NCBI RefSeq assembly: GCF_000429945.1
Contig: NZ_AUCV01000017.1
Span: 1-64,000 of the forward strand
Direction: 5' to 3'
DNA from: Desulfogranum japonicum DSM 18378
GTDB lineage: Bacteria; Desulfobacterota; Desulfobulbia; Desulfobulbales; Desulfobulbaceae
DNA: 64,000 nt
In this document: positions 1 through 64,000 of the stretch, piece after piece
Layout of the letters: each line of letters opens with the position of its first letter
Position numbering within the stretch: the stretch's first letter is position 1
Program-made: the position numbers and the translations under genes
The notes under the pieces: generated by a model
Database searches by the model: none
Told to the model about the DNA's origin: nothing
Seen by the model: the letters and a program-made list of their open reading frames with translations, nothing else

Positions 1-78
1 AAGCCGCTAAAGCAAGGGCTCGTGGATACAGGACCAAACCAAACCTTATCACTATCGCATACATTATCGGTGGGAAAC

Positions 79-363
79 TTAATTATGGCTTACCCACATG
101 ATGTAGCGAGGAGCCTTTTTTTTCATATCTTTCGGAATATTTATTTTAATAGAGTATGAGCCATTTGATTTTACATTAACAGTTTTGTATGGTTTTGTTG
201 AACCTCCAGATTGGAATAGAGAAACGCGGTTAAATTTAGAATCTGTTTTTCCATAAATTGTAACAGATGAAAATGGTGGTCTATTTGTTGCTGCGAATAA
301 TGAAGATTGAAAAAAAAATATGACCACACAGATAGAAAACAAGGTTGATATCCTAAATTTCAT
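79..363 (-). CDS. small secreted protein of unknown function
   Basis: A 94-residue protein with a clear Sec signal peptide: MKFR start, hydrophobic core ICVVIFFF at residues 11-18, and a likely cut after SLFAA near residue 25. The mature part is about 70 residues, rich in Ser, Lys and Tyr, with no cysteines or recognisable motif. Its alternating polar/hydrophobic pattern suggests a small beta-sandwich, which is only inference. A longer upstream reading of the frame runs into palindromic spacer DNA, so the ATG at 361-363 is preferred. A purine-rich stretch (AGAGAGAAGA) precedes it on the minus strand. It is the most distal member of a run of short minus-strand orphan genes. I do not recognise the family. 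Confidence 0.5.
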   Translation of the reverse strand: MKFRISTLFSICVVIFFFQSSLFAATNRPPFSSVTIYGKTDSKFNRVSLFQSGGSTKPYKTVNVKSNGSYSIKINIPKDMKKKAPRYIMWVSHN

Positions 364-420
364 TTTGATAATCTTCTCTCTTTTTAAATAATACGTGAAT
401 ATATAAATTAAATCATAATT

Positions 421-589
421 TCTTTCACCGACTGTTGTTCGCCAAATGGCTCCGCGAGTCGCGCAATACTTGGTAAGGGCTGCTGGCTTGGCTTTGCCCG
501 ACAGGGCTTCCTGTTTTATAACAGGACACCCTGCAAGAAGCGCTAAGCTTCGCTTGGCACACGAACGTTTAACCACTCGGTTATGTGTT
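421..589. repeat. palindrome-rich spacer between two orphan genes
   Basis: About 170 bases without a convincing gene but packed with inverted repeats. A GAAGCG/CGCTT-type dyad lies around 534-556 and a longer imperfect hairpin of 14-base arms lies around 504-535. The frame open across it on the plus strand has the composition of palindromic DNA and no protein character. It is GC-richer than the flanking genes. It resembles the dyad spacers of gene-cassette arrays, but I could not fit the full integron attC pattern to it. Confidence 0.4.
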
Positions 590-964
590 CTATTTTATAG
601 TATTTTTCACAAAAACGAATGTACTGAATAATATTATTGTAAAATAGAAAATCCAGCTAAATGATAATTCAAACGGCTTTGACCAAGTAGGATCAAAAAT
701 TAAATAGCTGATTACAATACTGATACCAGAAATAATTACAGTAATTACTAAGGTTGCGTAATATATTCTATAGCTTCTGGATTTCGCTAAACCTCTTTCT
801 GAAAATTTCTTTTTGTTCTGCTCACTCTTTGTTGCAACATAAGCAAAACCTACCAAAACGGTGCCAAAAAGAGTCCCTGTTAATTTTTGCCCAACATCCC
901 CATCAGTTAAAAGAAGCATTGGAATAAAACTAACAGCCAATAGAATTGTTAAGATATTCCTCAT
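590..964 (-). CDS. small membrane protein of unknown function
   Basis: A 124-residue protein with four predicted membrane segments, at about residues 3-20, 29-45, 68-90 and 99-119. A Lys/Arg/Ser-rich cytoplasmic loop (KSEQNKKKFSERGLAKSR) separates segments 2 and 3. There are no cysteines, histidine clusters or catalytic motifs. The low GC content and the flanking palindromic DNA set it apart from the housekeeping genes further right. The start ATG is the only one that keeps the first hydrophobic segment. I do not recognise the family. Confidence 0.55.
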   Translation of the reverse strand: MRNILTILLAVSFIPMLLLTDGDVGQKLTGTLFGTVLVGFAYVATKSEQNKKKFSERGLAKSRSYRIYYATLVITVIISGISIVISYLIFDPTWSKPFELSFSWIFYFTIILFSTFVFVKNTIK

Positions 965-1348
965 TTTTATTTATCCAGTTAATTCCACTCACATTGTCGC
1001 TGTGCTTGACGCAGTCAATACAGCGATTCATGGTGGCGAAGTCGCCATGAACGTTGAGTTTACCCGCCGCCAAAGCTGTGGCCGATAAGCTTCAATAAAA
1101 TTTAGAACTTTTTAATACCATAGGAACCTGGGAAAAACCGGAGGGGTTTGACGGTCAGGTCAAGCACCGGGTCATACTCTTTTTATGGCTGAGTTATTCA
1201 TCTACCGTAAGCGTCTCATCACTTCAGGTGATGTTGATTTTATCCGTAATATCCTCCTTCATCTTTCATAAAGATCCGCAAAGTTGGTATTCCTTTCCTT
1301 CGTGACACACGCAAGCTTCAGCGAGTTCGCGTTGACCCGTTTTTTATC
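965..1348. other. intergenic stretch with hairpins and a possible gene remnant
   Basis: No intact gene. At 997-1026 TCGCTGT pairs with ACAGCGA. Immediately next, 1027-1051 forms a second hairpin with arms around TTCATGG and CCATGAA. At 1185-1271 a 28-codon plus-strand frame reads MAELFIYRKRLITSGDVDFI and onward. It resembles, from memory only, the N-terminus of DUF4338-type transposon-associated proteins; it then stops, so at best it is a remnant. Confidence 0.35.
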
Positions 1349-1864
1349 TTAATTATTTGATTTTTCATTTTTAATTGATGGTATTTTAAGCATCAGTTCA
1401 TTTGCAGATTCTGAGTCATACATGTAAAATTCTTCTTCATGAGATACTGCCTCTAACCAGATCTCTCCTTGTTGAGAGTAAAACACAAGATCCTCTGGAA
1501 GACAGGGGCTTACCCAAGAGAATAGACCTGGTTTACGATTACTGTCTATACGCCAAGAAGCTTTAGATTCTCTGTCTGGACAAGCGAACTTCGCTGGAAT
1601 ATCTTTTAGCTCCTTTATGCTCTCATGATTAATCAGGAATTTTCTCAATATAGGAAAAATTGCTTTTTTATCAGTAACCCATTTGCTTGTAATTATTTCT
1701 TCAGATACCTGATGGCTTTTGAGCAACTCATGTATTGTTTTTGTGCTTTCATCTAAAGCTAGATCATATTTCCATACCAATGAAAATGCCGAGCACTTTG
1801 AAGCAGCAAAATCAATAAGCTTTTTATATTCTTTATTTACTGGTTCAGAGATTAATTTGATCAT
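1349..1864 (-). CDS. hypothetical protein
   Basis: A 171-residue soluble protein if translation starts at the Met of MIKLISEP. The frame stays open further upstream, but those 17 residues come from a palindromic spacer and are probably not translated. The sequence is mixed alpha/beta. The C-terminal half has an acidic, aromatic-rich segment (EIWLEAVSHEEEFYMYDSE) and two cysteines near CPDRES and SPCLP. I see no known catalytic motif, and there is no strong ribosome-binding site in front of either start. Like its neighbours it is an orphan in low-GC accessory DNA. Confidence 0.45.
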   Translation of the reverse strand: MIKLISEPVNKEYKKLIDFAASKCSAFSLVWKYDLALDESTKTIHELLKSHQVSEEIITSKWVTDKKAIFPILRKFLINHESIKELKDIPAKFACPDRESKASWRIDSNRKPGLFSWVSPCLPEDLVFYSQQGEIWLEAVSHEEEFYMYDSESANELMLKIPSIKNEKSNN

Positions 1865-2054
1865 GTTCAAAAAAATAAATGCTGTGCTGACCAGCGTGGT
1901 GGCAAGTGCAAGCAAGCGTAGCTTGGTTTGTGATATTCACGGTATCAGGTGAAACTCTTGGTTATTTTACATTCGAGTCAATTTGCCTTGTTAGGGAAAG
2001 TTGAGTTTTTCCGCTTTCCTCACTTTAAACAGACCGAATTCACAAAACCTTTGA

Positions 2055-2502
2055 TTAGTGGATGCGGAGCGCCTGGTGCTGATTTAGTTTGCGGCACAAC
2101 AAGGTAATCAGAAAAAATTTATTGCTCGATAAGAAACATACATCCATGGTCTTCCCGGCAAGTGAGCATAATAACTTGTTAATAAAGAGTGTAGAAGACT
2201 GAGCTTCATATTCCTCGTGCTTCGGATCCTTTATTCCAAGTAGATTCCTTGCAAGTTCTATGACGGCATGTTGGAAACCACCAGCACAGGTTCCAAGATG
2301 CGGAATATCATTCAGACGCGAAAAGTAATGGCACAACGCACACACGGGCAAGGCTATTAAATGGGCTCCCAGGCGCACTCCAAATACCCACATAATTTAT
2401 TAAAAGTCCATCCCTTTCTCTGTCTACGAGTTCAATGTCAATCCATTCATACTTGAAATGGTATCCTTCATTTAAATTGTCGAGAAAGTTATTTAGAGTC
2501 AC
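2055..2502 (-). pseudogene. CTP synthase C-terminal-related amidotransferase, frameshifted
   Basis: Two overlapping minus-strand frames together resemble the class I glutamine-amidotransferase-like family annotated as CTP synthase C-terminal region-related. The first frame (2308-2502) gives YEWIDIELV and VGIWSAPGSPFNSL. The second (2055-2393) gives RLNDIPHLGTC, then GGFQHAVIELARNLLGI and CSLAGKTMDV. The switch between frames falls at about 2325-2355. The nucleophile elbow reads GTCAGGFQ, one residue longer than the GTCGGFQ I expect. The C-terminus after AGKTMDV loses family character and the N-terminal strand is missing. It is therefore broken at both ends as well as shifted. Assembly error could explain the single shift but not the degraded ends. 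Confidence 0.6.
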
Positions 2503-2600
2503 ATGTGGTTAAAAACCCATGAAATATTATAGCAATTCTAGATTTCATTTATCGTCTATTTTGTAAGATTCCTCAAGATAGATGGCCCACTAACAAAAAG

Positions 2601-3323
2601 CTAACTTACAATCCGTTTGCCGATGTAAGCACCGCCCCGCACCTTGGCTCCTGTATATTCTTCTACGACTTTCAATCCAGCATCGGTCATTGCGGATAGG
2701 TACTCTTGCCGGGAGAAAAGGCCAATCTCCATGGATTGTCTATGGTAGGTCACCTCATTGTTCTCCCCGAGCAAGTGATGGAACGTCACCTCTACAATGT
2801 TGGGTTCTTTGAGACGCACATTCTCCATGCGAGCTATTTTAAAATCCGGATTGTCGGCGCTATCAACAACAATTAGTTCCTGAAAATCCTCGACAGTGCT
2901 CCAAGGGGTAAGCAGTACCAATCCGTCGGGCCGCAAGTGGCTGGCAATACGTTTCATGGATGCACGAAGATTATCTACGGTTTGGACGAACCCGATGGAC
3001 CCATACAAACAGATCATGGCGTCAAAATCTGCCTCTAATTCAAAATCGATAAGATTGCCTAAATAGAACCTGAGATCTGGAAACTTTTTTATGGCCAAAG
3101 CAAGCATATCCTCGCTGAGATCAAGACCGGAAACATGGTAATCGTCTTTGAAATAGGGTATATGCCCGCCCGTACCACACGCCAGAATCAGTAGATCGGC
3201 CTGTGAAGGAACACCATGCTTGGTCAGCAGTTCCTTCACCTTGGCAGCTTCCGGTGCGTATTCGCTGTCGTTCACATAAAGGGTGTCATAATATGTTGAA
3301 ATGGTTTTAAAATCAGAATACAT
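2601..3323 (-). CDS. class I SAM-dependent methyltransferase
   Basis: A 240-residue Rossmann-fold methyltransferase. Motif I is LILACGTGGHIPYF (about residues 45-58). The SAM-ribose binding acidic residue follows in VSGLDLSEDMLALA, motif II-like DAMICLYGSIGFV comes next, and LRPDGLVLLTPW is the post-motif strand. The N-terminus (YYDTLYVNDSEYAPEA) matches small-molecule methyltransferases of the DUF/UbiE-like superfamily. The substrate cannot be told from sequence. A good ribosome-binding site, GAAAGGAAAG, precedes the ATG at 3321-3323. It is flanked by orphan genes, so it belongs to the accessory patch rather than to a pathway operon. Confidence 0.8.
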   Translation of the reverse strand: MYSDFKTISTYYDTLYVNDSEYAPEAAKVKELLTKHGVPSQADLLILACGTGGHIPYFKDDYHVSGLDLSEDMLALAIKKFPDLRFYLGNLIDFELEADFDAMICLYGSIGFVQTVDNLRASMKRIASHLRPDGLVLLTPWSTVEDFQELIVVDSADNPDFKIARMENVRLKEPNIVEVTFHHLLGENNEVTYHRQSMEIGLFSRQEYLSAMTDAGLKVVEEYTGAKVRGGAYIGKRIVS

Positions 3324-3486
3324 GATATCTTTCCTTTCTCACTATTAGCTGCATCGCGGTACTTGACGGGACATTTAAAACCGTCCCTCTCCAATGCTTG
3401 ATTTTCAATTTCTCCACTTCCCCCATCAATATGCAGAAAAGCAGAAACGACAGACTTCATGGAAGGATGATTCTTACAAAATAGGC

Positions 3487-3792
3487 ATGGCCGGTTTATA
3501 TAACCCTGCAGACGAGATACTGGCCTTAGTTGCTACTTATCAAGCTTCGCCTTTTATGGAAGTCGAGGGATATCGTCGGTTGGCTCTTTTGAAGGTGCTA
3601 GCCCATGTCGAACAGGTTTCATCGGAACATATGCAGGCGTTTCTTAATGACCATGTTGCCGATTTAGGTGATCCATACACAGGTGAACCGATGTTATGGG
3701 ATGCGAATAGGCTAATACTATCCGTCGAAATAATCCTATATTTCAATGAGATAGTTCTACAACAAAACTACTCGGCATTCATTGTCGCTTAA
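3487..3792 (+). CDS. hypothetical protein, possibly a gene remnant
   Basis: The frame is open from 3394, but protein-like sequence is clearest from the ATG at 3487 (MAGLYNPADEILALVATYQA; 101 residues). A helical middle part leads to the phrase DPYTGEPMLWDANR. I recall that phrase from the C-terminal ends of uncharacterised proteobacterial proteins. The tail after it (LILSVEIILYFNEIV) looks drifted. There is no ribosome-binding site at either start. It is the only plus-strand gene in the left accessory patch. The best reading is the 3' remnant of a larger gene, though a complete small gene is not excluded. Confidence 0.35.
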   Translation: MAGLYNPADEILALVATYQASPFMEVEGYRRLALLKVLAHVEQVSSEHMQAFLNDHVADLGDPYTGEPMLWDANRLILSVEIILYFNEIVLQQNYSAFIVA

Positions 3793-3856
3793 TGAGGGTC
3801 GAGTCTCATTCTTAATAATATTTATTATGAATCCAGAACTATGTTGGATTTCAAAT

Positions 3857-4945
3857 TTACTGCTGGGCCTGTAAGGTTAATACATTAACTTCTCTACTAT
3901 TCTTGAGATAAAGAGTATCTTCTTCTATCTTAAATGATTCAGTCGTGTCAAGTGCTTCAAAAAAAGCCCTTTCTACTTCTGTCCCTTTTGGACAGGCCAT
4001 TCTTGTTGAAGCTATCTTATTGAAAAGGAATATTTCCCCTTTGAAAAGGTAGGTTCCACTAAATCTATTGCAGCCTGCAAAACCGTTCACCTGTTTACTC
4101 TCAGCATTCAAGGTAAAAAAAGGTGTGCGTAAAGAATCCATATCATGCAATGGTTGACCTTTTATCTTTGTTACAATCCAGGTTGGGCCTATTAGCCCTT
4201 TCTTCGTTTTATAACCAGAACAATCCTGATCAGGATAGATACGATTGAATCTGTCGACTACCAGAATATCACCATTTTTTCTTGATATGAGATGTCCCTG
4301 GAAAGATGTCAGGAGGCCTTCACCTTTTTGATGTGGCGTGCTTTTATATTGCCTGTCCATTGCATAAAAATCAGCACTTGCATCAACCGGAAAAGACACT
4401 CCACTGGAACATTCTATGAGCATATTATTTGTATTACTTGCTGAATACATACCACGAATTTTAACAACATCCAAAAAAGGTTCTACGGATTGTTGCCTGT
4501 ATAAATCATAGCTTGCAAGCTCTTCAGGGTTAGTATTTTCTTTATCGAGAAATCGTAATGTCTTCTCATCAACGATCTGATAGGTTTTCAGAGCTCCAGC
4601 TTCTTTACCCAGAATAATGAGCTGTTCTCCCTTATCATATCTCCATAGCCGCATCTGCGCTTCTGTTTCAGTTTCACCTGTGGAATAAATATATTCCTTA
4701 CGAAGTTGGTATAAGCCGTCATCACGGAGATTTAGTGTTAAATCAACGTGTTCACACTTATCACAATCTATTTTTCCAATAAATGTAGCGGGCAAATTAA
4801 ATGGAAAAGTGGATGTCTCTTCCGGCTGAGGTTCGTTTTGAGGTTGTTTGGAACTGCATCCTGCAATAAGAATAAGACAGAAAATTAAGAGACATATATA
4901 TATTCTATTCCTGTAATCCCTTATTTTTTTTTTCAATCTCATCAT
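3857..4945 (-). CDS. lipoprotein with NlpE-like and META (HslJ-like) domains
   Basis: A 362-residue lipoprotein with a basic N-terminus, a hydrophobic stretch and lipobox I27-A-G-C30. Residues about 50-155 match the copper-homeostasis/adhesion lipoprotein NlpE, including C61-D-K-C64 inside FIGKIDCDKCEHVDLTL. The last 110 residues form a META/HslJ domain (GPTWIVTKIKGQPL, then VNGFAGCNRFSGTY and ACPKGTEVERAFFEAL). The middle 160 residues are unassigned. NlpE in enterobacteria senses surface contact and envelope stress through Cpx, and META domains are linked to protease or heat-shock phenotypes. The role here is inferred to be envelope stress or metal handling. It lies downstream of gpsA, 63 bases away, and may be co-transcribed. 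Confidence 0.75.
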   Translation of the reverse strand: MMRLKKKIRDYRNRIYICLLIFCLILIAGCSSKQPQNEPQPEETSTFPFNLPATFIGKIDCDKCEHVDLTLNLRDDGLYQLRKEYIYSTGETETEAQMRLWRYDKGEQLIILGKEAGALKTYQIVDEKTLRFLDKENTNPEELASYDLYRQQSVEPFLDVVKIRGMYSASNTNNMLIECSSGVSFPVDASADFYAMDRQYKSTPHQKGEGLLTSFQGHLISRKNGDILVVDRFNRIYPDQDCSGYKTKKGLIGPTWIVTKIKGQPLHDMDSLRTPFFTLNAESKQVNGFAGCNRFSGTYLFKGEIFLFNKIASTRMACPKGTEVERAFFEALDTTESFKIEEDTLYLKNSREVNVLTLQAQQ

Positions 4946-5008
4946 ATCTGTCCCTTGACGCAGACTGTTATGCGTCTTTAATTTGCTGCCATTAACACGT
5001 TACAAAAC

Positions 5009-6019
5009 TCAACATGTTTCACATTTTAACCCTCTGCTGAAAAGATCTTTCACAGCAAGGCGGCAGTCCTTATTTTCGTAAAGTATTTGATAAACCTGTT
5101 CAAGTATAGGCATTTCTATGCCTCTTTCCCTGGCAAGATTATAGCATGATTTGGTTGTTTTTACTCCTTCCGCAACCATGGTCATTTCTTCAAGAGTCTG
5201 TTCCAAAGTCTTTCCGGAGCCTAATTTCAAACCAACAGTTCTATTTCGGCTTAAACTTCCAGTACATGTTAATACTAGATCTCCAAGTCCACTCAAGCCT
5301 GCAAAGGTTTTTTGATCAGCTCCCAGGCTTACCCCCAGTCGAGTAATTTCCGCTAAACCTCTGGTTATAAGAGCTGCCCTTGCGTTGAGGCCATAGCCCA
5401 GACCTTCACAAATTCCTGCCCCTATGGCTATGACATTTTTCAAGGCTCCGCAAATTTCCACCCCTAAGACATCTGTGGAAGTGTATGCACGAAAAAGGTC
5501 TGTAGAAAAAAGTTCTTGTACCAAGGTGGCTGCATCATCATCACTGAAAGCTATGGTGACAGCGGTAGGTTCTCCCGCCGCCACCTCTTCAGCAAAGCTT
5601 GGTCCACTCAGGGCACCGAAAAAGAATTTTTTTGCTACAGGAGATTCATCTTTCATAACCTCGGTCATTGACATGAGTGTATTCAACTCAATACCCTTGG
5701 TTGCTGAGACAAAGAAAGCTCCATCCTTTACGTTGGGCAATATTATTTTGAATACGTCTCTGAATCCATGGGAAGGAACGACCATGACAACACAATCTGC
5801 ATCTGATACAGCCCTGGTAAGATCCGACTCCAGGCTGAGATTTGCTGGAAACGATTTTCCAGGAAGATACTTGCTGTTCTGCCTCTCCTTTTGGAGTAGT
5901 TGCATATGTTCCTGCCTATGTCCCCACAGGCAGGTTTTTTCGCCTTTCTCGGCCAGGAGTATAGCCAAAGCAGTGCCCCAACTTCCTGCGCCAATAACTG
6001 CTGTTTTGTTAATCTTCAC
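5009..6019 (-). CDS. gpsA: glycerol-3-phosphate dehydrogenase [NAD(P)+]
   Basis: A 336-residue enzyme that reduces dihydroxyacetone phosphate to sn-glycerol-3-phosphate for phospholipid synthesis. The N-terminal nucleotide-binding motif [10 protein letters not shown] (residues 11-20) is clear. So are FVSATKGIE, the substrate loop GPSFAEEV, and the catalytic-lysine region [13 protein letters not shown] followed by [13 protein letters not shown]. Length and domain order are standard. The start codon lies inside the 3' end of gyrA, an 11-base overlap, which argues for translational coupling in a gyrB-gyrA-gpsA transcript. Confidence 0.95.
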
Positions 6020-8516
6020 TTGATTCGTCCGCTTGTTCGGTTAAATCATCATCGCCTTCTTCATCAACAATATCTTCTCTTGCAAGCATTGAAAGACCTA
6101 CCACGTACTCGTCTTCCTCCAGGTTTATCAATCGTACTCCCTGAGTATTTCTTCCAATGATACGCAATGTATCCATAGGCATACGAATGACTTTACCGGA
6201 GTTTGCTATCAACATTACCTGGTCCATATCATCAACGGTCAGCACACCAACAACATATCCGTTTCGTTCGCTTGTTTTTATGGCAAAAATACCCTTTCCA
6301 CCCCTGTTCTGAATTTTATATTCAGATACAGCTGTTCTCTTACCGTATCCATTCTCGGAAACAGTAAGGATGGAGTCATCGCCCTCTACCACAGCAACTC
6401 CCACAACTTCATCTTCCTGGGACAGGTTTATCCCCTTAACACCTGATGCCATACGTCCCATTAAACGCACATCAGATTCATGGAAATGGATGGACATACC
6501 TTTTTTAGTTACTATGAAAATCGAGTCATCTCCAGAGGTGATAGCTGCGGTGATTATTTCGTCATCATCCTTGATAGTCAGACCAAATTTTCCCCTGCGT
6601 AATGGTCTTTTATATTCTGATATACTGGTTTTCTTTACTCTGCCTTTCTTGGTAACTGTAAGGACACTTCTGCTGTCGTCTGTATTGGCAAGATCTGTCA
6701 CTGGCAGGATGGCAGCGACCTTCTCGTTATCCCCTAACTCAAGAAGATTGACTATAGCCTTTCCACGTGCTGTCCTTCCGCCCATAGGCAATTCATATAC
6801 CTTACGCCAGAATACCTTTCCGGTACTTGTAAAGAATAAAAAGGTATCCAGTGTTGATGCTGTGTAGAGATTGGTTACAAAATCATCTTCAAGGGTTGTC
6901 ATCCCTTTGATGCCTTTGCCCCCTCGTTTCTGAGCTCTGTATAAAGACAACTGGTTTCTTTTGATATACCCGGAGTGACTAACGGTTACTACCATTGTCT
7001 CCGGTGCTATCATGTCTTCTGGCAGAATTTCATCAGGAGCATCAATAATCTCTGTTTTTCGAGAATCACCATAATCTGTTGTGATCTGCTCAAATTCCTC
7101 ACGGATAATCTGCATGATGAGGCCTTCATCACTCAAAACCTTTTTCAACCAGGCAATTTTTTCCAGAATTTCATTATACTCCTGAATTATTTTATCCCGC
7201 TCAAGTCCGGTCAATCTCTGCAGGCGCATATCCAGGATAGTTTGAGCCTGAATTTCAGAAAGATCAAAACGACGAATGAGTTCTGCCTTTGCCTCAGCCG
7301 GATTGGCTGCCGCCTTAATCAATTCAACCACCTCATCAATATTGGAGATGGCTATCTTTAATCCTTCCAGAATGTGGGCTTTTTCTTCTGCCTTTCGCAA
7401 TTCATAGGCAGTGCGCCGATAGACAACCGTGCGTCTGTGTGCCAGGAAATGCTGTAAAATTTGTTTCAGATTAAGAATTTCCGGACGATTATTGACAATG
7501 CATAAAAGAATAATTCCGAAACTTTTTTGTAAAGGAGTCATTTTAAATAGCTGATTTATAACCACATCAGCTATTTCATCCTTCTTCAGATCAAGAACGA
7601 CGCGCACTCCATGACGATCAGACTCATCACGTATTTCAGATATGGAATTGATTCTCTTTTCTTTAATAAGCAAGGCGATTTTTTCAACCAATGCGGCCTT
7701 GTTTTGTTGATAAGGTATTTCCGTTATAACAATGGATTCGCCATTTTTTCCACGTTGTTCCACATGGGTTTTGGAACGCATGATAACAACGCCTTTGCCT
7801 GTTTCATACGCTTCTCTTATTCCTGCCCTGCCGCAGATAAAGCCACCAGTTGGAAAATCCGGTCCATGGACATGTTCCATAAGTTCATGGATACTTATAT
7901 TCGGATTATCTATTAAATGTATAAGGCCCTCAATAACCTCTATAAGATTGTGTGGTGGTATTTTTGTCGCCATACCAACCGCAATACCTTCTGAGCCATT
8001 AATGAGGATGTTAGGTATTTTGGAAGGTAATACTGAAGGTTCCTGTAATGAGTTATCATAGTTTGGAACAAAATCCACTGTATCTTTATCAAGATCAGCT
8101 ACCAGTTCCTGATCGAGACGGGTCATGCGGGCTTCTGTGTAACGCATTGCAGCAGCGCTATCTCCATCCATGGAGCCAAAGTTACCCTGACCGTCAACCA
8201 GAGGGTAACGCATGGAAAAATCCTGTGCCATACGTACCAGTGTATCATATGCGGCAGAATCACCATGTGGATGAAATTTACCTATTACATCACCGACAAT
8301 GCGCGCTGACTTGATATAAGGGCGATTATAGGTATTTCCCAACTCACGCATGGCAAAAAGGGTTCGCCTGTGTACAGGTTTTAAACCGTCACGAACATCG
8401 GGCAGCGCCCTTCCAATGATGACCGACATAGCATAATCCAAATAGGATTTCCGTAATTCTTTTTCTATGGCTATTGTCGGTTTTTCCATTTCCTGTATTT
8501 CAGAACTATCTGTCAT
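6009..8516 (-). CDS. gyrA: DNA gyrase subunit A
   Basis: An 835-residue GyrA, the DNA cleavage and religation subunit. The N-terminal MTDSSEI region is followed by [16 protein letters not shown] and the quinolone-resistance region [11 protein letters not shown]. Serine (residue 87) and aspartate (91) stand at the positions of E. coli S83 and D87, so the sequence looks drug-sensitive there. The catalytic tyrosine is Y126 in [11 protein letters not shown]. The C-terminal domain has the GyrA box QKRGGKG, which marks it as gyrase rather than ParC, and six-bladed repeats. It ends in an acidic tail. It follows gyrB with an 86-base gap. Confidence 0.98.
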
Positions 8517-8602
8517 TATTGTTTCCTGAATGTAAAACTAAGCGGTGAATTTGTCTTTTTGTTTGCAGGTTGTTTCCCAAAACTCTCTTTTAAAACAATT
8601 CA

Positions 8603-11029
<2,427 letters not shown>

Positions 11030-11095
11030 CTATTCAATAAGAAAACACCATCAGTACTCTGAAGGTGTCAACGTGGTATGTTCTAAAAGATCTTT

Positions 11096-11584
11096 TCAGG
11101 TTTCAAACCTGTTTTTGCTAACGTTTTTTGAAGCGTTAACAGGATCAAAAATTCTTCCATTCATAGCAATATAAATACCTGAAGGTAATATCTGCGTTGC
11201 AGAAACAGCATACCCTATATTAAAAACCGCATCACTGATTCGTAAACTGGCTGGCTGCATTGATCCAGTAAAGACAATGGTTTTTCCTTGTATGGGTAAC
11301 AATTTTCTAGCTGTTGTTATCATGGTATCAGTTCCGTGTGTGATCAAAATACGATTACAGTCTTCATTGAATACCTTGGTATAGATTACATTGCGGTCTT
11401 CTTCAGTTATATCGAGGCTATCTTTCTTTAATATAGATTCTATAGAATAAGAAAAAGTCACATTTGCCTCTTTAAGGACTTCAGATATATGCGGGTCGCC
11501 AACTTGATATTCACTTTTTGCGTCAAAATAAATTTTATCTATTGTACCGCCAGTAGTGAATATTTTTATTGTTATATCTTCCAT
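11096..11584 (-). CDS. short asparaginase-domain protein
   Basis: A 162-residue protein corresponding only to the N-terminal catalytic half of L-asparaginases. The first threonine motif is FTTGGTID and the second triad motif is ILITHGTDTMI. FTGSMQP then lines up with the family's conserved VLTGAMRP. The C-terminal domain of full-length asparaginases (about 330 residues) is absent, and the ending looks natural. Short versions of this kind are known as asparaginase domain-containing proteins, and their substrate is unclear. It sits 9 bases after dnaN, so it is almost certainly in the replication transcript. True asparagine hydrolysis is not assured. Confidence 0.8.
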   Translation of the reverse strand: MEDITIKIFTTGGTIDKIYFDAKSEYQVGDPHISEVLKEANVTFSYSIESILKKDSLDITEEDRNVIYTKVFNEDCNRILITHGTDTMITTARKLLPIQGKTIVFTGSMQPASLRISDAVFNIGYAVSATQILPSGIYIAMNGRIFDPVNASKNVSKNRFET

Positions 11585-11593
11585 GTAATATGA

Positions 11594-12724
11594 TTATAAT
11601 TTCATAGGCATAATAATACTAAGAAATCCAACATCATCATTGGAAGTAATTAAACAAGGGCTTTCATCAGAACTTATAGCAGCCTGCACGGTTTCTCCTT
11701 CAATAACCTGAAGAGTATCTATGAAATATCTGCAGTTAAAACCTAGAGAAAGAGGATCACCTTCATATTCAACAGAAAATTCATCTTTTGCAGATCCATA
11801 ATCCGCATTTTGCGATGTCAATATCATCGTTTTATCTTTTATTTCCATTTTTATGGCATGGAAAAGATCTTCGGTGAAAAGATTAATTCTCTTTAAACTC
11901 TCTAAAAATCTAAGTCTGTTTACGTCTATAACATTATCCCTGTTAATAACGCTGATTATCGCGTTAAAATCAGGAAATTCACCTTCCATTAAGCGAACGA
12001 TAAGAATGGCATCTTCGCTTTTTAAGACAGCCTGCTTTTCTTCAATTCCAAAATAGATGGCATCTCTGTTTTCACAGAATTTTCGAATTTCCTGAACACC
12101 TCGCCGGGGTATGAGGGTTGTGGCTGGCAGCTGCAGGTTATCAACACTTTCATCAACTTCTTTTGACATGATAGACAGTCGGTGGCCATCGGAAGAAACC
12201 ATGCGTAGGAAGAGCTTTTCATCCTCCCTGCTCTTTTGAAACAGGGCAGCTGTGAGGCTGTACATGTTTTCTTTATCCTGGGCTATGGAAAAAATGGTTT
12301 TATCAACCAGGTCCGAAATAACAGCACTGTCGATGCTTATGAGTTTATCCTGATCATGCTCTGGGAATTGAGGAAATTCATCACTAACCATCCCAGCCAA
12401 TTTATAGACGCTGGGACCCGCTGTAATTTCAACCCAGTTATTCTCTTCTTCTTTAAACGATATGGTGGTGGATCCTGACTCTCTTGCCAATTCAAAAAGC
12501 TTTTTAGCAGGTAAAGTAAGGCTTCCTTCTGAGATTACTTCTGCAGGAACGTTTTGCTTGAGTCCTATCTCGAGATCCGTTCCCGTGAAGATTACCTGAT
12601 CATGACCTACTTCCAATAAAACATTGGATAAGATAGCCAATGTTCCCTTTTTACTGGTTATGTTCTGCTGGGTGCTGATTGCTTTAAGTAATTCATCCCT
12701 GCCTATGTTGAACTGAAAGGCCAT
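11594..12724 (-). CDS. dnaN: DNA polymerase III beta sliding clamp
   Basis: A 376-residue beta clamp of standard length with three clamp-fold repeats. Recognisable segments are MAFQFNIGRDELLKAIS, the first-domain LAILSNVLLEV, the second-domain region TDGHRLS-like SSDGHRLSIMSKE, LIPRRGVQEIRKF, and the C-terminal MPMKL. The clamp tethers polymerase III and binds partners through a hydrophobic pocket near the C-terminus. The gene is first in a leftward transcript with an AT-rich upstream region. The usual neighbours dnaA and recF are missing from this side. The start ATG at 12722-12724 gives the canonical N-terminus. Confidence 0.97.
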   Translation of the reverse strand: MAFQFNIGRDELLKAISTQQNITSKKGTLAILSNVLLEVGHDQVIFTGTDLEIGLKQNVPAEVISEGSLTLPAKKLFELARESGSTTISFKEEENNWVEITAGPSVYKLAGMVSDEFPQFPEHDQDKLISIDSAVISDLVDKTIFSIAQDKENMYSLTAALFQKSREDEKLFLRMVSSDGHRLSIMSKEVDESVDNLQLPATTLIPRRGVQEIRKFCENRDAIYFGIEEKQAVLKSEDAILIVRLMEGEFPDFNAIISVINRDNVIDVNRLRFLESLKRINLFTEDLFHAIKMEIKDKTMILTSQNADYGSAKDEFSVEYEGDPLSLGFNCRYFIDTLQVIEGETVQAAISSDESPCLITSNDDVGFLSIIMPMKL

Positions 12725-13007
12725 AAGTATAAATCCTTTTTTATATATAAAATTTTATTGTTATTATTAGTGGTGTTGAAATGTTGGTATTGTACTTAAT
12801 TAATTATTTTTGCGTTATAATTATGTGTTACAAATTTTGTTTATTGATTTAGGATAGAGTGTGGAAAAGTGATATTTATGAGTTATTAACAATCTTTTCA
12901 CTTTTTCCCGAACAGGTTATGAACAGAGTTATCAAGATTAGGGTAAAAGTACTCGAAAATGACTGAAATATCAAACTAATTATGTCCCTGGCTGTATCTT
13001 AAAAGCA
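12725..13007. promoter_or_regulatory. candidate replication origin / dnaN promoter region
   Basis: A 283-base gap between divergent genes. The part nearest dnaN (12725-12860) is extremely AT-rich, as a DNA unwinding element would be. It is followed by DnaA-box-like sequences: TGTGGAAAA at 12860-12868 (one mismatch to TTATCCACA on the other strand), TTATTAACA at 12883-12891 and TTATGAACA at 12918-12926 (two mismatches each), and a weaker TTATCAAGA at 12929-12937. Gene direction flips here, left-side genes pointing left and right-side genes mostly right. No perfect DnaA box is present and dnaA is not adjacent, so an autoregulated dnaN promoter is the alternative. Confidence 0.4.
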
Positions 13008-14117
13008 ATGAAAAATCAAATTGATAATCAACTGGAAAGGGTCTGTTTGGAGGGGGTTTGTCAAGGTGTATTTTCTGCTGCCGCTGCGGCTGTTTGTTTT
13101 ACAGCTGAAAAAGAGAGGAAGTGGTCAATATTCACATGCGGAGCTACCGGTTATTCACCTGGTTATAGCCCTGTAACTGCGCAAACGATATTTGACCTTG
13201 CGTCCTTAACCAAACCTTTGAGTACAGCTCTCTGTATTGTTCATCTGATTGTTGATAACTTATTAACGATTGAGACTACCCTTGCTGATATCTATCCTGA
13301 TCTACCTGTCTCACACGCAACTATTACCATTGGTCAGCTTCTTGCCCATTGTAGTGGTTTGCCTTCATACAGAACGTATTTCACTGGGTATAAACCGGTT
13401 TCGTCTCCTACGCATACGGAGATACTCGTCGATAGTATATTGGCAGAATACCTTGAAAATGAACCGGGAAAACAGATCTTGTATAGTGATTTGGGATATA
13501 TTCTGCTTGGTGATATTATCGAGAGAATAAGTGGAAAAAGGCAGGCTGTTTATTTTTCTGAAAAAATAGCATCACCACTGGGGTTATCTGATGACCTTTT
13601 TTTTCTTCACAGCTCTTGTCGTAGATCCCGTTGTGATTTTGCCGCCACAGAGCTGTGCGGTTGGCGAAAAAGGGTAATACAGGGAGAAGTACATGACGAG
13701 AATTGTTGGTTTATAGGTGGCACGGCAGGCCATGCAGGGTTGTTTGGTACTATCAAAGGGGTAACTGTACTTGTTGAAAAAATGTTGGCTTCCTGGGTGG
13801 GTGATGTGCATAGCCAGGCTTTGGGAGGGGAAGTATTTACAATTCTTCTTCAGTTTATGTATAAGGGAAGTGAAAGGTATATCGGATTTGACAGGCCAAC
13901 CCCAGGAGCTTCCAGTAGTGGCACATATTTTTCAGCGGATAGCGCAGGGCATCTTGGTTTTACTGGTACATCTTTCTGGATGGATCCCCTGAAGAATGTA
14001 GCTGTTATTTTACTCACCAACAGGGTGCATCTTTCAAGATCCAATGAACGTATAAAAGCATTCAGACCATATTTTCATGATATGGTCATGGAGGCTGTTC
14101 AAAAAGCGCATAAATAA
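13008..14117 (+). CDS. serine hydrolase, class C beta-lactamase family
   Basis: A 369-residue penicillin-recognising serine hydrolase. The S66-L-T-K69 motif supplies the nucleophile and general base in IFDLASLTKPLS. The YxN-like motif appears as LYSDLGYILLG, and the third motif as HLGFTGTSFW (HxGxTG in this family). The class also includes esterases and D-aminopeptidases, so beta-lactamase activity should not be assumed. No signal peptide is visible, so it is probably cytoplasmic. It starts at the edge of the candidate origin with a poor ribosome-binding site, and runs toward a terminator hairpin shared with the opposing sulfur cluster. Confidence 0.85.
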   Translation: MKNQIDNQLERVCLEGVCQGVFSAAAAAVCFTAEKERKWSIFTCGATGYSPGYSPVTAQTIFDLASLTKPLSTALCIVHLIVDNLLTIETTLADIYPDLPVSHATITIGQLLAHCSGLPSYRTYFTGYKPVSSPTHTEILVDSILAEYLENEPGKQILYSDLGYILLGDIIERISGKRQAVYFSEKIASPLGLSDDLFFLHSSCRRSRCDFAATELCGWRKRVIQGEVHDENCWFIGGTAGHAGLFGTIKGVTVLVEKMLASWVGDVHSQALGGEVFTILLQFMYKGSERYIGFDRPTPGASSSGTYFSADSAGHLGFTGTSFWMDPLKNVAVILLTNRVHLSRSNERIKAFRPYFHDMVMEAVQKAHK

Positions 14118-14149
14118 AAAAAGCGCTCTACCTAAGAAGTAGAGCGCTT
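14116..14149 (-). terminator. Rho-independent terminator
   Basis: A perfect 11-base stem (14121-14131 with 14139-14149) and a 7-base loop. On the minus strand the stem is followed directly by a U-run encoded by the A-run at 14116-14120. It therefore terminates the leftward TusA/DsrE cluster. It also lies just after the stop of the rightward serine hydrolase and may act from both sides. Confidence 0.8.
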
Positions 14150-14189
14150 GGTACTATTCACAGTAATGTGTGTAAACTGTGGACAGGTA

Positions 14190-14378
14190 TTACCACCAGC
14201 AAACTGTTTTATCCGCAGCCCAGATTTTCTGGAACAGGGTATCATAGTTTGGGTTATTAACATAGAGCTTGAATTCATCAGCGTCACGGTCACGGTTGAG
14301 GATTTCAACCAGTGTCTGCACATCGCTGTTTGGCTCAGAACGGTATACCTGCAGAATTTTCATTTTTTCATCGCTCAT
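14190..14378 (-). CDS. small protein at end of sulfur-relay cluster
   Basis: A 62-residue soluble protein of unknown function. It has one cysteine, in the C-terminal sequence ADKTVCWW, and an acidic helical body (MKILQVYRSEPNSDVQTLVE). It lies 12 bases downstream of a DsrE-like gene and just ahead of the cluster terminator, so it belongs to the operon. A lone cysteine exposed near the C-terminus would suit a persulfide acceptor or swivelling tail, but that is only inference from the neighbours. A ribosome-binding site, AAGGAGTACTACCA, precedes the ATG. I do not recognise the family. Confidence 0.65.
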   Translation of the reverse strand: MSDEKMKILQVYRSEPNSDVQTLVEILNRDRDADEFKLYVNNPNYDTLFQKIWAADKTVCWW

Positions 14379-14390
14379 TGGTAGTACTCC

Positions 14391-14738
14391 TTATTCTCCA
14401 CATGCCGCTGGCGGTTCGTGTGATTGTTTAGGAAGCCCGTAAGGGATGATGACATCTGCTTCACGCATTTTCTCGCCAAGCTCTTCCAGAGTGATGTTTG
14501 TCATCTCTGTTCCTTCAGGCAGATCTGTTGGTGCATCGACACCGCAGCTGAATACCTCACCTTCCATATCAGCAATCCAGGCAATGTTCTCTGCCATATA
14601 ATCGGACATACGCGGAAACTCGCCATTCATGATGACAGGGTAGGCGTAATGGTTTTCAACAGCAAGACCCAGGCCGGAGCGAATACCATCGTTGTATACA
14701 CGGTTGGCTATCAATACATAGATTTTCAGTGATTCCAT
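14391..14738 (-). CDS. DsrE/DsrH-like sulfur-relay family protein
   Basis: A 115-residue protein with the alternating strand/helix pattern of the DsrE superfamily (LKIYVLIANRVYNDGIRSGLGLAVE, then ADVIIPYGLPKQ). Cysteines occur in EVFSCGVDAPTDLP (about residue 64) and at the end in PPAACGE. In DsrE/TusBCD-type proteins a conserved cysteine carries a persulfide. Here the central cysteine is the likely carrier. It follows another DsrE-family gene by 12 bases, forming a pair reminiscent of hetero-oligomeric DsrE/DsrF. The substrate and partner are inferred from the operon with TusA. Confidence 0.65.
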   Translation of the reverse strand: MESLKIYVLIANRVYNDGIRSGLGLAVENHYAYPVIMNGEFPRMSDYMAENIAWIADMEGEVFSCGVDAPTDLPEGTEMTNITLEELGEKMREADVIIPYGLPKQSHEPPAACGE

Positions 14739-14750
14739 ATCCGTATCTCC

Positions 14751-15083
14751 TTACATTACGATATATTTGGCGCATTCTTCAAGGATAGCACCATGAAATG
14801 CCTGAGTACGCATTTGCTTGTCGGTCAGTCCAGGAGGAATATCGGTTACGTTATCGAATCCCTCGCAGATGTAACTGTCAGCACAGATAGCAACATCTTC
14901 AACTTTGCACATCTGGGTCAGTTCAAGAAACTCTGGACTTTTGGTAAGGTGAACGGATTTGAAAGTAAAGAAAACCATTACCTCTTTTCCGGCTCTTTTT
15001 GCAGCACGTGTAAGTCCGAGAATATGCCGCATATTTTGATTGCTGGTAACAAAGATACCAAGTTTATTCGGATCAGCAGCCAT
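14751..15083 (-). CDS. DsrE-family sulfur carrier
   Basis: A 110-residue DsrE-superfamily protein. KLGIFVTSNQNMRHILGLTRAAKRAGKEVMVFFTFKS matches the first beta-alpha-beta unit. ELTQMCKVEDVAICADSYICEGF supplies three cysteines where family members carry the active thiol. It ends IVM. It sits between a TusA-like gene and a second DsrE-like gene, all leftward. This arrangement resembles the sulfur-transfer sets (TusA passing persulfide to DsrE) of sulfur-oxidising and sulfate-reducing bacteria. The ribosome-binding site GAGGAAAAGCCA stands in front of the ATG. Confidence 0.75.
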   Translation of the reverse strand: MAADPNKLGIFVTSNQNMRHILGLTRAAKRAGKEVMVFFTFKSVHLTKSPEFLELTQMCKVEDVAICADSYICEGFDNVTDIPPGLTDKQMRTQAFHGAILEECAKYIVM

Positions 15084-15130
15084 TGGCTTTTCCTCCTCGA
15101 AAAGGATGTTTTAGTTAAATAATAGAGTAA

Positions 15131-15388
15131 TTATCCTTTTTTGATAAAAAAGCTGATGTATCCGCTCTCTTCTTTCTCACCAAGGTATTCGTGACCGGCA
15201 CGTTCGCACCAACCAGGAATGTCGTTTCTGGAACCTGGATCGGTACCCATAACGTGGAGGATCTCACCGGAACCAATTTTACCTATTTCTTTTTTGGTAC
15301 GAAGCAGAGGCATAGGGCAGCTCAGGCCTTTGGCATCCAGTACTGATGCTACATCCAATCCGTCAGGTGCAACTTTTACATCACTCAT
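15131..15388 (-). CDS. TusA-family sulfurtransferase
   Basis: An 85-residue TusA/SirA-like protein. The hallmark C24-P-M-P in GLSCPMPLLRTKKEI carries the persulfide in this family. DPGSRNDIPGWCERAGHEYL then matches the conserved second half. The frame is open further upstream, but the ATG at 15386-15388 has a strong AGGAGG ribosome-binding site and gives the standard length. TusA delivers sulfur for tRNA thiolation, molybdenum cofactor or dissimilatory sulfur metabolism. Here its operon with two DsrE-type proteins, opposite a YeeE-type transporter, points to sulfur trafficking. It is the first gene of the leftward cluster. Confidence 0.9.
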   Translation of the reverse strand: MSDVKVAPDGLDVASVLDAKGLSCPMPLLRTKKEIGKIGSGEILHVMGTDPGSRNDIPGWCERAGHEYLGEKEESGYISFFIKKG

Positions 15389-15578
15389 TTTTTTCCTCCT
15401 GAAATAAAAGAACAGTTTAAAGGTCTGTTTTACACACGAAAAAAGACAGTTAAAAGTATAGAAGAAAGGGGGTTTTGTCAAGGTGAATCCTGAATCAGTA
15501 TTCAGGTCATTATTACCCGGATCTATGAATGAATGCAAATTCAATATTGTGTTATAATGATTTGATTAATTGAGCTTA

Positions 15579-15607
15579 TTGACAAATTAAAATGGCACAG
15601 GTATTTT
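15579..15607 (+). promoter_or_regulatory. sigma-70-type promoter of the YeeE transporter gene
   Basis: TTGACA at 15579-15584 is followed after exactly 17 bases by TATTTT at 15602-15607, about 60 bases before the YeeE gene start. The -35 is a perfect consensus and the -10 matches 4 of 6. The coding sequence then has an AGGAGG ribosome-binding site. It faces away from the TusA cluster, so the two units are divergently transcribed from this 279-base gap. Confidence 0.6.
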
Positions 15608-15667
15608 AGGTACTTTTTAATGGATTCGGCTAAAGTTTTACTTTTTTAGAGGGCCTAAGGAGGGCAG

Positions 15668-16936
15668 ATGATGGACGACATTAAGCTGTTTTGGCAAAAG
15701 GTGAAGAGGCTGTATAAGATTCTTTGCCAGGATGAGTGGAATGCAGCAACCACCGGTGTTATTGTTGCATTACTGAGTATTTTAATTATGGCCTGGTGGC
15801 GGCCATGGGGTGCTGTGGGCGCGATCCGTAACTGGGGTGACTGGATTCTGTACGGTATCGGTATTTATGGAGATAACCTCTCAGAACTCGTAGGTATTAC
15901 CGATGGAGAGGATTTTCTTTTAAAACATTCCATTTGGTTTAACTCCGGTTCTGTCATTGGTCTGGGATTAATAGGTGGTGCTTTCATTTCAGCCTGTCTC
16001 GGCGGACAGTTTGCTTTTCGTTTTCCACCGGTGCGTGAGTATGTAAAAGCAATGATTGCCGGTGTACTCATGGGTATTGGTGCTGCACTTGCTGGTGGTT
16101 GTAATGTTGGCGGTATGTATAATGCCATTGGTAACCTGGCAGCAAACGGTTTTGCCATGTGGGTGGGACTTGTTCCCGGGGCTATATTTGGACTCTGGCT
16201 CCTCTATAAGGAAATGGAACATATCTCATGGGGTGGCGGCGGTTCTTTCACTCTAAATATTCCCTATCCCATTCAGTGGGTAGTCGGCGTAGCTGGTGTT
16301 GTCGGATTGGTTTGGGCTGCTCTCCAGTATGCCAATATGGAACCTGATGATGCTGAGGAATATATAAATTCTCTTTGTGGTATCGTACTTATTTCTGCAG
16401 CCATCGGATATGCAATGCAGCGTGGTCGCTGGTGTATGATTCAGGGTTTTCGTGAACCACATATGACTGGCGACAGTACCATGGCCAGATCTGTAGCGCT
16501 CTCCATCGTTATTGTAGCCGTTGGTGCAGCTGTACTTAAATATGGTGTGCCTATCCGTCTTGAAGGCGAATCTGTTCTGAATACAGCTTATTACGTCAGC
16601 CCAACCTTTGGCTGGGGTGCTGTTGTCGGTGGTTTTATTTTTGGTGTCGGCGCGATGATGGCAGGTGGTTGTGGTTCCGGTACCCTGTGGCGTGTTGGTG
16701 AAGGCCAGATCAAACTGTGGCTGGTTGTACCTTTCTTTGCAGTCTCCAACTCATTGATGAAAGCTTTTTTCAAGGCATACGAGATCGAGTCAAACGGCTG
16801 GCTTGGTAAACAGGTGTATTTACCTGATGTAATGGGATATGGCTGGACACTGGGTTTGATAATAATTTTTGCTGTTATCTGGTGGCTGATTGTTTCCTGG
16901 AATGAGGATAGCAACAAGCTCTTGCTGCCTATGTAA
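15668..16936 (+). CDS. YeeE/YedE-family sulfur-compound transporter
   Basis: A 422-residue membrane protein of the YeeE/YedE family, whose characterised member TsuA takes up thiosulfate. There are about ten membrane segments. The two pseudo-symmetric signature loops are intact: GAALAGGCNVGGMYNAIG near residue 140 and GAMMAGGCGSGTLWRVGEG near residue 335. The cysteines in GGCN and GGCG line the substrate path in TsuA. It is divergent from the TusA/DsrE cluster, which suggests imported sulfur passes to TusA. Its substrate (thiosulfate, sulfite or selenium compound) cannot be settled from sequence. Confidence 0.88.
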   Translation: MMDDIKLFWQKVKRLYKILCQDEWNAATTGVIVALLSILIMAWWRPWGAVGAIRNWGDWILYGIGIYGDNLSELVGITDGEDFLLKHSIWFNSGSVIGLGLIGGAFISACLGGQFAFRFPPVREYVKAMIAGVLMGIGAALAGGCNVGGMYNAIGNLAANGFAMWVGLVPGAIFGLWLLYKEMEHISWGGGGSFTLNIPYPIQWVVGVAGVVGLVWAALQYANMEPDDAEEYINSLCGIVLISAAIGYAMQRGRWCMIQGFREPHMTGDSTMARSVALSIVIVAVGAAVLKYGVPIRLEGESVLNTAYYVSPTFGWGAVVGGFIFGVGAMMAGGCGSGTLWRVGEGQIKLWLVVPFFAVSNSLMKAFFKAYEIESNGWLGKQVYLPDVMGYGWTLGLIIIFAVIWWLIVSWNEDSNKLLLPM

Positions 16937-16960
16937 CTTTTTGTTTGTTTATTTTATTGA

Positions 16961-16998
16961 AAAGGCGGTATCCTGAAAAAGGGATGCCGCCTTTTTTT
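16961..16998 (+). terminator. Rho-independent terminator after the YeeE transporter gene
   Basis: A GC-rich hairpin with arms AAAGGCGGTATCC (16961-16973) and GGGATGCCGCC (16981-16991) is followed by a run of T. The arms pair with one bulge. It sits 25 bases after the transporter stop codon, on the correct strand. Confidence 0.85.
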
Positions 16999-17077
16999 AT
17001 AATTTTTACAAGGGGTAGAGTTCGTTGGCTGTTTATCGCAAGGTTCATGACGACCTTTTTTCTGAGATTCTCTGAAA

Positions 17078-17695
17078 ATGATGAGTAAAGAAAGGTTACG
17101 AAAAGATATACTTCTACTGCGCGATAATCTGAGCCCCCTGGAGCAAGAACAGAAAAGCAGACGGATAAACAATATTCTCTTTTCTTCTCAACCATACATT
17201 CAGGCAGAATCGGTTTTCACGTATCTTCATTTTCGCAGTGAAGTACAAACTTCCATGCTTGTGGAAAAAATATTACTCGATAACAAACGGTTGTATGTTC
17301 CAAAGGTTGACCCTGTTGAGCACACCATGGAAGCCGTTGAGATTACAGATCCTGTAAAGGATTTAACCATTGGATATATGGGGATTGCCGAGCCTGGAAA
17401 AGATGTTGGTAAAACTGCAGATAGTCATGGTGAACTTATGGATCTTATTGTGGTTCCTGGTGCAGTTTTCGATATAAAGGGAAACAGGATAGGTTATGGT
17501 GGTGGCTTTTATGATAAATTTTTTTCCAAGCATAGCGGAAAAACTTTTCGTCTGGCCCTTGCTTATGATCTACAGATAGTTTCCTCTATACCCGTGGAGA
17601 CTCACGATGTGCCGATGGATTGCCTTGTGAGTGAAGATAACATATTCTTTTTTACAGACCATATCTATGAGAACAACAGCTGTATACAAAGATAA
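17078..17695 (+). CDS. 5-formyltetrahydrofolate cyclo-ligase
   Basis: A 205-residue enzyme that converts 5-formyl-THF to 5,10-methenyl-THF with ATP. The family pattern is complete: N-terminal KERLRKDILLLRDNLSPLEQ, FTYLHFRSEVQT, and VPKVDP. It then has LIVVPGAVFDIKGNRIGYGGGFYDKF with the substrate/ATP loop GYGGGFYDK, and a conserved Asp in THDVPMDCLVSED. The gene is preceded by the transporter terminator and overlaps the following deacetylase gene by 29 bases. Confidence 0.93.
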   Translation: MMSKERLRKDILLLRDNLSPLEQEQKSRRINNILFSSQPYIQAESVFTYLHFRSEVQTSMLVEKILLDNKRLYVPKVDPVEHTMEAVEITDPVKDLTIGYMGIAEPGKDVGKTADSHGELMDLIVVPGAVFDIKGNRIGYGGGFYDKFFSKHSGKTFRLALAYDLQIVSSIPVETHDVPMDCLVSEDNIFFFTDHIYENNSCIQR

Positions 17696-18743
17696 AAGAT
17701 TTCTTGACCACAATCCTGGTAAAACCCACCCGGAAACGCCTAAAAGACTTGAAAAAATATACCAGGTACTGGAACAGAAGGATGTATCCAGACATTTTCT
17801 TTTTCCCTCTTTTTCTCCCCTCTCTGAAGATATACTGTTGTATAATCATTCTCAAACGATGATTGATGAAGTGGCTTTAACAGCAGGGAAAACAGCAGTA
17901 TATCTGAGCGGTGATACACGAACATCTGCCCTTTCTTATGAAACTTCCCTCTTAGCTGCCGGAGCTGTAATAGATGGGGTTCGTCGAGTATGTGATGGAG
18001 AGGCTGATAATGCATTTTGCCTTGTTCGTCCGCCAGGGCACCATGCGGAAAAACATAAATCCATGGGATTTTGTCTGTTTAACAATATAGCACTGGCGGC
18101 TCATTACTGTTTACGACGTCTTGGGTTGAAAAAAATACTCATTGTAGATTGGGATCTGCATCATGGCAATGGTACCCAGAAAAGTTTTTATAATTCGGCT
18201 CAAGTTCTTTTTTGTTCGTTGCATCAATATCCTCAATATCCCGGTACAGGTTCTATTGAAGAAATCGGTCAGGGAGATGGAAAAGGCTACACGATAAACA
18301 TTCCATTAAAAGGTGGATTCGGAGATGCAGCATATGGCAAAATATTTGAGGAAATAGTAACGCCTGTAGCCTTTCAGTATCAACCTGATATAATTCTCGT
18401 TTCTTGTGGTTTCGATATTTATCAGGGAGATCCGCTGGGGATAATGCGTGTTACGTCTGCCGGTTTTGCATATATGACCAGAAAATTGGTCAATATAGCT
18501 GAACAGATCTGTAATGGGAAAGTTCTGATAACATTGGAAGGTGGGTATAACATGGAAGCCATGCATCATGGCTCACTGGCCGTACTCCAGGAACTCTATG
18601 GAAGTCCAATTCCAGGAATAGCCCCGTATCTTACCGATGAGACAGTAATACAATCTCGTTTATCAGACAGCAATGTGGATATATTGCCTCATCTGAAAAA
18701 TATTCTTGGGCAGTATTGGACCTTTCAGGATAGCAACGTATAA
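17667..18743 (+). CDS. histone deacetylase family (class II-like) amidohydrolase
   Basis: A 358-residue zinc hydrolase of the HDAC/acetoin-utilisation/acetylpolyamine amidohydrolase family. Key motifs are RPPGHHAEKHKSMGFCLFNN with the catalytic His pair, WDLHHGNGTQ with the metal-binding Asp and His, and LVSCGFDIYQGDPLG with the second metal Asp. TLEGGYN ends the active site. The start at 17667 (MRTTAVYKDKRF) fits the family. An earlier in-frame ATG at 17631 would add 12 residues deep inside the previous gene. The bacterial substrate may be acetylpolyamine or acetyl-lysine protein and is not predictable. Confidence 0.9.
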   Translation: MRTTAVYKDKRFLDHNPGKTHPETPKRLEKIYQVLEQKDVSRHFLFPSFSPLSEDILLYNHSQTMIDEVALTAGKTAVYLSGDTRTSALSYETSLLAAGAVIDGVRRVCDGEADNAFCLVRPPGHHAEKHKSMGFCLFNNIALAAHYCLRRLGLKKILIVDWDLHHGNGTQKSFYNSAQVLFCSLHQYPQYPGTGSIEEIGQGDGKGYTINIPLKGGFGDAAYGKIFEEIVTPVAFQYQPDIILVSCGFDIYQGDPLGIMRVTSAGFAYMTRKLVNIAEQICNGKVLITLEGGYNMEAMHHGSLAVLQELYGSPIPGIAPYLTDETVIQSRLSDSNVDILPHLKNILGQYWTFQDSNV

Positions 18744-18748
18744 AAACT

Positions 18749-19786
18749 ATGGGATCACATATTCTTATAGCTGACGATGATTTGCTTGTACGCTCAGCAA
18801 TAGAAAAAATTCTGACCCTTTTTCAACACAAGGTAACATCTGTTTCAAATGGATATGAACTGCTTGAAAAGGTGAGTGACGATTTTGATGTCATAATTTT
18901 AGATATCAATATGCCGGATATGGATGGTTTTCAGACCCTGGAAGAACTCAATAAGCTCAATCTTGAAATACCGGTTCTTTTCTTAACCGGGGCTGGTTCC
19001 ATGGATTATGCCGTACGGGCCATTAACCTTGGAGCCTATGATTTTTTAACAAAACCCATTGAAGATATCGAAATTTTTCATGTTCGCGTAAAACGTGCCA
19101 TCGAAAAACGGCACTATATCCTCAACGAAAAACGAAATAAGGAAAATTTAAAAGCAGAGGTCCTTGAAAAGACCAAGGAACTTGCTGATAAAAATATTCT
19201 TCTTGAAAAATACAGCCATCATCTGGAGCGAGCAACTCTTTCTATCATGTCCAGTCTGCAGACGGCCATGGAAGAAAAAGATGGATACACCGCAGGACAT
19301 ACTTTGCGAGTAACCGAATTCAGCATGAAGTTGGCCAAGGCTACTCAATTGAATAAAGATGATCTGATTGTATTACAGAGAGCCGCCCAATTTCATGATA
19401 TAGGCAAATTGGTTATTGATCTTTCCTGTATTCAAAAAGCTGGGCCACTTAATGATGAAGAATGGGCGTTAATAAAAAAACACCCTGCTGTAGGGGCAAG
19501 TATTATAGAGCCGTTGAGCTTTATGGATAGAGAAAGGGAAATAATTCGTCATCACCATGAAAAAATCGATGGTTCTGGTTATCCTGATGGTATTTCAGGC
19601 AATGAACTTGACACGCTTACCCGAATAATTACCATCGCAGACAGTTACGATGCCATGACTTCACGGCGAAATTATCGTAAAAATCTTTCCACGCAAGAGG
19701 CTGTAGAAGAATTACGTCGTTGCGGAGGCACCCATTTTGATCCTGAACTGGTAGAAATCTTTGCCGGGGTTGTTCTTTCTTCCTAA
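18749..19786 (+). CDS. response regulator with HD-GYP phosphodiesterase domain
   Basis: A 345-residue RpfG-type regulator. The N-terminal REC domain (about 1-120) has the acidic pocket ADDD, the phospho-acceptor Asp in VIILDINMPDMDG and the Lys in LTKPIED. A coiled-coil linker of about 45 residues follows. The C-terminal HD-GYP domain (about 170-345) shows FHDIGKLVID, HHHEKIDGSGYPDG and the TIADSYDAMTS segment. HD-GYP domains degrade cyclic di-GMP. No cognate kinase is adjacent. It begins 5 bases after the deacetylase gene, so it is probably in the same transcript. Confidence 0.93.
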   Translation: MGSHILIADDDLLVRSAIEKILTLFQHKVTSVSNGYELLEKVSDDFDVIILDINMPDMDGFQTLEELNKLNLEIPVLFLTGAGSMDYAVRAINLGAYDFLTKPIEDIEIFHVRVKRAIEKRHYILNEKRNKENLKAEVLEKTKELADKNILLEKYSHHLERATLSIMSSLQTAMEEKDGYTAGHTLRVTEFSMKLAKATQLNKDDLIVLQRAAQFHDIGKLVIDLSCIQKAGPLNDEEWALIKKHPAVGASIIEPLSFMDREREIIRHHHEKIDGSGYPDGISGNELDTLTRIITIADSYDAMTSRRNYRKNLSTQEAVEELRRCGGTHFDPELVEIFAGVVLSS

Positions 19787-19882
19787 TCGCAGTATAAAAA
19801 CAATTCTATTGTTTCCATAAAGTAGTTTGCTGATATTTTTTTACTGGATCTAAGAGAAACTTCTATAAATATACATGATTCC

Positions 19883-20167
19883 ATGAAAATTACCCTCCAA
19901 GAAGTACAACGTGTGGCTCGTCTCGCCCGTCTTGATTTAGGTGCTGAGGAAAGCGAAAAGATGACCCAGCAATTGGATAACATCCTCCAATATGTGGCTA
20001 AGCTCGATGAGGTGGATACTACCGGTATTCCTGTAACAACCCATACCCAGCAGGTCACAAATGCTTTCAGGGAAGATGTTGTTCAGCCTTCTCTGGATCG
20101 TGAAAAAGCTTTGGCCAATGGCCCTGAACAGAATGGAGAAGCCTTTGTAGTGCCCAGAGTTATATAG
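19883..20167 (+). CDS. gatC: Asp/Glu-tRNA amidotransferase subunit C
   Basis: A 94-residue GatC, the small belt subunit that stabilises GatA on GatB. It has the typical VQRVARLARLDLGAEESEKM start and LDNILQYVAKLDEVDTTGI, then DVVQPSLDREKALANGPEQ. Length is standard. It lies 146 bases upstream of gatA, and gatB is not in the window. The amidotransferase converts misacylated Glu-tRNAGln (or Asp-tRNAAsn) to the correct form. Confidence 0.93.
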   Translation: MKITLQEVQRVARLARLDLGAEESEKMTQQLDNILQYVAKLDEVDTTGIPVTTHTQQVTNAFREDVVQPSLDREKALANGPEQNGEAFVVPRVI

Positions 20168-20313
20168 AATATTTCTTCCCGGGTATGGACAGATACTCAA
20201 TACACAGCATATTTTTGTATAACCCTTTGAGTCCACATTTCTCTTCCACCTAATCCCTCACAAGATTTGGGTACGGGAAGTATACTATTTCCATCACTAT
20301 TGATCAGACCGAT

Positions 20314-21774
20314 ATGCACTATTATTCACTGACATTGCATGAAGCATCGCAGAAACTTGCCCGCGGAGAAATTACTTCTCTGGAACTTACCCAGGCCGTT
20401 CTCGGACGTATTACCGCGGTTGACGGCAGAATCAAAGCCTATTTGAGTGTATATGAAGATGCGGCCTTAAAACAGGCTGAAGAGGCAGACATGATGAGAA
20501 AAAATGGTCAGGGCAATCCCTTGTGTGGAATTCCCCTGGCTATTAAGGATGTCCTCTGTACTCAGCATATGAAAACGACTTGTGGCTCACGTATTCTTGA
20601 AAATTTCATTCCACCCTACGATGCCACTGTAGTTCAGCGCCTGCAACAATCCGGAGCTGTTTTACTTGGAAAACTTACCATGGATGAATTTGCCATGGGA
20701 TCCACCAATGAAAATTGTGCTTTCGGGGTTCCGGAAAATCCTTGGAAAGCCGGATATGTTACAGGTGGATCCAGCGGTGGATCAGCAGCAGCTGTATCAG
20801 CAGACGAGTGTTTTGCTGCGCTGGGCTCAGATACAGGTGGTTCCATACGTCAGCCAGCATCCCTTTGTGGCGTAGTGGGCCTCAAACCTACCTATGGAAG
20901 GGTATCCAGATATGGCCTTGTAGCTTTTGCCAGCTCATTGGATCAGGTTGGCCCAATCACCAAAGATGTACGTGATGCTGCGCTCATGATGAACTGTATT
21001 GCAGGGTATGATGAAAAAGACTCCACATCCATCAAGACTGCAGTACCTGATTATACAGGTGCTCTGACAGAAGGCCTGCAGGGAATTCGCATAGGAGTGC
21101 CCAGAGAATATTTCGGTCAAGGCCTTGATCCAGAAGTTGAAACCATCATTAATAAAGGAATTGATGCCCTGAAAGATGCTGGTGCTGAAATTGTGGAAGT
21201 TAATCTACCTCATACCGAGTATTGCGTAGCTGTTTATTACCTGATTGCTCCAGCCGAGGCTAGTTCCAATCTTGCCCGCTTTGATGGTGTGCGTTACGGA
21301 TATAGGAATAAAGAGGCGCAGGAGCTTCTTGATATGTACAATACCAGTCGATCACAAGGATTCGGAGACGAGGTTAAAAGACGTATTCTCATAGGTACCT
21401 ATGCCCTTTCAGCCGGATATTACGATGCCTATTATAAAAAGGCTTCCCAGGTAAGAACATTGATAAAAAGGGATTTTGAGAATGTCTTCAGCAGCTGCGA
21501 TCTCATTGTTTCGCCTGTTACGCCAACACCTTCCTGGCCAATAGGCGACAAAGCTGACGATCCTCTTTCAATGTATCTCAGTGATATTTTAACACTTTCT
21601 GCAAATCTTGGCGGTATTCCGGGGATGTCGGTCCCCTGTGGTTTTACACAGGCAGGTTTGCCGGTTGGTATGCAGATGCAGGCCGGTCATTTTCAAGAAG
21701 AGGTTCTCTTGAAAGCCGGATATAACTTAGAAAAACAGCTTGGTATTGCTGGTATAAAACCTGATTTAGGATGA
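20314..21774 (+). CDS. gatA: Asp/Glu-tRNA amidotransferase subunit A
   Basis: A 486-residue amidase-signature enzyme, the glutaminase subunit of GatCAB. The Ser-cisSer-Lys triad is present: Lys in AIKDVLCTQ, cis-Ser in [13 protein letters not shown], and nucleophile Ser in [20 protein letters not shown]-like TPTPSWPIG and [10 protein letters not shown] lie near the C-terminus as in all GatA. It is followed by hisC after 4 bases. Confidence 0.97.
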
Positions 21775-21778
21775 TTCC

Positions 21779-22891
21779 ATGAAGTTGCAAGTACCCAAAA
21801 ATATAGCTGAGATAATCCCCTACCCTCCAGGAAAACCTATGGATGAACTGGAGCGGGAATATGGCGTAACCAATGCCATAAAATTGGCTTCCAATGAAAA
21901 TCCATGGGGACCATCTCCCAAGGCGGTTGAGGCTGTCCGTGACCAGCTTGTTAATCTGCATCGCTATCCTGATGGTTCAAACTATTACCTTGCTCAGGCT
22001 CTTTCCCACTGGACCACTGCTGATCCGGAGGAAATCGTTTTGGGAAATGGCTCTAATGAAGTCATAGAGTTCCTCGTTAAAGCCCTGGTTTCACCCGGAG
22101 ATGAAGTTATCACATCACACCCTTCGTTTTTGATGTACCAAAAGTTTGTACAAGTTCGCGGAGGTAAAAATCTGGTTCTGGATCTTAAAGGTATGCATCA
22201 TGATCTGGATGCCATTATTGAGCACGTAACACCTAAAACAAGATTAATTTTCATTGATAATCCCAACAACCCAACCGGTACGTTCATAGGAAAAGCTGCT
22301 TTTGATGATTTTGTCCGCAAATTACCGGAAACAGTAGTTGTTGTGCTTGATGAAGCGTATGTGGACTTTGTCGATAAAGACCAGCAGATAGATATATTTT
22401 CCTATATAAGAAACTCTGAAGGACTTCCAGGCCTGGTGAGCATGAGAACTTTTTCCAAGGCTTTTGGTCTGGCTGGTCTGCGAGTGGGTTTTGGTCTTAT
22501 GCATCGAGATCTGGCCGATATGCTGCACAGAGTACGGCAGCCCTTCAATATTAATTTATTGGGGCAAATCGGGGCGATGGCGGCGTTGAATGATACAGAC
22601 CACTATGAGTATACCCTCAGGGAGACCGAAAAGGGATTGCAGTGGTTGAGTGAGCAAGTGGCTGAGCTTGGTTGTAAGCCCTACCCTTCTCACACCAATT
22701 TTTTCCTCATCGATGTTAAAGGAGACGCTACCAATTTGTATGAGGCAATGCTGCATAAAGGTGTAATAGTGCGCTCCATGAAGGCCTATGGATATCCACA
22801 GTTTATTCGAATAACAGTAGGAACAGCAGCTGAAAATCAACGATTTGTTCATGCGCTTGCCGAATGTCTTAAGGAACTGGCATATGTCTGA
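21779..22891 (+). CDS. hisC: histidinol-phosphate aminotransferase
   Basis: A 370-residue fold-type I PLP enzyme of histidine biosynthesis. It has IKLASNENPWGPSPKAVEAV, the nucleotide-like LGNGSNEVIE, and FIDNPNNPTG. ITT-like DEAYVDF precedes the PLP lysine in MRTFSKAFGLAGLRVGFGL. The C-terminal GVIVRSMKAYGYPQFIRITVGT contains the phosphate-binding Arg. The gene overlaps cmk by 8 bases and follows gatA by 4, giving a gatA-hisC-cmk string without other his genes. Confidence 0.95.
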   Translation: MKLQVPKNIAEIIPYPPGKPMDELEREYGVTNAIKLASNENPWGPSPKAVEAVRDQLVNLHRYPDGSNYYLAQALSHWTTADPEEIVLGNGSNEVIEFLVKALVSPGDEVITSHPSFLMYQKFVQVRGGKNLVLDLKGMHHDLDAIIEHVTPKTRLIFIDNPNNPTGTFIGKAAFDDFVRKLPETVVVVLDEAYVDFVDKDQQIDIFSYIRNSEGLPGLVSMRTFSKAFGLAGLRVGFGLMHRDLADMLHRVRQPFNINLLGQIGAMAALNDTDHYEYTLRETEKGLQWLSEQVAELGCKPYPSHTNFFLIDVKGDATNLYEAMLHKGVIVRSMKAYGYPQFIRITVGTAAENQRFVHALAECLKELAYV

Positions 22892-23570
22892 CGCATTGCG
22901 GGTGGTAACCATCGATGGCCCATCTGGCGGGGGAAAATCAACAGTCTCCCGTGGGGTGGCCGCAAAACTTGGTTTCACTTATTTAGACACTGGGGCTATG
23001 TACAGGGCTGTTGGCTATGCCTGCAAACAAAATAATACGCATCTTGACCATCCAGCTGCGCTCTCTGACTTGCTCAGAGATTTGCGAATAGAGTTGCGCC
23101 CAGCCGTGAATGCAGAGAGTGATGTTCAGGTTTTTCTTAATGGCGTGGATATTTCTGCAACGATTCGCACCACCGAGATGGGAATGCAGGCTTCACGGGT
23201 ATCTGCTTTGCCAGAGGTTCGCAGGTATCTCACCAGGCTTCAACAACAAATTGGCGCAGTTGGAGAAGTTGTCGCTGAAGGAAGAGATACGGGAACCGTC
23301 GTATTCCCTGATGCGTTATGGAAGTTTTATCTTGATGCGAGCCCTGAAATACGTGCAGGAAGAAGAGCCGCTCAACTTCGAGATAGAGGTGAACAGGTTG
23401 ATGAGCAGGAATTATTGAAGCAAATCATACAACGTGATCAAGACGACAGTCAACGAGCTATAGCTCCACTAAAAAAAGCAGATGATGCTATTTTTATTGA
23501 TTCCTCCAGTCTCAGCGCCCAGGAGGTAATCAATACCATGGTGAAAATAATAGCTGAAAAAGCAATGTGA
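22884..23570 (+). CDS. cmk: cytidylate kinase
   Basis: A 228-residue CMP/dCMP kinase. The Walker A motif IDGPSGGGKSTVSRGVA is near the N-terminus. It is followed by YLDTGAMYRAVGY, the CMP-binding insert, VVAEGRDTGTVVFPDA and lid Arg-rich RRAAQLRDRGE. The ATG at 22884 sits in the sequence ATGTCTGA shared with the hisC stop, so translation is coupled. An upstream in-frame ATG would extend into hisC and is less likely. The next 190 bases carry the intergenic hairpin repeat. Confidence 0.96.
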   Translation: MSDALRVVTIDGPSGGGKSTVSRGVAAKLGFTYLDTGAMYRAVGYACKQNNTHLDHPAALSDLLRDLRIELRPAVNAESDVQVFLNGVDISATIRTTEMGMQASRVSALPEVRRYLTRLQQQIGAVGEVVAEGRDTGTVVFPDALWKFYLDASPEIRAGRRAAQLRDRGEQVDEQELLKQIIQRDQDDSQRAIAPLKKADDAIFIDSSSLSAQEVINTMVKIIAEKAM

Positions 23571-23622
23571 TTGACTTTATCTATTCATCAAAGAATTGTA
23601 TTCAGATACACCTCTTGTTTTA

Positions 23623-23748
23623 AGGGTCACGGAAAAAAAATTATCCAATCTTGCTTGTCTCTCAACTCGGTAACGTTGTCGCGTCAATGGCTCAATACGG
23701 CCAGTATGGTACCATTGACGCGACAACGTTACCAAACCGATATCCTAG
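23623..23748 (+). repeat. intergenic hairpin element, copy A
   Basis: Begins AGGGTCACGGAA and contains a perfect 22-base inverted repeat (23669-23690 pairing with 23712-23733) around a 21-base loop that itself has a short dyad. The sequence is closely similar, over about 125 bases, to the reverse complement of 28601-28763. The matching right end is missing here, apparently cut off near the flavodiiron stop codon at 23762. It lies between convergent cmk and flavodiiron genes, so it may also act as a bidirectional terminator. Confidence 0.85.
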
Positions 23749-23761
23749 GCAATTTTTGAAT

Positions 23762-24982
23762 CTACAGAACGGATTTAACCTCTTTACCTTCCCGCATATC
23801 CTTCATGGAAGAAGCAATGGTTTTACCTAATTCTACACATTGGGCAAGATGTTCTTCTCGTGGTACATATTGCACTTTAAGACCTTGATGACACATGGTG
23901 AATTTCATTTCTTTGAGGGCATCGTTCATAAGCCCCACTGCTTCACCGGACCAGCCATAGGAGCCGAAACAGGCACCTATTTTATTGGTAGGTCTCAACC
24001 CCCGCATATACATGAGAAAACCAGCCATTCTAGGTAGCATGCCATTATTCAGTGTTGGGCAACCCAAAATGACGGCACTTGCTTCAAGAACCACTGTCAT
24101 TACATCACTGCGGTGATTTATCTGCAAATCGAGAAACGTGTAACTGACACCCTCTTCCTGCAAACCTTCGGCTATACTTCTTGCCATTTTTCTGGTTGAT
24201 TCCCACATCGTGTCATACACTATTACAACAGTACCATTACCCTGGTTGTTGCACCATTTTGCATAGGCATCAATGATCTTTTGCGGATTGGATCTCCAGA
24301 CAACTCCATGATCCGGTGCAATCATGTTTATGGGCAACTGCATTTCAGATACCTTGGCCAGAAGCTTTTTTATCAAAGGTGAGTACAAGGTAAGAATATT
24401 TGCGTAGTATTTTGTAGCCTCATGCATAAGAACACTTTGATCAACCTGATCATCAAATCTTTCACTGGTGGCAAGATGTTCTCCAAAAGCATCATTGGAA
24501 AAAAGAATCTGTTCTTCCTTCACATATGAAAACATGGAATCCGGCCAGTGAAGCATTCTTGTTTCCATGAAACTCAAGGTTCTCTCTCCAAGAGATAATT
24601 CGTCCCCGGAAGCAACCACATGATATGGCCAGTCTTCATTATGAAAATGCTGTATTAAGGCCTTTTGACCCATCTTTGAGCAGATAACCTTTTCAGGGGT
24701 AACAGCGTTGATGATTTCGGGTAATGCCCCTGAATGATCAGGTTCTACATGATTGACCACAAGATAATCTATCTTTTTCGGATCGATTATGGCTGTAATA
24801 CAATGTAACAACTCATCAATATAAGTCTTTTTCACCGTGTCGATAAGGGTGACTTTCTCATCAAGTATAAGATAGGCATTGTAAGTGGTTCCGCGTTCTG
24901 TGGAGTATCCATGAAAATCGCGGGTCAACCAGTCAATGGCCCCAACCCAATAGATATTTTTTGCTATTTCAATAGGTTTCAT
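23762..24982 (-). CDS. flavodiiron protein (rubredoxin:oxygen oxidoreductase type)
   Basis: A 406-residue class A flavodiiron protein. The N-terminal metallo-beta-lactamase-like half carries the diiron ligands in VVNHVEPDHSGALPE (HxExDH), and LHWPDSMFSY and MIAPDHGVVW supply further ligands. The C-terminal flavodoxin half starts near residue 250 (VVIVYDTMWESTRKMA, an FMN phosphate loop) and has GSYGWSGEAV. These enzymes reduce O2 and/or NO to water or N2O using electrons from rubredoxin. No rubredoxin domain is fused, but a rubredoxin gene lies 0.8 kb upstream on the same strand. Confidence 0.95.
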   Translation of the reverse strand: MKPIEIAKNIYWVGAIDWLTRDFHGYSTERGTTYNAYLILDEKVTLIDTVKKTYIDELLHCITAIIDPKKIDYLVVNHVEPDHSGALPEIINAVTPEKVICSKMGQKALIQHFHNEDWPYHVVASGDELSLGERTLSFMETRMLHWPDSMFSYVKEEQILFSNDAFGEHLATSERFDDQVDQSVLMHEATKYYANILTLYSPLIKKLLAKVSEMQLPINMIAPDHGVVWRSNPQKIIDAYAKWCNNQGNGTVVIVYDTMWESTRKMARSIAEGLQEEGVSYTFLDLQINHRSDVMTVVLEASAVILGCPTLNNGMLPRMAGFLMYMRGLRPTNKIGACFGSYGWSGEAVGLMNDALKEMKFTMCHQGLKVQYVPREEHLAQCVELGKTIASSMKDMREGKEVKSVL

Positions 24983-25184
24983 AGTTGTATATAAACTGTA
25001 TCAAGAAACGAGACGCAGGGGATATATAGTTTCTAAACCGGTATCTGGCGGTTGTCAGAGAAAAAATTCAGATCATGCCATTTGAGTACAATAGGCAAAG
25101 CTATGTTTTTAATATGATAGCGGTTAGTTGTTTCTGAAAAAAAACGAACTGAGCAAAAAGGGGTATTCTCAGACAGCTTCCAGC

Positions 25185-25532
25185 TTAAAATGTGAGAACA
25201 GTGTACCCTTGCTCCAGGTATTCAGACATTGCCGGATGTCCTGCCATATCACCGATAAGAGGAATTTTTTCCTGTTTAATGTCCTCGGCGGCTCCTAATT
25301 TGTTAGAGCAGGCTTTACAAGCCCCGATAATCAAGCCCAACTCTTTTGCCTTGATATATAGTTGATGTAAAAAATGTCCTTCTTTAGCCATCTTAGCCAC
25401 AAGGGTAACTGCTTCACCTTCCAGTACGATTTTTCCTTCCATGTTTTTTTGATGCATATCTATGGCATTAAGAAGGACATGGATAAAACAAAGAGGATCT
25501 CCTCTAAAGGCAAAAAAAATAGTCTTATTCAT
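25185..25532 (-). CDS. DsrE-family protein
   Basis: A 115-residue soluble protein with DsrE-superfamily organisation. The N-terminal strand is KTIFFAFRGDPLCFIHVLLNA. GKIVLEGEAVTLV leads to the conserved cysteine region IGACKACSNKLG, and GYTVLTF closes the fold. Proteins like this have been annotated as cytoplasmic DsrE-like or sulfur-responsive factors. It lies among oxygen-defence genes rather than with the TusA cluster at 14-15 kb. The AxxCKxC pair could bind a persulfide or metal. Start ATG at 25530-25532; the ribosome-binding site GGGAGCC is moderate. Confidence 0.7.
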   Translation of the reverse strand: MNKTIFFAFRGDPLCFIHVLLNAIDMHQKNMEGKIVLEGEAVTLVAKMAKEGHFLHQLYIKAKELGLIIGACKACSNKLGAAEDIKQEKIPLIGDMAGHPAMSEYLEQGYTVLTF

Positions 25533-25778
25533 AGGTGGCTCCCAAAAGATATATTGGTTGAAGGAAGTTGTTTTATGCCTATGCTAGAAAATGTAAGTAA
25601 GAGACGTATCGAAAATGGAATCTGTAGAGGCTTGATGTGTGCCTGACAAAATATAATTGCTATAAAAAGGTAAAGAAGAGCTTTTTTATAAGCATCTAAG
25701 AGCAAGATAATCCTGATAGCTATCTGTGTGCTACAGGAGAGTTATCACAATAGTATGTGAAAATGTGGAAAGGCAGCT

Positions 25779-25816
25779 ATAAACCTCCGATCATGCATTC
25801 ATGATCGGAGGTTTAT
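25779..25816 (-). terminator. Rho-independent terminator of the rubredoxin gene
   Basis: A perfect 16-base stem (25779-25794 with 25801-25816) with a 6-base loop, starting 7 bases after the rubredoxin stop codon. No long U-run follows, but the strength and position make a terminator the best call. Confidence 0.75.
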
Positions 25817-25822
25817 GGTATA

Positions 25823-25981
25823 TCAGGCTTCTTCGAACTCGTCCTTGCCAGCACCGCATGTTGGGCAGACCCAATCTTCAGGAACATCTTCCCATGCAGT
25901 GCCTGCAGCTACGCCGTTGTCGGGATCGCCAGCTTCAGGATCGTACTCGTAACCACAAACTACGCATACATATTTTTTCAT
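25823..25981 (-). CDS. rubredoxin
   Basis: A 52-residue rubredoxin, reading [18 protein letters not shown] at the N-terminus. The two iron-binding pairs are C6-x-x-C9 (VCVVCGY) and C39-x-x-C42 ([13 protein letters not shown]). The conserved aromatic core residues Y11, Y13, W30 and W37 are present. It donates electrons to flavodiiron protein, desulfoferrodoxin or rubrerythrin. It lies between the DsrE-like gene and desulfoferrodoxin, on the same strand as the flavodiiron protein. A ribosome-binding site (AAAAAGGAAAAAAG) precedes the ATG, and a strong hairpin follows the stop. Confidence 0.97.
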
Positions 25982-26217
25982 TACTTTTTTCCTTTTTGAA
26001 TATCAGGATTTAGAACAACAGACAAGTTATCTCTTTTCTTAGCTGTAAAAGATAACAATACTGTTAAGTTTATGTTTTTTTTGAATAAATAAACTCATAC
26101 CTGCAAGGATAATGAATTATGCATTCCCTGGGAATGCATGATGATCTCCAGTGCTGGTACAGTAAATTTATAATATCTCGTACATCGTAGAACTTGTAAA
26201 AACTATTATGGCTGGGT

Positions 26218-26592
26218 TCAGGCTTTCCACAGACCATGCAGGTTGCAGTATTCACGGGCAGAGACCTGTTCAGCCTCAACACAGAAGAAAGCTTCCGGAG
26301 CTTCTCCTGGATTAAGATTCTGACGATAAACTTTACCATCAGCGATGAGTTCAACCCATTCAATCCAGTGTTTTTCTTCCATGGGGTGAGGTACGGAACC
26401 GACTGTGACTTTATAACCACCGTCAACTTTTTCGATTACAGGGACGTGTTTTTCCTGTGCCGCATCCACAGTATTCTCAGACATGAGATCCATTGGTTGC
26501 CCACAGCAGACTAATTCTCCGGCCCCTACATGGAGCACTTCTACAATGTTGCCACACAGCGCACATTTGTATACTTCGTTCTGTTTAGTCAT
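26218..26592 (-). CDS. dfx: desulfoferrodoxin (superoxide reductase)
   Basis: A 124-residue 2Fe superoxide reductase that converts superoxide to hydrogen peroxide without making oxygen. The N-terminal desulforedoxin centre I has all four cysteines (C10, C13, C29, C30). Centre II ligands are H49, H69, H75, H119 and C116. The E47-K48 catalytic pair is in EKHVPV. Electrons would come from the nearby rubredoxin. The peroxide produced could be handled by the peroxiredoxin encoded just upstream. The 5' leader of about 360 bases has a stem-loop. Confidence 0.97.
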
Positions 26593-26951
26593 CGTTAGTC
26601 TCCTTGTTTAGCTGGAATAAGGTATAGATAGGCAGCCATAGCGAAACCTTTCCTTCGTATGAAGGGTACAGCTTATTGGCTGCCGATAGATACTATTGTT
26701 ACCTAAATGATAAGAAATATCCATAACTATACGCAAATTATCATAGCAGGAATATCTCTCGCACAATAATAGGCTATCTGTTTATTTCTCTGATTCGCAC
26801 AATATTTTTGAAACAGCTTTTTTTCACTAGGCAGTAACAAATTATGCGTTCAGGGTTGATAGCACAAGTTACGTAAGAGAACTTTTCTGAAAAAATATTT
26901 TGCAGTAGTTATGTTATATGCTGCTACAAATTTGTCCGCAATATATTCAGA
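26593..26951 (-). promoter_or_regulatory. desulfoferrodoxin leader with stem-loop
   Basis: About 360 bases without a gene. A two-level hairpin is visible: outer arms GGCAGCCA (26631-26638) and TGGCTGCC (26677-26684), inner arms CCTTC (26652-26656) and GAAGG (26661-26665). On the minus strand it ends 39 bases before the dfx ATG. It could be a leader RNA element, or a terminator/attenuator for transcription coming from the peroxiredoxin gene, though it has no U-run. The remainder is AT-rich and holds no recognisable motif. Confidence 0.4.
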
Positions 26952-27542
26952 TTAGTTGTGCTTGGTTAAGTAGTCTGCCACCCCTTCAGCCGTAGGTTTC
27001 ATAGCGTCCTCACCGTCTTTCCAGTTAGCTGGACATACATCTCCATATTTCTCATGGAATTGTAACGCATCTACCATGCGTAGTGCCTCTTCAATATTTC
27101 TGCCTAGGGGCAGGTCGTTGACCACGGCGTGACGTACAAGACCTTCCTTGTCTATCAGGAAGGTACCGCGGAGGGCTATTCCTACATCTAACAATACACC
27201 GTAATTACGAGAAATTTTTTTGTCAAGATCAGCAACAAGCGGGTACTGAACCTGGCCAATACCTCCTTGGTTCACAGGAGTATTTTTCCAGGCAAGATGT
27301 GAAAATTGTGAATCAATTGAAACACCTATAATTTCACAATTTTTCTCCTGAAATTTTGAGAGATGTTTATTGAATGCGAGTATTTCCGATGGGCAGACAA
27401 AGGTAAAATCAAGTGGATAGAAAAAAAGAATGACATATTTACCACGATAATCAGAAAGTTTGAAATCTTCTTTTATGGAGTTATCTGCAAGAACAGCGGT
27501 TGCAGTGAAATCAGGTGCCGGTCTTGTAACTAATGTGTTCAT
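26952..27542 (-). CDS. 2-Cys peroxiredoxin (AhpC/Prx1 type)
   Basis: A 196-residue thiol peroxidase. The peroxidatic cysteine is C50 in FYPLDFTFVCPSEI, and the resolving cysteine lies in KYGDVCPANWKDGED. FLIDKEGLVRHAVVNDLPLGRN is the dimer-interface strand common to Prx1/AhpC proteins. It reduces hydrogen peroxide and alkyl peroxides. It follows the PerR-like regulator by 58 bases on the same strand, which suggests peroxide-induced co-expression. No AhpF/thioredoxin-reductase partner is adjacent. Confidence 0.95.
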   Translation of the reverse strand: MNTLVTRPAPDFTATAVLADNSIKEDFKLSDYRGKYVILFFYPLDFTFVCPSEILAFNKHLSKFQEKNCEIIGVSIDSQFSHLAWKNTPVNQGGIGQVQYPLVADLDKKISRNYGVLLDVGIALRGTFLIDKEGLVRHAVVNDLPLGRNIEEALRMVDALQFHEKYGDVCPANWKDGEDAMKPTAEGVADYLTKHN

Positions 27543-27600
27543 GATGAAGATCCTTTATGTAAAAATATGAGATATATATTATATTTGAATATAAGCTTCT

Positions 27601-28242
27601 TTAATCGAGAGCTTTTTTCCCTTCTTCGGTTATTTCGTATTTGCATCGGACAGGACTTGCGACATAACCCTTTTTTTTCAAAGCAGTTATTTGACAACTG
27701 ATTTGCTTAGGCTCCAGACTGGTTACAGAAGCGATGTCCTTACTGCCACAAGGGTCATTGCTTTTAGCGAGGGCTTCAAGTACTTCTTTTTGTTTGTCAC
27801 TTAATTCGCATGATGAACAGCCCATTTTATTATCTCCTTCTAGTTCCTTTTTTTGTTTTTTTCGGCAATCAGGGCAAATACCATAAAATTCTATTCTGCA
27901 TCCCGAAATGCGATAGCCTTTTTGTTCTTTTTGACGGACAACTATTTTTTGCGTTTTGGGTAGATTTATGTTGTCCACACGGTGACATTTGACACAGTAA
28001 ATATGATCGTGTTCCTCTAGATCATAGTCAAAGCGTTTTTGCCGACCGCTTATTTCAACCTTGCTTATTACGCCGGCTTCGAAAAGAATTTCCAGATTTC
28101 GATACACCGTTGCGAGACTGATCCTTGGCAGTTTTTTTCTAATTCGCTCATACAATTCATCCGCAGTTGGATGGCTTGTCGATTTCCTCAGTTCAGCGAG
28201 GATAATTTCACGCTGATGTGTCATTCGTAATGTATGTTTCAT
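27601..28242 (-). CDS. PerR/Fur-type regulator read through into a second winged-helix module
   Basis: A 213-residue protein. Residues 1-135 are a Fur-family repressor: DNA-binding LPRISLATVYRNLEIL, metal/sensor HDHIYCVKC, and the C-terminal zinc pair C123-x-x-C126. Residues 140-213 are a separate cysteine-bearing winged-helix module (MGCSSCELSDKQKEVLEAL, then CKYEITEEGKKAL). The join is odd. It contains an A7-C-A7 run (27848-27862 on the minus strand). An AGGAG ribosome-binding site stands 8-9 bases before the ATG of residue 140 (27823-27825). Losing one A would end the Fur part at a nearby stop. So this may be two genes, a true fusion, or a slippage product. Confidence 0.8.
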   Translation of the reverse strand: MKHTLRMTHQREIILAELRKSTSHPTADELYERIRKKLPRISLATVYRNLEILFEAGVISKVEISGRQKRFDYDLEEHDHIYCVKCHRVDNINLPKTQKIVVRQKEQKGYRISGCRIEFYGICPDCRKKQKKELEGDNKMGCSSCELSDKQKEVLEALAKSNDPCGSKDIASVTSLEPKQISCQITALKKKGYVASPVRCKYEITEEGKKALD

Positions 28243-28284
28243 GCTGAGATTTATTCTCTATTAATATTTAAAACTAAATGTACA

Positions 28285-28299
28285 TAGTAATTATTATCA
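28285..28299. promoter_or_regulatory. PerR-box-like operator
   Basis: TAGTAATTATTATCA, 43 bases upstream of the PerR-like start, matches 11 of 14 specified positions of the PerR box TTATAATNATTATAA and has the palindromic core TAATTATTA. This would fit autoregulation of the perR-peroxiredoxin unit. The surrounding DNA is AT-rich, so chance similarity is possible. Confidence 0.35.
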
Positions 28300-28600
28300 A
28301 GTCAAGAAAAAAAGTTATCCGTTAAAAATCAGGAGGTTTTGTTCACATAGAAGCGTGAAATCTCAAGAACCTCTATATATAAAATTTCGGTAATATTCCG
28401 ATGGAATCTGGCTCAAACGGGTTAGTCTGGAAGGCTTACCTGATCAAAATCGCGATTGCCAAAATATGAAGCGCCTTTGGTCAATTACAGTTCGGAGGTA
28501 AGTGAAACCAAAAAGATACAGACTCCGTGATGAGTTATAAGAATGCTTTTTGAAAAATGAGGTGGGATAAAATGAGTTTCCAGGGGAAACGAGAACGATC
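28300..28600. other. intergenic stretch without a recognised gene
   Basis: The DNA between the perR promoter and hairpin copy B has no convincing open frame on either strand and no strong hairpin. It is mildly AT-rich. Confidence 0.5.
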
Positions 28601-28763
28601 AGGGTCACGGAAAATAACAAATATCCACAACTTTCGTAGGATATCGGTTTGGTAACGTCGTCCTGTCAAAGGTTCCATACTGACAGTATTGAGCCATTGA
28701 TGCAACGACGTTACCGAGTTGAGAGACAAGCAAGATAGGATAATTTATTTCTTCCGTGGCCCT
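28601..28763 (-). repeat. intergenic hairpin element, copy B (complete)
   Basis: A 163-base element bounded by 12-base terminal inverted repeats with one mismatch (AGGGTCACGGAA at 28601-28612; TTCCGTGGCCCT at 28752-28763). Internally it has the same hairpin arms as copy A (28651-28672 and 28694-28715), here partly degraded at the loop end. At the ninth base pair of the stem copy A has T-A and copy B has C-G, a compensatory change. Orientation is opposite to copy A. It ends 10 bases before the pal stop codon. The structure resembles a MITE or a large REP/BIME-type element. Confidence 0.88.
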
Positions 28764-28773
28764 AAAAGGATAA

Positions 28774-29394
28774 CTATTCCAGAATGAAATCGTCACGTCG
28801 ATTTTGCGAAAAATCAAAATCACTTTGCCCGGTGAATAGCGGACGTTCTTCGCCATAGCTAATTGTACGAATACGGTATTCTTCAACACCGAGCTCTATG
28901 AGATAATTCTTTGCATTCTGGGCACGGCGTTCACCAAGGGCAAGGTTATACTCATTGGTCCCTCGATCATCACAGTTGCCTTCGACAAGGACGTTTTGAT
29001 TTGGATTAGTTTTGAGATAGTCGGCATTATGTTCAATTCTCTGAATCTGGTCACCACGTATGGTTGCCTGATCGAAATCGAAGTACACAGGTTGCATTTC
29101 CATGGACGAACGACCATAGGTCTGCTTATATTCGTCACTGTTTTTATCTCCAGCAAAGCCTAAACTGCCAACATTTTCCCCGTTAAGAGGTGCAGAATCC
29201 AGAGATTCTTCGCTTGGACCCAGCTCTTCTGTAATCGTACCCCTACCATTGGAGTAGTCGATGGATTTTCCTTCAGGCATGTTGCTGCCTGCTTTTGACG
29301 TGTATGGGCCTACCTGTTTTTTGCCGCAACCTCCAAGCATGAGAACTGTTGCGGCTATTGCACATGCAATGGTCAAGCGTTTGGGCGTAGTCAT
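28774..29394 (-). CDS. pal: peptidoglycan-associated lipoprotein Pal
   Basis: A 206-residue lipoprotein. The start MTTPKRLTIACAI leads into lipobox LMLGGC. After a disordered linker the OmpA-C-like domain begins with QPVYFDFDQATI. It contains LVEGNCDDRGTNEYNLALGERRAQNAKNYL, the diaminopimelate-binding NxxLGxxRA core, and ISYGEERPL. Pal anchors the outer membrane to peptidoglycan with TolB, but tol genes are not in view. The ATG at 29392-29394 is preceded by a GAGGAAA ribosome-binding site. An upstream extension lacks signal-peptide character. Confidence 0.95.
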   Translation of the reverse strand: MTTPKRLTIACAIAATVLMLGGCGKKQVGPYTSKAGSNMPEGKSIDYSNGRGTITEELGPSEESLDSAPLNGENVGSLGFAGDKNSDEYKQTYGRSSMEMQPVYFDFDQATIRGDQIQRIEHNADYLKTNPNQNVLVEGNCDDRGTNEYNLALGERRAQNAKNYLIELGVEEYRIRTISYGEERPLFTGQSDFDFSQNRRDDFILE

Positions 29395-29797
29395 AGAGAT
29401 TTCCTCGTTCAGTGTGACAGATGATTGGCTACATAACACCGATTTATAACGGTTTATTTATCGGTGAGTCAAGGGAAACCTAACAGAGCGTTGTCTACAG
29501 GGTATGGACGATGCCGATGATATACTGTATGCATAATGGTAATTATTAAAGATTTTATCAGCCGGTTGTAAGGAATAATTTCGAATAGCTTCATTGTTTG
29601 GAGAGCATTTTATGTTACCGTTATGCATTAAAAAAAACGACATATTTTGTGTCAGGTTGTACGAAAAAAATAGCTCTATCAGATTGTTGAAAACCGGCAA
29701 AGCAGTCAATCTTTATACTTTTTATTGCCGATGTGCGACATGAATGGTACATGGTTGAACTTCAGATACTAATTCATATTTATGGGGGTTATCTCTT
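29395..29797. other. intergenic region between pal and the ABC transporter
   Basis: About 400 bases between divergent genes, AT-rich. It must hold both promoters. No clear -35/-10 pair, operator or structured RNA was found. GGGGG lies 8 bases before the transporter start as its ribosome-binding site. Confidence 0.5.
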
Positions 29798-30529
29798 ATG
29801 AAGAAATTGCTTTTTGTCTTAGGAATGTTCCTGATTTTATGTAATTCTGCATGGGCGGAAAAGGAAATAGTTTTTGCTACAGATGCTACTTGGCCCCCCA
29901 TGGAGTTTGTCAATGACCAGAAACAGGTTGTTGGATATGCAATAGATTATATGACAGCTGCCGGAAAAGAAGCCGGTTTCAAGGCTGTTTTTAAAAACAC
30001 TGCCTGGGACGGCATTTTTGCGGGCCTGGCAGCCAGCAAATATGATGCTGTTGCTTCTTCTGTTTCCATAACAGAGAAAAGAAAAAAAGCCATGGACTTT
30101 TCCGAGCCATACTTTACCGTTCGTCAGGCCTTGATTGTTGCGAAAGATTCAGCCGCCAAAAGCCTGGAAGATCTCAAGGGGCAGAAAGTCGGCGGTCAGA
30201 TAGGTACCACCGGATATTTCACAATAAAAACAGTGGACGGTCTTGAGGCAAAATCCTACGATGAAGTTGGGTTGGCCATGGAAGATCTCAATGTCGGCCG
30301 CATTGCAGCAGTGGTTTGTGATGATCCTGTTGCAGCGAACTATGCACTGGATAAATATAAAGATACTCTCAAAATAGCTGCTGTTATGGAAAGCGGCGAA
30401 GTTGAAAATTACGGTGTCGCTGTAAAAAAAGGAAATAAGGAAATTCTCGACCTTATAAATAAAGGAATAGCTGCCGTTAAAGAGAAGGGAATTGACAAGG
30501 AACTTCAGGAAAAATGGATAGGCCAGTAA
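29798..30529 (+). CDS. polar amino-acid ABC transporter, substrate-binding protein
   Basis: A 243-residue periplasmic binding protein (family 3). The signal peptide MKKLLFVLGMFLILCNSAWAEK is followed by the amino-acid binding start IVFATDATWPPMEFV. SVSITEKRKKAMDFSEPYF and LKGQKVGGQIGTTGYF are classic family segments. The ligand is likely a polar amino acid such as glutamine, arginine or cystine. It is the first gene of a three-gene operon with permease and ATPase. A terminator-like hairpin follows and probably gives excess binding protein. Confidence 0.92.
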   Translation: MKKLLFVLGMFLILCNSAWAEKEIVFATDATWPPMEFVNDQKQVVGYAIDYMTAAGKEAGFKAVFKNTAWDGIFAGLAASKYDAVASSVSITEKRKKAMDFSEPYFTVRQALIVAKDSAAKSLEDLKGQKVGGQIGTTGYFTIKTVDGLEAKSYDEVGLAMEDLNVGRIAAVVCDDPVAANYALDKYKDTLKIAAVMESGEVENYGVAVKKGNKEILDLINKGIAAVKEKGIDKELQEKWIGQ

Positions 30530-30553
30530 ATCCCGCTCATATTAATATGCAAT

Positions 30554-30584
30554 AACCGGGCTCCTGAGCCCGGTTTTGTTTTTC
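30554..30584 (+). terminator. attenuating terminator between binding protein and permease
   Basis: Inverted repeat AACCGGGCTC (30554-30563) and GAGCCCGGTT (30566-30575), followed by TTGTTTTT. It lies 25 bases after the stop of the binding protein and 14 bases before the permease start. This position is typical of partial terminators that lower expression of downstream transporter subunits. Confidence 0.75.
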
Positions 30585-30597
30585 AGATAGTGAAGAT

Positions 30598-31386
30598 ATG
30601 TCTAAAGACGATATAACCAAGATCGAAGTTGGCGATGGTGCGGCCATTCCTTCTCCTGATGATAAAGGCCTTGTATCGGCTTGGTGGGTTGCCCTGATAG
30701 GCACTGTCGGGATGTTGATTGCCTTGCCAGTGCTCAAGCCTGACCCATACCTGACCATACTTAAATTTGTGCCTGATGGCATTGTTGTTACCTTTGAAGT
30801 AACAATCCTGGCAATTGTATTCGCCATCATTATAGGCCTTTTAACCGGTTTGGGAAGGCTATCCAGCAACCGCTTTATCAATATGATAGCCTCACTCTAC
30901 GTGGAAGTGGTACGGGGCATTCCATTACTGGTGCAATTGTTTTATATTTATTTTGCCCTGGGACGTATTGTCCGTGTCCCTGATATTGTAGCAGCAGTAA
31001 TTGCCATGGCGTTTTGTTATGGGGCATATATGGGAGAAGTCTTCCGTGCAGGTATCAGTTCCATTGATCATGGTCAAACAGAAGCCTCTCTTTCTCTCGG
31101 ATTTGATAAAAAACAGACCATGGCCTATGTGGTACTACCCCAGGCTTGGAGAACTATCCTGCCACCAGTTGGGAATGAGTTTATAGCCCTGCTAAAAGAT
31201 ACTTCTCTTGTTTCCATTCTCGCCGTGGCTGATATTTTACGCCGGGGTCGGGAATATGCAGCTGAGAGTTTCAACTATTTTGAGACCTATACCATTATTG
31301 CTCTCATCTATCTGTTGATTACACTCCTTCTTTCCAAACTTATAAGCGCTATGGAGTACCGTTTAAGCCATTATGAACGTCGTTGA
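30598..31386 (+). CDS. polar amino-acid ABC transporter, permease
   Basis: A 262-residue inner-membrane protein of the HisMQ/GlnP type. It has a 40-residue cytoplasmic N-terminus, then about five membrane segments. [19 protein letters not shown] is the family signature. The ATPase-coupling EAA loop follows in [30 protein letters not shown]-like sequence (EASLSLG, LPQAW). A single permease suggests a homodimer. The last 14 bases overlap the ATPase gene. Confidence 0.93.
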
Positions 31387-32113
31387 GCCGATAATTCAAA
31401 TACAGAATATCAATAAATATTTTGGTGCTTTTCACGCTTTGAAAAATGTGAGTCTGGATATCGCACCTGGCGATAAAATTGTGGTTCTGGGACCTTCAGG
31501 GTCTGGAAAATCGACTTTACTCAGGACCATTAATAAATTGGAAACCATAGATTCCGGCACCATCATCGTCGATGGGCATGATCTTACCGATCCCGAAGAG
31601 GATATCAATGCTATTCGCATGGAATTAGGTATGGTTTTCCAGAGTTTTAACCTATTCCGTCACCTTTCAGTGCTGGATAATCTTACCCTTGCGCCTGTAA
31701 AACTCAAAAAAATGGAAAAATCACAGGCCAATGATATTGCCTTGCGTCTGCTGGACAAAGTTGGGTTACGAGACCGGGCTGGTCACTATCCAATTCAGCT
31801 TTCTGGTGGTCAGCAACAGCGTGTAGCCATTGCCAGAGCACTGGCAATGGAACCCAAAATCATGCTTTTTGATGAGCCGACATCAGCTCTGGATCCTGAA
31901 ATGATAGGTGAAGTCCTTGATGTCATGGTTACCCTGGCCAAAGAAGGAATGACCATGGTTGTGGTAACCCATGAAATGGGGTTTGCCAGAGAGGTGGCTG
32001 ATCAAGTGGTGTTTATGGATCAGGGGGCGATCGTTGAACAGGCTTCTCCTGATGTCTTTTTTGATAATCCACAGCATCAACGCAGCAAGTTGTTTTTGCA
32101 ACAAATATTGTAA
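31373..32113 (+). CDS. polar amino-acid ABC transporter, ATP-binding protein
   Basis: A 246-residue GlnQ/HisP-type ATPase. Walker [17 protein letters not shown]-loop [14 protein letters not shown], signature [16 protein letters not shown], Walker [14 protein letters not shown] and the switch His in VVTHEMGFA are all intact. It pairs with the permease and binding protein just upstream. Its stop overlaps the arfB start in TAATG. Confidence 0.96.
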
Positions 32114-32562
32114 TGGAAAGAGACTGGAGCACAGAAAAGGAAGTACAGATCATACCGTCACTGTCTATACCCATGGCAGAACTGCACTTTCGTTTTTCAC
32201 GGAGCGGAGGTCCCGGGGGGCAGAACGTTAATAAGGTTAACACGAAAGTAACGCTGCTGTTTGAACCTGCCAACTCAGCTTCACTCACTCTGCAACAAAA
32301 AGAGTGTATATTCAATAGATTGGCTAATAGGATCAATCAGGCCGGGCAGCTGCAGATTCAGGCCAGTGAATACCGAACTCAGCAGGGCAACAGGAATGCT
32401 GCCATAGATCGCTTTGCAACCCTCTTACGTGGCGCCTTGCATACTCCTAAGAAACGAAAAAAGACAGTGGTTTCCAAAAAGGCAAAAGAGCGGCGGATCA
32501 AACTTAAAAAAACTCGATCTTTACTCAAACGTTCAAGGGGAAGGGTGGCCGGGGAAGAGTAA
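32113..32562 (+). CDS. arfB: peptidyl-tRNA hydrolase ArfB (YaeJ family)
   Basis: A 149-residue ribosome-rescue factor. The RF-1-like GGQ motif in SRSGGPGGQNVNKVNTKV enters the peptidyl-transferase centre. The basic C-terminal tail (KKRKKTVVSKKAKERRIKLKK) senses the empty mRNA channel. Both parts are intact and the length is normal. It frees ribosomes stalled on truncated mRNA. Start and previous stop share one base, so translation is coupled to the ABC ATPase, but no functional link is evident. Confidence 0.95.
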   Translation: MERDWSTEKEVQIIPSLSIPMAELHFRFSRSGGPGGQNVNKVNTKVTLLFEPANSASLTLQQKECIFNRLANRINQAGQLQIQASEYRTQQGNRNAAIDRFATLLRGALHTPKKRKKTVVSKKAKERRIKLKKTRSLLKRSRGRVAGEE

Positions 32563-32620
32563 TGCTTTTCCTGAAACTATTCTTCCACTTGGTACATTTC
32601 AGTTTACGTGAGGTGTGACC

Positions 32621-32920
32621 ATGAAACAACTTGCTCCGGGGATATGTATAGAAACTCTTGTTGCCGGAGATTTGACCCATATGGTTAAATTTCATCTCTC
32701 AGGCGGAGCAGAATTGCCTGTTCATTCCCATCCCCATGAGCAGACAGGTTACCTGCTGAGTGGTCGAATAACCTTATGTGTTGGAGATACAAACATTGAG
32801 GCTGTGCCGGGAGATAGCTGGTCTATTCCCGGAAATATCGAGCACAGTGCCCAGGTGCATGAAGACTCAATTGCCCTGGAAATTTTTTCTCCTGTCAGGG
32901 AAGATTATCTTGAAGAGTAA
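32621..32920 (+). CDS. single-domain cupin protein
   Basis: A 99-residue cupin. Motif 1 (PVHSHPHEQTGYLLSGRITLCVG) provides the His-His-Glu metal ligands, and motif 2 (PGDSWSIPGNIEHSA) the fourth His. Such small cupins bind a metal and often a small acid or sugar; the specific ligand is unknown. The ATG at 32621 has GAGGTGTG as ribosome-binding site. A GTG two codons earlier is possible. Confidence 0.85.
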   Translation: MKQLAPGICIETLVAGDLTHMVKFHLSGGAELPVHSHPHEQTGYLLSGRITLCVGDTNIEAVPGDSWSIPGNIEHSAQVHEDSIALEIFSPVREDYLEE

Positions 32921-32984
32921 TCTGGCCCCCTGTCTCTCCATGATCGCCTGATTGAGGCATGAGCCAGCTTAGCAAACCAGCTTG

Positions 32985-33686
32985 CTAAGCCAGATCGAAT
33001 GTTTGCAGGGAGTTAAGTAAAATCTGCCAGTTTACAGCCATACTTTCACGTATGTCTGGCAGCAAGAGCACATGGGAAGGAAAACCATAGTCCTTGAGTG
33101 CTTTTTTACATTCTGCGAGTGTATCCTGGACAATTTCTCCGCCTGTAGCCTTATACAGATTGTATACCAACCCAAGCACCTGGACGTTTCGGTTCTTTAA
33201 GGCCTCAAGACTTAACCTGGTGTGATTAATTGAACCAAGCTTTGGGGAAGTAACTAGAATCATGGGGTATTTTTTTTCTGCCAGGTAGTCAATGAGAAGG
33301 AGATCCTCATTCAGAGGAACCATAAGACCTCCAGCTCCTTCCACCAGTAACCATTCATGTGCCTGCTGTAACTGGAGCGTTGCCTGATCAAGTACTTCAG
33401 CTTCAATTCTTTGCTGAACCAGCCTTGCTGACAGGGCAGGGGAGGCCGGTTTGGGAAAAACATAGGGGCAGGTAGTTCCCTGAAGATCAAATGGTGTCTG
33501 CTTGATGCCCATCATCTTTCTATGCAGCAAGATATCCTCAGACACATCTTTGCATCCTGTTTGCACCAGTTTCAGCGTTGTTACTGTTTTTCCCATCTTA
33601 TGGAGATAGGAAGCCAGAAGACCGGTAACAATGCTTTTGCCAATATCCGTATCAATACCTGCAATACTAACAGTTGTACAAGACAT
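32985..33686 (-). CDS. bioD: dethiobiotin synthetase
   Basis: A 233-residue ATP-dependent carboxylase-like enzyme that closes the ureido ring of dethiobiotin. The P-loop variant is AGIDTDIGKSIVTGLLASYL, followed by LKLVQTGC with the substrate Lys. WLLVEGAGGLMVPL and ILVTSPKLGSINHTRLS match BioD. It is last in a leftward bioC-glycerophosphodiesterase-bioD string. bioA, bioF and bioB are not in this window. Confidence 0.93.
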   Translation of the reverse strand: MSCTTVSIAGIDTDIGKSIVTGLLASYLHKMGKTVTTLKLVQTGCKDVSEDILLHRKMMGIKQTPFDLQGTTCPYVFPKPASPALSARLVQQRIEAEVLDQATLQLQQAHEWLLVEGAGGLMVPLNEDLLLIDYLAEKKYPMILVTSPKLGSINHTRLSLEALKNRNVQVLGLVYNLYKATGGEIVQDTLAECKKALKDYGFPSHVLLLPDIRESMAVNWQILLNSLQTFDLA

Positions 33687-33750
33687 ACTCTTTTACCACA
33701 TGTTTAATGTTTTCTTAATGTGTTGATTTTCCGTATTATTACAGGATGCT

Positions 33751-34572
33751 TTATTCAAGAAAATCAGTGAAAACAGAATGAACTCCCATCTCAAAAAGTT
33801 CTTTTTTCCGGTTGGGATCATTTACCGTATATACATTAACAAGGATTTTTTTTGCTCCCAGTTCAGCAATCAGATTTGAATCAACCATATCATCAGCAGG
33901 ATGGTATGCGATCACGTTAAGCGTTGAAAGATACTCCATGAGATTCTCTGGATGCTGTTCTTCAACCAGGGCAGCGGTTGCTATCCGATGATTTTTATAG
34001 CTGCAGAATTGAAGGTAGTGATGGTTGAATGATGATATAAGCACCCTATCAGTCATTTTTGCCCGGTCAATATCATATAATACCCTGTTAACAAGTGTTT
34101 CGCCTGCTTTTGAGTTTTCAAGATCCTTGAGTTCAATATTGATTGGCAGATCCTGTTTAGCTGCCCAGTCGAGAATTTCAAAGAGCGTAGATATTTGCTG
34201 GGGAAGCAATTTTTCAAGCTTTTTTGTATCAACTTTGCCTGAAGCAATTGTCTGAAAAGGATCTTTGGCAAGAAACCAGGAACCCATGTCCAATTGAACG
34301 AGTTCGCTCAGAAGAAGATGCGATACACGATTTTCACCGCTAAAGGGATTCTTCAACTGGTCAATATTGCTGGTTCGGGTAAGAGTTGCATCGTGTATAA
34401 CCACAGGGATTTCGTCCCTGGTCAGACGAACATCAAGTTCTATGTAGTCACAACGTCCCAGAGAACCTGTGAAAGCTGCCCTGGTATTTTCCGGGAAGCG
34501 ACTTCGATACCCCCGGTGTGCTGCAATATAAGGAGGATGTGGAAAAAATAATCGCCAGGGGTGTTCTTTCAT
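33751..34572 (-). CDS. glycerophosphodiester phosphodiesterase
   Basis: A TIM-barrel GDPD of about 273 residues. The active-site start is IAAHRGYRSRFPENTRAAF. YIELDVRLTRDEIPVVIHDATLTRTSN then gives the Glu, Asp and second His of the catalytic set. INIELKD and the C-terminal NVYTVNDPN are conserved. It hydrolyses glycerophosphodiesters to glycerol-3-phosphate and an alcohol. The ATG at 34570-34572 is chosen; a GTG at 34581 that overlaps the bioC stop by one base would add three residues. It is sandwiched between bioC and bioD, which is unusual. Confidence 0.9.
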   Translation of the reverse strand: MKEHPWRLFFPHPPYIAAHRGYRSRFPENTRAAFTGSLGRCDYIELDVRLTRDEIPVVIHDATLTRTSNIDQLKNPFSGENRVSHLLLSELVQLDMGSWFLAKDPFQTIASGKVDTKKLEKLLPQQISTLFEILDWAAKQDLPINIELKDLENSKAGETLVNRVLYDIDRAKMTDRVLISSFNHHYLQFCSYKNHRIATAALVEEQHPENLMEYLSTLNVIAYHPADDMVDSNLIAELGAKKILVNVYTVNDPNRKKELFEMGVHSVFTDFLE

Positions 34573-34580
34573 GTTTACCA

Positions 34581-35354
34581 CTATATTGTATGTTTGGGAC
34601 GGGCCATGAAATACATGGGGTGATAGGTTAGCCGTACACCCTGTTCTTCGGCAAACCGCTCTTTATATTCCCTGATAAACTGTTTCAATTGCCTCGGTGT
34701 CCATGCTTTGGTTCCAACGGCATTGACTCCGGTCTGGCGAAGATGCTGCAGAACCGCCATTGGTGAAGGGAAAAAGAGCAGATCCTGGGATTCAAATTCT
34801 TTGATCACTGTAAAACATTGACTCGCATATCCAAGAATCGTAGACAGGGATTCATAGGCTAGACCAATCTGTGTGATATCTCTGATTTCCTGCAGATTAT
34901 GTGTGCCGTAGAGTGAAATTGCCAATAATCCATTGGGATGCAGGTGCTGATGAAGCTTCGCAAATAGAGCTGGCAGGTTATGCATCCAGTGAAAGGTTGA
35001 TGAGGACACTATGAGGTCATATGTACCTGTAAGCTCGATAGACTCAATATCACCGCTTATAAATGTCCCTCGGCCATTGATGGTGGAAATTTTTTGTTCC
35101 ACATAGGGCCGGAAGGATTCAACCAGGTCTATGGCTGTGAAGGTGATAACATCAGGAAATTTTTGAATAAGCCTTCTGGTGAGCAACCCGGTACAGCAGC
35201 CGACTTCAAGTATGGAAGAGGGCGGCTTTGTAAGGAGAGGGCATAGAGAACCAAGGAGTTCATCAGCTACAATGTGTTGGATGGCTGCCTGTTCTTCGTA
35301 GGTTGAAGCAGCTTTGGCAAACCGCTGCTCAATGAGTTTTTTGTTTGGAATCAT
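34581..35354 (-). CDS. bioC: malonyl-ACP O-methyltransferase
   Basis: A 257-residue BioC-type methyltransferase that caps malonyl-ACP so that the fatty-acid cycle can make pimeloyl-ACP. The N-terminus KLIEQRFAKAASTYEEQAAIQ is typical of BioC. SAM motif I is ILEVGCCTGLLTRRL. DLIVSSSTFHWMHNLPALF and LAISLYGTHNLQEI match BioC and distinguish it from UbiE-type enzymes. bioD two genes downstream supports the call. Confidence 0.88.
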   Translation of the reverse strand: MIPNKKLIEQRFAKAASTYEEQAAIQHIVADELLGSLCPLLTKPPSSILEVGCCTGLLTRRLIQKFPDVITFTAIDLVESFRPYVEQKISTINGRGTFISGDIESIELTGTYDLIVSSSTFHWMHNLPALFAKLHQHLHPNGLLAISLYGTHNLQEIRDITQIGLAYESLSTILGYASQCFTVIKEFESQDLLFFPSPMAVLQHLRQTGVNAVGTKAWTPRQLKQFIREYKERFAEEQGVRLTYHPMYFMARPKHTI

Positions 35355-35631
35355 TGTTTTTAGGCATTTTCAGCCCGTATTTGCCATAGCTTTTAAAGAT
35401 AGTAACACCTACAACAACATTGTCCAGCCACATTGCATAACTCGCTGCACAGCTTATAAAACAGTATCTGCAAAAGAGGCGCAGGTTTACCGAATTGTCT
35501 ATTATGGTAAGCTCAGGACGGCAAATCTGTTGTATTGACAAGGTATTGATACACCACAGTATACCTGTTTGTACAGCCCTCCCTGTACATTAGGGATTCA
35601 GGTGCAGGGAAGGCCGTACCTTATGAAGGAA

Positions 35632-36096
35632 TCAGTATCCCCACAGTAGACTACGTTTAATCCAACCTGTAATGCCTTTTTCGTGTTCAACATGCACCCA
35701 GCCATTCTTTTGCTCCAAAGTCTTGAATACGACCCCATAATAAGCTTGTGCAACGATGCGATTGTTTGTTCCCGGACCACTGCGGACATTGATTTTTCGT
35801 TTGGTTTTTTTATGTACATTGACAATCATATGAGGAGATGAAGTGGTAACCATCTTATGTACCCAGCCAACACTGCCTTCAAAATCCTGCACACGGTACC
35901 AGTCTCCTTTCTGTGTGAGAACTTTTAAAGGAAAACCTGAGCCAAGCTGCCAGAGCACCTTGTATTGTGTTCCAGGGCCTGAGCGCATATTGATGTCGTC
36001 TCCTTTGATAGAGAGCATTTTAGCAGAGGCGATGGAAACCTGGAGGAAAAATAAGAGACTGATGATGAGGAAAAAACAACAAGATTTCGCTTTCAT
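35632..36096 (-). CDS. secreted protein with two SH3b domains
   Basis: A 154-residue exported protein. The signal peptide ends in SIASA near residue 25. Two bacterial SH3 domains follow, each with the INMRSGPGTQY / INVRSGPGTNN motif and a GDWYRV or NGWVHV strand, at about residues 27-85 and 90-150. SH3b domains usually bind peptidoglycan or target cell-wall enzymes. It begins 9 bases after the stop of the polyferredoxin gene and is likely co-transcribed. No catalytic domain is present. Confidence 0.85.
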   Translation of the reverse strand: MKAKSCCFFLIISLLFFLQVSIASAKMLSIKGDDINMRSGPGTQYKVLWQLGSGFPLKVLTQKGDWYRVQDFEGSVGWVHKMVTTSSPHMIVNVHKKTKRKINVRSGPGTNNRIVAQAYYGVVFKTLEQKNGWVHVEHEKGITGWIKRSLLWGY

Positions 36097-36105
36097 AAAC
36101 TGCGG

Positions 36106-36996
36106 CTATGGGTGATGGTTTACGGATTGGGTCGAGTGTGGATACAGCTTGAAACCCGCCAAGTCGACAGATATTGCGTTAAAGGTACAAGCTTCGGTCA
36201 TGCATTTCAAGCAATTGATGCACTCAGGGCTGTTTGGAGTCTCATTAAAATGAATTTCCACCGGACACACAGAATGGCATGCTTTGCAATTGGTACATCG
36301 TTGCGGGTCTAATTGAAGACGGACGAGACTGACTCGATTAAAAAGGCCATAAAAAGCACCCAGGGGGCAGGTTGTACGACAGAAGGGGCGTGAGCTGCAG
36401 GTAGACCAGCCGAGATAGGCGAGCAGAATAAGCAATTTGCTCAAGAAAAGCAGGCCTGCGGCTGCGCGTAAATATGGAGTAAGTGCAAGCATGGGCAGTC
36501 CTGCTTCCAGTGTACCTGCTGGACATATGTATTTGCAGAACCAGGGATACCCCAGACCATTGTCATGCACTATGAACAAGGGCAGAAAAAAAATGAAGAG
36601 AATCAGAAACAGGTATTTGCCGTATCTGAGCGACGGATATATGGAAAATTTTTTGGTAGGTAGGGCATAGAGTATTTCTTGGAGTAATCCGAAGGGACAA
36701 GCCCATCCACAGATAAATCTTCCCAAGCTAGCTGCCAGTATTCCCATGGATCCAAGCACGTAAGCACCAAAAAAGGAACTTCCCATACTCAAATTAAAAC
36801 GAATAGTCGCAAAAAGCTGCTGCAGACTGCCTAAAAGGCAATAACTGGTAGACGCGGGGCAGGAGTAACAGTTTAAACCAGGGGCACAAATTATTTTAAG
36901 AGGCCCCTGATACAGTGAGCGTGTGAATGGAAATAGCCAGAAACCGTTTGATAGAAATATCCAGATGGTTTGAACCCATCTCCGTAAACACTGCAT
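36106..36996 (-). CDS. membrane polyferredoxin (NapH/NosR-like 4Fe-4S protein)
   Basis: A 296-residue protein with about five membrane segments. It has two membrane-flanking cysteine motifs of the NapH type (ICGWACPFGLLQE and FCRTTCPLGAFYGLF), and an extra CAPGLNCYSCPAS near the N-terminus. The C-terminal ferredoxin has CTNCKACHSVCP followed by CINCLKCMTEACTF. Such proteins move electrons between the quinone pool and redox partners. The start at 36996 shares one base with the stop of the upstream CXXC micro-protein (TAATG). A start 18 bases earlier is open but less likely. Physiological partner unknown. Confidence 0.85.
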   Translation of the reverse strand: MQCLRRWVQTIWIFLSNGFWLFPFTRSLYQGPLKIICAPGLNCYSCPASTSYCLLGSLQQLFATIRFNLSMGSSFFGAYVLGSMGILAASLGRFICGWACPFGLLQEILYALPTKKFSIYPSLRYGKYLFLILFIFFLPLFIVHDNGLGYPWFCKYICPAGTLEAGLPMLALTPYLRAAAGLLFLSKLLILLAYLGWSTCSSRPFCRTTCPLGAFYGLFNRVSLVRLQLDPQRCTNCKACHSVCPVEIHFNETPNSPECINCLKCMTEACTFNAISVDLAGFKLYPHSTQSVNHHP

Positions 36997-37184
36997 TACC
37001 CGATACCAATGCATTCAAGACAGATTGACTTTGCCTGCTCCAATACTCTGCCGGGTTCGCCGGTACCTATACCAATGAGCCAGAGAAGGAGAAAAAAGAA
37101 AATCAGGAATAAGGGCATTTTACGTAAAGACGGCTTTTCTTTTTTTGCTGTCAGCTTGTGCCTGTATGTTGCTGAGCCCATCAC
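36996..37184 (-). CDS. CD1871A-family CXXC micro-protein
   Basis: A 62-residue single-span membrane protein. Residues 24-41 (PLFLIFFFLLLWLIGIG) form the span. The C-terminus AKSICLECIGIG contains the invariant C55-x-x-C58 followed by IGIG, which I recognise as the CD1871A family. Members are 40-60 residues and of unknown function. It is directly coupled to a NapH-like polyferredoxin gene by a TAATG overlap, so it is probably a redox or assembly partner of that protein. It begins 13 bases after parB. Confidence 0.8.
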   Translation of the reverse strand: MMGSATYRHKLTAKKEKPSLRKMPLFLIFFFLLLWLIGIGTGEPGRVLEQAKSICLECIGIG

Positions 37185-37197
37185 TACATTTCAGAAT

Positions 37198-38067
37198 TTA
37201 TTCTTTGGATAAGAGGCTTACCAGACGATCCAGGTCATCACTGGAATAGTAATCAATTTCCAGTTTACCCCGTTTGCCATTTTGGACAATGCGCACTTTT
37301 GTGTTGAGACGGTTGGTAATCTGGGTGACCACCGTGGTGCAGTACTGTTTTGGTAATCCTTCTGGTTTAACAGTTTTTTTCTGCTCTTCCGCTGCAGAGG
37401 CTTTTGTCTCTTTGCAGAGCTTTTCTGTGGCCCGGACACTGAGGTCTTCTTTGATGATTTTGTCCCGGACTTCCTGCATCCTTCTGGGATCATCTTTCAA
37501 GCGCAACAATACCCGTGCATGGCCTTCACTGAGATTTCCATAGGAAACATCATTTTGAATAGAGTCTGGAAGATTGAGCAGTCGTAGAACGTTGGTGACA
37601 GTTGACCGTTTTCGGCCAACCTTTTTAGCAACTTCTTCCTGGGTGAGATTGAATTCTTCAACCAGTCTGGAATAGGCCAGCGCTTCTTCAATGGGGTTGA
37701 GATCATGGCGCTGGATGTTTTCAATCAAGGCTAACTCCAGATTAGTCGAATCATCCTTTTCTTCCATGACTACCACAGGGACCTCTTCCTGTTGAGCCAT
37801 TTTGGCTGCACGTAGTCTTCGTTCTCCAGCAATAAGGTTGTATCGGTTGTTTTTGCTTCTAACTACTAAAAGGGGCTGTATAACGCCTTTTTCTTTAATG
37901 GACTCACAGAGTTGCTCTAGTTTATCCGGATCAAAATACGATCTCGGTTGATCTGGGTTTGGGTCTATCTTGTCGATATCACACAGAAAAAAACGCTCCT
38001 CATCTTCTTGAGGTTCTGAGGAGAGCAGGGCTCCAACCCCTCTGCCGAGGACACTCTTTTTACTCAT
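37198..38067 (-). CDS. parB: chromosome-partitioning protein ParB
   Basis: A 289-residue CTP-dependent DNA-clamp protein. The N-terminal SVLGRGVGALLS leads to the CTPase box NLIAGERRLRAAKMA. The HTH region LTQEEVAKKVGRKRSTVTNVLRLL binds parS, and the C-terminal dimerisation segment ends in LVSLLSKE. A lysine-rich linker separates the domains. A perfect parS site lies 1.1 kb away. It follows parA by 88 bases. Confidence 0.96.
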   Translation of the reverse strand: MSKKSVLGRGVGALLSSEPQEDEERFFLCDIDKIDPNPDQPRSYFDPDKLEQLCESIKEKGVIQPLLVVRSKNNRYNLIAGERRLRAAKMAQQEEVPVVVMEEKDDSTNLELALIENIQRHDLNPIEEALAYSRLVEEFNLTQEEVAKKVGRKRSTVTNVLRLLNLPDSIQNDVSYGNLSEGHARVLLRLKDDPRRMQEVRDKIIKEDLSVRATEKLCKETKASAAEEQKKTVKPEGLPKQYCTTVVTQITNRLNTKVRIVQNGKRGKLEIDYYSSDDLDRLVSLLSKE

Positions 38068-38155
38068 TGGTTATTTTTCCTTCATGATAGCCTACTTTGA
38101 AAGGTGTAAGGACAACTGTAGGTAGTATTAATCCTCACTGTCCATTACATAGGCG

Positions 38156-38923
38156 TTAGTTAATTCTGTCGAGAAATTCTGTGCTCAACTTGATGTATGC
38201 TTTGGCGCCATTGCAGCTGTTATCATACTCTATGATCGTTTGACCATGGCTGGGGCTTTCGCTCAAACGGACATTGCGAGGAATGAAATTTGTGTATACC
38301 TGATCCTTAAAGTGCTTACGGATTTCCTTGGCAACAGAATAGGTTAACTTGTTACGGCGATCATACATGGTCAATAGCAGCCCTTCTATGTAGAGTTCCC
38401 TATTGAGCCCTTTTTTCACCCGTCGGATAGTGTTAATAAGTTGAGCAAGCCCTTCCAGGGCAAAGTATTCGCACTGCAAAGGAATAAGCACTGAGTCTGC
38501 TGCTGTGAGGCTGTTTAGGGTCAGCAATCCCAGGGAAGGGGGGCAGTCGATAAAAATAAAGTCAAAATCATCCCGAACCTGGCGAAGAATTGATTTAAGT
38601 CTTTTTTCCCTGTTTTCATGATTGATGAGTTCTATCTCCACGCCAACCAGATCAATGGAAGCTGGAAGAATATAGAGATTTTCAAGATTTGTTGGATGGA
38701 TACAATCCTTTGCCTCCTGGGTACCAATGTAGCAGTTATAAATGGTTCCATCGTTTCCTTCTGCAACGCAACCAACACCACTGGAGGCATTTCCCTGGGG
38801 ATCGGAATCCACCAGTAAAATCTTTTTTTTGTTAACCGCGAGTGCGGCTGAAAGGTTCAACGCAGTTGTTGTTTTGCCCACGCCCCCTTTCTGGTTGGCT
38901 AAAGCCACAATTTTAGCGCACAC
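38156..38923 (-). CDS. parA: chromosome-partitioning ATPase ParA
   Basis: A 255-residue ParA/Soj ATPase. The deviant Walker A KGGVGKTTTALNLSAAL stands at the N-terminus. LLVDSDPQGNASSG and FDFIFIDCPPSLGLLTLN follow. The preferred start is the GTG at 38921-38923 (reading VCAKIVALANQKGG), which has a GGAG site 7-8 bases upstream; the frame is open for 15 more codons. It drives segregation together with ParB and the parS site upstream. Confidence 0.95.
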   Translation of the reverse strand: MCAKIVALANQKGGVGKTTTALNLSAALAVNKKKILLVDSDPQGNASSGVGCVAEGNDGTIYNCYIGTQEAKDCIHPTNLENLYILPASIDLVGVEIELINHENREKRLKSILRQVRDDFDFIFIDCPPSLGLLTLNSLTAADSVLIPLQCEYFALEGLAQLINTIRRVKKGLNRELYIEGLLLTMYDRRNKLTYSVAKEIRKHFKDQVYTNFIPRNVRLSESPSHGQTIIEYDNSCNGAKAYIKLSTEFLDRIN

Positions 38924-39154
38924 ACTATTGCTCCATGTAATTGTGTCTGTCCGGAGGTGGTGGTACAAGTCACCACACCTGCTAAATGTTTAAAAAAATC
39001 AAAGAATAGCAGCTCTCAATTCTTGAAACATGAGCAGGAGTTTCTTCCCCGTGCAGAACGAGTCTTACTTTATTGACGAAAACAAAAAACAGTATACTAT
39101 ACTCTGCCGTGTCAGAGTACATTTCTCTGCCGCGTTAAACGAATTTTTTCCTCA

Positions 39155-39170
39155 TGTTTCACGTGAAACA
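39155..39170. promoter_or_regulatory. parS centromere site
   Basis: TGTTTCACGTGAAACA is an exact match to the bacterial parS consensus, extended here by symmetrical flanks (CTCA/TGAG) to a 24-base palindrome (39151-39174). It lies in the 265-base gap between divergent parA and nadB, so ParB binding could also affect both promoters. Its presence suggests this window is near the chromosome origin. Confidence 0.97.
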
Positions 39171-39188
39171 TGAGAAATTGGAGGCGTG

Positions 39189-40805
39189 ATGAAGTACGAT
39201 AGCGATGTTTTGGTGATTGGTAGCGGTATCTCAGGGTTGTCGTTTGCTCTCAAAGTTGCCAAGTTTGCGACAGTGACGCTGGTAACAAAAAAAGAAAAAG
39301 ATGATACAGCAACTAATCTCGCACAAGGGGGCATAGCAGCAGTTCTTTCTGTTGAAGATTCAGTCGACGCGCATATTCAAGATACACTAATATCAGGGGA
39401 TGGAATTTGCGATGAAAAGATTGTGGAACTGGTAGCTAAAGAAGGCCCTGACAGAGTGCGAGAACTGGTAAACCTCGGTGTTCGTTTTCAAAAAGGTAAA
39501 CAAGGGGAAGAGTTTGACCTTGGTATGGAGGGAGGGCATTCTGCACGCAGGGTTGCCCATGCCTACGACCTTACGGGACACGAAATTGAGCGGGCGTTAC
39601 TGGAGCAGATAAAAGACAATCCGCGTATTGAACTGCTTGAAAATCATCTTGCCATCGACTTGTTAATTGAATCCAAAGTGAAACATCGCAAGTCTTCTCC
39701 ACAGGATAGCGGGGATCGCTGCTTAGGTGCCTATGTTTTAAACAGGCAGAGCGGAGCTGTTCGTACACGGCTGGCAAGGGTGACTGTTCTGTGTACAGGT
39801 GGTTGCGGTAAAGTGTATTTATATACTACCAACCCGGATATTTCCACAGGTGATGGTATTGCCATGGCATACCGAGCTGGTGCCAAAGTTGCAAATATGG
39901 AATTTGTTCAGTTCCATCCAACCTGTTTTTTTAATTGGGAAGCAAAAAATTTCCTTATTTCGGAGGCTGTAAGAGGAGAGGGTGGTGTGCTGATCAATGC
40001 ACAGGGGGAAGCCTTCATGAAAAAATATGATAAACGTGGCGACCTCGCAACCAGAGATGCCGTAGCGAGGGGCATTGATGCTGAAATGAAAGAGAGTGGT
40101 GCAGATTGTGTGTATCTTGATATTACACATAAATCTGCTGATTTTTTACAGACGCGTTTCCCCAATATTTATGCAACCTGTAAGAAATATGGTATCGATA
40201 TAGCCGAGCGTCCCATTCCTGTTGTACCGGCTGCTCACTACATGTGTGGAGGGGTTCTGGTTGATCAATATGGACAATCTTCGCTAAACAATCTCATGGC
40301 CCTAGGAGAAACTGCATGTACCGGCTTACATGGAGCCAATCGGTTGGCCAGTAATTCGTTGCTGGAGGCGGTTGTTTTTGCCCATCGAGCTTCTCAATAT
40401 CTGGAAAAGCAGATCAATGAGTACAGACAACAGCCATGTTATGATGTTGAACCTTGGAAAACAGGTGGGGCGGCAACACTTGATGAGTCGATTCTTATCA
40501 ATCACAATTGGGATCAGGTTCGCAGGCTGATGTGGAATTATGTTGGTATCGTTCGTCGAACAAAACGACTCAACCTGATGCAGACAAGATTAGATTGGAT
40601 GTTGAAAGAAATAAAGGATCATTTCTATGATTATCTTTTGACGGCCGATTTAGTTGAGTTACGTAACCTGGCAGTTATTGCTGATTTGATAGTTCGCAGC
40701 GCCAGTCAACGGCAGGAGTCAAGGGGGTTGCATTATACACTTGATTATCCCAATCGAGACGATACGAACTGGAAGAAAAACACAGTCCTGTCTCGAAAGG
40801 GATAA
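39189..40805 (+). CDS. nadB: L-aspartate oxidase
   Basis: A 538-residue FAD enzyme that makes iminoaspartate for NAD synthesis. The FAD-binding VLVIGSGISGLSFALKV opens the protein. LAQGGIAAVLS, GGHSARRVAHAYDLTG, QFHPTCFF, SEAVRGEGGVLIN and HYMCGGVLVD follow as in NadB. LHGANRLASNSLLEAVVF is the C-terminal flavin contact. In anaerobes fumarate is the likely electron acceptor. The ATG at 39189 has GGAGG close by; a GTG one codon earlier is less likely. nadA and nadC are not adjacent. Confidence 0.95.
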   Translation: MKYDSDVLVIGSGISGLSFALKVAKFATVTLVTKKEKDDTATNLAQGGIAAVLSVEDSVDAHIQDTLISGDGICDEKIVELVAKEGPDRVRELVNLGVRFQKGKQGEEFDLGMEGGHSARRVAHAYDLTGHEIERALLEQIKDNPRIELLENHLAIDLLIESKVKHRKSSPQDSGDRCLGAYVLNRQSGAVRTRLARVTVLCTGGCGKVYLYTTNPDISTGDGIAMAYRAGAKVANMEFVQFHPTCFFNWEAKNFLISEAVRGEGGVLINAQGEAFMKKYDKRGDLATRDAVARGIDAEMKESGADCVYLDITHKSADFLQTRFPNIYATCKKYGIDIAERPIPVVPAAHYMCGGVLVDQYGQSSLNNLMALGETACTGLHGANRLASNSLLEAVVFAHRASQYLEKQINEYRQQPCYDVEPWKTGGAATLDESILINHNWDQVRRLMWNYVGIVRRTKRLNLMQTRLDWMLKEIKDHFYDYLLTADLVELRNLAVIADLIVRSASQRQESRGLHYTLDYPNRDDTNWKKNTVLSRKG

Positions 40806-40822
40806 GGCACGGATTGGTTAAA

Positions 40823-41686
40823 CTATTTCGAAAGCATTTCTTTTAGCATATTCATTCCCTGTTCAATTTCTTCAAGGGATGGCTCATCAGATTCCTTTTC
40901 TCCAGAGGGCGGTATTAACCCGGTTGGTATCATACTTGCCGGGTTAGACTGCAATTTCTCCGCACCATCTGGTTGTTTCAATGTATCCACAATTGAATGG
41001 ATAGCCTGTTCCATGATTGATTCTTCCTGGGTATTGTGTGTGACCTGAATATCCTTTGGGCCGGAGAAGACTTCTTCAGGAGGAATATTTTTCGTATCTA
41101 TGGAGGTGGCTTCAACAGCAGTATTCATACCCATGATGGATGTGGAGGAGCGCATAACAATATCTGTACCGTGGAGAAGATAGGTTGTGCTCATAGATTC
41201 GATGGTAACTTTATCGCAACTATATCCAAGGATTTTCTCTGCATTCTTTTCCGTTGTACCATTGAGATTGATCATCAGCGACGGACCGACTTGTTTGATG
41301 TTGGCATCAAAATTCTTCTTTTCTTCTTTGCTGAGTTGTTCATACGCCTGTTGATAGATAAGTTTTGGATTTTTTACTTTATCGGCTTCACCTTCGGTCA
41401 GATCATAACTGATAATCCATTCGGGTGTGGTAATTTCAATGGACTGCGATGTGGTTGTCATTCCCATCATGGAAGAAGTAGTTGTATTGTGCACAGCACG
41501 GAATGCACCATTATCTTTTACATACAAGGTTTCTGTACCTTTTTCAGTGCCAGTAAGGGTGTAATGAATTGTAGCCTGTTCAAAGGGTAGGGTAAATTCC
41601 CATGGTTTATTCTGCGCTTCACTATTTGAAACATACAGGCAGAGTAGGCAAAGTGCCGTACAGCAGAAAAGATGTAATTTGTGCAT
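40823..41686 (-). CDS. exported protein, DUF4412-like
   Basis: A 287-residue secreted protein. The signal peptide MHKLHLFCCTALCLLCLYVSNSEAQ is followed by a beta-rich domain (ATIHYTLTGTEKGTETLYVKDNG). Met-rich stretches SSMMGMTTTS and SIMGMNTAV recur. ILGYSCDKVTI resembles the DUF4412 core seen in periplasmic proteins of unknown role. The C-terminus is low-complexity and acidic. The ATG at 41684-41686 has AAAAAAGGAG, a good ribosome-binding site. An upstream extension of 28 residues would spoil the signal peptide. Confidence 0.7.
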   Translation of the reverse strand: MHKLHLFCCTALCLLCLYVSNSEAQNKPWEFTLPFEQATIHYTLTGTEKGTETLYVKDNGAFRAVHNTTTSSMMGMTTTSQSIEITTPEWIISYDLTEGEADKVKNPKLIYQQAYEQLSKEEKKNFDANIKQVGPSLMINLNGTTEKNAEKILGYSCDKVTIESMSTTYLLHGTDIVMRSSTSIMGMNTAVEATSIDTKNIPPEEVFSGPKDIQVTHNTQEESIMEQAIHSIVDTLKQPDGAEKLQSNPASMIPTGLIPPSGEKESDEPSLEEIEQGMNMLKEMLSK

Positions 41687-41875
41687 GCAGATCTCCTTTT
41701 TTAGGATATGATAATAAAGAAAGAAAAGCCAGCGGTTGCATGTGAGTATACTTTGCCGTAAAGATCCCAAGTACTGCTAAACGATGATCGCTTGATCGAA
41801 ACTTTATTGCAATAACACCCATACCCACATATGGCTGAAGACTCCCCGATAATCTAAAACAATGTATCGAGAATA

Positions 41876-42262
41876 ATGTTGACTGCAATACATTTTATTG
41901 CTGAACGTCGAATTGAAGAGGCTATGGAGAACGGTACGTTACCTGATCTCTCCCATTGGAAAAACAAGCCCTTGCCCAAAGACGATATGGAACATGTTCC
42001 AGCCGACTTGAGAATGGGATACAGAATATTAAAAAATGCTGGTTATCTCCCGGAAGAGGTAAGTCTGAGAAAAGAAATTCATCGCACAGAAGATCTTCTT
42101 CGGCAAACGACTGATGAAAAAAGTAAGTATAAGCAACTTAAAAAATTACATTATCTGGTTTTCAAACTGGAGACCAAGATGGGGAAGACATTGAATCTGG
42201 ATGAGGATTCTCCATACTATGAAAAAGTGGTGGATTCCATAGAGGTGAGATCAAAGAAATAA
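41876..42262 (+). CDS. DUF1992 protein (DnaJ-C28-like conserved domain)
   Basis: A 128-residue soluble helical protein of the DUF1992 family. The opening IHFIAERRIEEAMENGTLPDL is the family hallmark and is followed by PADLRMGYRILKNAGYLPEEV. Eukaryotic relatives (DNAJC28) have the same domain; function is unknown. A lysine-rich helical tail follows. It ends 28 bases before a strong bidirectional hairpin. Confidence 0.85.
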   Translation: MLTAIHFIAERRIEEAMENGTLPDLSHWKNKPLPKDDMEHVPADLRMGYRILKNAGYLPEEVSLRKEIHRTEDLLRQTTDEKSKYKQLKKLHYLVFKLETKMGKTLNLDEDSPYYEKVVDSIEVRSKK

Positions 42263-42290
42263 CAGGAAACTAGCTGGAATGAAATGAAAA

Positions 42291-42327
42291 AAACAGCCCA
42301 TCAATACGTCATATTGATGGGCTGTTT
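42291..42327. terminator. bidirectional terminator
   Basis: A perfect 16-base inverted repeat (42291-42306 and 42312-42327) with a 5-base loop, with A-run before and T-run after. It lies between the convergent DUF1992 gene and the M16C protease gene and can serve both. Confidence 0.88.
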
Positions 42328-42331
42328 GCGT

Positions 42332-45259
42332 TTACAGGGCCAACGTGTCGTCAAAGACGATGTCTGCACCTTTGATTTTGGCTTCATTACCAATGGTAAC
42401 TTTAACACTTTCATCCCTCAGACGACTGAACAGAGGGGCGTACTGTAAGAGATCCTCTTTGGTTGTCGAAAGTATTTCCTGTATCCGTTTTTGTTTGAAA
42501 TCAACAGAAACGCCATTCAGAAAATCATTACGCGCATTGATCCCTTTTGCTGCAGGACCTTGATGGGGAGTAAATGTGCCGTATGTTCCTATGATCAATT
42601 GACTAAGGGCATCCGGGGTAAGTTTCACTTGTTCAATGGCCCGTTGCAAATCATCATACGCCGCATAGGTTTTATCAACCTGCGGATCACGGTAACTCAC
42701 CAGACCAAAGTTGCCTGTTAAGTGGTTGAATTGCACAAAACAACCATACGCTCCTCCCATCTGCCGTACCGTGTTCCATAGGTAATCTCTGGATATCCAT
42801 GTCTTCAGCACTTCAAAAGATCCATGGTATGCATCATTTTGTTGAAAAAGAGAACATCCCTGGACGTTGTAGACAATTTCCGAAGAGGTGCAAAAAGCCT
42901 GGGTCGCGGGAAATGAGGTAAATTGATCGGAAGAATCCGGGGTAATACCATTATCAGAAAGGGCATCCAATACAGAAGGAACAGCACGTTGAAAACGGGA
43001 AATGTCGTCTGTTTCAGCCGTGATATTCATGAATAAACCCTGTCGATGTAAAATGGTACAACGGATGGTTTCTAGAGCTGATAAGAATTGACCTTCATTT
43101 TCCGTATAGGACTGAGCCAGTTGTTTCAGGTTCAGATAGGCGTAAGCACCATTGACATATTCATTGTACTTGCCAGCTGTACTCAGGTGGCTGAATACCC
43201 TGCTGGTAGCGAGGGTATATCCTTCGCTCTGCACAGAATGCTCAGCCCAGGCGAATTCACGTTGCACAATCTCTGCTATACGTTTTCTGTTTGAGAGATC
43301 CAGGTCTCTGATGACTTCGCTTATGAGAGCCAGGGAACGGTCAAGATTTGTGGAAAGGGTTTTCAGGGACAACCAAAGAATAGGGGAGAGTGGCTTTGCC
43401 TGTTCCTTGTTCAGGTAGGTATTAAAGGAGTGACTGAATCCACCGGTGTATGTATTGATCTGTTTTGCAAATTGTTTGTAGTCAAGTGTTGTGGTTCCCA
43501 GCTCTGTAATGAGAACGCCAAAGAGATCAAGGTAGGGTAGAACATTCAGGGGCAGTTTGCTGCAATCAAAACCGAAATCAATATAGCAGATGCTGTTTGT
43601 CGGTAAATCACTGACCAGAAGAGGGGTGTTATCTATTGTATAGGTTGCTGCTTTGTGAATAGGAGGTGTAGGGTCAAGGTCATCAATGGTCAATGAGGGT
43701 AATAGATCCAATGTGGCCTGATCTGTGGCTGTGGCCTGGAGTGCTGTGAGTTCCTGAGTTCTAAGAACAAGTGAACTTCTCTCTTCAGCACTCATCTGTT
43801 TTGTATAGTTCTGTAACCTGTTTTGCTCTCGCTGTCTGTTGGCAATAAGCCGCTCTGGGTCTGGACGCAGCATAACCGTGGCTGTGGCCTGGTTGTCCAG
43901 AAGGTATTCTTGAACCAGTTTTTCAAAATATCCACCTTGCGCAACCTTTTCCCGAATATCCCGGAGGATGGGATTTAGGTCAAGGGGATCAAAAGGATCC
44001 ATACCATATTTCATTGCAGGAAGGGCTTTACCTATAAGATCGAGCCCCCGTTGGGCTTTGTTCATTTCCTCCCGTAAATTGAATTCAAATTTATTCAATT
44101 CGGCCAGGACAAGTTCCTGGTCAAGTCCCTTCTGGACCATTTCCTCAAGAGTCGTCTTGTACAAGTCCTGAAATGGTTTACACTGTTCCGGGTCAGCACC
44201 GACAAGGTATGTCATCATGACAGTCCTGTGGGCACTGTTGGCCAGGAAAACTCCTCCAAAATCTTTACAGAGCCCAGCCTCCGTTATTGCATTTTTTAGA
44301 GGAGACGCATCGGAGTTGAACAGGATATGGGCAATGATTTGAAAAGCAGTGTTCTTTGTCCTTTCATCCACTGTCCCTATGAGACTGCTTACCGCAAGAT
44401 ACGTTTTGTTTTTCAGGTCAGCGTCAGGCTGGACAGGGTAGGTGTCGTCTATGAAAACTGGCTGATCAATAACTGTCCCCGTAGCAATAACTGCTGGATC
44501 AACCTGTGTATCAAAGGCTTGTAAAAAATTATCTTCCACATATTGCAGTTCTTGTTCAAGATCCGCATCGCCATAGAAAAAGAGAGTGCAATTGGATGGA
44601 TGATAGTGACTTTTGTGAAAGTCTACAAAAGCCTCATAGGTAAGGTCTGGAATATAGGCAGGGTCGCCACCGGATTCATGGGAATAGGTGGAACCGGGTA
44701 ACAGACCTTCAAATGTATTGTGAAAAAGAGCGCGGATTGGGTCGGAAAATGCTCCTTTCATTTCGTTAAAAACAACACCTGAAAACTGGATATCCTGGTC
44801 CGCTTCTTCCAGGTGATAATGCCAGCCTTCCTGTTCGAAGGTGGTTTTCAGCAAAAGCGGATTAAAAACAACATCACAGTATACATCCATGATGTTGAAA
44901 TATTCGGTGATATTGCGCGTAGCGTAGGGATACCATGTGGTATCAGAGCCGGTCATGGCATTAAGGAAGGTCATGAGACCGCCTTTATGAATTTCACCAA
45001 AGACATCCTTGACGGGATATTTGCTTGAACCCATGAGTACGGAGTGCTCCAGGATATGGGCGACTCCGGTTGAGTCTTCAGGAATAGTGTTGAAAGATAC
45101 ACAAAAGGTTTTATTGCTATCGCTATTTTTTATGGCCAGAGCTTTACAGCCAAGCCGTACATGTTTGAACAGATATACATCAGAATGAAGTGAATCCATT
45201 CTACGTTTATCGACCAGAAGAAAATTATGATATTGTTTGCCAGGAATAAACTCAGTCAT
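42332..45259 (-). CDS. M16C zinc metalloprotease (presequence protease/Cym1-like)
   Basis: A 975-residue pitrilysin-family protease. The inverted zinc motif H68-x-x-E71-H72 lies in GVAHILEHSVLMGS. The downstream Glu comes in FNEMKGAFSD. GGLMTFLNAMTGSDTTWYPYATRN is typical of PreP/Cym1 proteins, which degrade short peptides in a closed chamber made of two M16 halves. No signal peptide is present, so it is probably a cytoplasmic oligopeptidase. Full length with no break. Confidence 0.93.
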   Translation of the reverse strand: MTEFIPGKQYHNFLLVDKRRMDSLHSDVYLFKHVRLGCKALAIKNSDSNKTFCVSFNTIPEDSTGVAHILEHSVLMGSSKYPVKDVFGEIHKGGLMTFLNAMTGSDTTWYPYATRNITEYFNIMDVYCDVVFNPLLLKTTFEQEGWHYHLEEADQDIQFSGVVFNEMKGAFSDPIRALFHNTFEGLLPGSTYSHESGGDPAYIPDLTYEAFVDFHKSHYHPSNCTLFFYGDADLEQELQYVEDNFLQAFDTQVDPAVIATGTVIDQPVFIDDTYPVQPDADLKNKTYLAVSSLIGTVDERTKNTAFQIIAHILFNSDASPLKNAITEAGLCKDFGGVFLANSAHRTVMMTYLVGADPEQCKPFQDLYKTTLEEMVQKGLDQELVLAELNKFEFNLREEMNKAQRGLDLIGKALPAMKYGMDPFDPLDLNPILRDIREKVAQGGYFEKLVQEYLLDNQATATVMLRPDPERLIANRQREQNRLQNYTKQMSAEERSSLVLRTQELTALQATATDQATLDLLPSLTIDDLDPTPPIHKAATYTIDNTPLLVSDLPTNSICYIDFGFDCSKLPLNVLPYLDLFGVLITELGTTTLDYKQFAKQINTYTGGFSHSFNTYLNKEQAKPLSPILWLSLKTLSTNLDRSLALISEVIRDLDLSNRKRIAEIVQREFAWAEHSVQSEGYTLATSRVFSHLSTAGKYNEYVNGAYAYLNLKQLAQSYTENEGQFLSALETIRCTILHRQGLFMNITAETDDISRFQRAVPSVLDALSDNGITPDSSDQFTSFPATQAFCTSSEIVYNVQGCSLFQQNDAYHGSFEVLKTWISRDYLWNTVRQMGGAYGCFVQFNHLTGNFGLVSYRDPQVDKTYAAYDDLQRAIEQVKLTPDALSQLIIGTYGTFTPHQGPAAKGINARNDFLNGVSVDFKQKRIQEILSTTKEDLLQYAPLFSRLRDESVKVTIGNEAKIKGADIVFDDTLAL

Positions 45260-45276
45260 TGAATCTCTATATGTGG

Positions 45277-45726
45277 TTAAAAAAGTTTATGGGAATCCAA
45301 AAGCATGGTTACTGGACCACTGTTTACGAGTGAAACCTGCATGTCAGCCTGAAACACACCTGTTTCCGTGGTCACATGTCTTTGACGACATTTTTCAATA
45401 AACTGCTCATACATGGTTTTAGCTTTTTCTGGTGGTGCAGCAGATGACCAACTAGGTCTCCGACCCTTTCGACAATCGCCATATAGCGTAAATTGCGAAA
45501 CGACCAATAGCTTGCCTTGTACGTCCAGAAGGGACAGGTTCATGCGTCCCTCATTATCTTCAAAAATACGCAGGTTCAGAATTTTATCAACCAGCCATTG
45601 CAGGTCCTTTTCCGTGTCATCACTGTGAACACCGAGGAGGATAAGAAGACCGTGATCAATGGAACCCGTGCATTGATCGTTGACATTTACGTGAGCTTTA
45701 CTCACCCTTTGAAGAACAGCTCTCAT
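45277..45726 (-). CDS. dtd: D-aminoacyl-tRNA deacylase
   Basis: A 149-residue Dtd that removes D-amino acids and glycine from mischarged tRNA. The start [15 protein letters not shown] is canonical. The SQxT motif appears in [21 protein letters not shown], and the cross-subunit Gly-cisPro motif in [13 protein letters not shown]. An open frame extends upstream by 44 codons but lacks coding character. It starts 17 bases upstream of the protease gene (same strand). Confidence 0.96.
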
Positions 45727-46035
45727 ATCATTGTACGTCCATTTAAAGAGAAATAAAGGGAGGAGAACGGGTATATCAGGGAAAGTGTACTTTATCTGAC
45801 AGGTTTTCCTCCCTTGCATTGCGATGGTGCTTCCTGAAAGACCATAAGTATGCATCATACTCTCTGCCAGTTATGAAATCTCTTTCTCGAACTGATAAAA
45901 TTGAATTGTAACCTTAGGGTGGGGTAAATCAATTGAATACAGCATAATTATCGGGAAATTTCAGAAAAAACTACCAGTGCGGCAACCGGAAGACTATGAC
46001 AGGAAAATGGATCAGGGAAAGAGGAAGAAAATACT
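45727..46035. other. intergenic region, nothing recognised
   Basis: About 310 bases between rsmE and dtd on the same strand. Short frames occur on both strands but none has a ribosome-binding site or family character. No clear terminator was found. Confidence 0.5.
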
Positions 46036-46764
46036 CTACAGCTGTACTGTTGTTTGCGTGAGATATTTCAGAATGGAACAGGCAGCTAAGGCGGCAGTTT
46101 CTCCACGCAAAATATATTCACCAAGACTTACAGGACAAAAGCCCCGACCTAAAAAATAGGTTGTCTCCTCATCATGCCAACCTCCTTCCGGTCCAATAAG
46201 GACAGATACCGGGCCAGGAGTTGCGGACAAGGCCAGCTGTTTTGCTGTGTGTCGTTCATCCTCATGGGCTATGAATTTGTGTAGATAGCCGTCAAGAGGG
46301 ATTTCCTCTAGTTCTGAATAAAGTGTCAAGGTCATGGGAACTGGACGGCGACATTGTTTGCAAGCTTCAACAATAATGCGCTGCCAACGTTCCATTTGCG
46401 AGTCCACAGTTTTACCGGCAGCATAGTACTGACTTGGAAAAAGGATGCAGTGTTCAACGCCCAGTTCTGTGGCTTTCTGGAGTATAAAATCCATTTTTTT
46501 ACCTTTAAGCAGCGCCTGTATTAATGTGAGAGGGTAGAGGGGCGCTACAGGAGACTCGTGTTCACAGGATTCAATTTCAGCACAGACACTGTTTTTATTC
46601 ACAGTAAGTAAACGTGCCTGGAGTATTCTACCTGTACCATCGAAAAGTTCGACTTTATCACCGACACGGAGTCGTAAAACACGGCAAATGTGGTGAGCTT
46701 CCTGACCGGTTAGATATACCTGGGTGGATTGAATACTTTGAGGTTCGATAAAAAAACGTCGCAT
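46036..46764 (-). CDS. rsmE: 16S rRNA (uracil1498-N3)-methyltransferase
   Basis: A 242-residue SPOUT methyltransferase. MRRFFIEPQSI is the usual start. GQEAHHICRVLRLRVGDKVELFDGTG forms the PUA-like domain. The knotted SAM-binding part has KKMDFILQKATELGVEHCILF, SVLIGPEGGWHDEE and LGEYILRGETAALAA. The 26 upstream in-frame residues are likely untranslated. It lies downstream of folA by 92 bases. Confidence 0.94.
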   Translation of the reverse strand: MRRFFIEPQSIQSTQVYLTGQEAHHICRVLRLRVGDKVELFDGTGRILQARLLTVNKNSVCAEIESCEHESPVAPLYPLTLIQALLKGKKMDFILQKATELGVEHCILFPSQYYAAGKTVDSQMERWQRIIVEACKQCRRPVPMTLTLYSELEEIPLDGYLHKFIAHEDERHTAKQLALSATPGPVSVLIGPEGGWHDEETTYFLGRGFCPVSLGEYILRGETAALAACSILKYLTQTTVQL

Positions 46765-46856
46765 ATGTACCGTATGAAAGATTGATGATAGTTGAGAAGT
46801 GATGGGCTGTATTCTACCTGGACAATGTTGCACGTGCAACATTAGCCGGACAATGA

Positions 46857-47372
46857 TCAGGCAGGGGAAGACATGTCTGTAAAGACATGCCTCCGTCGAT
46901 AACAGCGTATGGTGTAAGAGGGTGTCCCGATAACCCGTACACAGCCTGTTTCTTGAAATACTGACTGGTTGATGTCTGGAAAATAGGCATCGCCGTCAAT
47001 ATGGACATCTACCGTGGTTAAGACAATTGTTTCGGTACATGGCAAGGCCTGGGTATACAGCTGCTGGCCACCAATAATGTATACAGGTTGTTCAGGGGGA
47101 CAAATTTGAAGGGCCGATGACAGACTGTGACAGACCTCACACCCTGGAGCTGTAAACGTTGTGTTATGGGTAATGATAATATTGGTTCTCTGGCTTAAAG
47201 GTCCTGGAAGGGAAACAAATGTTTTGCGCCCCATGATCACTGTGCTGTTAAGGGTCATGAACCGAAAAAAACGCTGCTCAGAGAGAATGTTCCATGGAAT
47301 TTTTCCACGGCAGCCGATCACTCTTTCAGGAGTCATCGCTGCAATAAGAATAACATTATGGGCGTTGTACAT
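46857..47372 (-). CDS. folA: dihydrofolate reductase
   Basis: A 171-residue DHFR. The characteristic motifs are IAAMTPERVIGCRGKIPWNILSE, VIMGRKTFVSLPGPL and VYIIGGQQLYTQAL. The conserved acidic residue of the active site, normally Asp or Glu in the IPW-x-x-xxE/D helix, is Glu in ILSEQRFF. It supplies tetrahydrofolate. The start at 47372 is chosen because it yields the standard N-terminus; the ribosome-binding site is weak and an upstream ATG 24 codons earlier is possible. Confidence 0.92.
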   Translation of the reverse strand: MYNAHNVILIAAMTPERVIGCRGKIPWNILSEQRFFRFMTLNSTVIMGRKTFVSLPGPLSQRTNIIITHNTTFTAPGCEVCHSLSSALQICPPEQPVYIIGGQQLYTQALPCTETIVLTTVDVHIDGDAYFPDINQSVFQETGCVRVIGTPSYTIRCYRRRHVFTDMSSPA

Positions 47373-47738
47373 TGAGGCCTGTGATTGTTGGATAGCTAGG
47401 TTTACAGCGTGCAGAGGATAAGCAATGCGTAAAAGATAATGCAAAACCCATCATAGGGGAAGTGGCTCAGCTTTACAACTCTCTTGTATGTATCACTTTT
47501 TATTGGGAACCTGAGGGAAGTGGGCCAAAGCAGCATATTGTATGTAGGTCAGATTGATCGTGCAAAGATCAGGTGCACTGTGATCAGTTACATTCTATCT
47601 ATTAAAAAGAAATGCTGGGTAAGGTGAAAATGTGAGCTGAGCATGTGCACGATATGTCCAGGATGAATAAGGATGGCAAGGACGAAAAGGTCCGTCTGGT
47701 CGGATAGAAGCCAACCAGACGGAAGAAGAATGGACAGG
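47373..47738. other. intergenic region between folA and recA
   Basis: About 365 bases. It contains the recA terminator hairpin at its right end and presumably the folA promoter. No tRNA, small ORF with coding character or operator was recognised. Confidence 0.5.
47691..47723 (-). terminator. terminator of recA
   Basis: A 10-base perfect stem TCCGTCTGGT (47691-47700) with ACCAGACGGA (47714-47723) and a 13-base loop. On the minus strand it is followed by ACCTTTTC. It sits 15 bases beyond the recA stop. Confidence 0.75.
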
Positions 47739-48794
47739 TTACTTGTCTTCGGAAGGTGTCGGCTCGGTGTCTATCTGCCCAGGGGCGGCTATGCCAAGTC
47801 CAAGACGGAGCTTGGTGTCTATATCCATGAGCATGTCAGGATGCTCCTTGAGAAAGGTTTTAGCGTTCTCACGTCCCTGACCAATTCGTTCGTCATTGTA
47901 GGAGTACCATGCCCCACTTTTGTCTACAATGTTATGTTCAACACCAAGATCAAGCAGGTCGCCAACTTTGGAGATACCCTCCCCGTAAACAATGTCAAAT
48001 TCAGCAATTTTGAAGGGTGGAGCTACTTTATTTTTAACAACCTTCACCTTGGTCCGGTTACCGATAACTTCCTGACCATCCTTGATCTGATTTGTTTTAC
48101 GGATATCAATACGGATTGAACTGTAAAATTTCAACGCATTACCACCTGTGGTGGTTTCAGGGTTACCGAACATAACACCGATTTTCATCCTGATCTGGTT
48201 TATGAAAATCAGGACCGTGTTAGTACGTTTGATTACCCCTGTAAACTTCCGCATTGCATGGGACATCAATCGTGCCTGCAGACCAACATGCTGATCGCCG
48301 ACATTGCCGTCTATTTCAGCTTTGGGTACAAGGGCTGCAACAGAGTCGATAACAATGACATCAAGTCCTCCGCTGCGCATGAGAATTTCTGTGATCTCCA
48401 AAGCCTGTTCACCAAAATCCGGTTGTGATATGAGCAGATTGTCCACATCAACACCAAGGCGTTCTGCGTAACTGGTATCCAGTGCGTGTTCTGCATCAAT
48501 AAATGCAGCATTACCACCCATTCTCTGTGCCTGGGCAATCACGTGCAGAGCGAGGGTTGTTTTACCGGATGATTCAGGTCCATAGATTTCTGTTATACGG
48601 CCTCTTGGAAAACCACCAACTCCAAGGGCCAGATCTATGGATAGAATACCTGTGGGGACAGCCGGAACATTCTCCCGCTCATCACTTCCCAGACGCATAA
48701 TAGCCCCTTTGCCAAACTGGCGCTGAATCTGGGTAATGGCGCTATCCACGCTTTTCAGTCTACCTTCGCTTATACTTTCTTTGGACGCAGCCAT
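47739..48794 (-). CDS. recA: recombinase RecA
   Basis: A 351-residue RecA. Walker A is [14 protein letters not shown], followed by [19 protein letters not shown], the L1/L2 DNA-binding loops ([12 protein letters not shown] and [18 protein letters not shown]) and [11 protein letters not shown]. It catalyses homologous strand exchange and LexA cleavage. It lies 24 bases downstream of cinA, a frequent arrangement. No LexA box was identified in the short gap. Confidence 0.98.
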
Positions 48795-48818
48795 GAGCTC
48801 TCCTCTTTATTATGAACA

Positions 48819-50057
48819 TTATTCTGCAAGTAAGGCTCGCCTGACAGTGTCTAACGCAGTGTAGGCTGTTTTTTCCTGTACTTGGTTACGATTACCGCTG
48901 AACAGATATTTCTCTACAGATACCTGCTTTTGGTGGAACAGGCCTATATAAACGGTTCCAACAGGTTTCTCTTCAGAACCACCGCCTGGCCCGGCTATTC
49001 CTGTGACAGAAACCGCCATATTGCATCCCAGTTTGGCTGCCGGACGTGCAGCCATGGCCCTGGCAGTTTCAGGACTGACAGCACCATAATTACGCAGTAA
49101 AGCATGATCCACACCAAGCAATTGTTCCTTGAGATGATTGGAGTAGGCAATAACACCGCCAGCATACCAGTTGGAACTGCCGGGTACCTTGGTGAGCATG
49201 CTGCCGATTAAACCGCCTGTGCAGGATTCAGCTGTGCAGAGAAATTTTCTTTTCTCAGCGAGAAGGTTTCCGGTTACTTCGGCTAATGTCTGTTCACCGG
49301 TGCCAAAGATATGGAGCCCAAGAGTATCGCGAATTACCTGGTCAGTTTCCTGAAAAAGATCACTCGCCTGTATTTTATCCGCTGCCTGTACTGTTGCACT
49401 GATATGCACTTCGCAACCTACAGGGTAATATCCTATCTTCACGCCCTGATGATTCTCAAGGTGGGCAAGCATGGAGTTGATAGCTGATTCTGTCATCCCA
49501 AAAGCTTTATACACCTGCTGATGGAGGAAGGTATCTTCCGGAGGATACCACTCCTGTAATGCAGGCATTACCTTATTCTTGAGAAGGATCTCCATTTGTG
49601 GTGGTACGCCGGGAAGAAAAAAAAGCGGCTTCCCTTCAAAGGGAAGAATGTATCCAGCCATATGATATGATTTATCCAAGATGGTCGCCTGTTCCGGTAC
49701 CCATGCAAGTTTTTCTATGGCTTTTTTCTGCTGCGAACTCATATTTTTCAGACGCTTTTCCACACTGGCAACAACTTCTGGGTGCAGGATACCGGTTAAT
49801 CCAAGTGCTTTGATGACAGCCTCGTTGGTAAGGTCGTCGGTTGTTGATCCAAGGCCTCCGGTGATAATAACAAAATCTGCTCGCTTAACACTTTTGCAGA
49901 GAAAAGAGCCGATCTGTTCCGGGTCATCCCCAATGGTATGCATTGCTGTAATGGTATGACCTGCAGCAAAAAGCTGTTGTGCAGCAAAGGCGCTGGTGGT
50001 GTTGAGAATACGCCCTGTGGTCAATTCATCGCCTATGGCTATTATTTCACCAATCAT
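48819..50057 (-). CDS. cinA: CinA family protein (competence/damage-inducible, NMN deamidase)
   Basis: A 412-residue two-domain CinA. The N-terminal molybdopterin-binding-like COG1058 domain starts IGEIIAIGDELTTGRILNT and contains TGGLGSTTDDLT. The C-terminal amidohydrolase domain has TAESCTGGLIGSMLT and VTGIAGPGGGSEEKPVGTVYI. The C-terminal domain deamidates nicotinamide mononucleotide and the N-terminal domain has ADP-ribose pyrophosphatase activity in characterised members. It stands immediately before recA. Confidence 0.95.
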   Translation of the reverse strand: MIGEIIAIGDELTTGRILNTTSAFAAQQLFAAGHTITAMHTIGDDPEQIGSFLCKSVKRADFVIITGGLGSTTDDLTNEAVIKALGLTGILHPEVVASVEKRLKNMSSQQKKAIEKLAWVPEQATILDKSYHMAGYILPFEGKPLFFLPGVPPQMEILLKNKVMPALQEWYPPEDTFLHQQVYKAFGMTESAINSMLAHLENHQGVKIGYYPVGCEVHISATVQAADKIQASDLFQETDQVIRDTLGLHIFGTGEQTLAEVTGNLLAEKRKFLCTAESCTGGLIGSMLTKVPGSSNWYAGGVIAYSNHLKEQLLGVDHALLRNYGAVSPETARAMAARPAAKLGCNMAVSVTGIAGPGGGSEEKPVGTVYIGLFHQKQVSVEKYLFSGNRNQVQEKTAYTALDTVRRALLAE

Positions 50058-50296
50058 CTGTTATCCTTCAGTTGAACATAACTCTTCTCACGGGACACGC
50101 CATTTCAATCTGTGGGGACATCCGATTTCGCCGTTTCAAGCTTGTGTCAGGTGCAGATCTTCCCTTGCAGAGCGTTACATATTCAGGTTGAAACAGACGG
50201 CTACCTGATGAAGGAAAGTAACGGTATTCCGTATATGGGTAAAATGTTGTGCCTGTGGCTGCTTACGTGTGAACAAATTCAAGCACTTTACTTGGT

Positions 50297-51619
50297 TCAC
50301 CTTTTTTCCTCAAGCATGTCGTGCAGCAGTGAACCCATGGGTTCACTCTTTTCAATGGCATTAAAATGTACAGGAACAATGGAATGGATGAGATTGGTTG
50401 GGCCTGCAAACTGCAAAGGAATATAATTCTCAGAAAATCCCTGGAGAAGACCAGACTTTTTATTGCGCCGTTCAACCAAAACGTTGCAATGACTTCCAAG
50501 CAAACGGTTATAAAAAGCAGATCGTAATTGTGTGTCGAGCTGGCGGAGTCGATTTACTCTGGCACTTTTTACAGGGCCGGCAATGTGACCCGGTAAAGCT
50601 GCGGCAAGGGTACCCCGGCGCATGGAATAGGGGAAAACATGCAGATAACTGATGGGCAGGTCTGCTATAAGTTGATAGGTATTTTCAGCCTGCTCATCGG
50701 TTTCTCCTGGGAATCCACCCAGTATATCGCACCCTATTGCTGCATGGGGAAGCGCATCATGAACTTTTTCGATCACTTTACGAAAAAAGGCAGTGGTATA
50801 CCTGCGATTCATCCGTTCCAGAACCGTATCATCGCCGCTTTGCAGAGGGATATGCAAATGGGGCATGAAATTGTCATAGCGGCAGACAAGTTCCAGTAAC
50901 ATATCATTGACTTCTGTCGGTTCAATGGAACTTAAACGGATTCGCAGTGTGGGAAAGGTGTCGCAGAGCCTCTGTAAGAGAGTGTAAATAGTTTCGCCTT
51001 CCTGCAGGTCAAGGCCATATTTTCCCACATTGATACCGGTAATGACCATTTCCTTATAGCCCTGTTCGTAAAAAATATCGGTCTGGTTGAGTATTTTTTC
51101 CAGGGGCAAGCTGCGGCTCGGTCCTCGGGTATAGGGAACAATGCAGTAGGAACAGAAATTATCGCAACCATCTTGTATGCGCAGATAGGAACGGGTTCGG
51201 CCAGCGAAATTTTTTACAGGGAGATCACAGATCTGTTTAGCCCAACTGATTTTACCCATGAGTTCGACCAGATCAGGAGCATCCTGCTGTAATGCTGTAT
51301 CAACGAGCAGGTGCTTGTAATCATTACCGACAAGGCAGGCAGGCGAGCCCAGTATATCAATGATTTTTGCCGGATCGACCTGAACATAGCAACCCGTAAC
51401 CAGGACTCTGGCGTTGGGATTGTTCTGCATGGCGCGGCGAATGAGTTGTCGAGACTGTTGGCCAGCCTTGGCAGTTACGGCGCAGGTATTTATGATGTAA
51501 ATATCTGCCTCTGAAGAAAAGGGAACCAGGGTACAGCCGGCCTCTTCAAAGCTGCTTTTAAAAGAGGCTGATTCAAACTGGTTAACTTTGCATCCAAGGG
51601 TCGTGATTGCAACGCGCAT
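50297..51619 (-). CDS. mtaB: tRNA (t6A37) methylthiotransferase MtaB
   Basis: A 440-residue radical-SAM methylthiotransferase. The N-terminal MTTase domain binds one cluster through VAITTLGCKVNQFES, IINTCAVT and VLVTGCYVQ. The radical-SAM motif is DGCDNFCSYCIVPYTRG (CxxxCxxC). PLQSGDDTVLERMNRRYT and GGFPGETDE complete the core, and a TRAM-like end follows. The pattern CKVNQFES points to MtaB rather than MiaB or RimO. The start at 51619 lies one base after the mnmA stop, so two tRNA-sulfur genes are coupled. Confidence 0.93.
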   Translation of the reverse strand: MRVAITTLGCKVNQFESASFKSSFEEAGCTLVPFSSEADIYIINTCAVTAKAGQQSRQLIRRAMQNNPNARVLVTGCYVQVDPAKIIDILGSPACLVGNDYKHLLVDTALQQDAPDLVELMGKISWAKQICDLPVKNFAGRTRSYLRIQDGCDNFCSYCIVPYTRGPSRSLPLEKILNQTDIFYEQGYKEMVITGINVGKYGLDLQEGETIYTLLQRLCDTFPTLRIRLSSIEPTEVNDMLLELVCRYDNFMPHLHIPLQSGDDTVLERMNRRYTTAFFRKVIEKVHDALPHAAIGCDILGGFPGETDEQAENTYQLIADLPISYLHVFPYSMRRGTLAAALPGHIAGPVKSARVNRLRQLDTQLRSAFYNRLLGSHCNVLVERRNKKSGLLQGFSENYIPLQFAGPTNLIHSIVPVHFNAIEKSEPMGSLLHDMLEEKR

Positions 51620-51620
51620 A

Positions 51621-52685
51621 TTATACCTCGACCACTGATTGCTGTTCGATGATGCCGCTACCCACCAGGTGGTCTGCTTCGTAGAATACGGCGTATTGAC
51701 CGGGGGTAACTGCTCGTTGCGGCGTATCGAACCTGATCTGATAACGTTGATCGCTGAGACGGTGCAGTTCGGCTGCTGCCGCTCGATGACGTGAACGGAT
51801 TTGCACGTCACCTTCCCACTGTAAAGGTGGTGTCATGTGCCATTGTGTGTCGCGTACGATTAACGTGTTTAGCATGAGTTGCTCATTCTTTCCAACAATA
51901 ACCTGGTTATGGCGTGCATCAAGGGCTACAACGTACCAGGGGGTGGCATCGGGAATCCCCAGTCCACGTCGTTGCCCGACGGTGTAATTCCATATGCCTG
52001 TATGGACACCGATGCATTTTCCGGAAGTTGTTACAATATCTCCCTGAACAGGACAAATCCCGTGGGAAGCAAGAAAATCTGTAAGATTTTCCTGGAGAAA
52101 GCAGACATCCTGGCTTTCCTGACCGCTGAAATCAAACCCCAGTTCGTGTGCTTTTCGGTACGTGTCGTCTTTAACGTAATTACCTAGGGGAAGAACCAGA
52201 TGTTTCAGTTGTCCGGGCGTCAGCCGACAAAGGAAATAGGATTGATCTTTTTGCGGATCCTTTCCTCGCCAAAGTTGGGCAACGGTTTTGTTCTGCCTGA
52301 TACGTGCATAGTGGCCTGTAGACATTAGTGCTATACCATGTTCCTGTATTGTCTGCATAAGCAGGCCAAACTTGATATGCCGGTTACAGTGCACACAGGG
52401 ATTGGGTGTCAGCCCCTGTTTATACAAACCAGTGAAGTGGCGAATTACAATTTCCTGGAAACTGTCTCGAATATCAACACAGGTAAGAGGTATTTGCAGC
52501 TGTTCTGCAACGTGTGAGACTTTTTCGTGTTGTTGTTCAAGGCTATCCAGGGGAAGGAGCATGAAAAAACCATGGACCTTGTATCCGTTTTCCATGAGCA
52601 GCGCAGCGGTTACGGTTGAATCAACCCCGCCGCTCATGGCTACGCCTATTGTTTGGCCAGAGGCAACCTGGTGTTCTAAACTCAT
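51621..52685 (-). CDS. mnmA: tRNA-specific 2-thiouridylase MnmA
   Basis: A 354-residue ATP-dependent thiouridylase for tRNA wobble position 34. The PP-loop motif is VAMSGGVDSTVTAALL. The first catalytic cysteine is in TPNPCVHCNRHIKFG and the second in QDVCFLQENL. GQRRGLGI and the C-terminal barrel are present. Sulfur would come from a desulfurase, possibly via TusA. No desulfurase gene is adjacent. Confidence 0.96.
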   Translation of the reverse strand: MSLEHQVASGQTIGVAMSGGVDSTVTAALLMENGYKVHGFFMLLPLDSLEQQHEKVSHVAEQLQIPLTCVDIRDSFQEIVIRHFTGLYKQGLTPNPCVHCNRHIKFGLLMQTIQEHGIALMSTGHYARIRQNKTVAQLWRGKDPQKDQSYFLCRLTPGQLKHLVLPLGNYVKDDTYRKAHELGFDFSGQESQDVCFLQENLTDFLASHGICPVQGDIVTTSGKCIGVHTGIWNYTVGQRRGLGIPDATPWYVVALDARHNQVIVGKNEQLMLNTLIVRDTQWHMTPPLQWEGDVQIRSRHRAAAAELHRLSDQRYQIRFDTPQRAVTPGQYAVFYEADHLVGSGIIEQQSVVEV

Positions 52686-52839
52686 ATGTGGTAAAAAGAG
52701 ACTAAATATTCCGGGTTAGAGTGTTGGTGGTGAGATTAAAGAATAGTCACTTTGGGGGTAGAGGTGGTTCAACAGAAACAGAAGCAGTTGTAGAAGGGGT
52801 TGATTGAGAAGAAAAATTTCGGGCGAGGGAGAATGGCAA

Positions 52840-53211
52840 TTACAGTAAACTTGTGAGGATGTCGCAATTTCTGCAGATGTCCATTTTTTCTTTCCAATTC
52901 ATGTCTGCTGTGCATTCACATCGGGTTCCGCTTAAAAACCAGCAGAGGTGACCGGCCTGAAATTCCCATGCAGGGCACTCTTTTTTACAGTCACATTTTT
53001 TCAGGTTCCAGCAATCCTTGCGTTTGTTTGCCTTGTTGTAGCGATAGTTGACGAGAAGAAAATAGAGCTGTCGTTCGACATGAACCGGAATGGAGCGCCA
53101 TCCCTGTTCATAACTCTGTACTGCTTTGAGAGAAACTCCCAGGAGTTCTGCCAAAGATTTTTGTGTTTTACCGAGTTTAGCTCGAGCCTCTGTAAATTTT
53201 TCGCGATCCAT
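52840..53211 (-). CDS. XRE-type HTH fused to a two-CW cysteine domain
   Basis: A 123-residue protein. Residues 5-40 form a lambda-Cro-like helix-turn-helix (ARAKLGKTQKSLAELLGVSLKAVQSYEQG). The C-terminal part is cysteine-rich: C67-W68, KKCDCKKECPAW, C90-W91, GTRCEC and ICRNC, spaced as in the two-CW domain. It has no role established to my knowledge and probably binds a metal or iron-sulfur cluster. The protein therefore looks like a small redox- or metal-sensing regulator. Its target is unknown; it stands alone downstream of a large intergenic region. Confidence 0.75.
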   Translation of the reverse strand: MDREKFTEARAKLGKTQKSLAELLGVSLKAVQSYEQGWRSIPVHVERQLYFLLVNYRYNKANKRKDCWNLKKCDCKKECPAWEFQAGHLCWFLSGTRCECTADMNWKEKMDICRNCDILTSLL

Positions 53212-53784
53212 ATCTTCCCATCCTGACGATATTCATTCACTCCACACTGTTTACAGATACCACATGGTATGTGCATGATCAATTTATTTCTTGTTAACAG
53301 TGCAAACTCATGGACTGAAAGAGGGGATGTACGATATTATGTATGCGTCGATTAGTTCAGGTTTCTACCGTGTGCACCTGGGACAGTTTTTGATGAGAGT
53401 TATTTTGGTCAGAAGATCTGAGTCCGTGCACTCAGGGGGATTGGCAGAGATAATGCAGCAGCATAGTTGGCTATACTGTAGTATATCAACTGGTTACGGA
53501 CAGCGTGGATTCGTCTGCTCATAAAGGGCTTGTCCATAAGTTACGCTTGCACGTGTCTAGGAAACAATTTACGTAACGATACAGAGGTATCCAAACTCAA
53601 GCTCTGGGCTTCCCGAGTTCGGGAGATGGGTTAGTGCCTGTCCATAGATAGTCTTTTCGGAGTCTCGTTCCTTGCTTGCCTGCCCAATTTTTGCGTTATG
53701 CGTAAAATCTCATTCTCAAAGGCAAGCGTAGACTCCGATATCAAGTGAATATGGTTTGACCTAGAACCTAAGGTATATCAGGAA
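53212..53784. repeat. long intergenic region with structured hairpin
   Basis: About 570 bases without a convincing gene. At 53658-53737 a bulged stem (CGGAGTCT with AGACTCCG; GCTTGCC with GGCAAGC) encloses a second small hairpin (TTTTGCG/CGTAAAA). A motif CCTGTCCATAGATAGT near 53637 recurs, with differences, at 57554 (CCTGTCCATAAATGGT), also followed by a GGCAA/TTGCC dyad. A GCTTGTCCATA variant lies near 53528. A 77-codon plus-strand frame (53291-53524) has no recognisable protein character. Confidence 0.45.
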
Positions 53785-54159
53785 ATGAATGAAGAGAATT
53801 TGAAACCCAATGGAAGAGGCCTTAATCGTATTGCAAGAGCCACCGAATGTTCCATAAAAGGTTTGAAGGCCGCCTGGCAGAACGAGGCCGCCTTCCGCCA
53901 GGAAGTCATTATGTGTGCGTTGCTCATCCCACTGGGGATCTATTTGGGAGAGACTGGTCTTGAACGTGCGTTAATGATCAGCTGCCTCTTGCTGATAATT
54001 ATAATTGAAATTATGAACACAGCTGTTGAAGCGGTGGTTGATCGGATAGGTATTCAGCGGCACATACTCTCTGGTTTGGCAAAAGACCTTGGTTCTGCTG
54101 CTGTAGCCATCTCATTGCTTAACTGTGTTCTTGTTTGGGGTTTTATTCTGGTGGGTTAA
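53785..54159 (+). CDS. dgkA: diacylglycerol kinase
   Basis: A 124-residue small membrane DGK that phosphorylates diacylglycerol (or undecaprenol) at the inner membrane. Three membrane segments lie at about 40-60, 62-82 and 100-120. The signature EIMNTAVEAVVDRIG contains the metal and catalytic Glu residues, and AKDLGSAAVAISL completes the active site. Length and topology are standard for DgkA of Gram-negative bacteria. Confidence 0.93.
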   Translation: MNEENLKPNGRGLNRIARATECSIKGLKAAWQNEAAFRQEVIMCALLIPLGIYLGETGLERALMISCLLLIIIIEIMNTAVEAVVDRIGIQRHILSGLAKDLGSAAVAISLLNCVLVWGFILVG

Positions 54160-54204
54160 CAGGATTACAAGTACGGCTTTCTCGAGTTTGGTGCATAGCT
54201 GCAC

Positions 54205-56163
54205 TTATGATTGTAGAAAATGGTTGATCGCTTCAATCGGTGTATTGAGCAATTCGGCCATGGTAACTGCGGTAATCAGGGCACGGGCGGCATGCGTACC
54301 AACGGCTTCCCGTGTACAGGTATATGTAGTGTTACCGGTGCGAAGAATGCCTTGCGACAGCTGGTTGTCCAGAATGACATGGGGTGCGTGCCGGGCAGCT
54401 GCCATGGTGTTGGTAAAAGGATCATCCCCGATCCAGAGCAATCTTTCCGGGGGGAGCTTGGCTGTAATATGCTCGATACCTTTGGTAATGGCAGGGTAAT
54501 CTAAATGTGGGTCAGCCTCTATGCCGCTGACAATAAGCCAGTCGGGAACAGCAATGTCCAGAAGACTTTCAGCATCCTTTTGAGAGCGGATGCCATATTC
54601 AAAAATGAGTATATCTGCCTTTTCTTTCCCCCAGATAGCCTGCCTGGCAAGGGACAGAGGAAAAAAGAGTTTTTCCGGGATAGTTTTCGGCTTTTTCAGG
54701 CATAAAATGGAGAGCGGTAGCCCTACCTCGGTATTATAGGAGAGCAGCGTGCCCCGGGTTTTGTTCACGGAACTGAGCAGCTCAACCATGGTCCTCTTGA
54801 GAGTTGTTTTTCCCTTGATACCTGTAATGCCGATAACCAGCGCTTTATTTTGCCTGAGATAGTGACGACTGGCAAGGGCTAGAATCAGGCGGGCACCTTT
54901 TCCCATCAATGTGTGACCGGTTGGTTCTGGAGTTGCAGGCCGGGAATTTTTTACAGGGATTGTCTTATGCTGTCTTTGCCGGGGTTGGCGTTGAAAGAAG
55001 TATCCCTCAAGCCGGTCAAAACCTCTTTCCAGATCCTCCAGCTCCCGGCCGAAGTTAATGCGAATATGTGACTCGCCGGATGGTCCAAAGGCTATGCCGG
55101 GTACTGTAGCCACCCCCACTTTGTCGAGAATATCATAGGCCAGTCGATGGCTATTTTCGCTGTATTTGACAATATCTTTGATTCTGGGAAAGACAAAATA
55201 CGTTGCCTTGGGGACCTGGTAATCCATGACCTGAGACAGCTCGTCCAGCCGGGTGATGCAATAGTTTCGACGTTTTTTGAATTCAGTTCGGAACTCTTCA
55301 AGAAAATCAGCTCCGTACCGAAGCGCACCGATAGCAGCGTATTGCGAGGGTACCGGCGCACAGGTGACCATGGCATCGTGAAACTTGACAATGCGGCTTA
55401 TCCGCTGTTTGTCGGCGTGGACAAAGCCCACCCGCCAGCCGGTCATGGCATAGGCTTTGGAAAATGAACAGGCGCGAATGATTCTCTCCCTGGCTTCGGG
55501 AATCTGGGTGGCTGAAAAATGGGGCTCATCCACATAATAAAAGTCTTTGTAGACCTCGTCGATGAGTATGGTTAGATCATGCCGTTCGCAGATTTGTACC
55601 AGGTGTTCGGTTTTTTCCCTGGAAAATAGGGTGCCGGTGGGATTGTTGGGGCTGCAGAACAGGAGAAGTTTCGTCTTTTTATTGATTTTCCGTTCAATTC
55701 GCTCTACCTGAAAATCAAAGTTGTTTTCCTCGTCCAGCTCAACATATCGCGGTATGCAGCCGGCAATGGATACTGCTCCCAGATAGGAGGTGTAGGAGGG
55801 GCTGGGCAGCAACACTTCATCGCCAGGCGAAGTGAAGGCCAGCAAGGTCGCGGTAATGCCTTCGATGGAGCCTGCGGTCACCAGGATTTCACGATCCGGG
55901 TCATAGGACAACCCGTCCGCTTCCAGTGAAAGTGCGATTTCCTCCCGTAATTCGGTAAGTCCTGTAGTCAGTGAGTATTTGTCACAGAGACCTGCAGCGA
56001 TTTTTTCCTGGGCAAAGCGGATGACACGGCGCGGAGTGCGGAAGCTTGGAATACCCTGAGCCAGGGAGACAGCGTCAGGCACACGTGAAGCTGCCAGTTC
56101 CATGGCTTTTATAGGGGACAGCTCAAATTGATCAGAAGGTGACGATTTAACCTGAAAGCTCAT
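54205..56163 (-). CDS. PLP aminotransferase fused to a Mur-ligase ATPase domain
   Basis: A 652-residue two-domain protein. Residues 1-390 are a complete class I aminotransferase: LAQGIPSFRTP, FCSPNNPTGTLFS, PLP lysine K236 in SFSKAYAMTGWRVGF, and a substrate Arg in IRINFGRE. After a 35-residue basic/Pro linker, residues 425-652 match the central ATPase domain of MurF-type ligases. These have P-loop GITGIKGKTT (445-454), NTEVGLPLSIL and EYG in place of the ExG motif, and end in THAARALITAVTMAELL. The N-terminal UDP-substrate and C-terminal amino-acid domains of MurF are absent. No frameshift joins the parts. Start ATG 56163 preferred over an upstream TTG. Confidence 0.85.
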   Translation of the reverse strand: MSFQVKSSPSDQFELSPIKAMELAASRVPDAVSLAQGIPSFRTPRRVIRFAQEKIAAGLCDKYSLTTGLTELREEIALSLEADGLSYDPDREILVTAGSIEGITATLLAFTSPGDEVLLPSPSYTSYLGAVSIAGCIPRYVELDEENNFDFQVERIERKINKKTKLLLFCSPNNPTGTLFSREKTEHLVQICERHDLTILIDEVYKDFYYVDEPHFSATQIPEARERIIRACSFSKAYAMTGWRVGFVHADKQRISRIVKFHDAMVTCAPVPSQYAAIGALRYGADFLEEFRTEFKKRRNYCITRLDELSQVMDYQVPKATYFVFPRIKDIVKYSENSHRLAYDILDKVGVATVPGIAFGPSGESHIRINFGRELEDLERGFDRLEGYFFQRQPRQRQHKTIPVKNSRPATPEPTGHTLMGKGARLILALASRHYLRQNKALVIGITGIKGKTTLKRTMVELLSSVNKTRGTLLSYNTEVGLPLSILCLKKPKTIPEKLFFPLSLARQAIWGKEKADILIFEYGIRSQKDAESLLDIAVPDWLIVSGIEADPHLDYPAITKGIEHITAKLPPERLLWIGDDPFTNTMAAARHAPHVILDNQLSQGILRTGNTTYTCTREAVGTHAARALITAVTMAELLNTPIEAINHFLQS

Positions 56164-56329
56164 GGATAATCCCAAGGTACCGTTATGCTAGGAGTCTGTC
56201 GGAGAAAGCTCTTTTTCCCCATATTTGTGTTGTTTTTAGAAAATCAATGCTCGCACAATATCAACTGTATGGCTGTGCTTGATTTCCTGAATAAGCCTTA
56301 ATCTTGGTCAAAATCAACATGGACAGATA

Positions 56330-57445
56330 CTATGTTAGCTGTTGAGTAGATCGCACACAATTTTTTCCATCTTTTTTTGCCAGGTAAACTGAATCGTCCG
56401 CTACCTTTATGAGAGCATCCATATTCTCGAGGTCGTCATGGGAACAGGCAACGCCGATACTTACCGAACCCCGCCAGAAGCCTTCACCAGTCTTAATTTT
56501 GAGAGCATTCACCTTTAATTTTGTGTGTTCTCCCACATAAAGTGCTCCTTCCAGACTCGTGTTAGGGCAGATAATAAAGAATTCATCGCCTCCCAGTCTG
56601 CAGACTATATCGTCTGTGCGAACAGCGCACTGGAGTTCCTTTGCCAGTTTTTTGAGAACAATATCGCCAACACCGTGACCCCATGTATCATTAACACCCT
56701 TGAAATTGTCTACATCCACCATAAGGCAGGAGAGAGGCTGGTTACGGAGCCTTGATTCTCTTAAAAGCTTCTCCAGCTGGTTCATAGCAAAACGTCTGTT
56801 GGGAAGTAGAGTCAGGTGGTCGGTTATGGATATAATCTCCAAGGCTTTGTTTGCTTCTGAAAGTTCTCTGGTGCGCTCTATCACTCTTTCTTCCAGGGTG
56901 CGGTTGAGCTCCATCAACGCCTTGTTACGTCTTGATACCAGGGTAAAAAGCGTATTCAGCGCTATTAATAGAGGCTCCGTTGAGCTGCTCGCTTCTTTTT
57001 CTTCCTCCTGGTAAGCTGTTGCGGGCTTTATGCCCTGCCTAATGGCAGCAACTTGCCGAGCCATGTTTTTGTCAGATCCCAAGATATGATAAACAAGCCA
57101 GTGGGTGAGATATTCAAAAAGGGATTGGCAGTCCTCTTGATTGCGGACATCAATGGTTTCAATAAGGTTTGTAACGTCACTGACGAAGTCCCGGTGCTCA
57201 GCCAGGTGCGAGGAGATATGACGCAGATCGACCTGCATGTTGGCCATCAATTCTTCTTCAGTTTTGAAATGGCATTGAGCATATTCTGCCAGTTTATGAA
57301 AAGATTCCATGAGAAAATCTTCGGAAACCGTATGCTCAGACAAGGCCTGACCAAAGGTATTGAGCATGGTAATCAGGGACTGATGTTGCTCATCAACGAG
57401 ATCAAGGCCTGTAATAAATTGTGAACCCCACACAAAAATTTCCAT
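56330..57445 (-). CDS. bacteriohemerythrin-GGDEF diguanylate cyclase
   Basis: A 371-residue sensor enzyme. Residues 1-130 form a hemerythrin domain with all diiron ligands: H21, H59, E63, H80, H84, H120 and D125. A coiled-coil (about 160-195, ending TLEERVIERTRELSEANKAL) links it to a GGDEF domain (about 205-365). That domain has DHLTLLPNRR, VDVDNFKGVNDTWGH and the active site RLGGDEFFII. An RxxD inhibitory site is not obvious. It should make cyclic di-GMP in response to oxygen or redox state. It is monocistronic between the fusion gene and the nickel operon. Confidence 0.95.
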   Translation of the reverse strand: MEIFVWGSQFITGLDLVDEQHQSLITMLNTFGQALSEHTVSEDFLMESFHKLAEYAQCHFKTEEELMANMQVDLRHISSHLAEHRDFVSDVTNLIETIDVRNQEDCQSLFEYLTHWLVYHILGSDKNMARQVAAIRQGIKPATAYQEEEKEASSSTEPLLIALNTLFTLVSRRNKALMELNRTLEERVIERTRELSEANKALEIISITDHLTLLPNRRFAMNQLEKLLRESRLRNQPLSCLMVDVDNFKGVNDTWGHGVGDIVLKKLAKELQCAVRTDDIVCRLGGDEFFIICPNTSLEGALYVGEHTKLKVNALKIKTGEGFWRGSVSIGVACSHDDLENMDALIKVADDSVYLAKKDGKNCVRSTQQLT

Positions 57446-57606
57446 AACATGTGACTTTCCCTGGGAAATTGCTCAATAACAGCTGCAATGATATTGTGCA
57501 CACAAGAGGAGAAAGCTATTGGATAGATTATATGGAGATTATATCACTTAGTAAGTACCTGTCCATAAATGGTTTTCAAAGGCAACACGTCACCTTGCCG
57601 ACAGTA

Positions 57607-58347
57607 TCAACAGTGCTGATGCTCATGGGTGTGGCTGCCCATGGGATGAGCATGTTTATGGTTGTGAATCTCCATCTGTTCACTGAAGGTCAGCTTGCCA
57701 TTTTCCAGGGCAACGTACCCATCTGCCAGCTTGGAGAGCAGGTCCCAGTCATGGGAAATGATGATCATCGGGATTTCCAGAGCTTGCAGGGTTGTGAGCA
57801 ACCTGTTTTTGGCTGTCCTGTCCAGGTCATTGGTAGGTTCATCAAGCAATAGAACCTTGGGATTCATAGCCAGCACAGTAGCCAGAGCGATCATCCGTTT
57901 TTCCCCACCTGAGAGGGTATGGGTTATCCTCTCTATGTAATTTTCCATCCTTAGCAGCTGCAGAACTTCAAGGGCGGTAGCTTTGGCCTGTCTACTGGTT
58001 TGTCCTAGATTCAGAGGGCCAAAAGCCACATCCTCCAGGACTGTAGGGCAGAAGAGCTGGTCGTCGGCCTGTTGAAAGACCATACCGACGGAACGACGCA
58101 ACTGCACCAGGTCTGTATCCGATTGTATGGGGTTTCCCTGGAAGTATACCATGCCGGTTGTAGGTTTTAAAAGGCCGACCAGAAGGTGGAGGAGGGTGGT
58201 TTTCCCACTCCCGTTGTCACCTATCAATCCCATACGGTTGCCGGGAAAAGAGAAATCAAGCTGCTCAAACACGGGTTTGGCACGTTGTTCATAGGAAAAT
58301 GTGACCTTGCGCAACTCAAGAAGAGGGGCTTGTGTGGGGTTTTGCAT
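57607..58347 (-). CDS. nikO: nickel ECF transporter ATPase NikO
   Basis: A 246-residue ATPase. Walker A is GDNGSGKTTLLHLLVG, signature LSGGEKRMIALA, Walker B LLLDEPTNDLD. Unlike most CbiO/NikO it ends in a histidine-rich tail, MEIHNHKHAHPMGSHTHEH, plausibly a metal-binding store or sensor. It is the fifth and last gene of the nik operon and follows nikQ by 5 bases. Confidence 0.93.
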   Translation of the reverse strand: MQNPTQAPLLELRKVTFSYEQRAKPVFEQLDFSFPGNRMGLIGDNGSGKTTLLHLLVGLLKPTTGMVYFQGNPIQSDTDLVQLRRSVGMVFQQADDQLFCPTVLEDVAFGPLNLGQTSRQAKATALEVLQLLRMENYIERITHTLSGGEKRMIALATVLAMNPKVLLLDEPTNDLDRTAKNRLLTTLQALEIPMIIISHDWDLLSKLADGYVALENGKLTFSEQMEIHNHKHAHPMGSHTHEHQHC

Positions 58348-58352
58348 AGGGA

Positions 58353-59144
58353 TTACCAGAAGAAGGAAAGCAGTGTAAGGAGCAGGAAAGTACTGCTGAA
58401 TAAGAGCAGTGACAAAGGCGTTGCCCCGGGAGGGGCCGGTGAGTCAGGGGACAGCATGGGATAGATTCCGGTAAACCCTCGCATAAGCATGGCCTTGTGG
58501 ACCCTTTCAGCCCGTATTTTACTACGGAGAAGGGTCATGGCTATCAGGTATCCGTAGGTACGGTACGTATGGAGGTTCGTACCTGGAACAAACCCACGTA
58601 AAAGAGCTGCCTGATAAAGACGTTGGTATTCTTCCTTGATTACAGCTATGTAACGATAGGTAGCTCCCAGTAGCTGGACAAAGCGGCTTGGTACACGGAG
58701 CTGCTGAAGTCCTCTGCACAGTTCCGGTATGGAAAGAGTGCCGATGAGTGACATGAGGAACAGCATAATACCATTGCTTTTCATGGTGATGATCATGGCT
58801 AAAAACAATCCCTCTTTGTATAGGGACACCCACCCCAGGGTTATGACAGGCGGGCTGGGTGTCTTTGCAAGGGGCAGGGTCAGCCAGAGAAAGAGGATGA
58901 ACAGGTTCAGAGAAAGCAGCCGTTTCAGAACCCACCACGTGTTAAGCCTTCCAAGTATACAATATACAACTGCCAGTATCAGGCCAGCCAGCAGACAGGA
59001 CAGGGACTGGGAAGACGCTAGAACCAGACTGAGTAAACCTGCAGTTACTATCTTCAGGCGCGCATCTACGCGCTCCATCAATGGTGAGTTCAACAACTTG
59101 CTCTGGCTATTTCCACTGGTCAAAGTATAACCAGAGTACTGCAC
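58353..59144 (-). CDS. nikQ: nickel ECF transporter coupling protein NikQ (CbiQ family)
   Basis: A 263-residue membrane T-component. It has four to five membrane segments and the CbiQ coupling motifs [16 protein letters not shown] and [11 protein letters not shown], with the two Ala-Arg-Gly-like ARG/RGF signatures that contact the ATPase. The frame starts with a GTG overlapping nikK by 38 bases. An ATG at 59078 (MERVDARLK) is an alternative start. Partner of NikO. Confidence 0.9.
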
Positions 59145-59937
59145 CCTGTTCCACCTCTTTGGGTGTTTTATCTGGTCCTGGAAGGGTGTAATCAGCTGTG
59201 GTCAGTGCTGCAAAACCCCACCAGCCGGCCTGTGGACAACTGAATGTGAAAACTCCCTGCTCATCGGTTTGTATAACCTGGGTCTCGTGATACTCTGATG
59301 GAAGGGAGAACTGCGCTTCCTGATTATACAATTCCACCTCTACTTCGGTGTTGGCAACGGGTTTGCCGTCTACCAGAACTTTACCGACAAAAGTGTTGCC
59401 CGCGTAATTGCCAAATGGCCTGAGCAGGGGGACAATCTCTGTTTTGAGTCCTATCGGGGTGTCCCAATCGGAGTCATCACCAAAGGCAGCCACCACTGTT
59501 TTTGTGTAATGTATGATATAGACGTCTTCCGCCGGTTCCCAGTAAGGTTCTGGTTCCACGACAAAAGAGTATACTCCGGGTCTGGAGAAAGAATACTCGC
59601 TTTGCCAGCCTTTGTGCTCCATGACTGTGGTTGGTTGCAAGGTACTGAGCAGATCTGTCTGTTCTCCGTTCACAAAAGAAAAAAACTGCCTGGGTTTTTC
59701 CATATCCATCCCGATGCCGGCGAAGGGATGGGAAAAGGATATCTGCAGCGAGGTTGATCGATGTTCCTGGGTGACATGGTTAGTGTCTGGGATGAGCATA
59801 CCAAAATGAGCACATGCTGGATCTGTCTGAAACAGTAAACCTGCAAAAGATAACACACAGAGTGCATGCAAGGTTCCTGAACCAAGGTAACCGGTTACAT
59901 GTTTGTTGCTTTTTGAGTTTGATGTCACTTTATTCAC
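59107..59937 (-). CDS. nikK: nickel transporter accessory protein NikK (DUF4198)
   Basis: A 276-residue exported protein. The signal peptide ends near DPACAHFG, so the mature protein would begin with a His close to the N-terminus. The following beta-sandwich ([40 protein letters not shown]) matches DUF4198/Nik[21 protein letters not shown] and [16 protein letters not shown] form the carboxypeptidase-regulatory-like C-terminal part. NikK and NikL replace NikN in many delta-proteobacterial nickel systems. The start overlaps nikL by 8 bases. Confidence 0.85.
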
Positions 59938-60535
59938 CCTTTTTTCTTTTTTTCGATTGGATAATGAATAACAGGGAAACTATGCCTATAATCCAGCCAA
60001 TTCCACCGATAATTTCCTGTATTCCCGGGCCTTTGTCTTTTTCTTCCATGATCATGCGTTTGAGTGGTTCTATTTCTCTTGAAACCACCTCTTCTACAGC
60101 ACGTATCAGAATTTCGTGGTTGTCATCGTCATGCATCTGTACCGAATCTGTTTGTTCTGCAGGTTGTGCTACAGAGGCAGCTGGCGGTGTGGGGCTTGCC
60201 GTTACTTTTGTTTGCGGCTCCAACAGCCATTTTGCCTGATGGCCCTGACCGGCTTTGAGAATGACCTCGAGTGCAACATGTTGCAGCTCTTCCGGGATGG
60301 GACAACGGTATTCACCTTTGCTGTCAGTTTGTCCCTTGCAGAGTACCTGTTGGTCAGATGGTTGAATAATGACGACTTCAGTGTTTTTGGCCGGACGATC
60401 CTTGCCGAAGTTCCCTTCGACAACGATTTCCTGTCCACTGGTAAAGGCAAATACCCGGACGCGATGTGCGTACGAGTTCTGACTGAATGCACACAAAAGA
60501 AACAGAGCCATGCAGAAGAAAATTCTTAAATACAT
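59930..60535 (-). CDS. nikL: nickel transporter accessory protein NikL
   Basis: A 201-residue exported, membrane-anchored protein. After the signal peptide (cut near NSYAH) comes an Ig-like domain [21 protein letters not shown] with [10 protein letters not shown] and [13 protein letters not shown]. The C-terminal membrane segment [18 protein letters not shown] is followed by a KKRKK tail. This arrangement matches NikL. It stands between nikM and nikK. Confidence 0.85.
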
Positions 60536-60587
60536 TACTTTTATCCCAGGGAAGTTGCTTTTTTATAAACGTTCTGAACAGGGCGGA

Positions 60588-61193
60588 TCAGGAGCAGGGA
60601 GAATGCAGCATGTCTGGTTGGACTTTTTCGAGAAATGAGACCGCAAACAGGGTAACACAGCCTTCAACGAGCATCAGCGGAACATGCAGCCAGAAAAGTG
60701 TTGTTGCACTGTGAATGTATGATTGTCCTGAGGCAAATAAAAAGACGCTGGCCAGGAGAGCTGAGCCGAAAATGGATCCTGCGCCGGCAAGAAAAGCACA
60801 TATCATTTGTTTTTTTCCCGTCTGCTCAATGGCGTTGCGAAACAGATAGTAGACAAGTAAAGCAGGCCCGGCCATAATGACGGTATTGGCCCCCAGGGCA
60901 GTAATCCCGCCAAAACCGAAAAGCACGGCCTGGAGGACGAGAGCAGTCAGTATTACCGGAAACGCAGCCCACCCGAGAAGTAATCCCACCATACCATTCA
61001 AAATGAGGTGAATATTTCCCGGTCCTATGGGCACATGAATGAGTGAAGCTACAAAAAAAGCAGCGGAAAAAAGACCTGCAGTAATAATTTTTTCCTGGTT
61101 GAGTTGCTGTAGGCCTATGGCTGTTCCTATGCAGGCGATAACACCGCTGCCTGCGAGAATAGGAAGGGAGAGAACACCTTCTGTGATATGCAT
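60588..61193 (-). CDS. nikM: nickel ECF transporter substrate-specific component NikM
   Basis: A 201-residue CbiM/NikM S-component. The start MHITEGVLSLPIL gives the Met1-His2 N-terminus needed for Ni/Co coordination in the family, and this decides the start at 61193 over an open frame 72 codons longer. IHVPIGPGNIHLILNGMVGLLLGWAAFP supplies another conserved His motif. About six membrane segments. First gene of the nikM-L-K-Q-O operon, with a NikR box 18 bases upstream. Confidence 0.93.
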   Translation of the reverse strand: MHITEGVLSLPILAGSGVIACIGTAIGLQQLNQEKIITAGLFSAAFFVASLIHVPIGPGNIHLILNGMVGLLLGWAAFPVILTALVLQAVLFGFGGITALGANTVIMAGPALLVYYLFRNAIEQTGKKQMICAFLAGAGSIFGSALLASVFLFASGQSYIHSATTLFWLHVPLMLVEGCVTLFAVSFLEKVQPDMLHSPCS

Positions 61194-61210
61194 GGGAACT
61201 CCGAAATACA

Positions 61211-61237
61211 GTATTACTATAGCTTGGTTCGTAACAC
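61211..61237. promoter_or_regulatory. NikR operator
   Basis: GTATTAC (61211-61217), 13 bases, GTAACAC (61231-61237). This matches 13 of 14 positions of the motif I recall for NikR in Desulfovibrio/Geobacter-type bacteria (GTGTTAC-N13/14-GTAACAC). It lies 18 bases upstream of nikM, positioned to repress it. The nikR gene is not in the window. Confidence 0.85.
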
Positions 61238-61422
61238 TGTATCCGTAGGCTTTGTACCAGTCAAGCATAAAAACGTATAGCAGGGAGCAGTCAATGTATC
61301 CTCCTGCACTTGTCTGTTTGACGGAAAAAAACGAAAAGCCTATACTATAAGTGTGGCTGTAGAGCACAATAAACGTCTGTTTGGCTTCAATAACATGTTT
61401 TAACAACAAGAGGAGGTCTTAT

Positions 61423-61710
61423 ATGGCAGTAAAAGTGCTTATCCGTAGAAATGTATCTCAAGACGTCGAGGGAAAACTGGCTGGTCTTCTTCGTGAGATG
61501 AGAACCCTTACCATGCAGAGAAAGGGCTATATTTCCGGAGAAACTTTTTCACGTTTTGATAAACCGGGAGAAAGTTTGGTTATCAGCACCTGGCAGTCTG
61601 CCGATGATTGGCGGGAATGGGTACTATCACCTGAACGTCAGGCTGTCCAGAAAAAGATTGATGAACTCGTCGGCACGGAAACAACATATGAAATCTTTAC
61701 ATATGCCTGA
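61423..61710 (+). CDS. ABM-domain (antibiotic biosynthesis monooxygenase-like) protein
   Basis: A 95-residue dimeric alpha/beta-barrel-type protein. VKVLIRRNVSQDVEGKLAGLLREMR, KGYISGETFSRFDKPGESLVISTWQSADDWREW, and SPERQAVQKKIDEL follow the ABM family. Family members range from monooxygenases to haem-degrading enzymes and signalling proteins, so no activity can be assigned. The ATG at 61423 has a strong AGAGGAGG ribosome-binding site. It is divergent from the nikM operon. Confidence 0.85.
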   Translation: MAVKVLIRRNVSQDVEGKLAGLLREMRTLTMQRKGYISGETFSRFDKPGESLVISTWQSADDWREWVLSPERQAVQKKIDELVGTETTYEIFTYA

Positions 61711-62130
61711 TGGTGTACCCGTATAGAAGTAGGTTATGATTAAGTCTGTTGTATGATAAATGAAGATAAGTACCGGTTATACTGGTACTTATCTCGTTTG
61801 TGCATGCCCCATGAAACACACACTGTATCCTGTTCTGGTATCTCACAAATTACAGCGAGAGTTCCCCCAAAAGTGTTAGTAAGCTCAACTTTCTGCCAAC
61901 CTTTTCTTAGACTCAAGTCTTTTCAATTGAGACAAGCATTCTTATTATTTATAGCAAGTCTGGACTTTTACGAACTATAATGTTTGTATGGTCTGAGGTG
62001 GATTTTCTGTGGATAGATCTGGTTGTTTTTGGATGTACAATGTCCGAAGCGTGCGTTGGAATATCCTGCAAATTTCCCGGAAGCTTTCAGTCTGGGTTTT
62101 CAAATTGTTACTGAAAATGCGGAGAATTAC
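61711..62130. other. intergenic region before citrate synthase
   Basis: About 420 bases. A perfect 11-base hairpin lies at 61764-61794 (loop 61775-61783), 53 bases beyond the ABM gene stop. It has no U-run, so it is a weak terminator candidate. The rest is AT-rich with no motif recognised. The open frame reaching 62023 upstream of gltA is probably not translated. Confidence 0.5.
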
Positions 62131-63315
62131 ATGGCAGAAGAAAAACGTGTGAAAAACACAGGCCTTAGAGGGGTAGCTATTGCAGATTCAGCCGTCAGCT
62201 TCATCGATGGAGAAAAAGGTGTTTTGATCTATCGTGGATATCGCATAGAGGATCTTGCCGATCGTTCCACGTTTATGGAAACAGCTTATCTGTTGATTTA
62301 TGGATATTTGCCATCTTCCAGTGAGCTGGAGGATTTTGATATGCGTGTTCGCTCCCAGAGGTCTCTTCCCGGACATGTAATAGAAAGCATGAAAAAAATG
62401 CCTGTGGAAGCTCATCCCATGGATGTGCTGCAGGCGGCTGTGCCCATGTTAGCCATGGCAGATGCTGATATTACTGATGTCTCCAGGGAACGGTATTATG
62501 AACGATCCATAAGTTTGCTGGCCAAATTTCCCACAATGGCGGCAGCGTGGCATCGAATTCGGAATGGGCTTGAGCCTCTGCAGCCAGATAACGATCTGGA
62601 GCACGCAGCAAATTTTCTCTACATGCTGCAAGGAGAAAAACCGGATCAGGAAACCGCGAAGGATCTGGATACCTGTCTGATTCTTCATGCAGACCACACC
62701 TTTAATGCCTCTACCTTTGCTGCCCGGGAAGTAGTCTCAACGCAGGCTTCCATTTATGCGGGGGTAAGTGCGGCCATTGGTGCTCTATCAGGAGGTCTGC
62801 ATGGCGGAGCCAATGCCAGGGTGATGTCCATGTTGCTGGAATTGGAGCATACGGAGGATGTAGAAGGCTGGGTCAAAGACCGACTGGAACAGAAAAAGAA
62901 AATAATGGGACTGGGACACGCTATCTATAAAACAGGTGATCCGCGCGCAGTGTATCTCAAGCGTATGGGAGAGCGACTCCAGAAGAAAACCGGGCAACCC
63001 TGGTTTGCAATTTCTCAAAAAATAGAAGAGACGGCACTGGCCATTTTTTCAGCCCAGGGAAAAAATACCATTCTGCCGAATGTCGACTTCAATAGTGCCC
63101 CTGTTTACTATCTCATGGGTATTCCTATTGATTTCATGACCCCGGTGTTTGCCATAGCCAGGGTATCAGGCTGGTGCTCCCACATCATAGAAGAGTCTTT
63201 TGGTGATGCCCAGGGCAAACCTGCCCTGTATCGTCCAAAGGCGGAGTATGTTGGGAATTACTGCGGTTTGTTCGGTTGTACCTATATGCCGATGTCTGAT
63301 CGCAAGAAAGAATAA
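62131..63315 (+). CDS. gltA: citrate synthase
   Basis: A 394-residue type II-like citrate synthase. Catalytic residues lie in LILHADHTFNASTFAARE and LSGGLHGGANARVM (His) and in LPNVDFNSAPVYYLMGIP (Asp). GLGHAIYKTGDPRA contains the oxaloacetate-binding His region. It condenses acetyl-CoA with oxaloacetate. 2-Methylcitrate synthase is a possible alternative. The ATG at 62131 has GGAG 7 bases upstream and gives the N-terminus KNTGLRGVAIADSAVSFIDGEKG. Confidence 0.93.
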   Translation: MAEEKRVKNTGLRGVAIADSAVSFIDGEKGVLIYRGYRIEDLADRSTFMETAYLLIYGYLPSSSELEDFDMRVRSQRSLPGHVIESMKKMPVEAHPMDVLQAAVPMLAMADADITDVSRERYYERSISLLAKFPTMAAAWHRIRNGLEPLQPDNDLEHAANFLYMLQGEKPDQETAKDLDTCLILHADHTFNASTFAAREVVSTQASIYAGVSAAIGALSGGLHGGANARVMSMLLELEHTEDVEGWVKDRLEQKKKIMGLGHAIYKTGDPRAVYLKRMGERLQKKTGQPWFAISQKIEETALAIFSAQGKNTILPNVDFNSAPVYYLMGIPIDFMTPVFAIARVSGWCSHIIEESFGDAQGKPALYRPKAEYVGNYCGLFGCTYMPMSDRKKE

Positions 63316-63427
63316 CCTCGCTGACAGACACCATGTGAGACCTGACATTGCAGGTTGGCTTTATTGTATTGGCCTTTTTGTTTTCCCTGCGGCATGCTTA
63401 GCCCGCCGCAGGGAGTGAAAACGTGTT

Positions 63428-64000
63428 TCACCAGGTTTGGGCAGTAAAATCAATGACCCTGCGGGTGATTATCTCTATGCAGGCATCAACGGCTTCTGCA
63501 TAATATTTGATCTCCCGCCCTTCCCGAATGGTTTCCAGAGCCTTTTCCATTCCCAGGGCGGGGCGATACGGCCTGTGGGAAGACATTGCTTCCACCACAT
63601 CTGCCACAGTTAGTATTTTTGCTTCCAGCAGTATTTCTTCATCATGCAATCCCCTGGGGTAACCGCTGCCATCAAGGTGTTCGTGATGCTGGTAAACTAT
63701 TTCTGCAATTGGCCAGGGAAAATCAATATTCTTTAAAATTTCGTATCCCACTTCAGTGTGACACTGGATCACAGCCCATTCCTGTCTTGAAAGAGCCGAG
63801 GGCTTGGCGAGGTACTCGGCAGGCAGGGAAATTTTACCGATATCATGAAGAATTGCAGCGAAATGCAACCCTTCAATACGTTCTTCATCCAGGCCAAGTG
63901 CTCGTCCGATGGCGCAGGCTAACTGGTCCACCCGCTGTTGATGACCTGCGGTATAAGGATCACGTTTTTCAGCAGCAGAGGCCAGTGATTTCACTGTTGC
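63428..64000 (-). CDS. HD-GYP domain protein, 5' end beyond the window
   Basis: At least 190 residues, incomplete at the right edge. The visible part is an HD-GYP domain: EKRDPYTAGHQQRVDQLACAIG, AAILHDIGKISLPAEYL, HHEHLDGSGYPRGLHDEE and AKILTVADVVEAMSSHRPYRP. It probably degrades cyclic di-GMP. The frame is open to the window end, so an N-terminal sensor or receiver domain probably lies outside. Confidence 0.9.
   Translation of the reverse strand, partial: ATVKSLASAAEKRDPYTAGHQQRVDQLACAIGRALGLDEERIEGLHFAAILHDIGKISLPAEYLAKPSALSRQEWAVIQCHTEVGYEILKNIDFPWPIAEIVYQHHEHLDGSGYPRGLHDEEILLEAKILTVADVVEAMSSHRPYRPALGMEKALETIREGREIKYYAEAVDACIEIITRRVIDFTAQTW

Follow-up and report, generated by a model that had tools for sequence, protein, structure and literature searches.

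Mur ligases such as MurF combine a central ATPase domain with a UDP-substrate-binding N-terminal domain and an amino-acid-binding C-terminal domain, and the family forms acyl phosphates and amides. In published structures, a first Mg2+ is held by the Thr of the P-loop and a Glu, and a second one by a His and a carbamylated Lys (PMC3060825, PMC3829189). The carbamylated lysine positions Mg-ATP for acyl-phosphate formation (PMC3829189) and is required in MurD, MurE and MurF according to chemical-rescue work cited in PMC9434261. The Mur ATPase domain has also found a use alongside another enzyme, as in the MurT/GatD amidotransferase, where MurT works on lipid II together with a glutaminase. MurT has a C-terminal domain, and its catalysis requires its Thr and Glu (PMC6113224). 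Transaminases that are joined to a second nucleotide-using domain are known from the PtTamH-type transaminase-reductase fusions, where this domain is a thioester reductase (PMC9594044). Here, a protein of Desulfogranum japonicum DSM 18378 is described in which a class I PLP aminotransferase is followed by the central domain of a MurF. The window, i.e. the whole stretch of DNA that was analysed, comprises 64,000 nucleotides of contig NZ_AUCV01000017.1, and all positions refer to it.

Gene and domain organisation

The coding part without the stop codon spans 54208-56163 and gives 652 residues on reverse-complement translation (Table 1). From the letters of the DNA, the original prediction had read a single-gene fusion of a complete PLP aminotransferase with a MurF-like central domain that lacks the UDP-binding and amino-acid-binding domains, with the P-loop at residues 445-454 and Lys236 both intact. 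It gave no strand; the gene was found on the minus strand. The observation of an aminotransferase-Mur fusion is confirmed. The gene is one open frame with full-length homologues in 26 other genomes, the aminotransferase half is matched by the Pfam profile over its full length and has invariant catalytic residues, and both the P-loop and Lys236 were found at these residues. Pfam, hhalign and the fold match agree on the Mur domain. According to Pfam, the alignment and hhalign, the C-terminus of the protein coincides with the end of the Mur central domain. Both the UDP-substrate and the amino-acid domain of Mur ligases are absent, and the order is aminotransferase, linker, central domain, end of protein.

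Table 1. Features of the fusion gene and its product (positions in the window).
Feature	Position	Strand	Basis
Fusion gene	54205..56163	minus	652 codons and stop, one open frame
Ends of the gene: ATG at 56163, stop codon	54205-54207 (stop)	minus	translation and ORF list
Class I PLP aminotransferase domain, residues 30-385	55009..56076	minus	PF00155, match to 1gd9
Schiff-base Lys236 in SFSKAYAMTGWR	55456..55458	minus	present in all 27 fusions; lines up with the FSK..AMTGWR motif of 1gd9
Flexible linker, residues 390-425	54889..54996	minus	family alignment and low pLDDT
MurF-derived central (ATPase) domain, residues 426-652	54208..54888	minus	hhalign, PDB profile, fold match to 4cvm
P-loop GITGIKGKTT, residues 445-454	54802..54831	minus	K452 in 25/27, T453 in 27/27 fusions
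Glu522, ligand of the first Mg2+ (E. coli MurF E158)	54598..54600	minus	27/27 fusions, 13/13 MurF
Position of the carbamylated lysine (E. coli MurF K202)	54466..54468	minus	I/M/L/V in all 27 fusions; K in all 13 MurF
Family-specific inserted helix, residues ~495-511	54631..54681	minus	merged alignment; helix 84-100 of the Mur-half model

The prediction had also named no characterised protein of this architecture, and none is described in the papers that were searched. No paper on an aminotransferase-Mur fusion was found in this literature, which left out most subscription journals. The protein represents a genuine, conserved and undescribed domain architecture made from two known families.

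Distribution, origin and selection

Full-length fusions were found in 27 genomes. Of these, 22 belong to another class of the same phylum, four are Desulfogranum (out of seven genomes of the genus), and one is a Desulforhopalus MAG. Within Desulfogranum, the fusion is intact in the window genome and in three of the six other genomes of the genus with 78-79% identity; the carriers include two strain-collection isolates, D. mediterraneum (DSM 13871) and D. marinum (DSM 2058). Among 258 genomes of the order, one further fusion was detected, i.e. that of the Desulforhopalus MAG, which has 8% contamination and in which the host of the fusion is not certain. Among 395 genomes sampled evenly across the phylum, one fusion lay outside the order (G311). 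When 148 genomes of the class of G311 were searched, 22 complete fusions from six families were obtained as well as three that were cut by contig ends. Over the whole length, the fusions of this class are approx. 41-46% identical to the window protein; the aminotransferase half (50-59%) is better conserved than the Mur half (26-31%).

It was looked at whether homologues always appear as two separate genes. The homologues are fused, and no stand-alone copy of the fusion-type Mur half was found in the genomes searched. The best non-fused matches to the Mur half reached approx. 20-54 bits and look like ordinary MurF, far weaker than fused or contig-cut copies with 265-484 bits, so that an occurrence as two separate genes is ruled out within the genomes searched. 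An assembly or frameshift artefact is ruled out by the 27 full-length frames in separate genomes. The 201 sampled Chloroflexota genomes held aminotransferase-only matches and no fusion. A stand-alone aminotransferase at locus L143 (genome G793, sampled as Chloroflexota) scored 433 bits to the fusion profile, with the next Chloroflexota match at 354, and forms a long branch outside the fusion clade. Genome contigs were also scanned broadly with two exact eight-residue motifs, which reach close relatives only. In protein searches, no relative of the aminotransferase or the Mur half came up among viral contigs, and plasmid matches to the Mur half, among those listed, were weak and were murF where annotated.

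In a maximum-likelihood tree of the aminotransferase halves and of aminotransferase-only relatives, all 27 fusions fell into one clade (support 100/99), and the Desulfogranum group was nested inside it beside family f119 (support 95/92). This tree and the near-absence from the rest of the order suggest one fusion event, followed probably by a later transfer of the fusion into Desulfogranum. As the branches of this tree are long, the transfer is something that we infer. A recent transfer is not supported by base composition, since the GC content of the fusion gene (50.7%; window mean 44.3%, sd 3.8%) is similar to that of nearby genes reaching 50-51%.

In pairwise comparisons, dN/dS lay between 0.03 and 0.09 in the aminotransferase half and between 0.08 and 0.28 in the Mur half. 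Judging by these ratios, both halves are under purifying selection; the Mur tail is selected, yet it evolves faster than the aminotransferase half.

The aminotransferase half

The Aminotran_1_2 profile of Pfam matched residues 30-385 with an E-value of 4e-63 and 214 bits (cut-off 19.7), covering profile positions 2-361 of 361. The nearest solved structure is that of the P. horikoshii enzyme 1gd9 (E 2.7e-71). The class I hallmarks, i.e. the Schiff-base Lys, NPTG, the Asp-Tyr and the Arg pair, are all present in the family. N173, D202, Y205, K236, R244 and R368 are invariant in all 27 fusions and sit in motifs that are common to 1gd9. The N-terminal half would thus be a working class I PLP aminotransferase that acts on an amino or keto acid. 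Among the best 25 NCBIfam models, no equivalog matched the window protein over its cut-off. An identity as the gamma-hydroxyarginine cyclodehydratase GntC was rejected with 297 bits on NF041364, below the cut-off of 415. Nothing in the neighbouring genes of two aminotransferase-only relatives, judged by the ORFs, pointed to a substrate.

Family identity of the Mur half

The Mur_ligase_M profile of Pfam matched residues 446-591 with an E-value of 6.7e-6 and 26.6 bits, compared to a cut-off of 24. As this single-sequence match is weak alone, a family profile was built, and in the family context the assignment is secure. Four Desulfogranum-type Mur halves retrieved MurF from the PDB in a profile search with an E-value of 4e-11, and a profile of 23 Mur halves did so with 2.5e-20. 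When the 27 fusions were compared to native MurF central domains, hhalign gave 99.8% probability and an E-value of 4.5e-27 over 236 columns. Modelled on its own with AlphaFold (pLDDT 80, pTM 0.82), the Mur half matched MurF, MurT and MurC structures, best of all P. aeruginosa MurF (4cvm) with Z 18.9 and an rmsd of 3.3 A over 218 residues. The possibility that this half aligns to a non-Mur P-loop family was looked at as well; it is ruled out by the PDB profile hit and the structural match, and membership in the Mur family held. On the NCBIfam murF model, the fusions scored 51.8-64.7 bits, below the cut-off of 288.6.

Six further Mur-domain matches in the genome of D. japonicum score over the cut-off, and a complete MurE-MurF is among them. 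The fusion is therefore not the wall ligase of this bacterium, and a replacement of the housekeeping Mur set is ruled out. An Anaerolineae MAG encodes a MurF-like ligase (L025:5371-7095) whose N-terminal region is hydrophobic. This ligase has SYNT instead of the NxNN of MurF, like the fusion, and unlike the fusion it retains the carbamyl-lysine motif. It may be nearer than MurF to the source of the fusion's Mur half.

Residues kept and lost in the Mur half

The P-loop Thr T453, the Glu E522 of the first Mg2+ site, N477 and K456 are each present in 27 out of 27 fusions. The P-loop lysine K452 is replaced in two members, by Asn in L083 and by Arg in L109. Where all 13 MurF have the lysine that is carbamylated, the fusions have I, M, L or V without exception. 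The residue three positions after E522, taken as the position of the compensating Glu of MurC and Mpl, is V, I or L in all of them. The His of the second metal site (E. coli MurF H188) is absent in 22 of the 27, and five Desulfogranum-type sequences have H553 one column off, at a position where the alignment is uncertain by one residue. In the adenine-pocket motif GxHNxxN, H and N are found in 12/12 MurF, and in the fusions they correspond to S/N/H and a variable residue. A helix of ~17 residues is inserted in the fusions after the SYNT region and is absent from MurF; it is a candidate interface.

Given the roles of these residues in the published structures, the tail looks able to hold a Mg-nucleotide and poorly equipped for phosphate transfer. 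It also looks to be without a site for the usual Mur substrates. The Asn and Arg at the P-loop lysine, both in open frames, suggest that some lineages can do without nucleotide use, unless they are isolated sequence changes.

The original prediction held that both halves could be active, with the aminotransferase making an amino acid and the Mur half activating or ligating it. For such ligation, the metal site would have to be non-canonical, and the fusion would have to provide an acceptor site. The chemistry of the Mur family, the conserved P-loop and first Mg2+ site and the protein fusion itself, which suggests coupled steps, speak for it. The carbamylated lysine required in MurD, MurE and MurF (PMC9434261) is aliphatic in every fusion, however, and no MurC-type Glu stands in for it. 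The tail also lacks the adenine-pocket His and Asn as well as both substrate domains, conservation does not extend to the second-metal His, the P-loop lysine is changed in two members, and no Mur_ligase_C match was found among the few neighbours scanned. The linker is, moreover, long and flexible. The aminotransferase half or a partner could provide the Mur residues that the tail lacks. On these residues amide ligation by the tail is unlikely, and we regard the model of coupled synthesis and ligation as quite improbable. The interpretation that came with the original prediction is thus partly supported, its ligase part being the one that found no support.

A pseudo-ATPase scaffold would go further, as the Mur half would no longer use a nucleotide and would serve in protein-protein contacts or oligomerisation only. 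The MurE-like subunit PAP11 of the plastid RNA polymerase is thought to be such a scaffold module. It is among the structural matches of the Mur half (8r6s_Q, Z 15.9). The substituted P-loop lysines, the loss of the adenine pocket and, apparently, of the second Mg2+ site and the much faster divergence of the Mur half fit this explanation. Yet nearly all members, deeply diverged as they are, retain the P-loop G..GKT, the Glu of the first Mg2+ site and K456, which a pure scaffold would not need. We consider the scaffold somewhat unlikely.

Linker and genomic surroundings

The linker has 36 residues in the window protein and 29-79 across the family, and it is rich in Pro, Ala and Ser. At L117:4132-6282, it is expanded to 79 residues with a GSI repeat. 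The full-length AlphaFold model, which was based on a shallow alignment, reached a pLDDT of 65 and a pTM of 0.54 and is too poor for domain placement; over most of the linker its pLDDT is below 50. Because the linker is long, variable and of this composition, a tethered module is favoured over a rigid composite active site. With such a model and such a linker, the other suggestion of the original prediction, namely that ATP gates the aminotransferase, stays hypothetical, as does a packing of the Mur domain against the aminotransferase active site.

The fusion gene of the window stands alone according to the ORFs read; downstream of it lies a diacylglycerol-kinase-like gene in convergent orientation. 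In the upstream gene (56330-57445), a hemerythrin domain appears to be joined to a GGDEF domain. Genes at 57607-61409 resemble a cobalt/nickel uptake cluster with a CbiO-like ATPase, CbiQ-like and CbiM-like membrane proteins and two further small proteins. No conserved neighbours were found across the Desulfogranum loci examined.

In the other class, a gene for a CobC-like histidine phosphatase lies less than 50 nt upstream on the same strand in eight loci of four families (L108-L111, L114-L116 and L083; f58, f120, f121 and f122). Three related phosphatase loci add PfkB-like, DprE1-like and DprE2-like genes, and L112 has these three without the phosphatase. Such neighbours point to a phosphorylated or sugar-linked substrate. 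This is a lead and not a proof, because the phosphatase is missing at other loci, i.e. in f119, L112, L113 and Desulfogranum. It was also considered that the Mur half is a small-molecule kinase or phosphate-handling module that works with the phosphatase, so that the substrate of the aminotransferase would be a phosphorylated amino or keto acid. The close upstream position in four families is consistent with this, as is the score of the phosphatase, which with 135-143 bits is just under the alpha-ribazole phosphatase cut-off of 162.9. Given that the phosphatase is not required and that the Mur half has no kinase signature beyond its P-loop, such a module appears very unlikely.

Proposed function

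With moderate confidence, we propose an active aminotransferase that carries a conserved, non-ligating nucleotide-binding or docking module derived from MurF, with a single origin. The Mur half, which retains the P-loop and the first Mg2+ site, would sit on its flexible tether. Its adenine-pocket residues and the two substrate-binding domains are gone, and so, apparently, is the second Mg2+ site. This half would bind a nucleotide, a nucleotide-like ligand or a partner protein as a regulatory or docking module and would itself make no amide bond. The fusion, its conservation, the purifying selection on its two halves and the catalytic residues that are retained or lost can be read from the sequences, while aminotransferase activity, nucleotide binding and this role are what we infer from them; nucleotide binding may not be general, given the two members with Asn or Arg for the P-loop lysine.

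The fusion adds a stable architecture of single origin to two heavily studied enzyme families. In it, a Mur ATPase domain whose ligase chemistry is apparently disabled has been retained among deeply diverged members. Should the tail bind ATP, the fusion would be a simple test case for the conversion of a catalytic domain to a regulator, with the D. mediterraneum and D. marinum isolates at hand. A direct control of aminotransferases by adenine nucleotides through a captured Mur ATPase domain is a long shot; if true, a wall-synthesis domain would have been turned into a sensor of energy or wall status that sets amino-acid supply. For annotators, the fusion tail is not to be read as a cell-wall ligase.

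Comparison with known systems

With the P. horikoshii aspartate/aromatic aminotransferase 1gd9, the fusion shares the full domain, the Schiff-base Lys, NPTG, DEVY and the carboxylate-binding Arg. Unlike such class I enzymes (PF00155), the aminotransferases of the fusions form a clade of their own, and the Mur tail is always present in complete fusion sequences. Common to the tail and MurF (TIGR01143 / PF08245) are the whole central-domain fold, the P-loop TGxxGKT, the Glu of the first Mg2+ site, the DD motif and the conserved Asn of the NxNN (MurF) or SYNT (fusion) motif. Compared to MurF, the tail has an aminotransferase fused to it instead of the UDP-binding and amino-acid-binding domains. 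It has lost the carbamyl-Lys and HNxxN, its second-metal His is not conserved, SYNT replaces NxNN, and it has an extra helix. MurT, with a fold match of Z 17.8, is likewise a Mur ATPase domain working with another enzyme, but in the fusion this partner is the fused aminotransferase and catalytic residues are lost. The PtTamH-type fusions also pair a transaminase with a second nucleotide-using domain; in the window protein, the place of their reductase is taken by the Mur domain.
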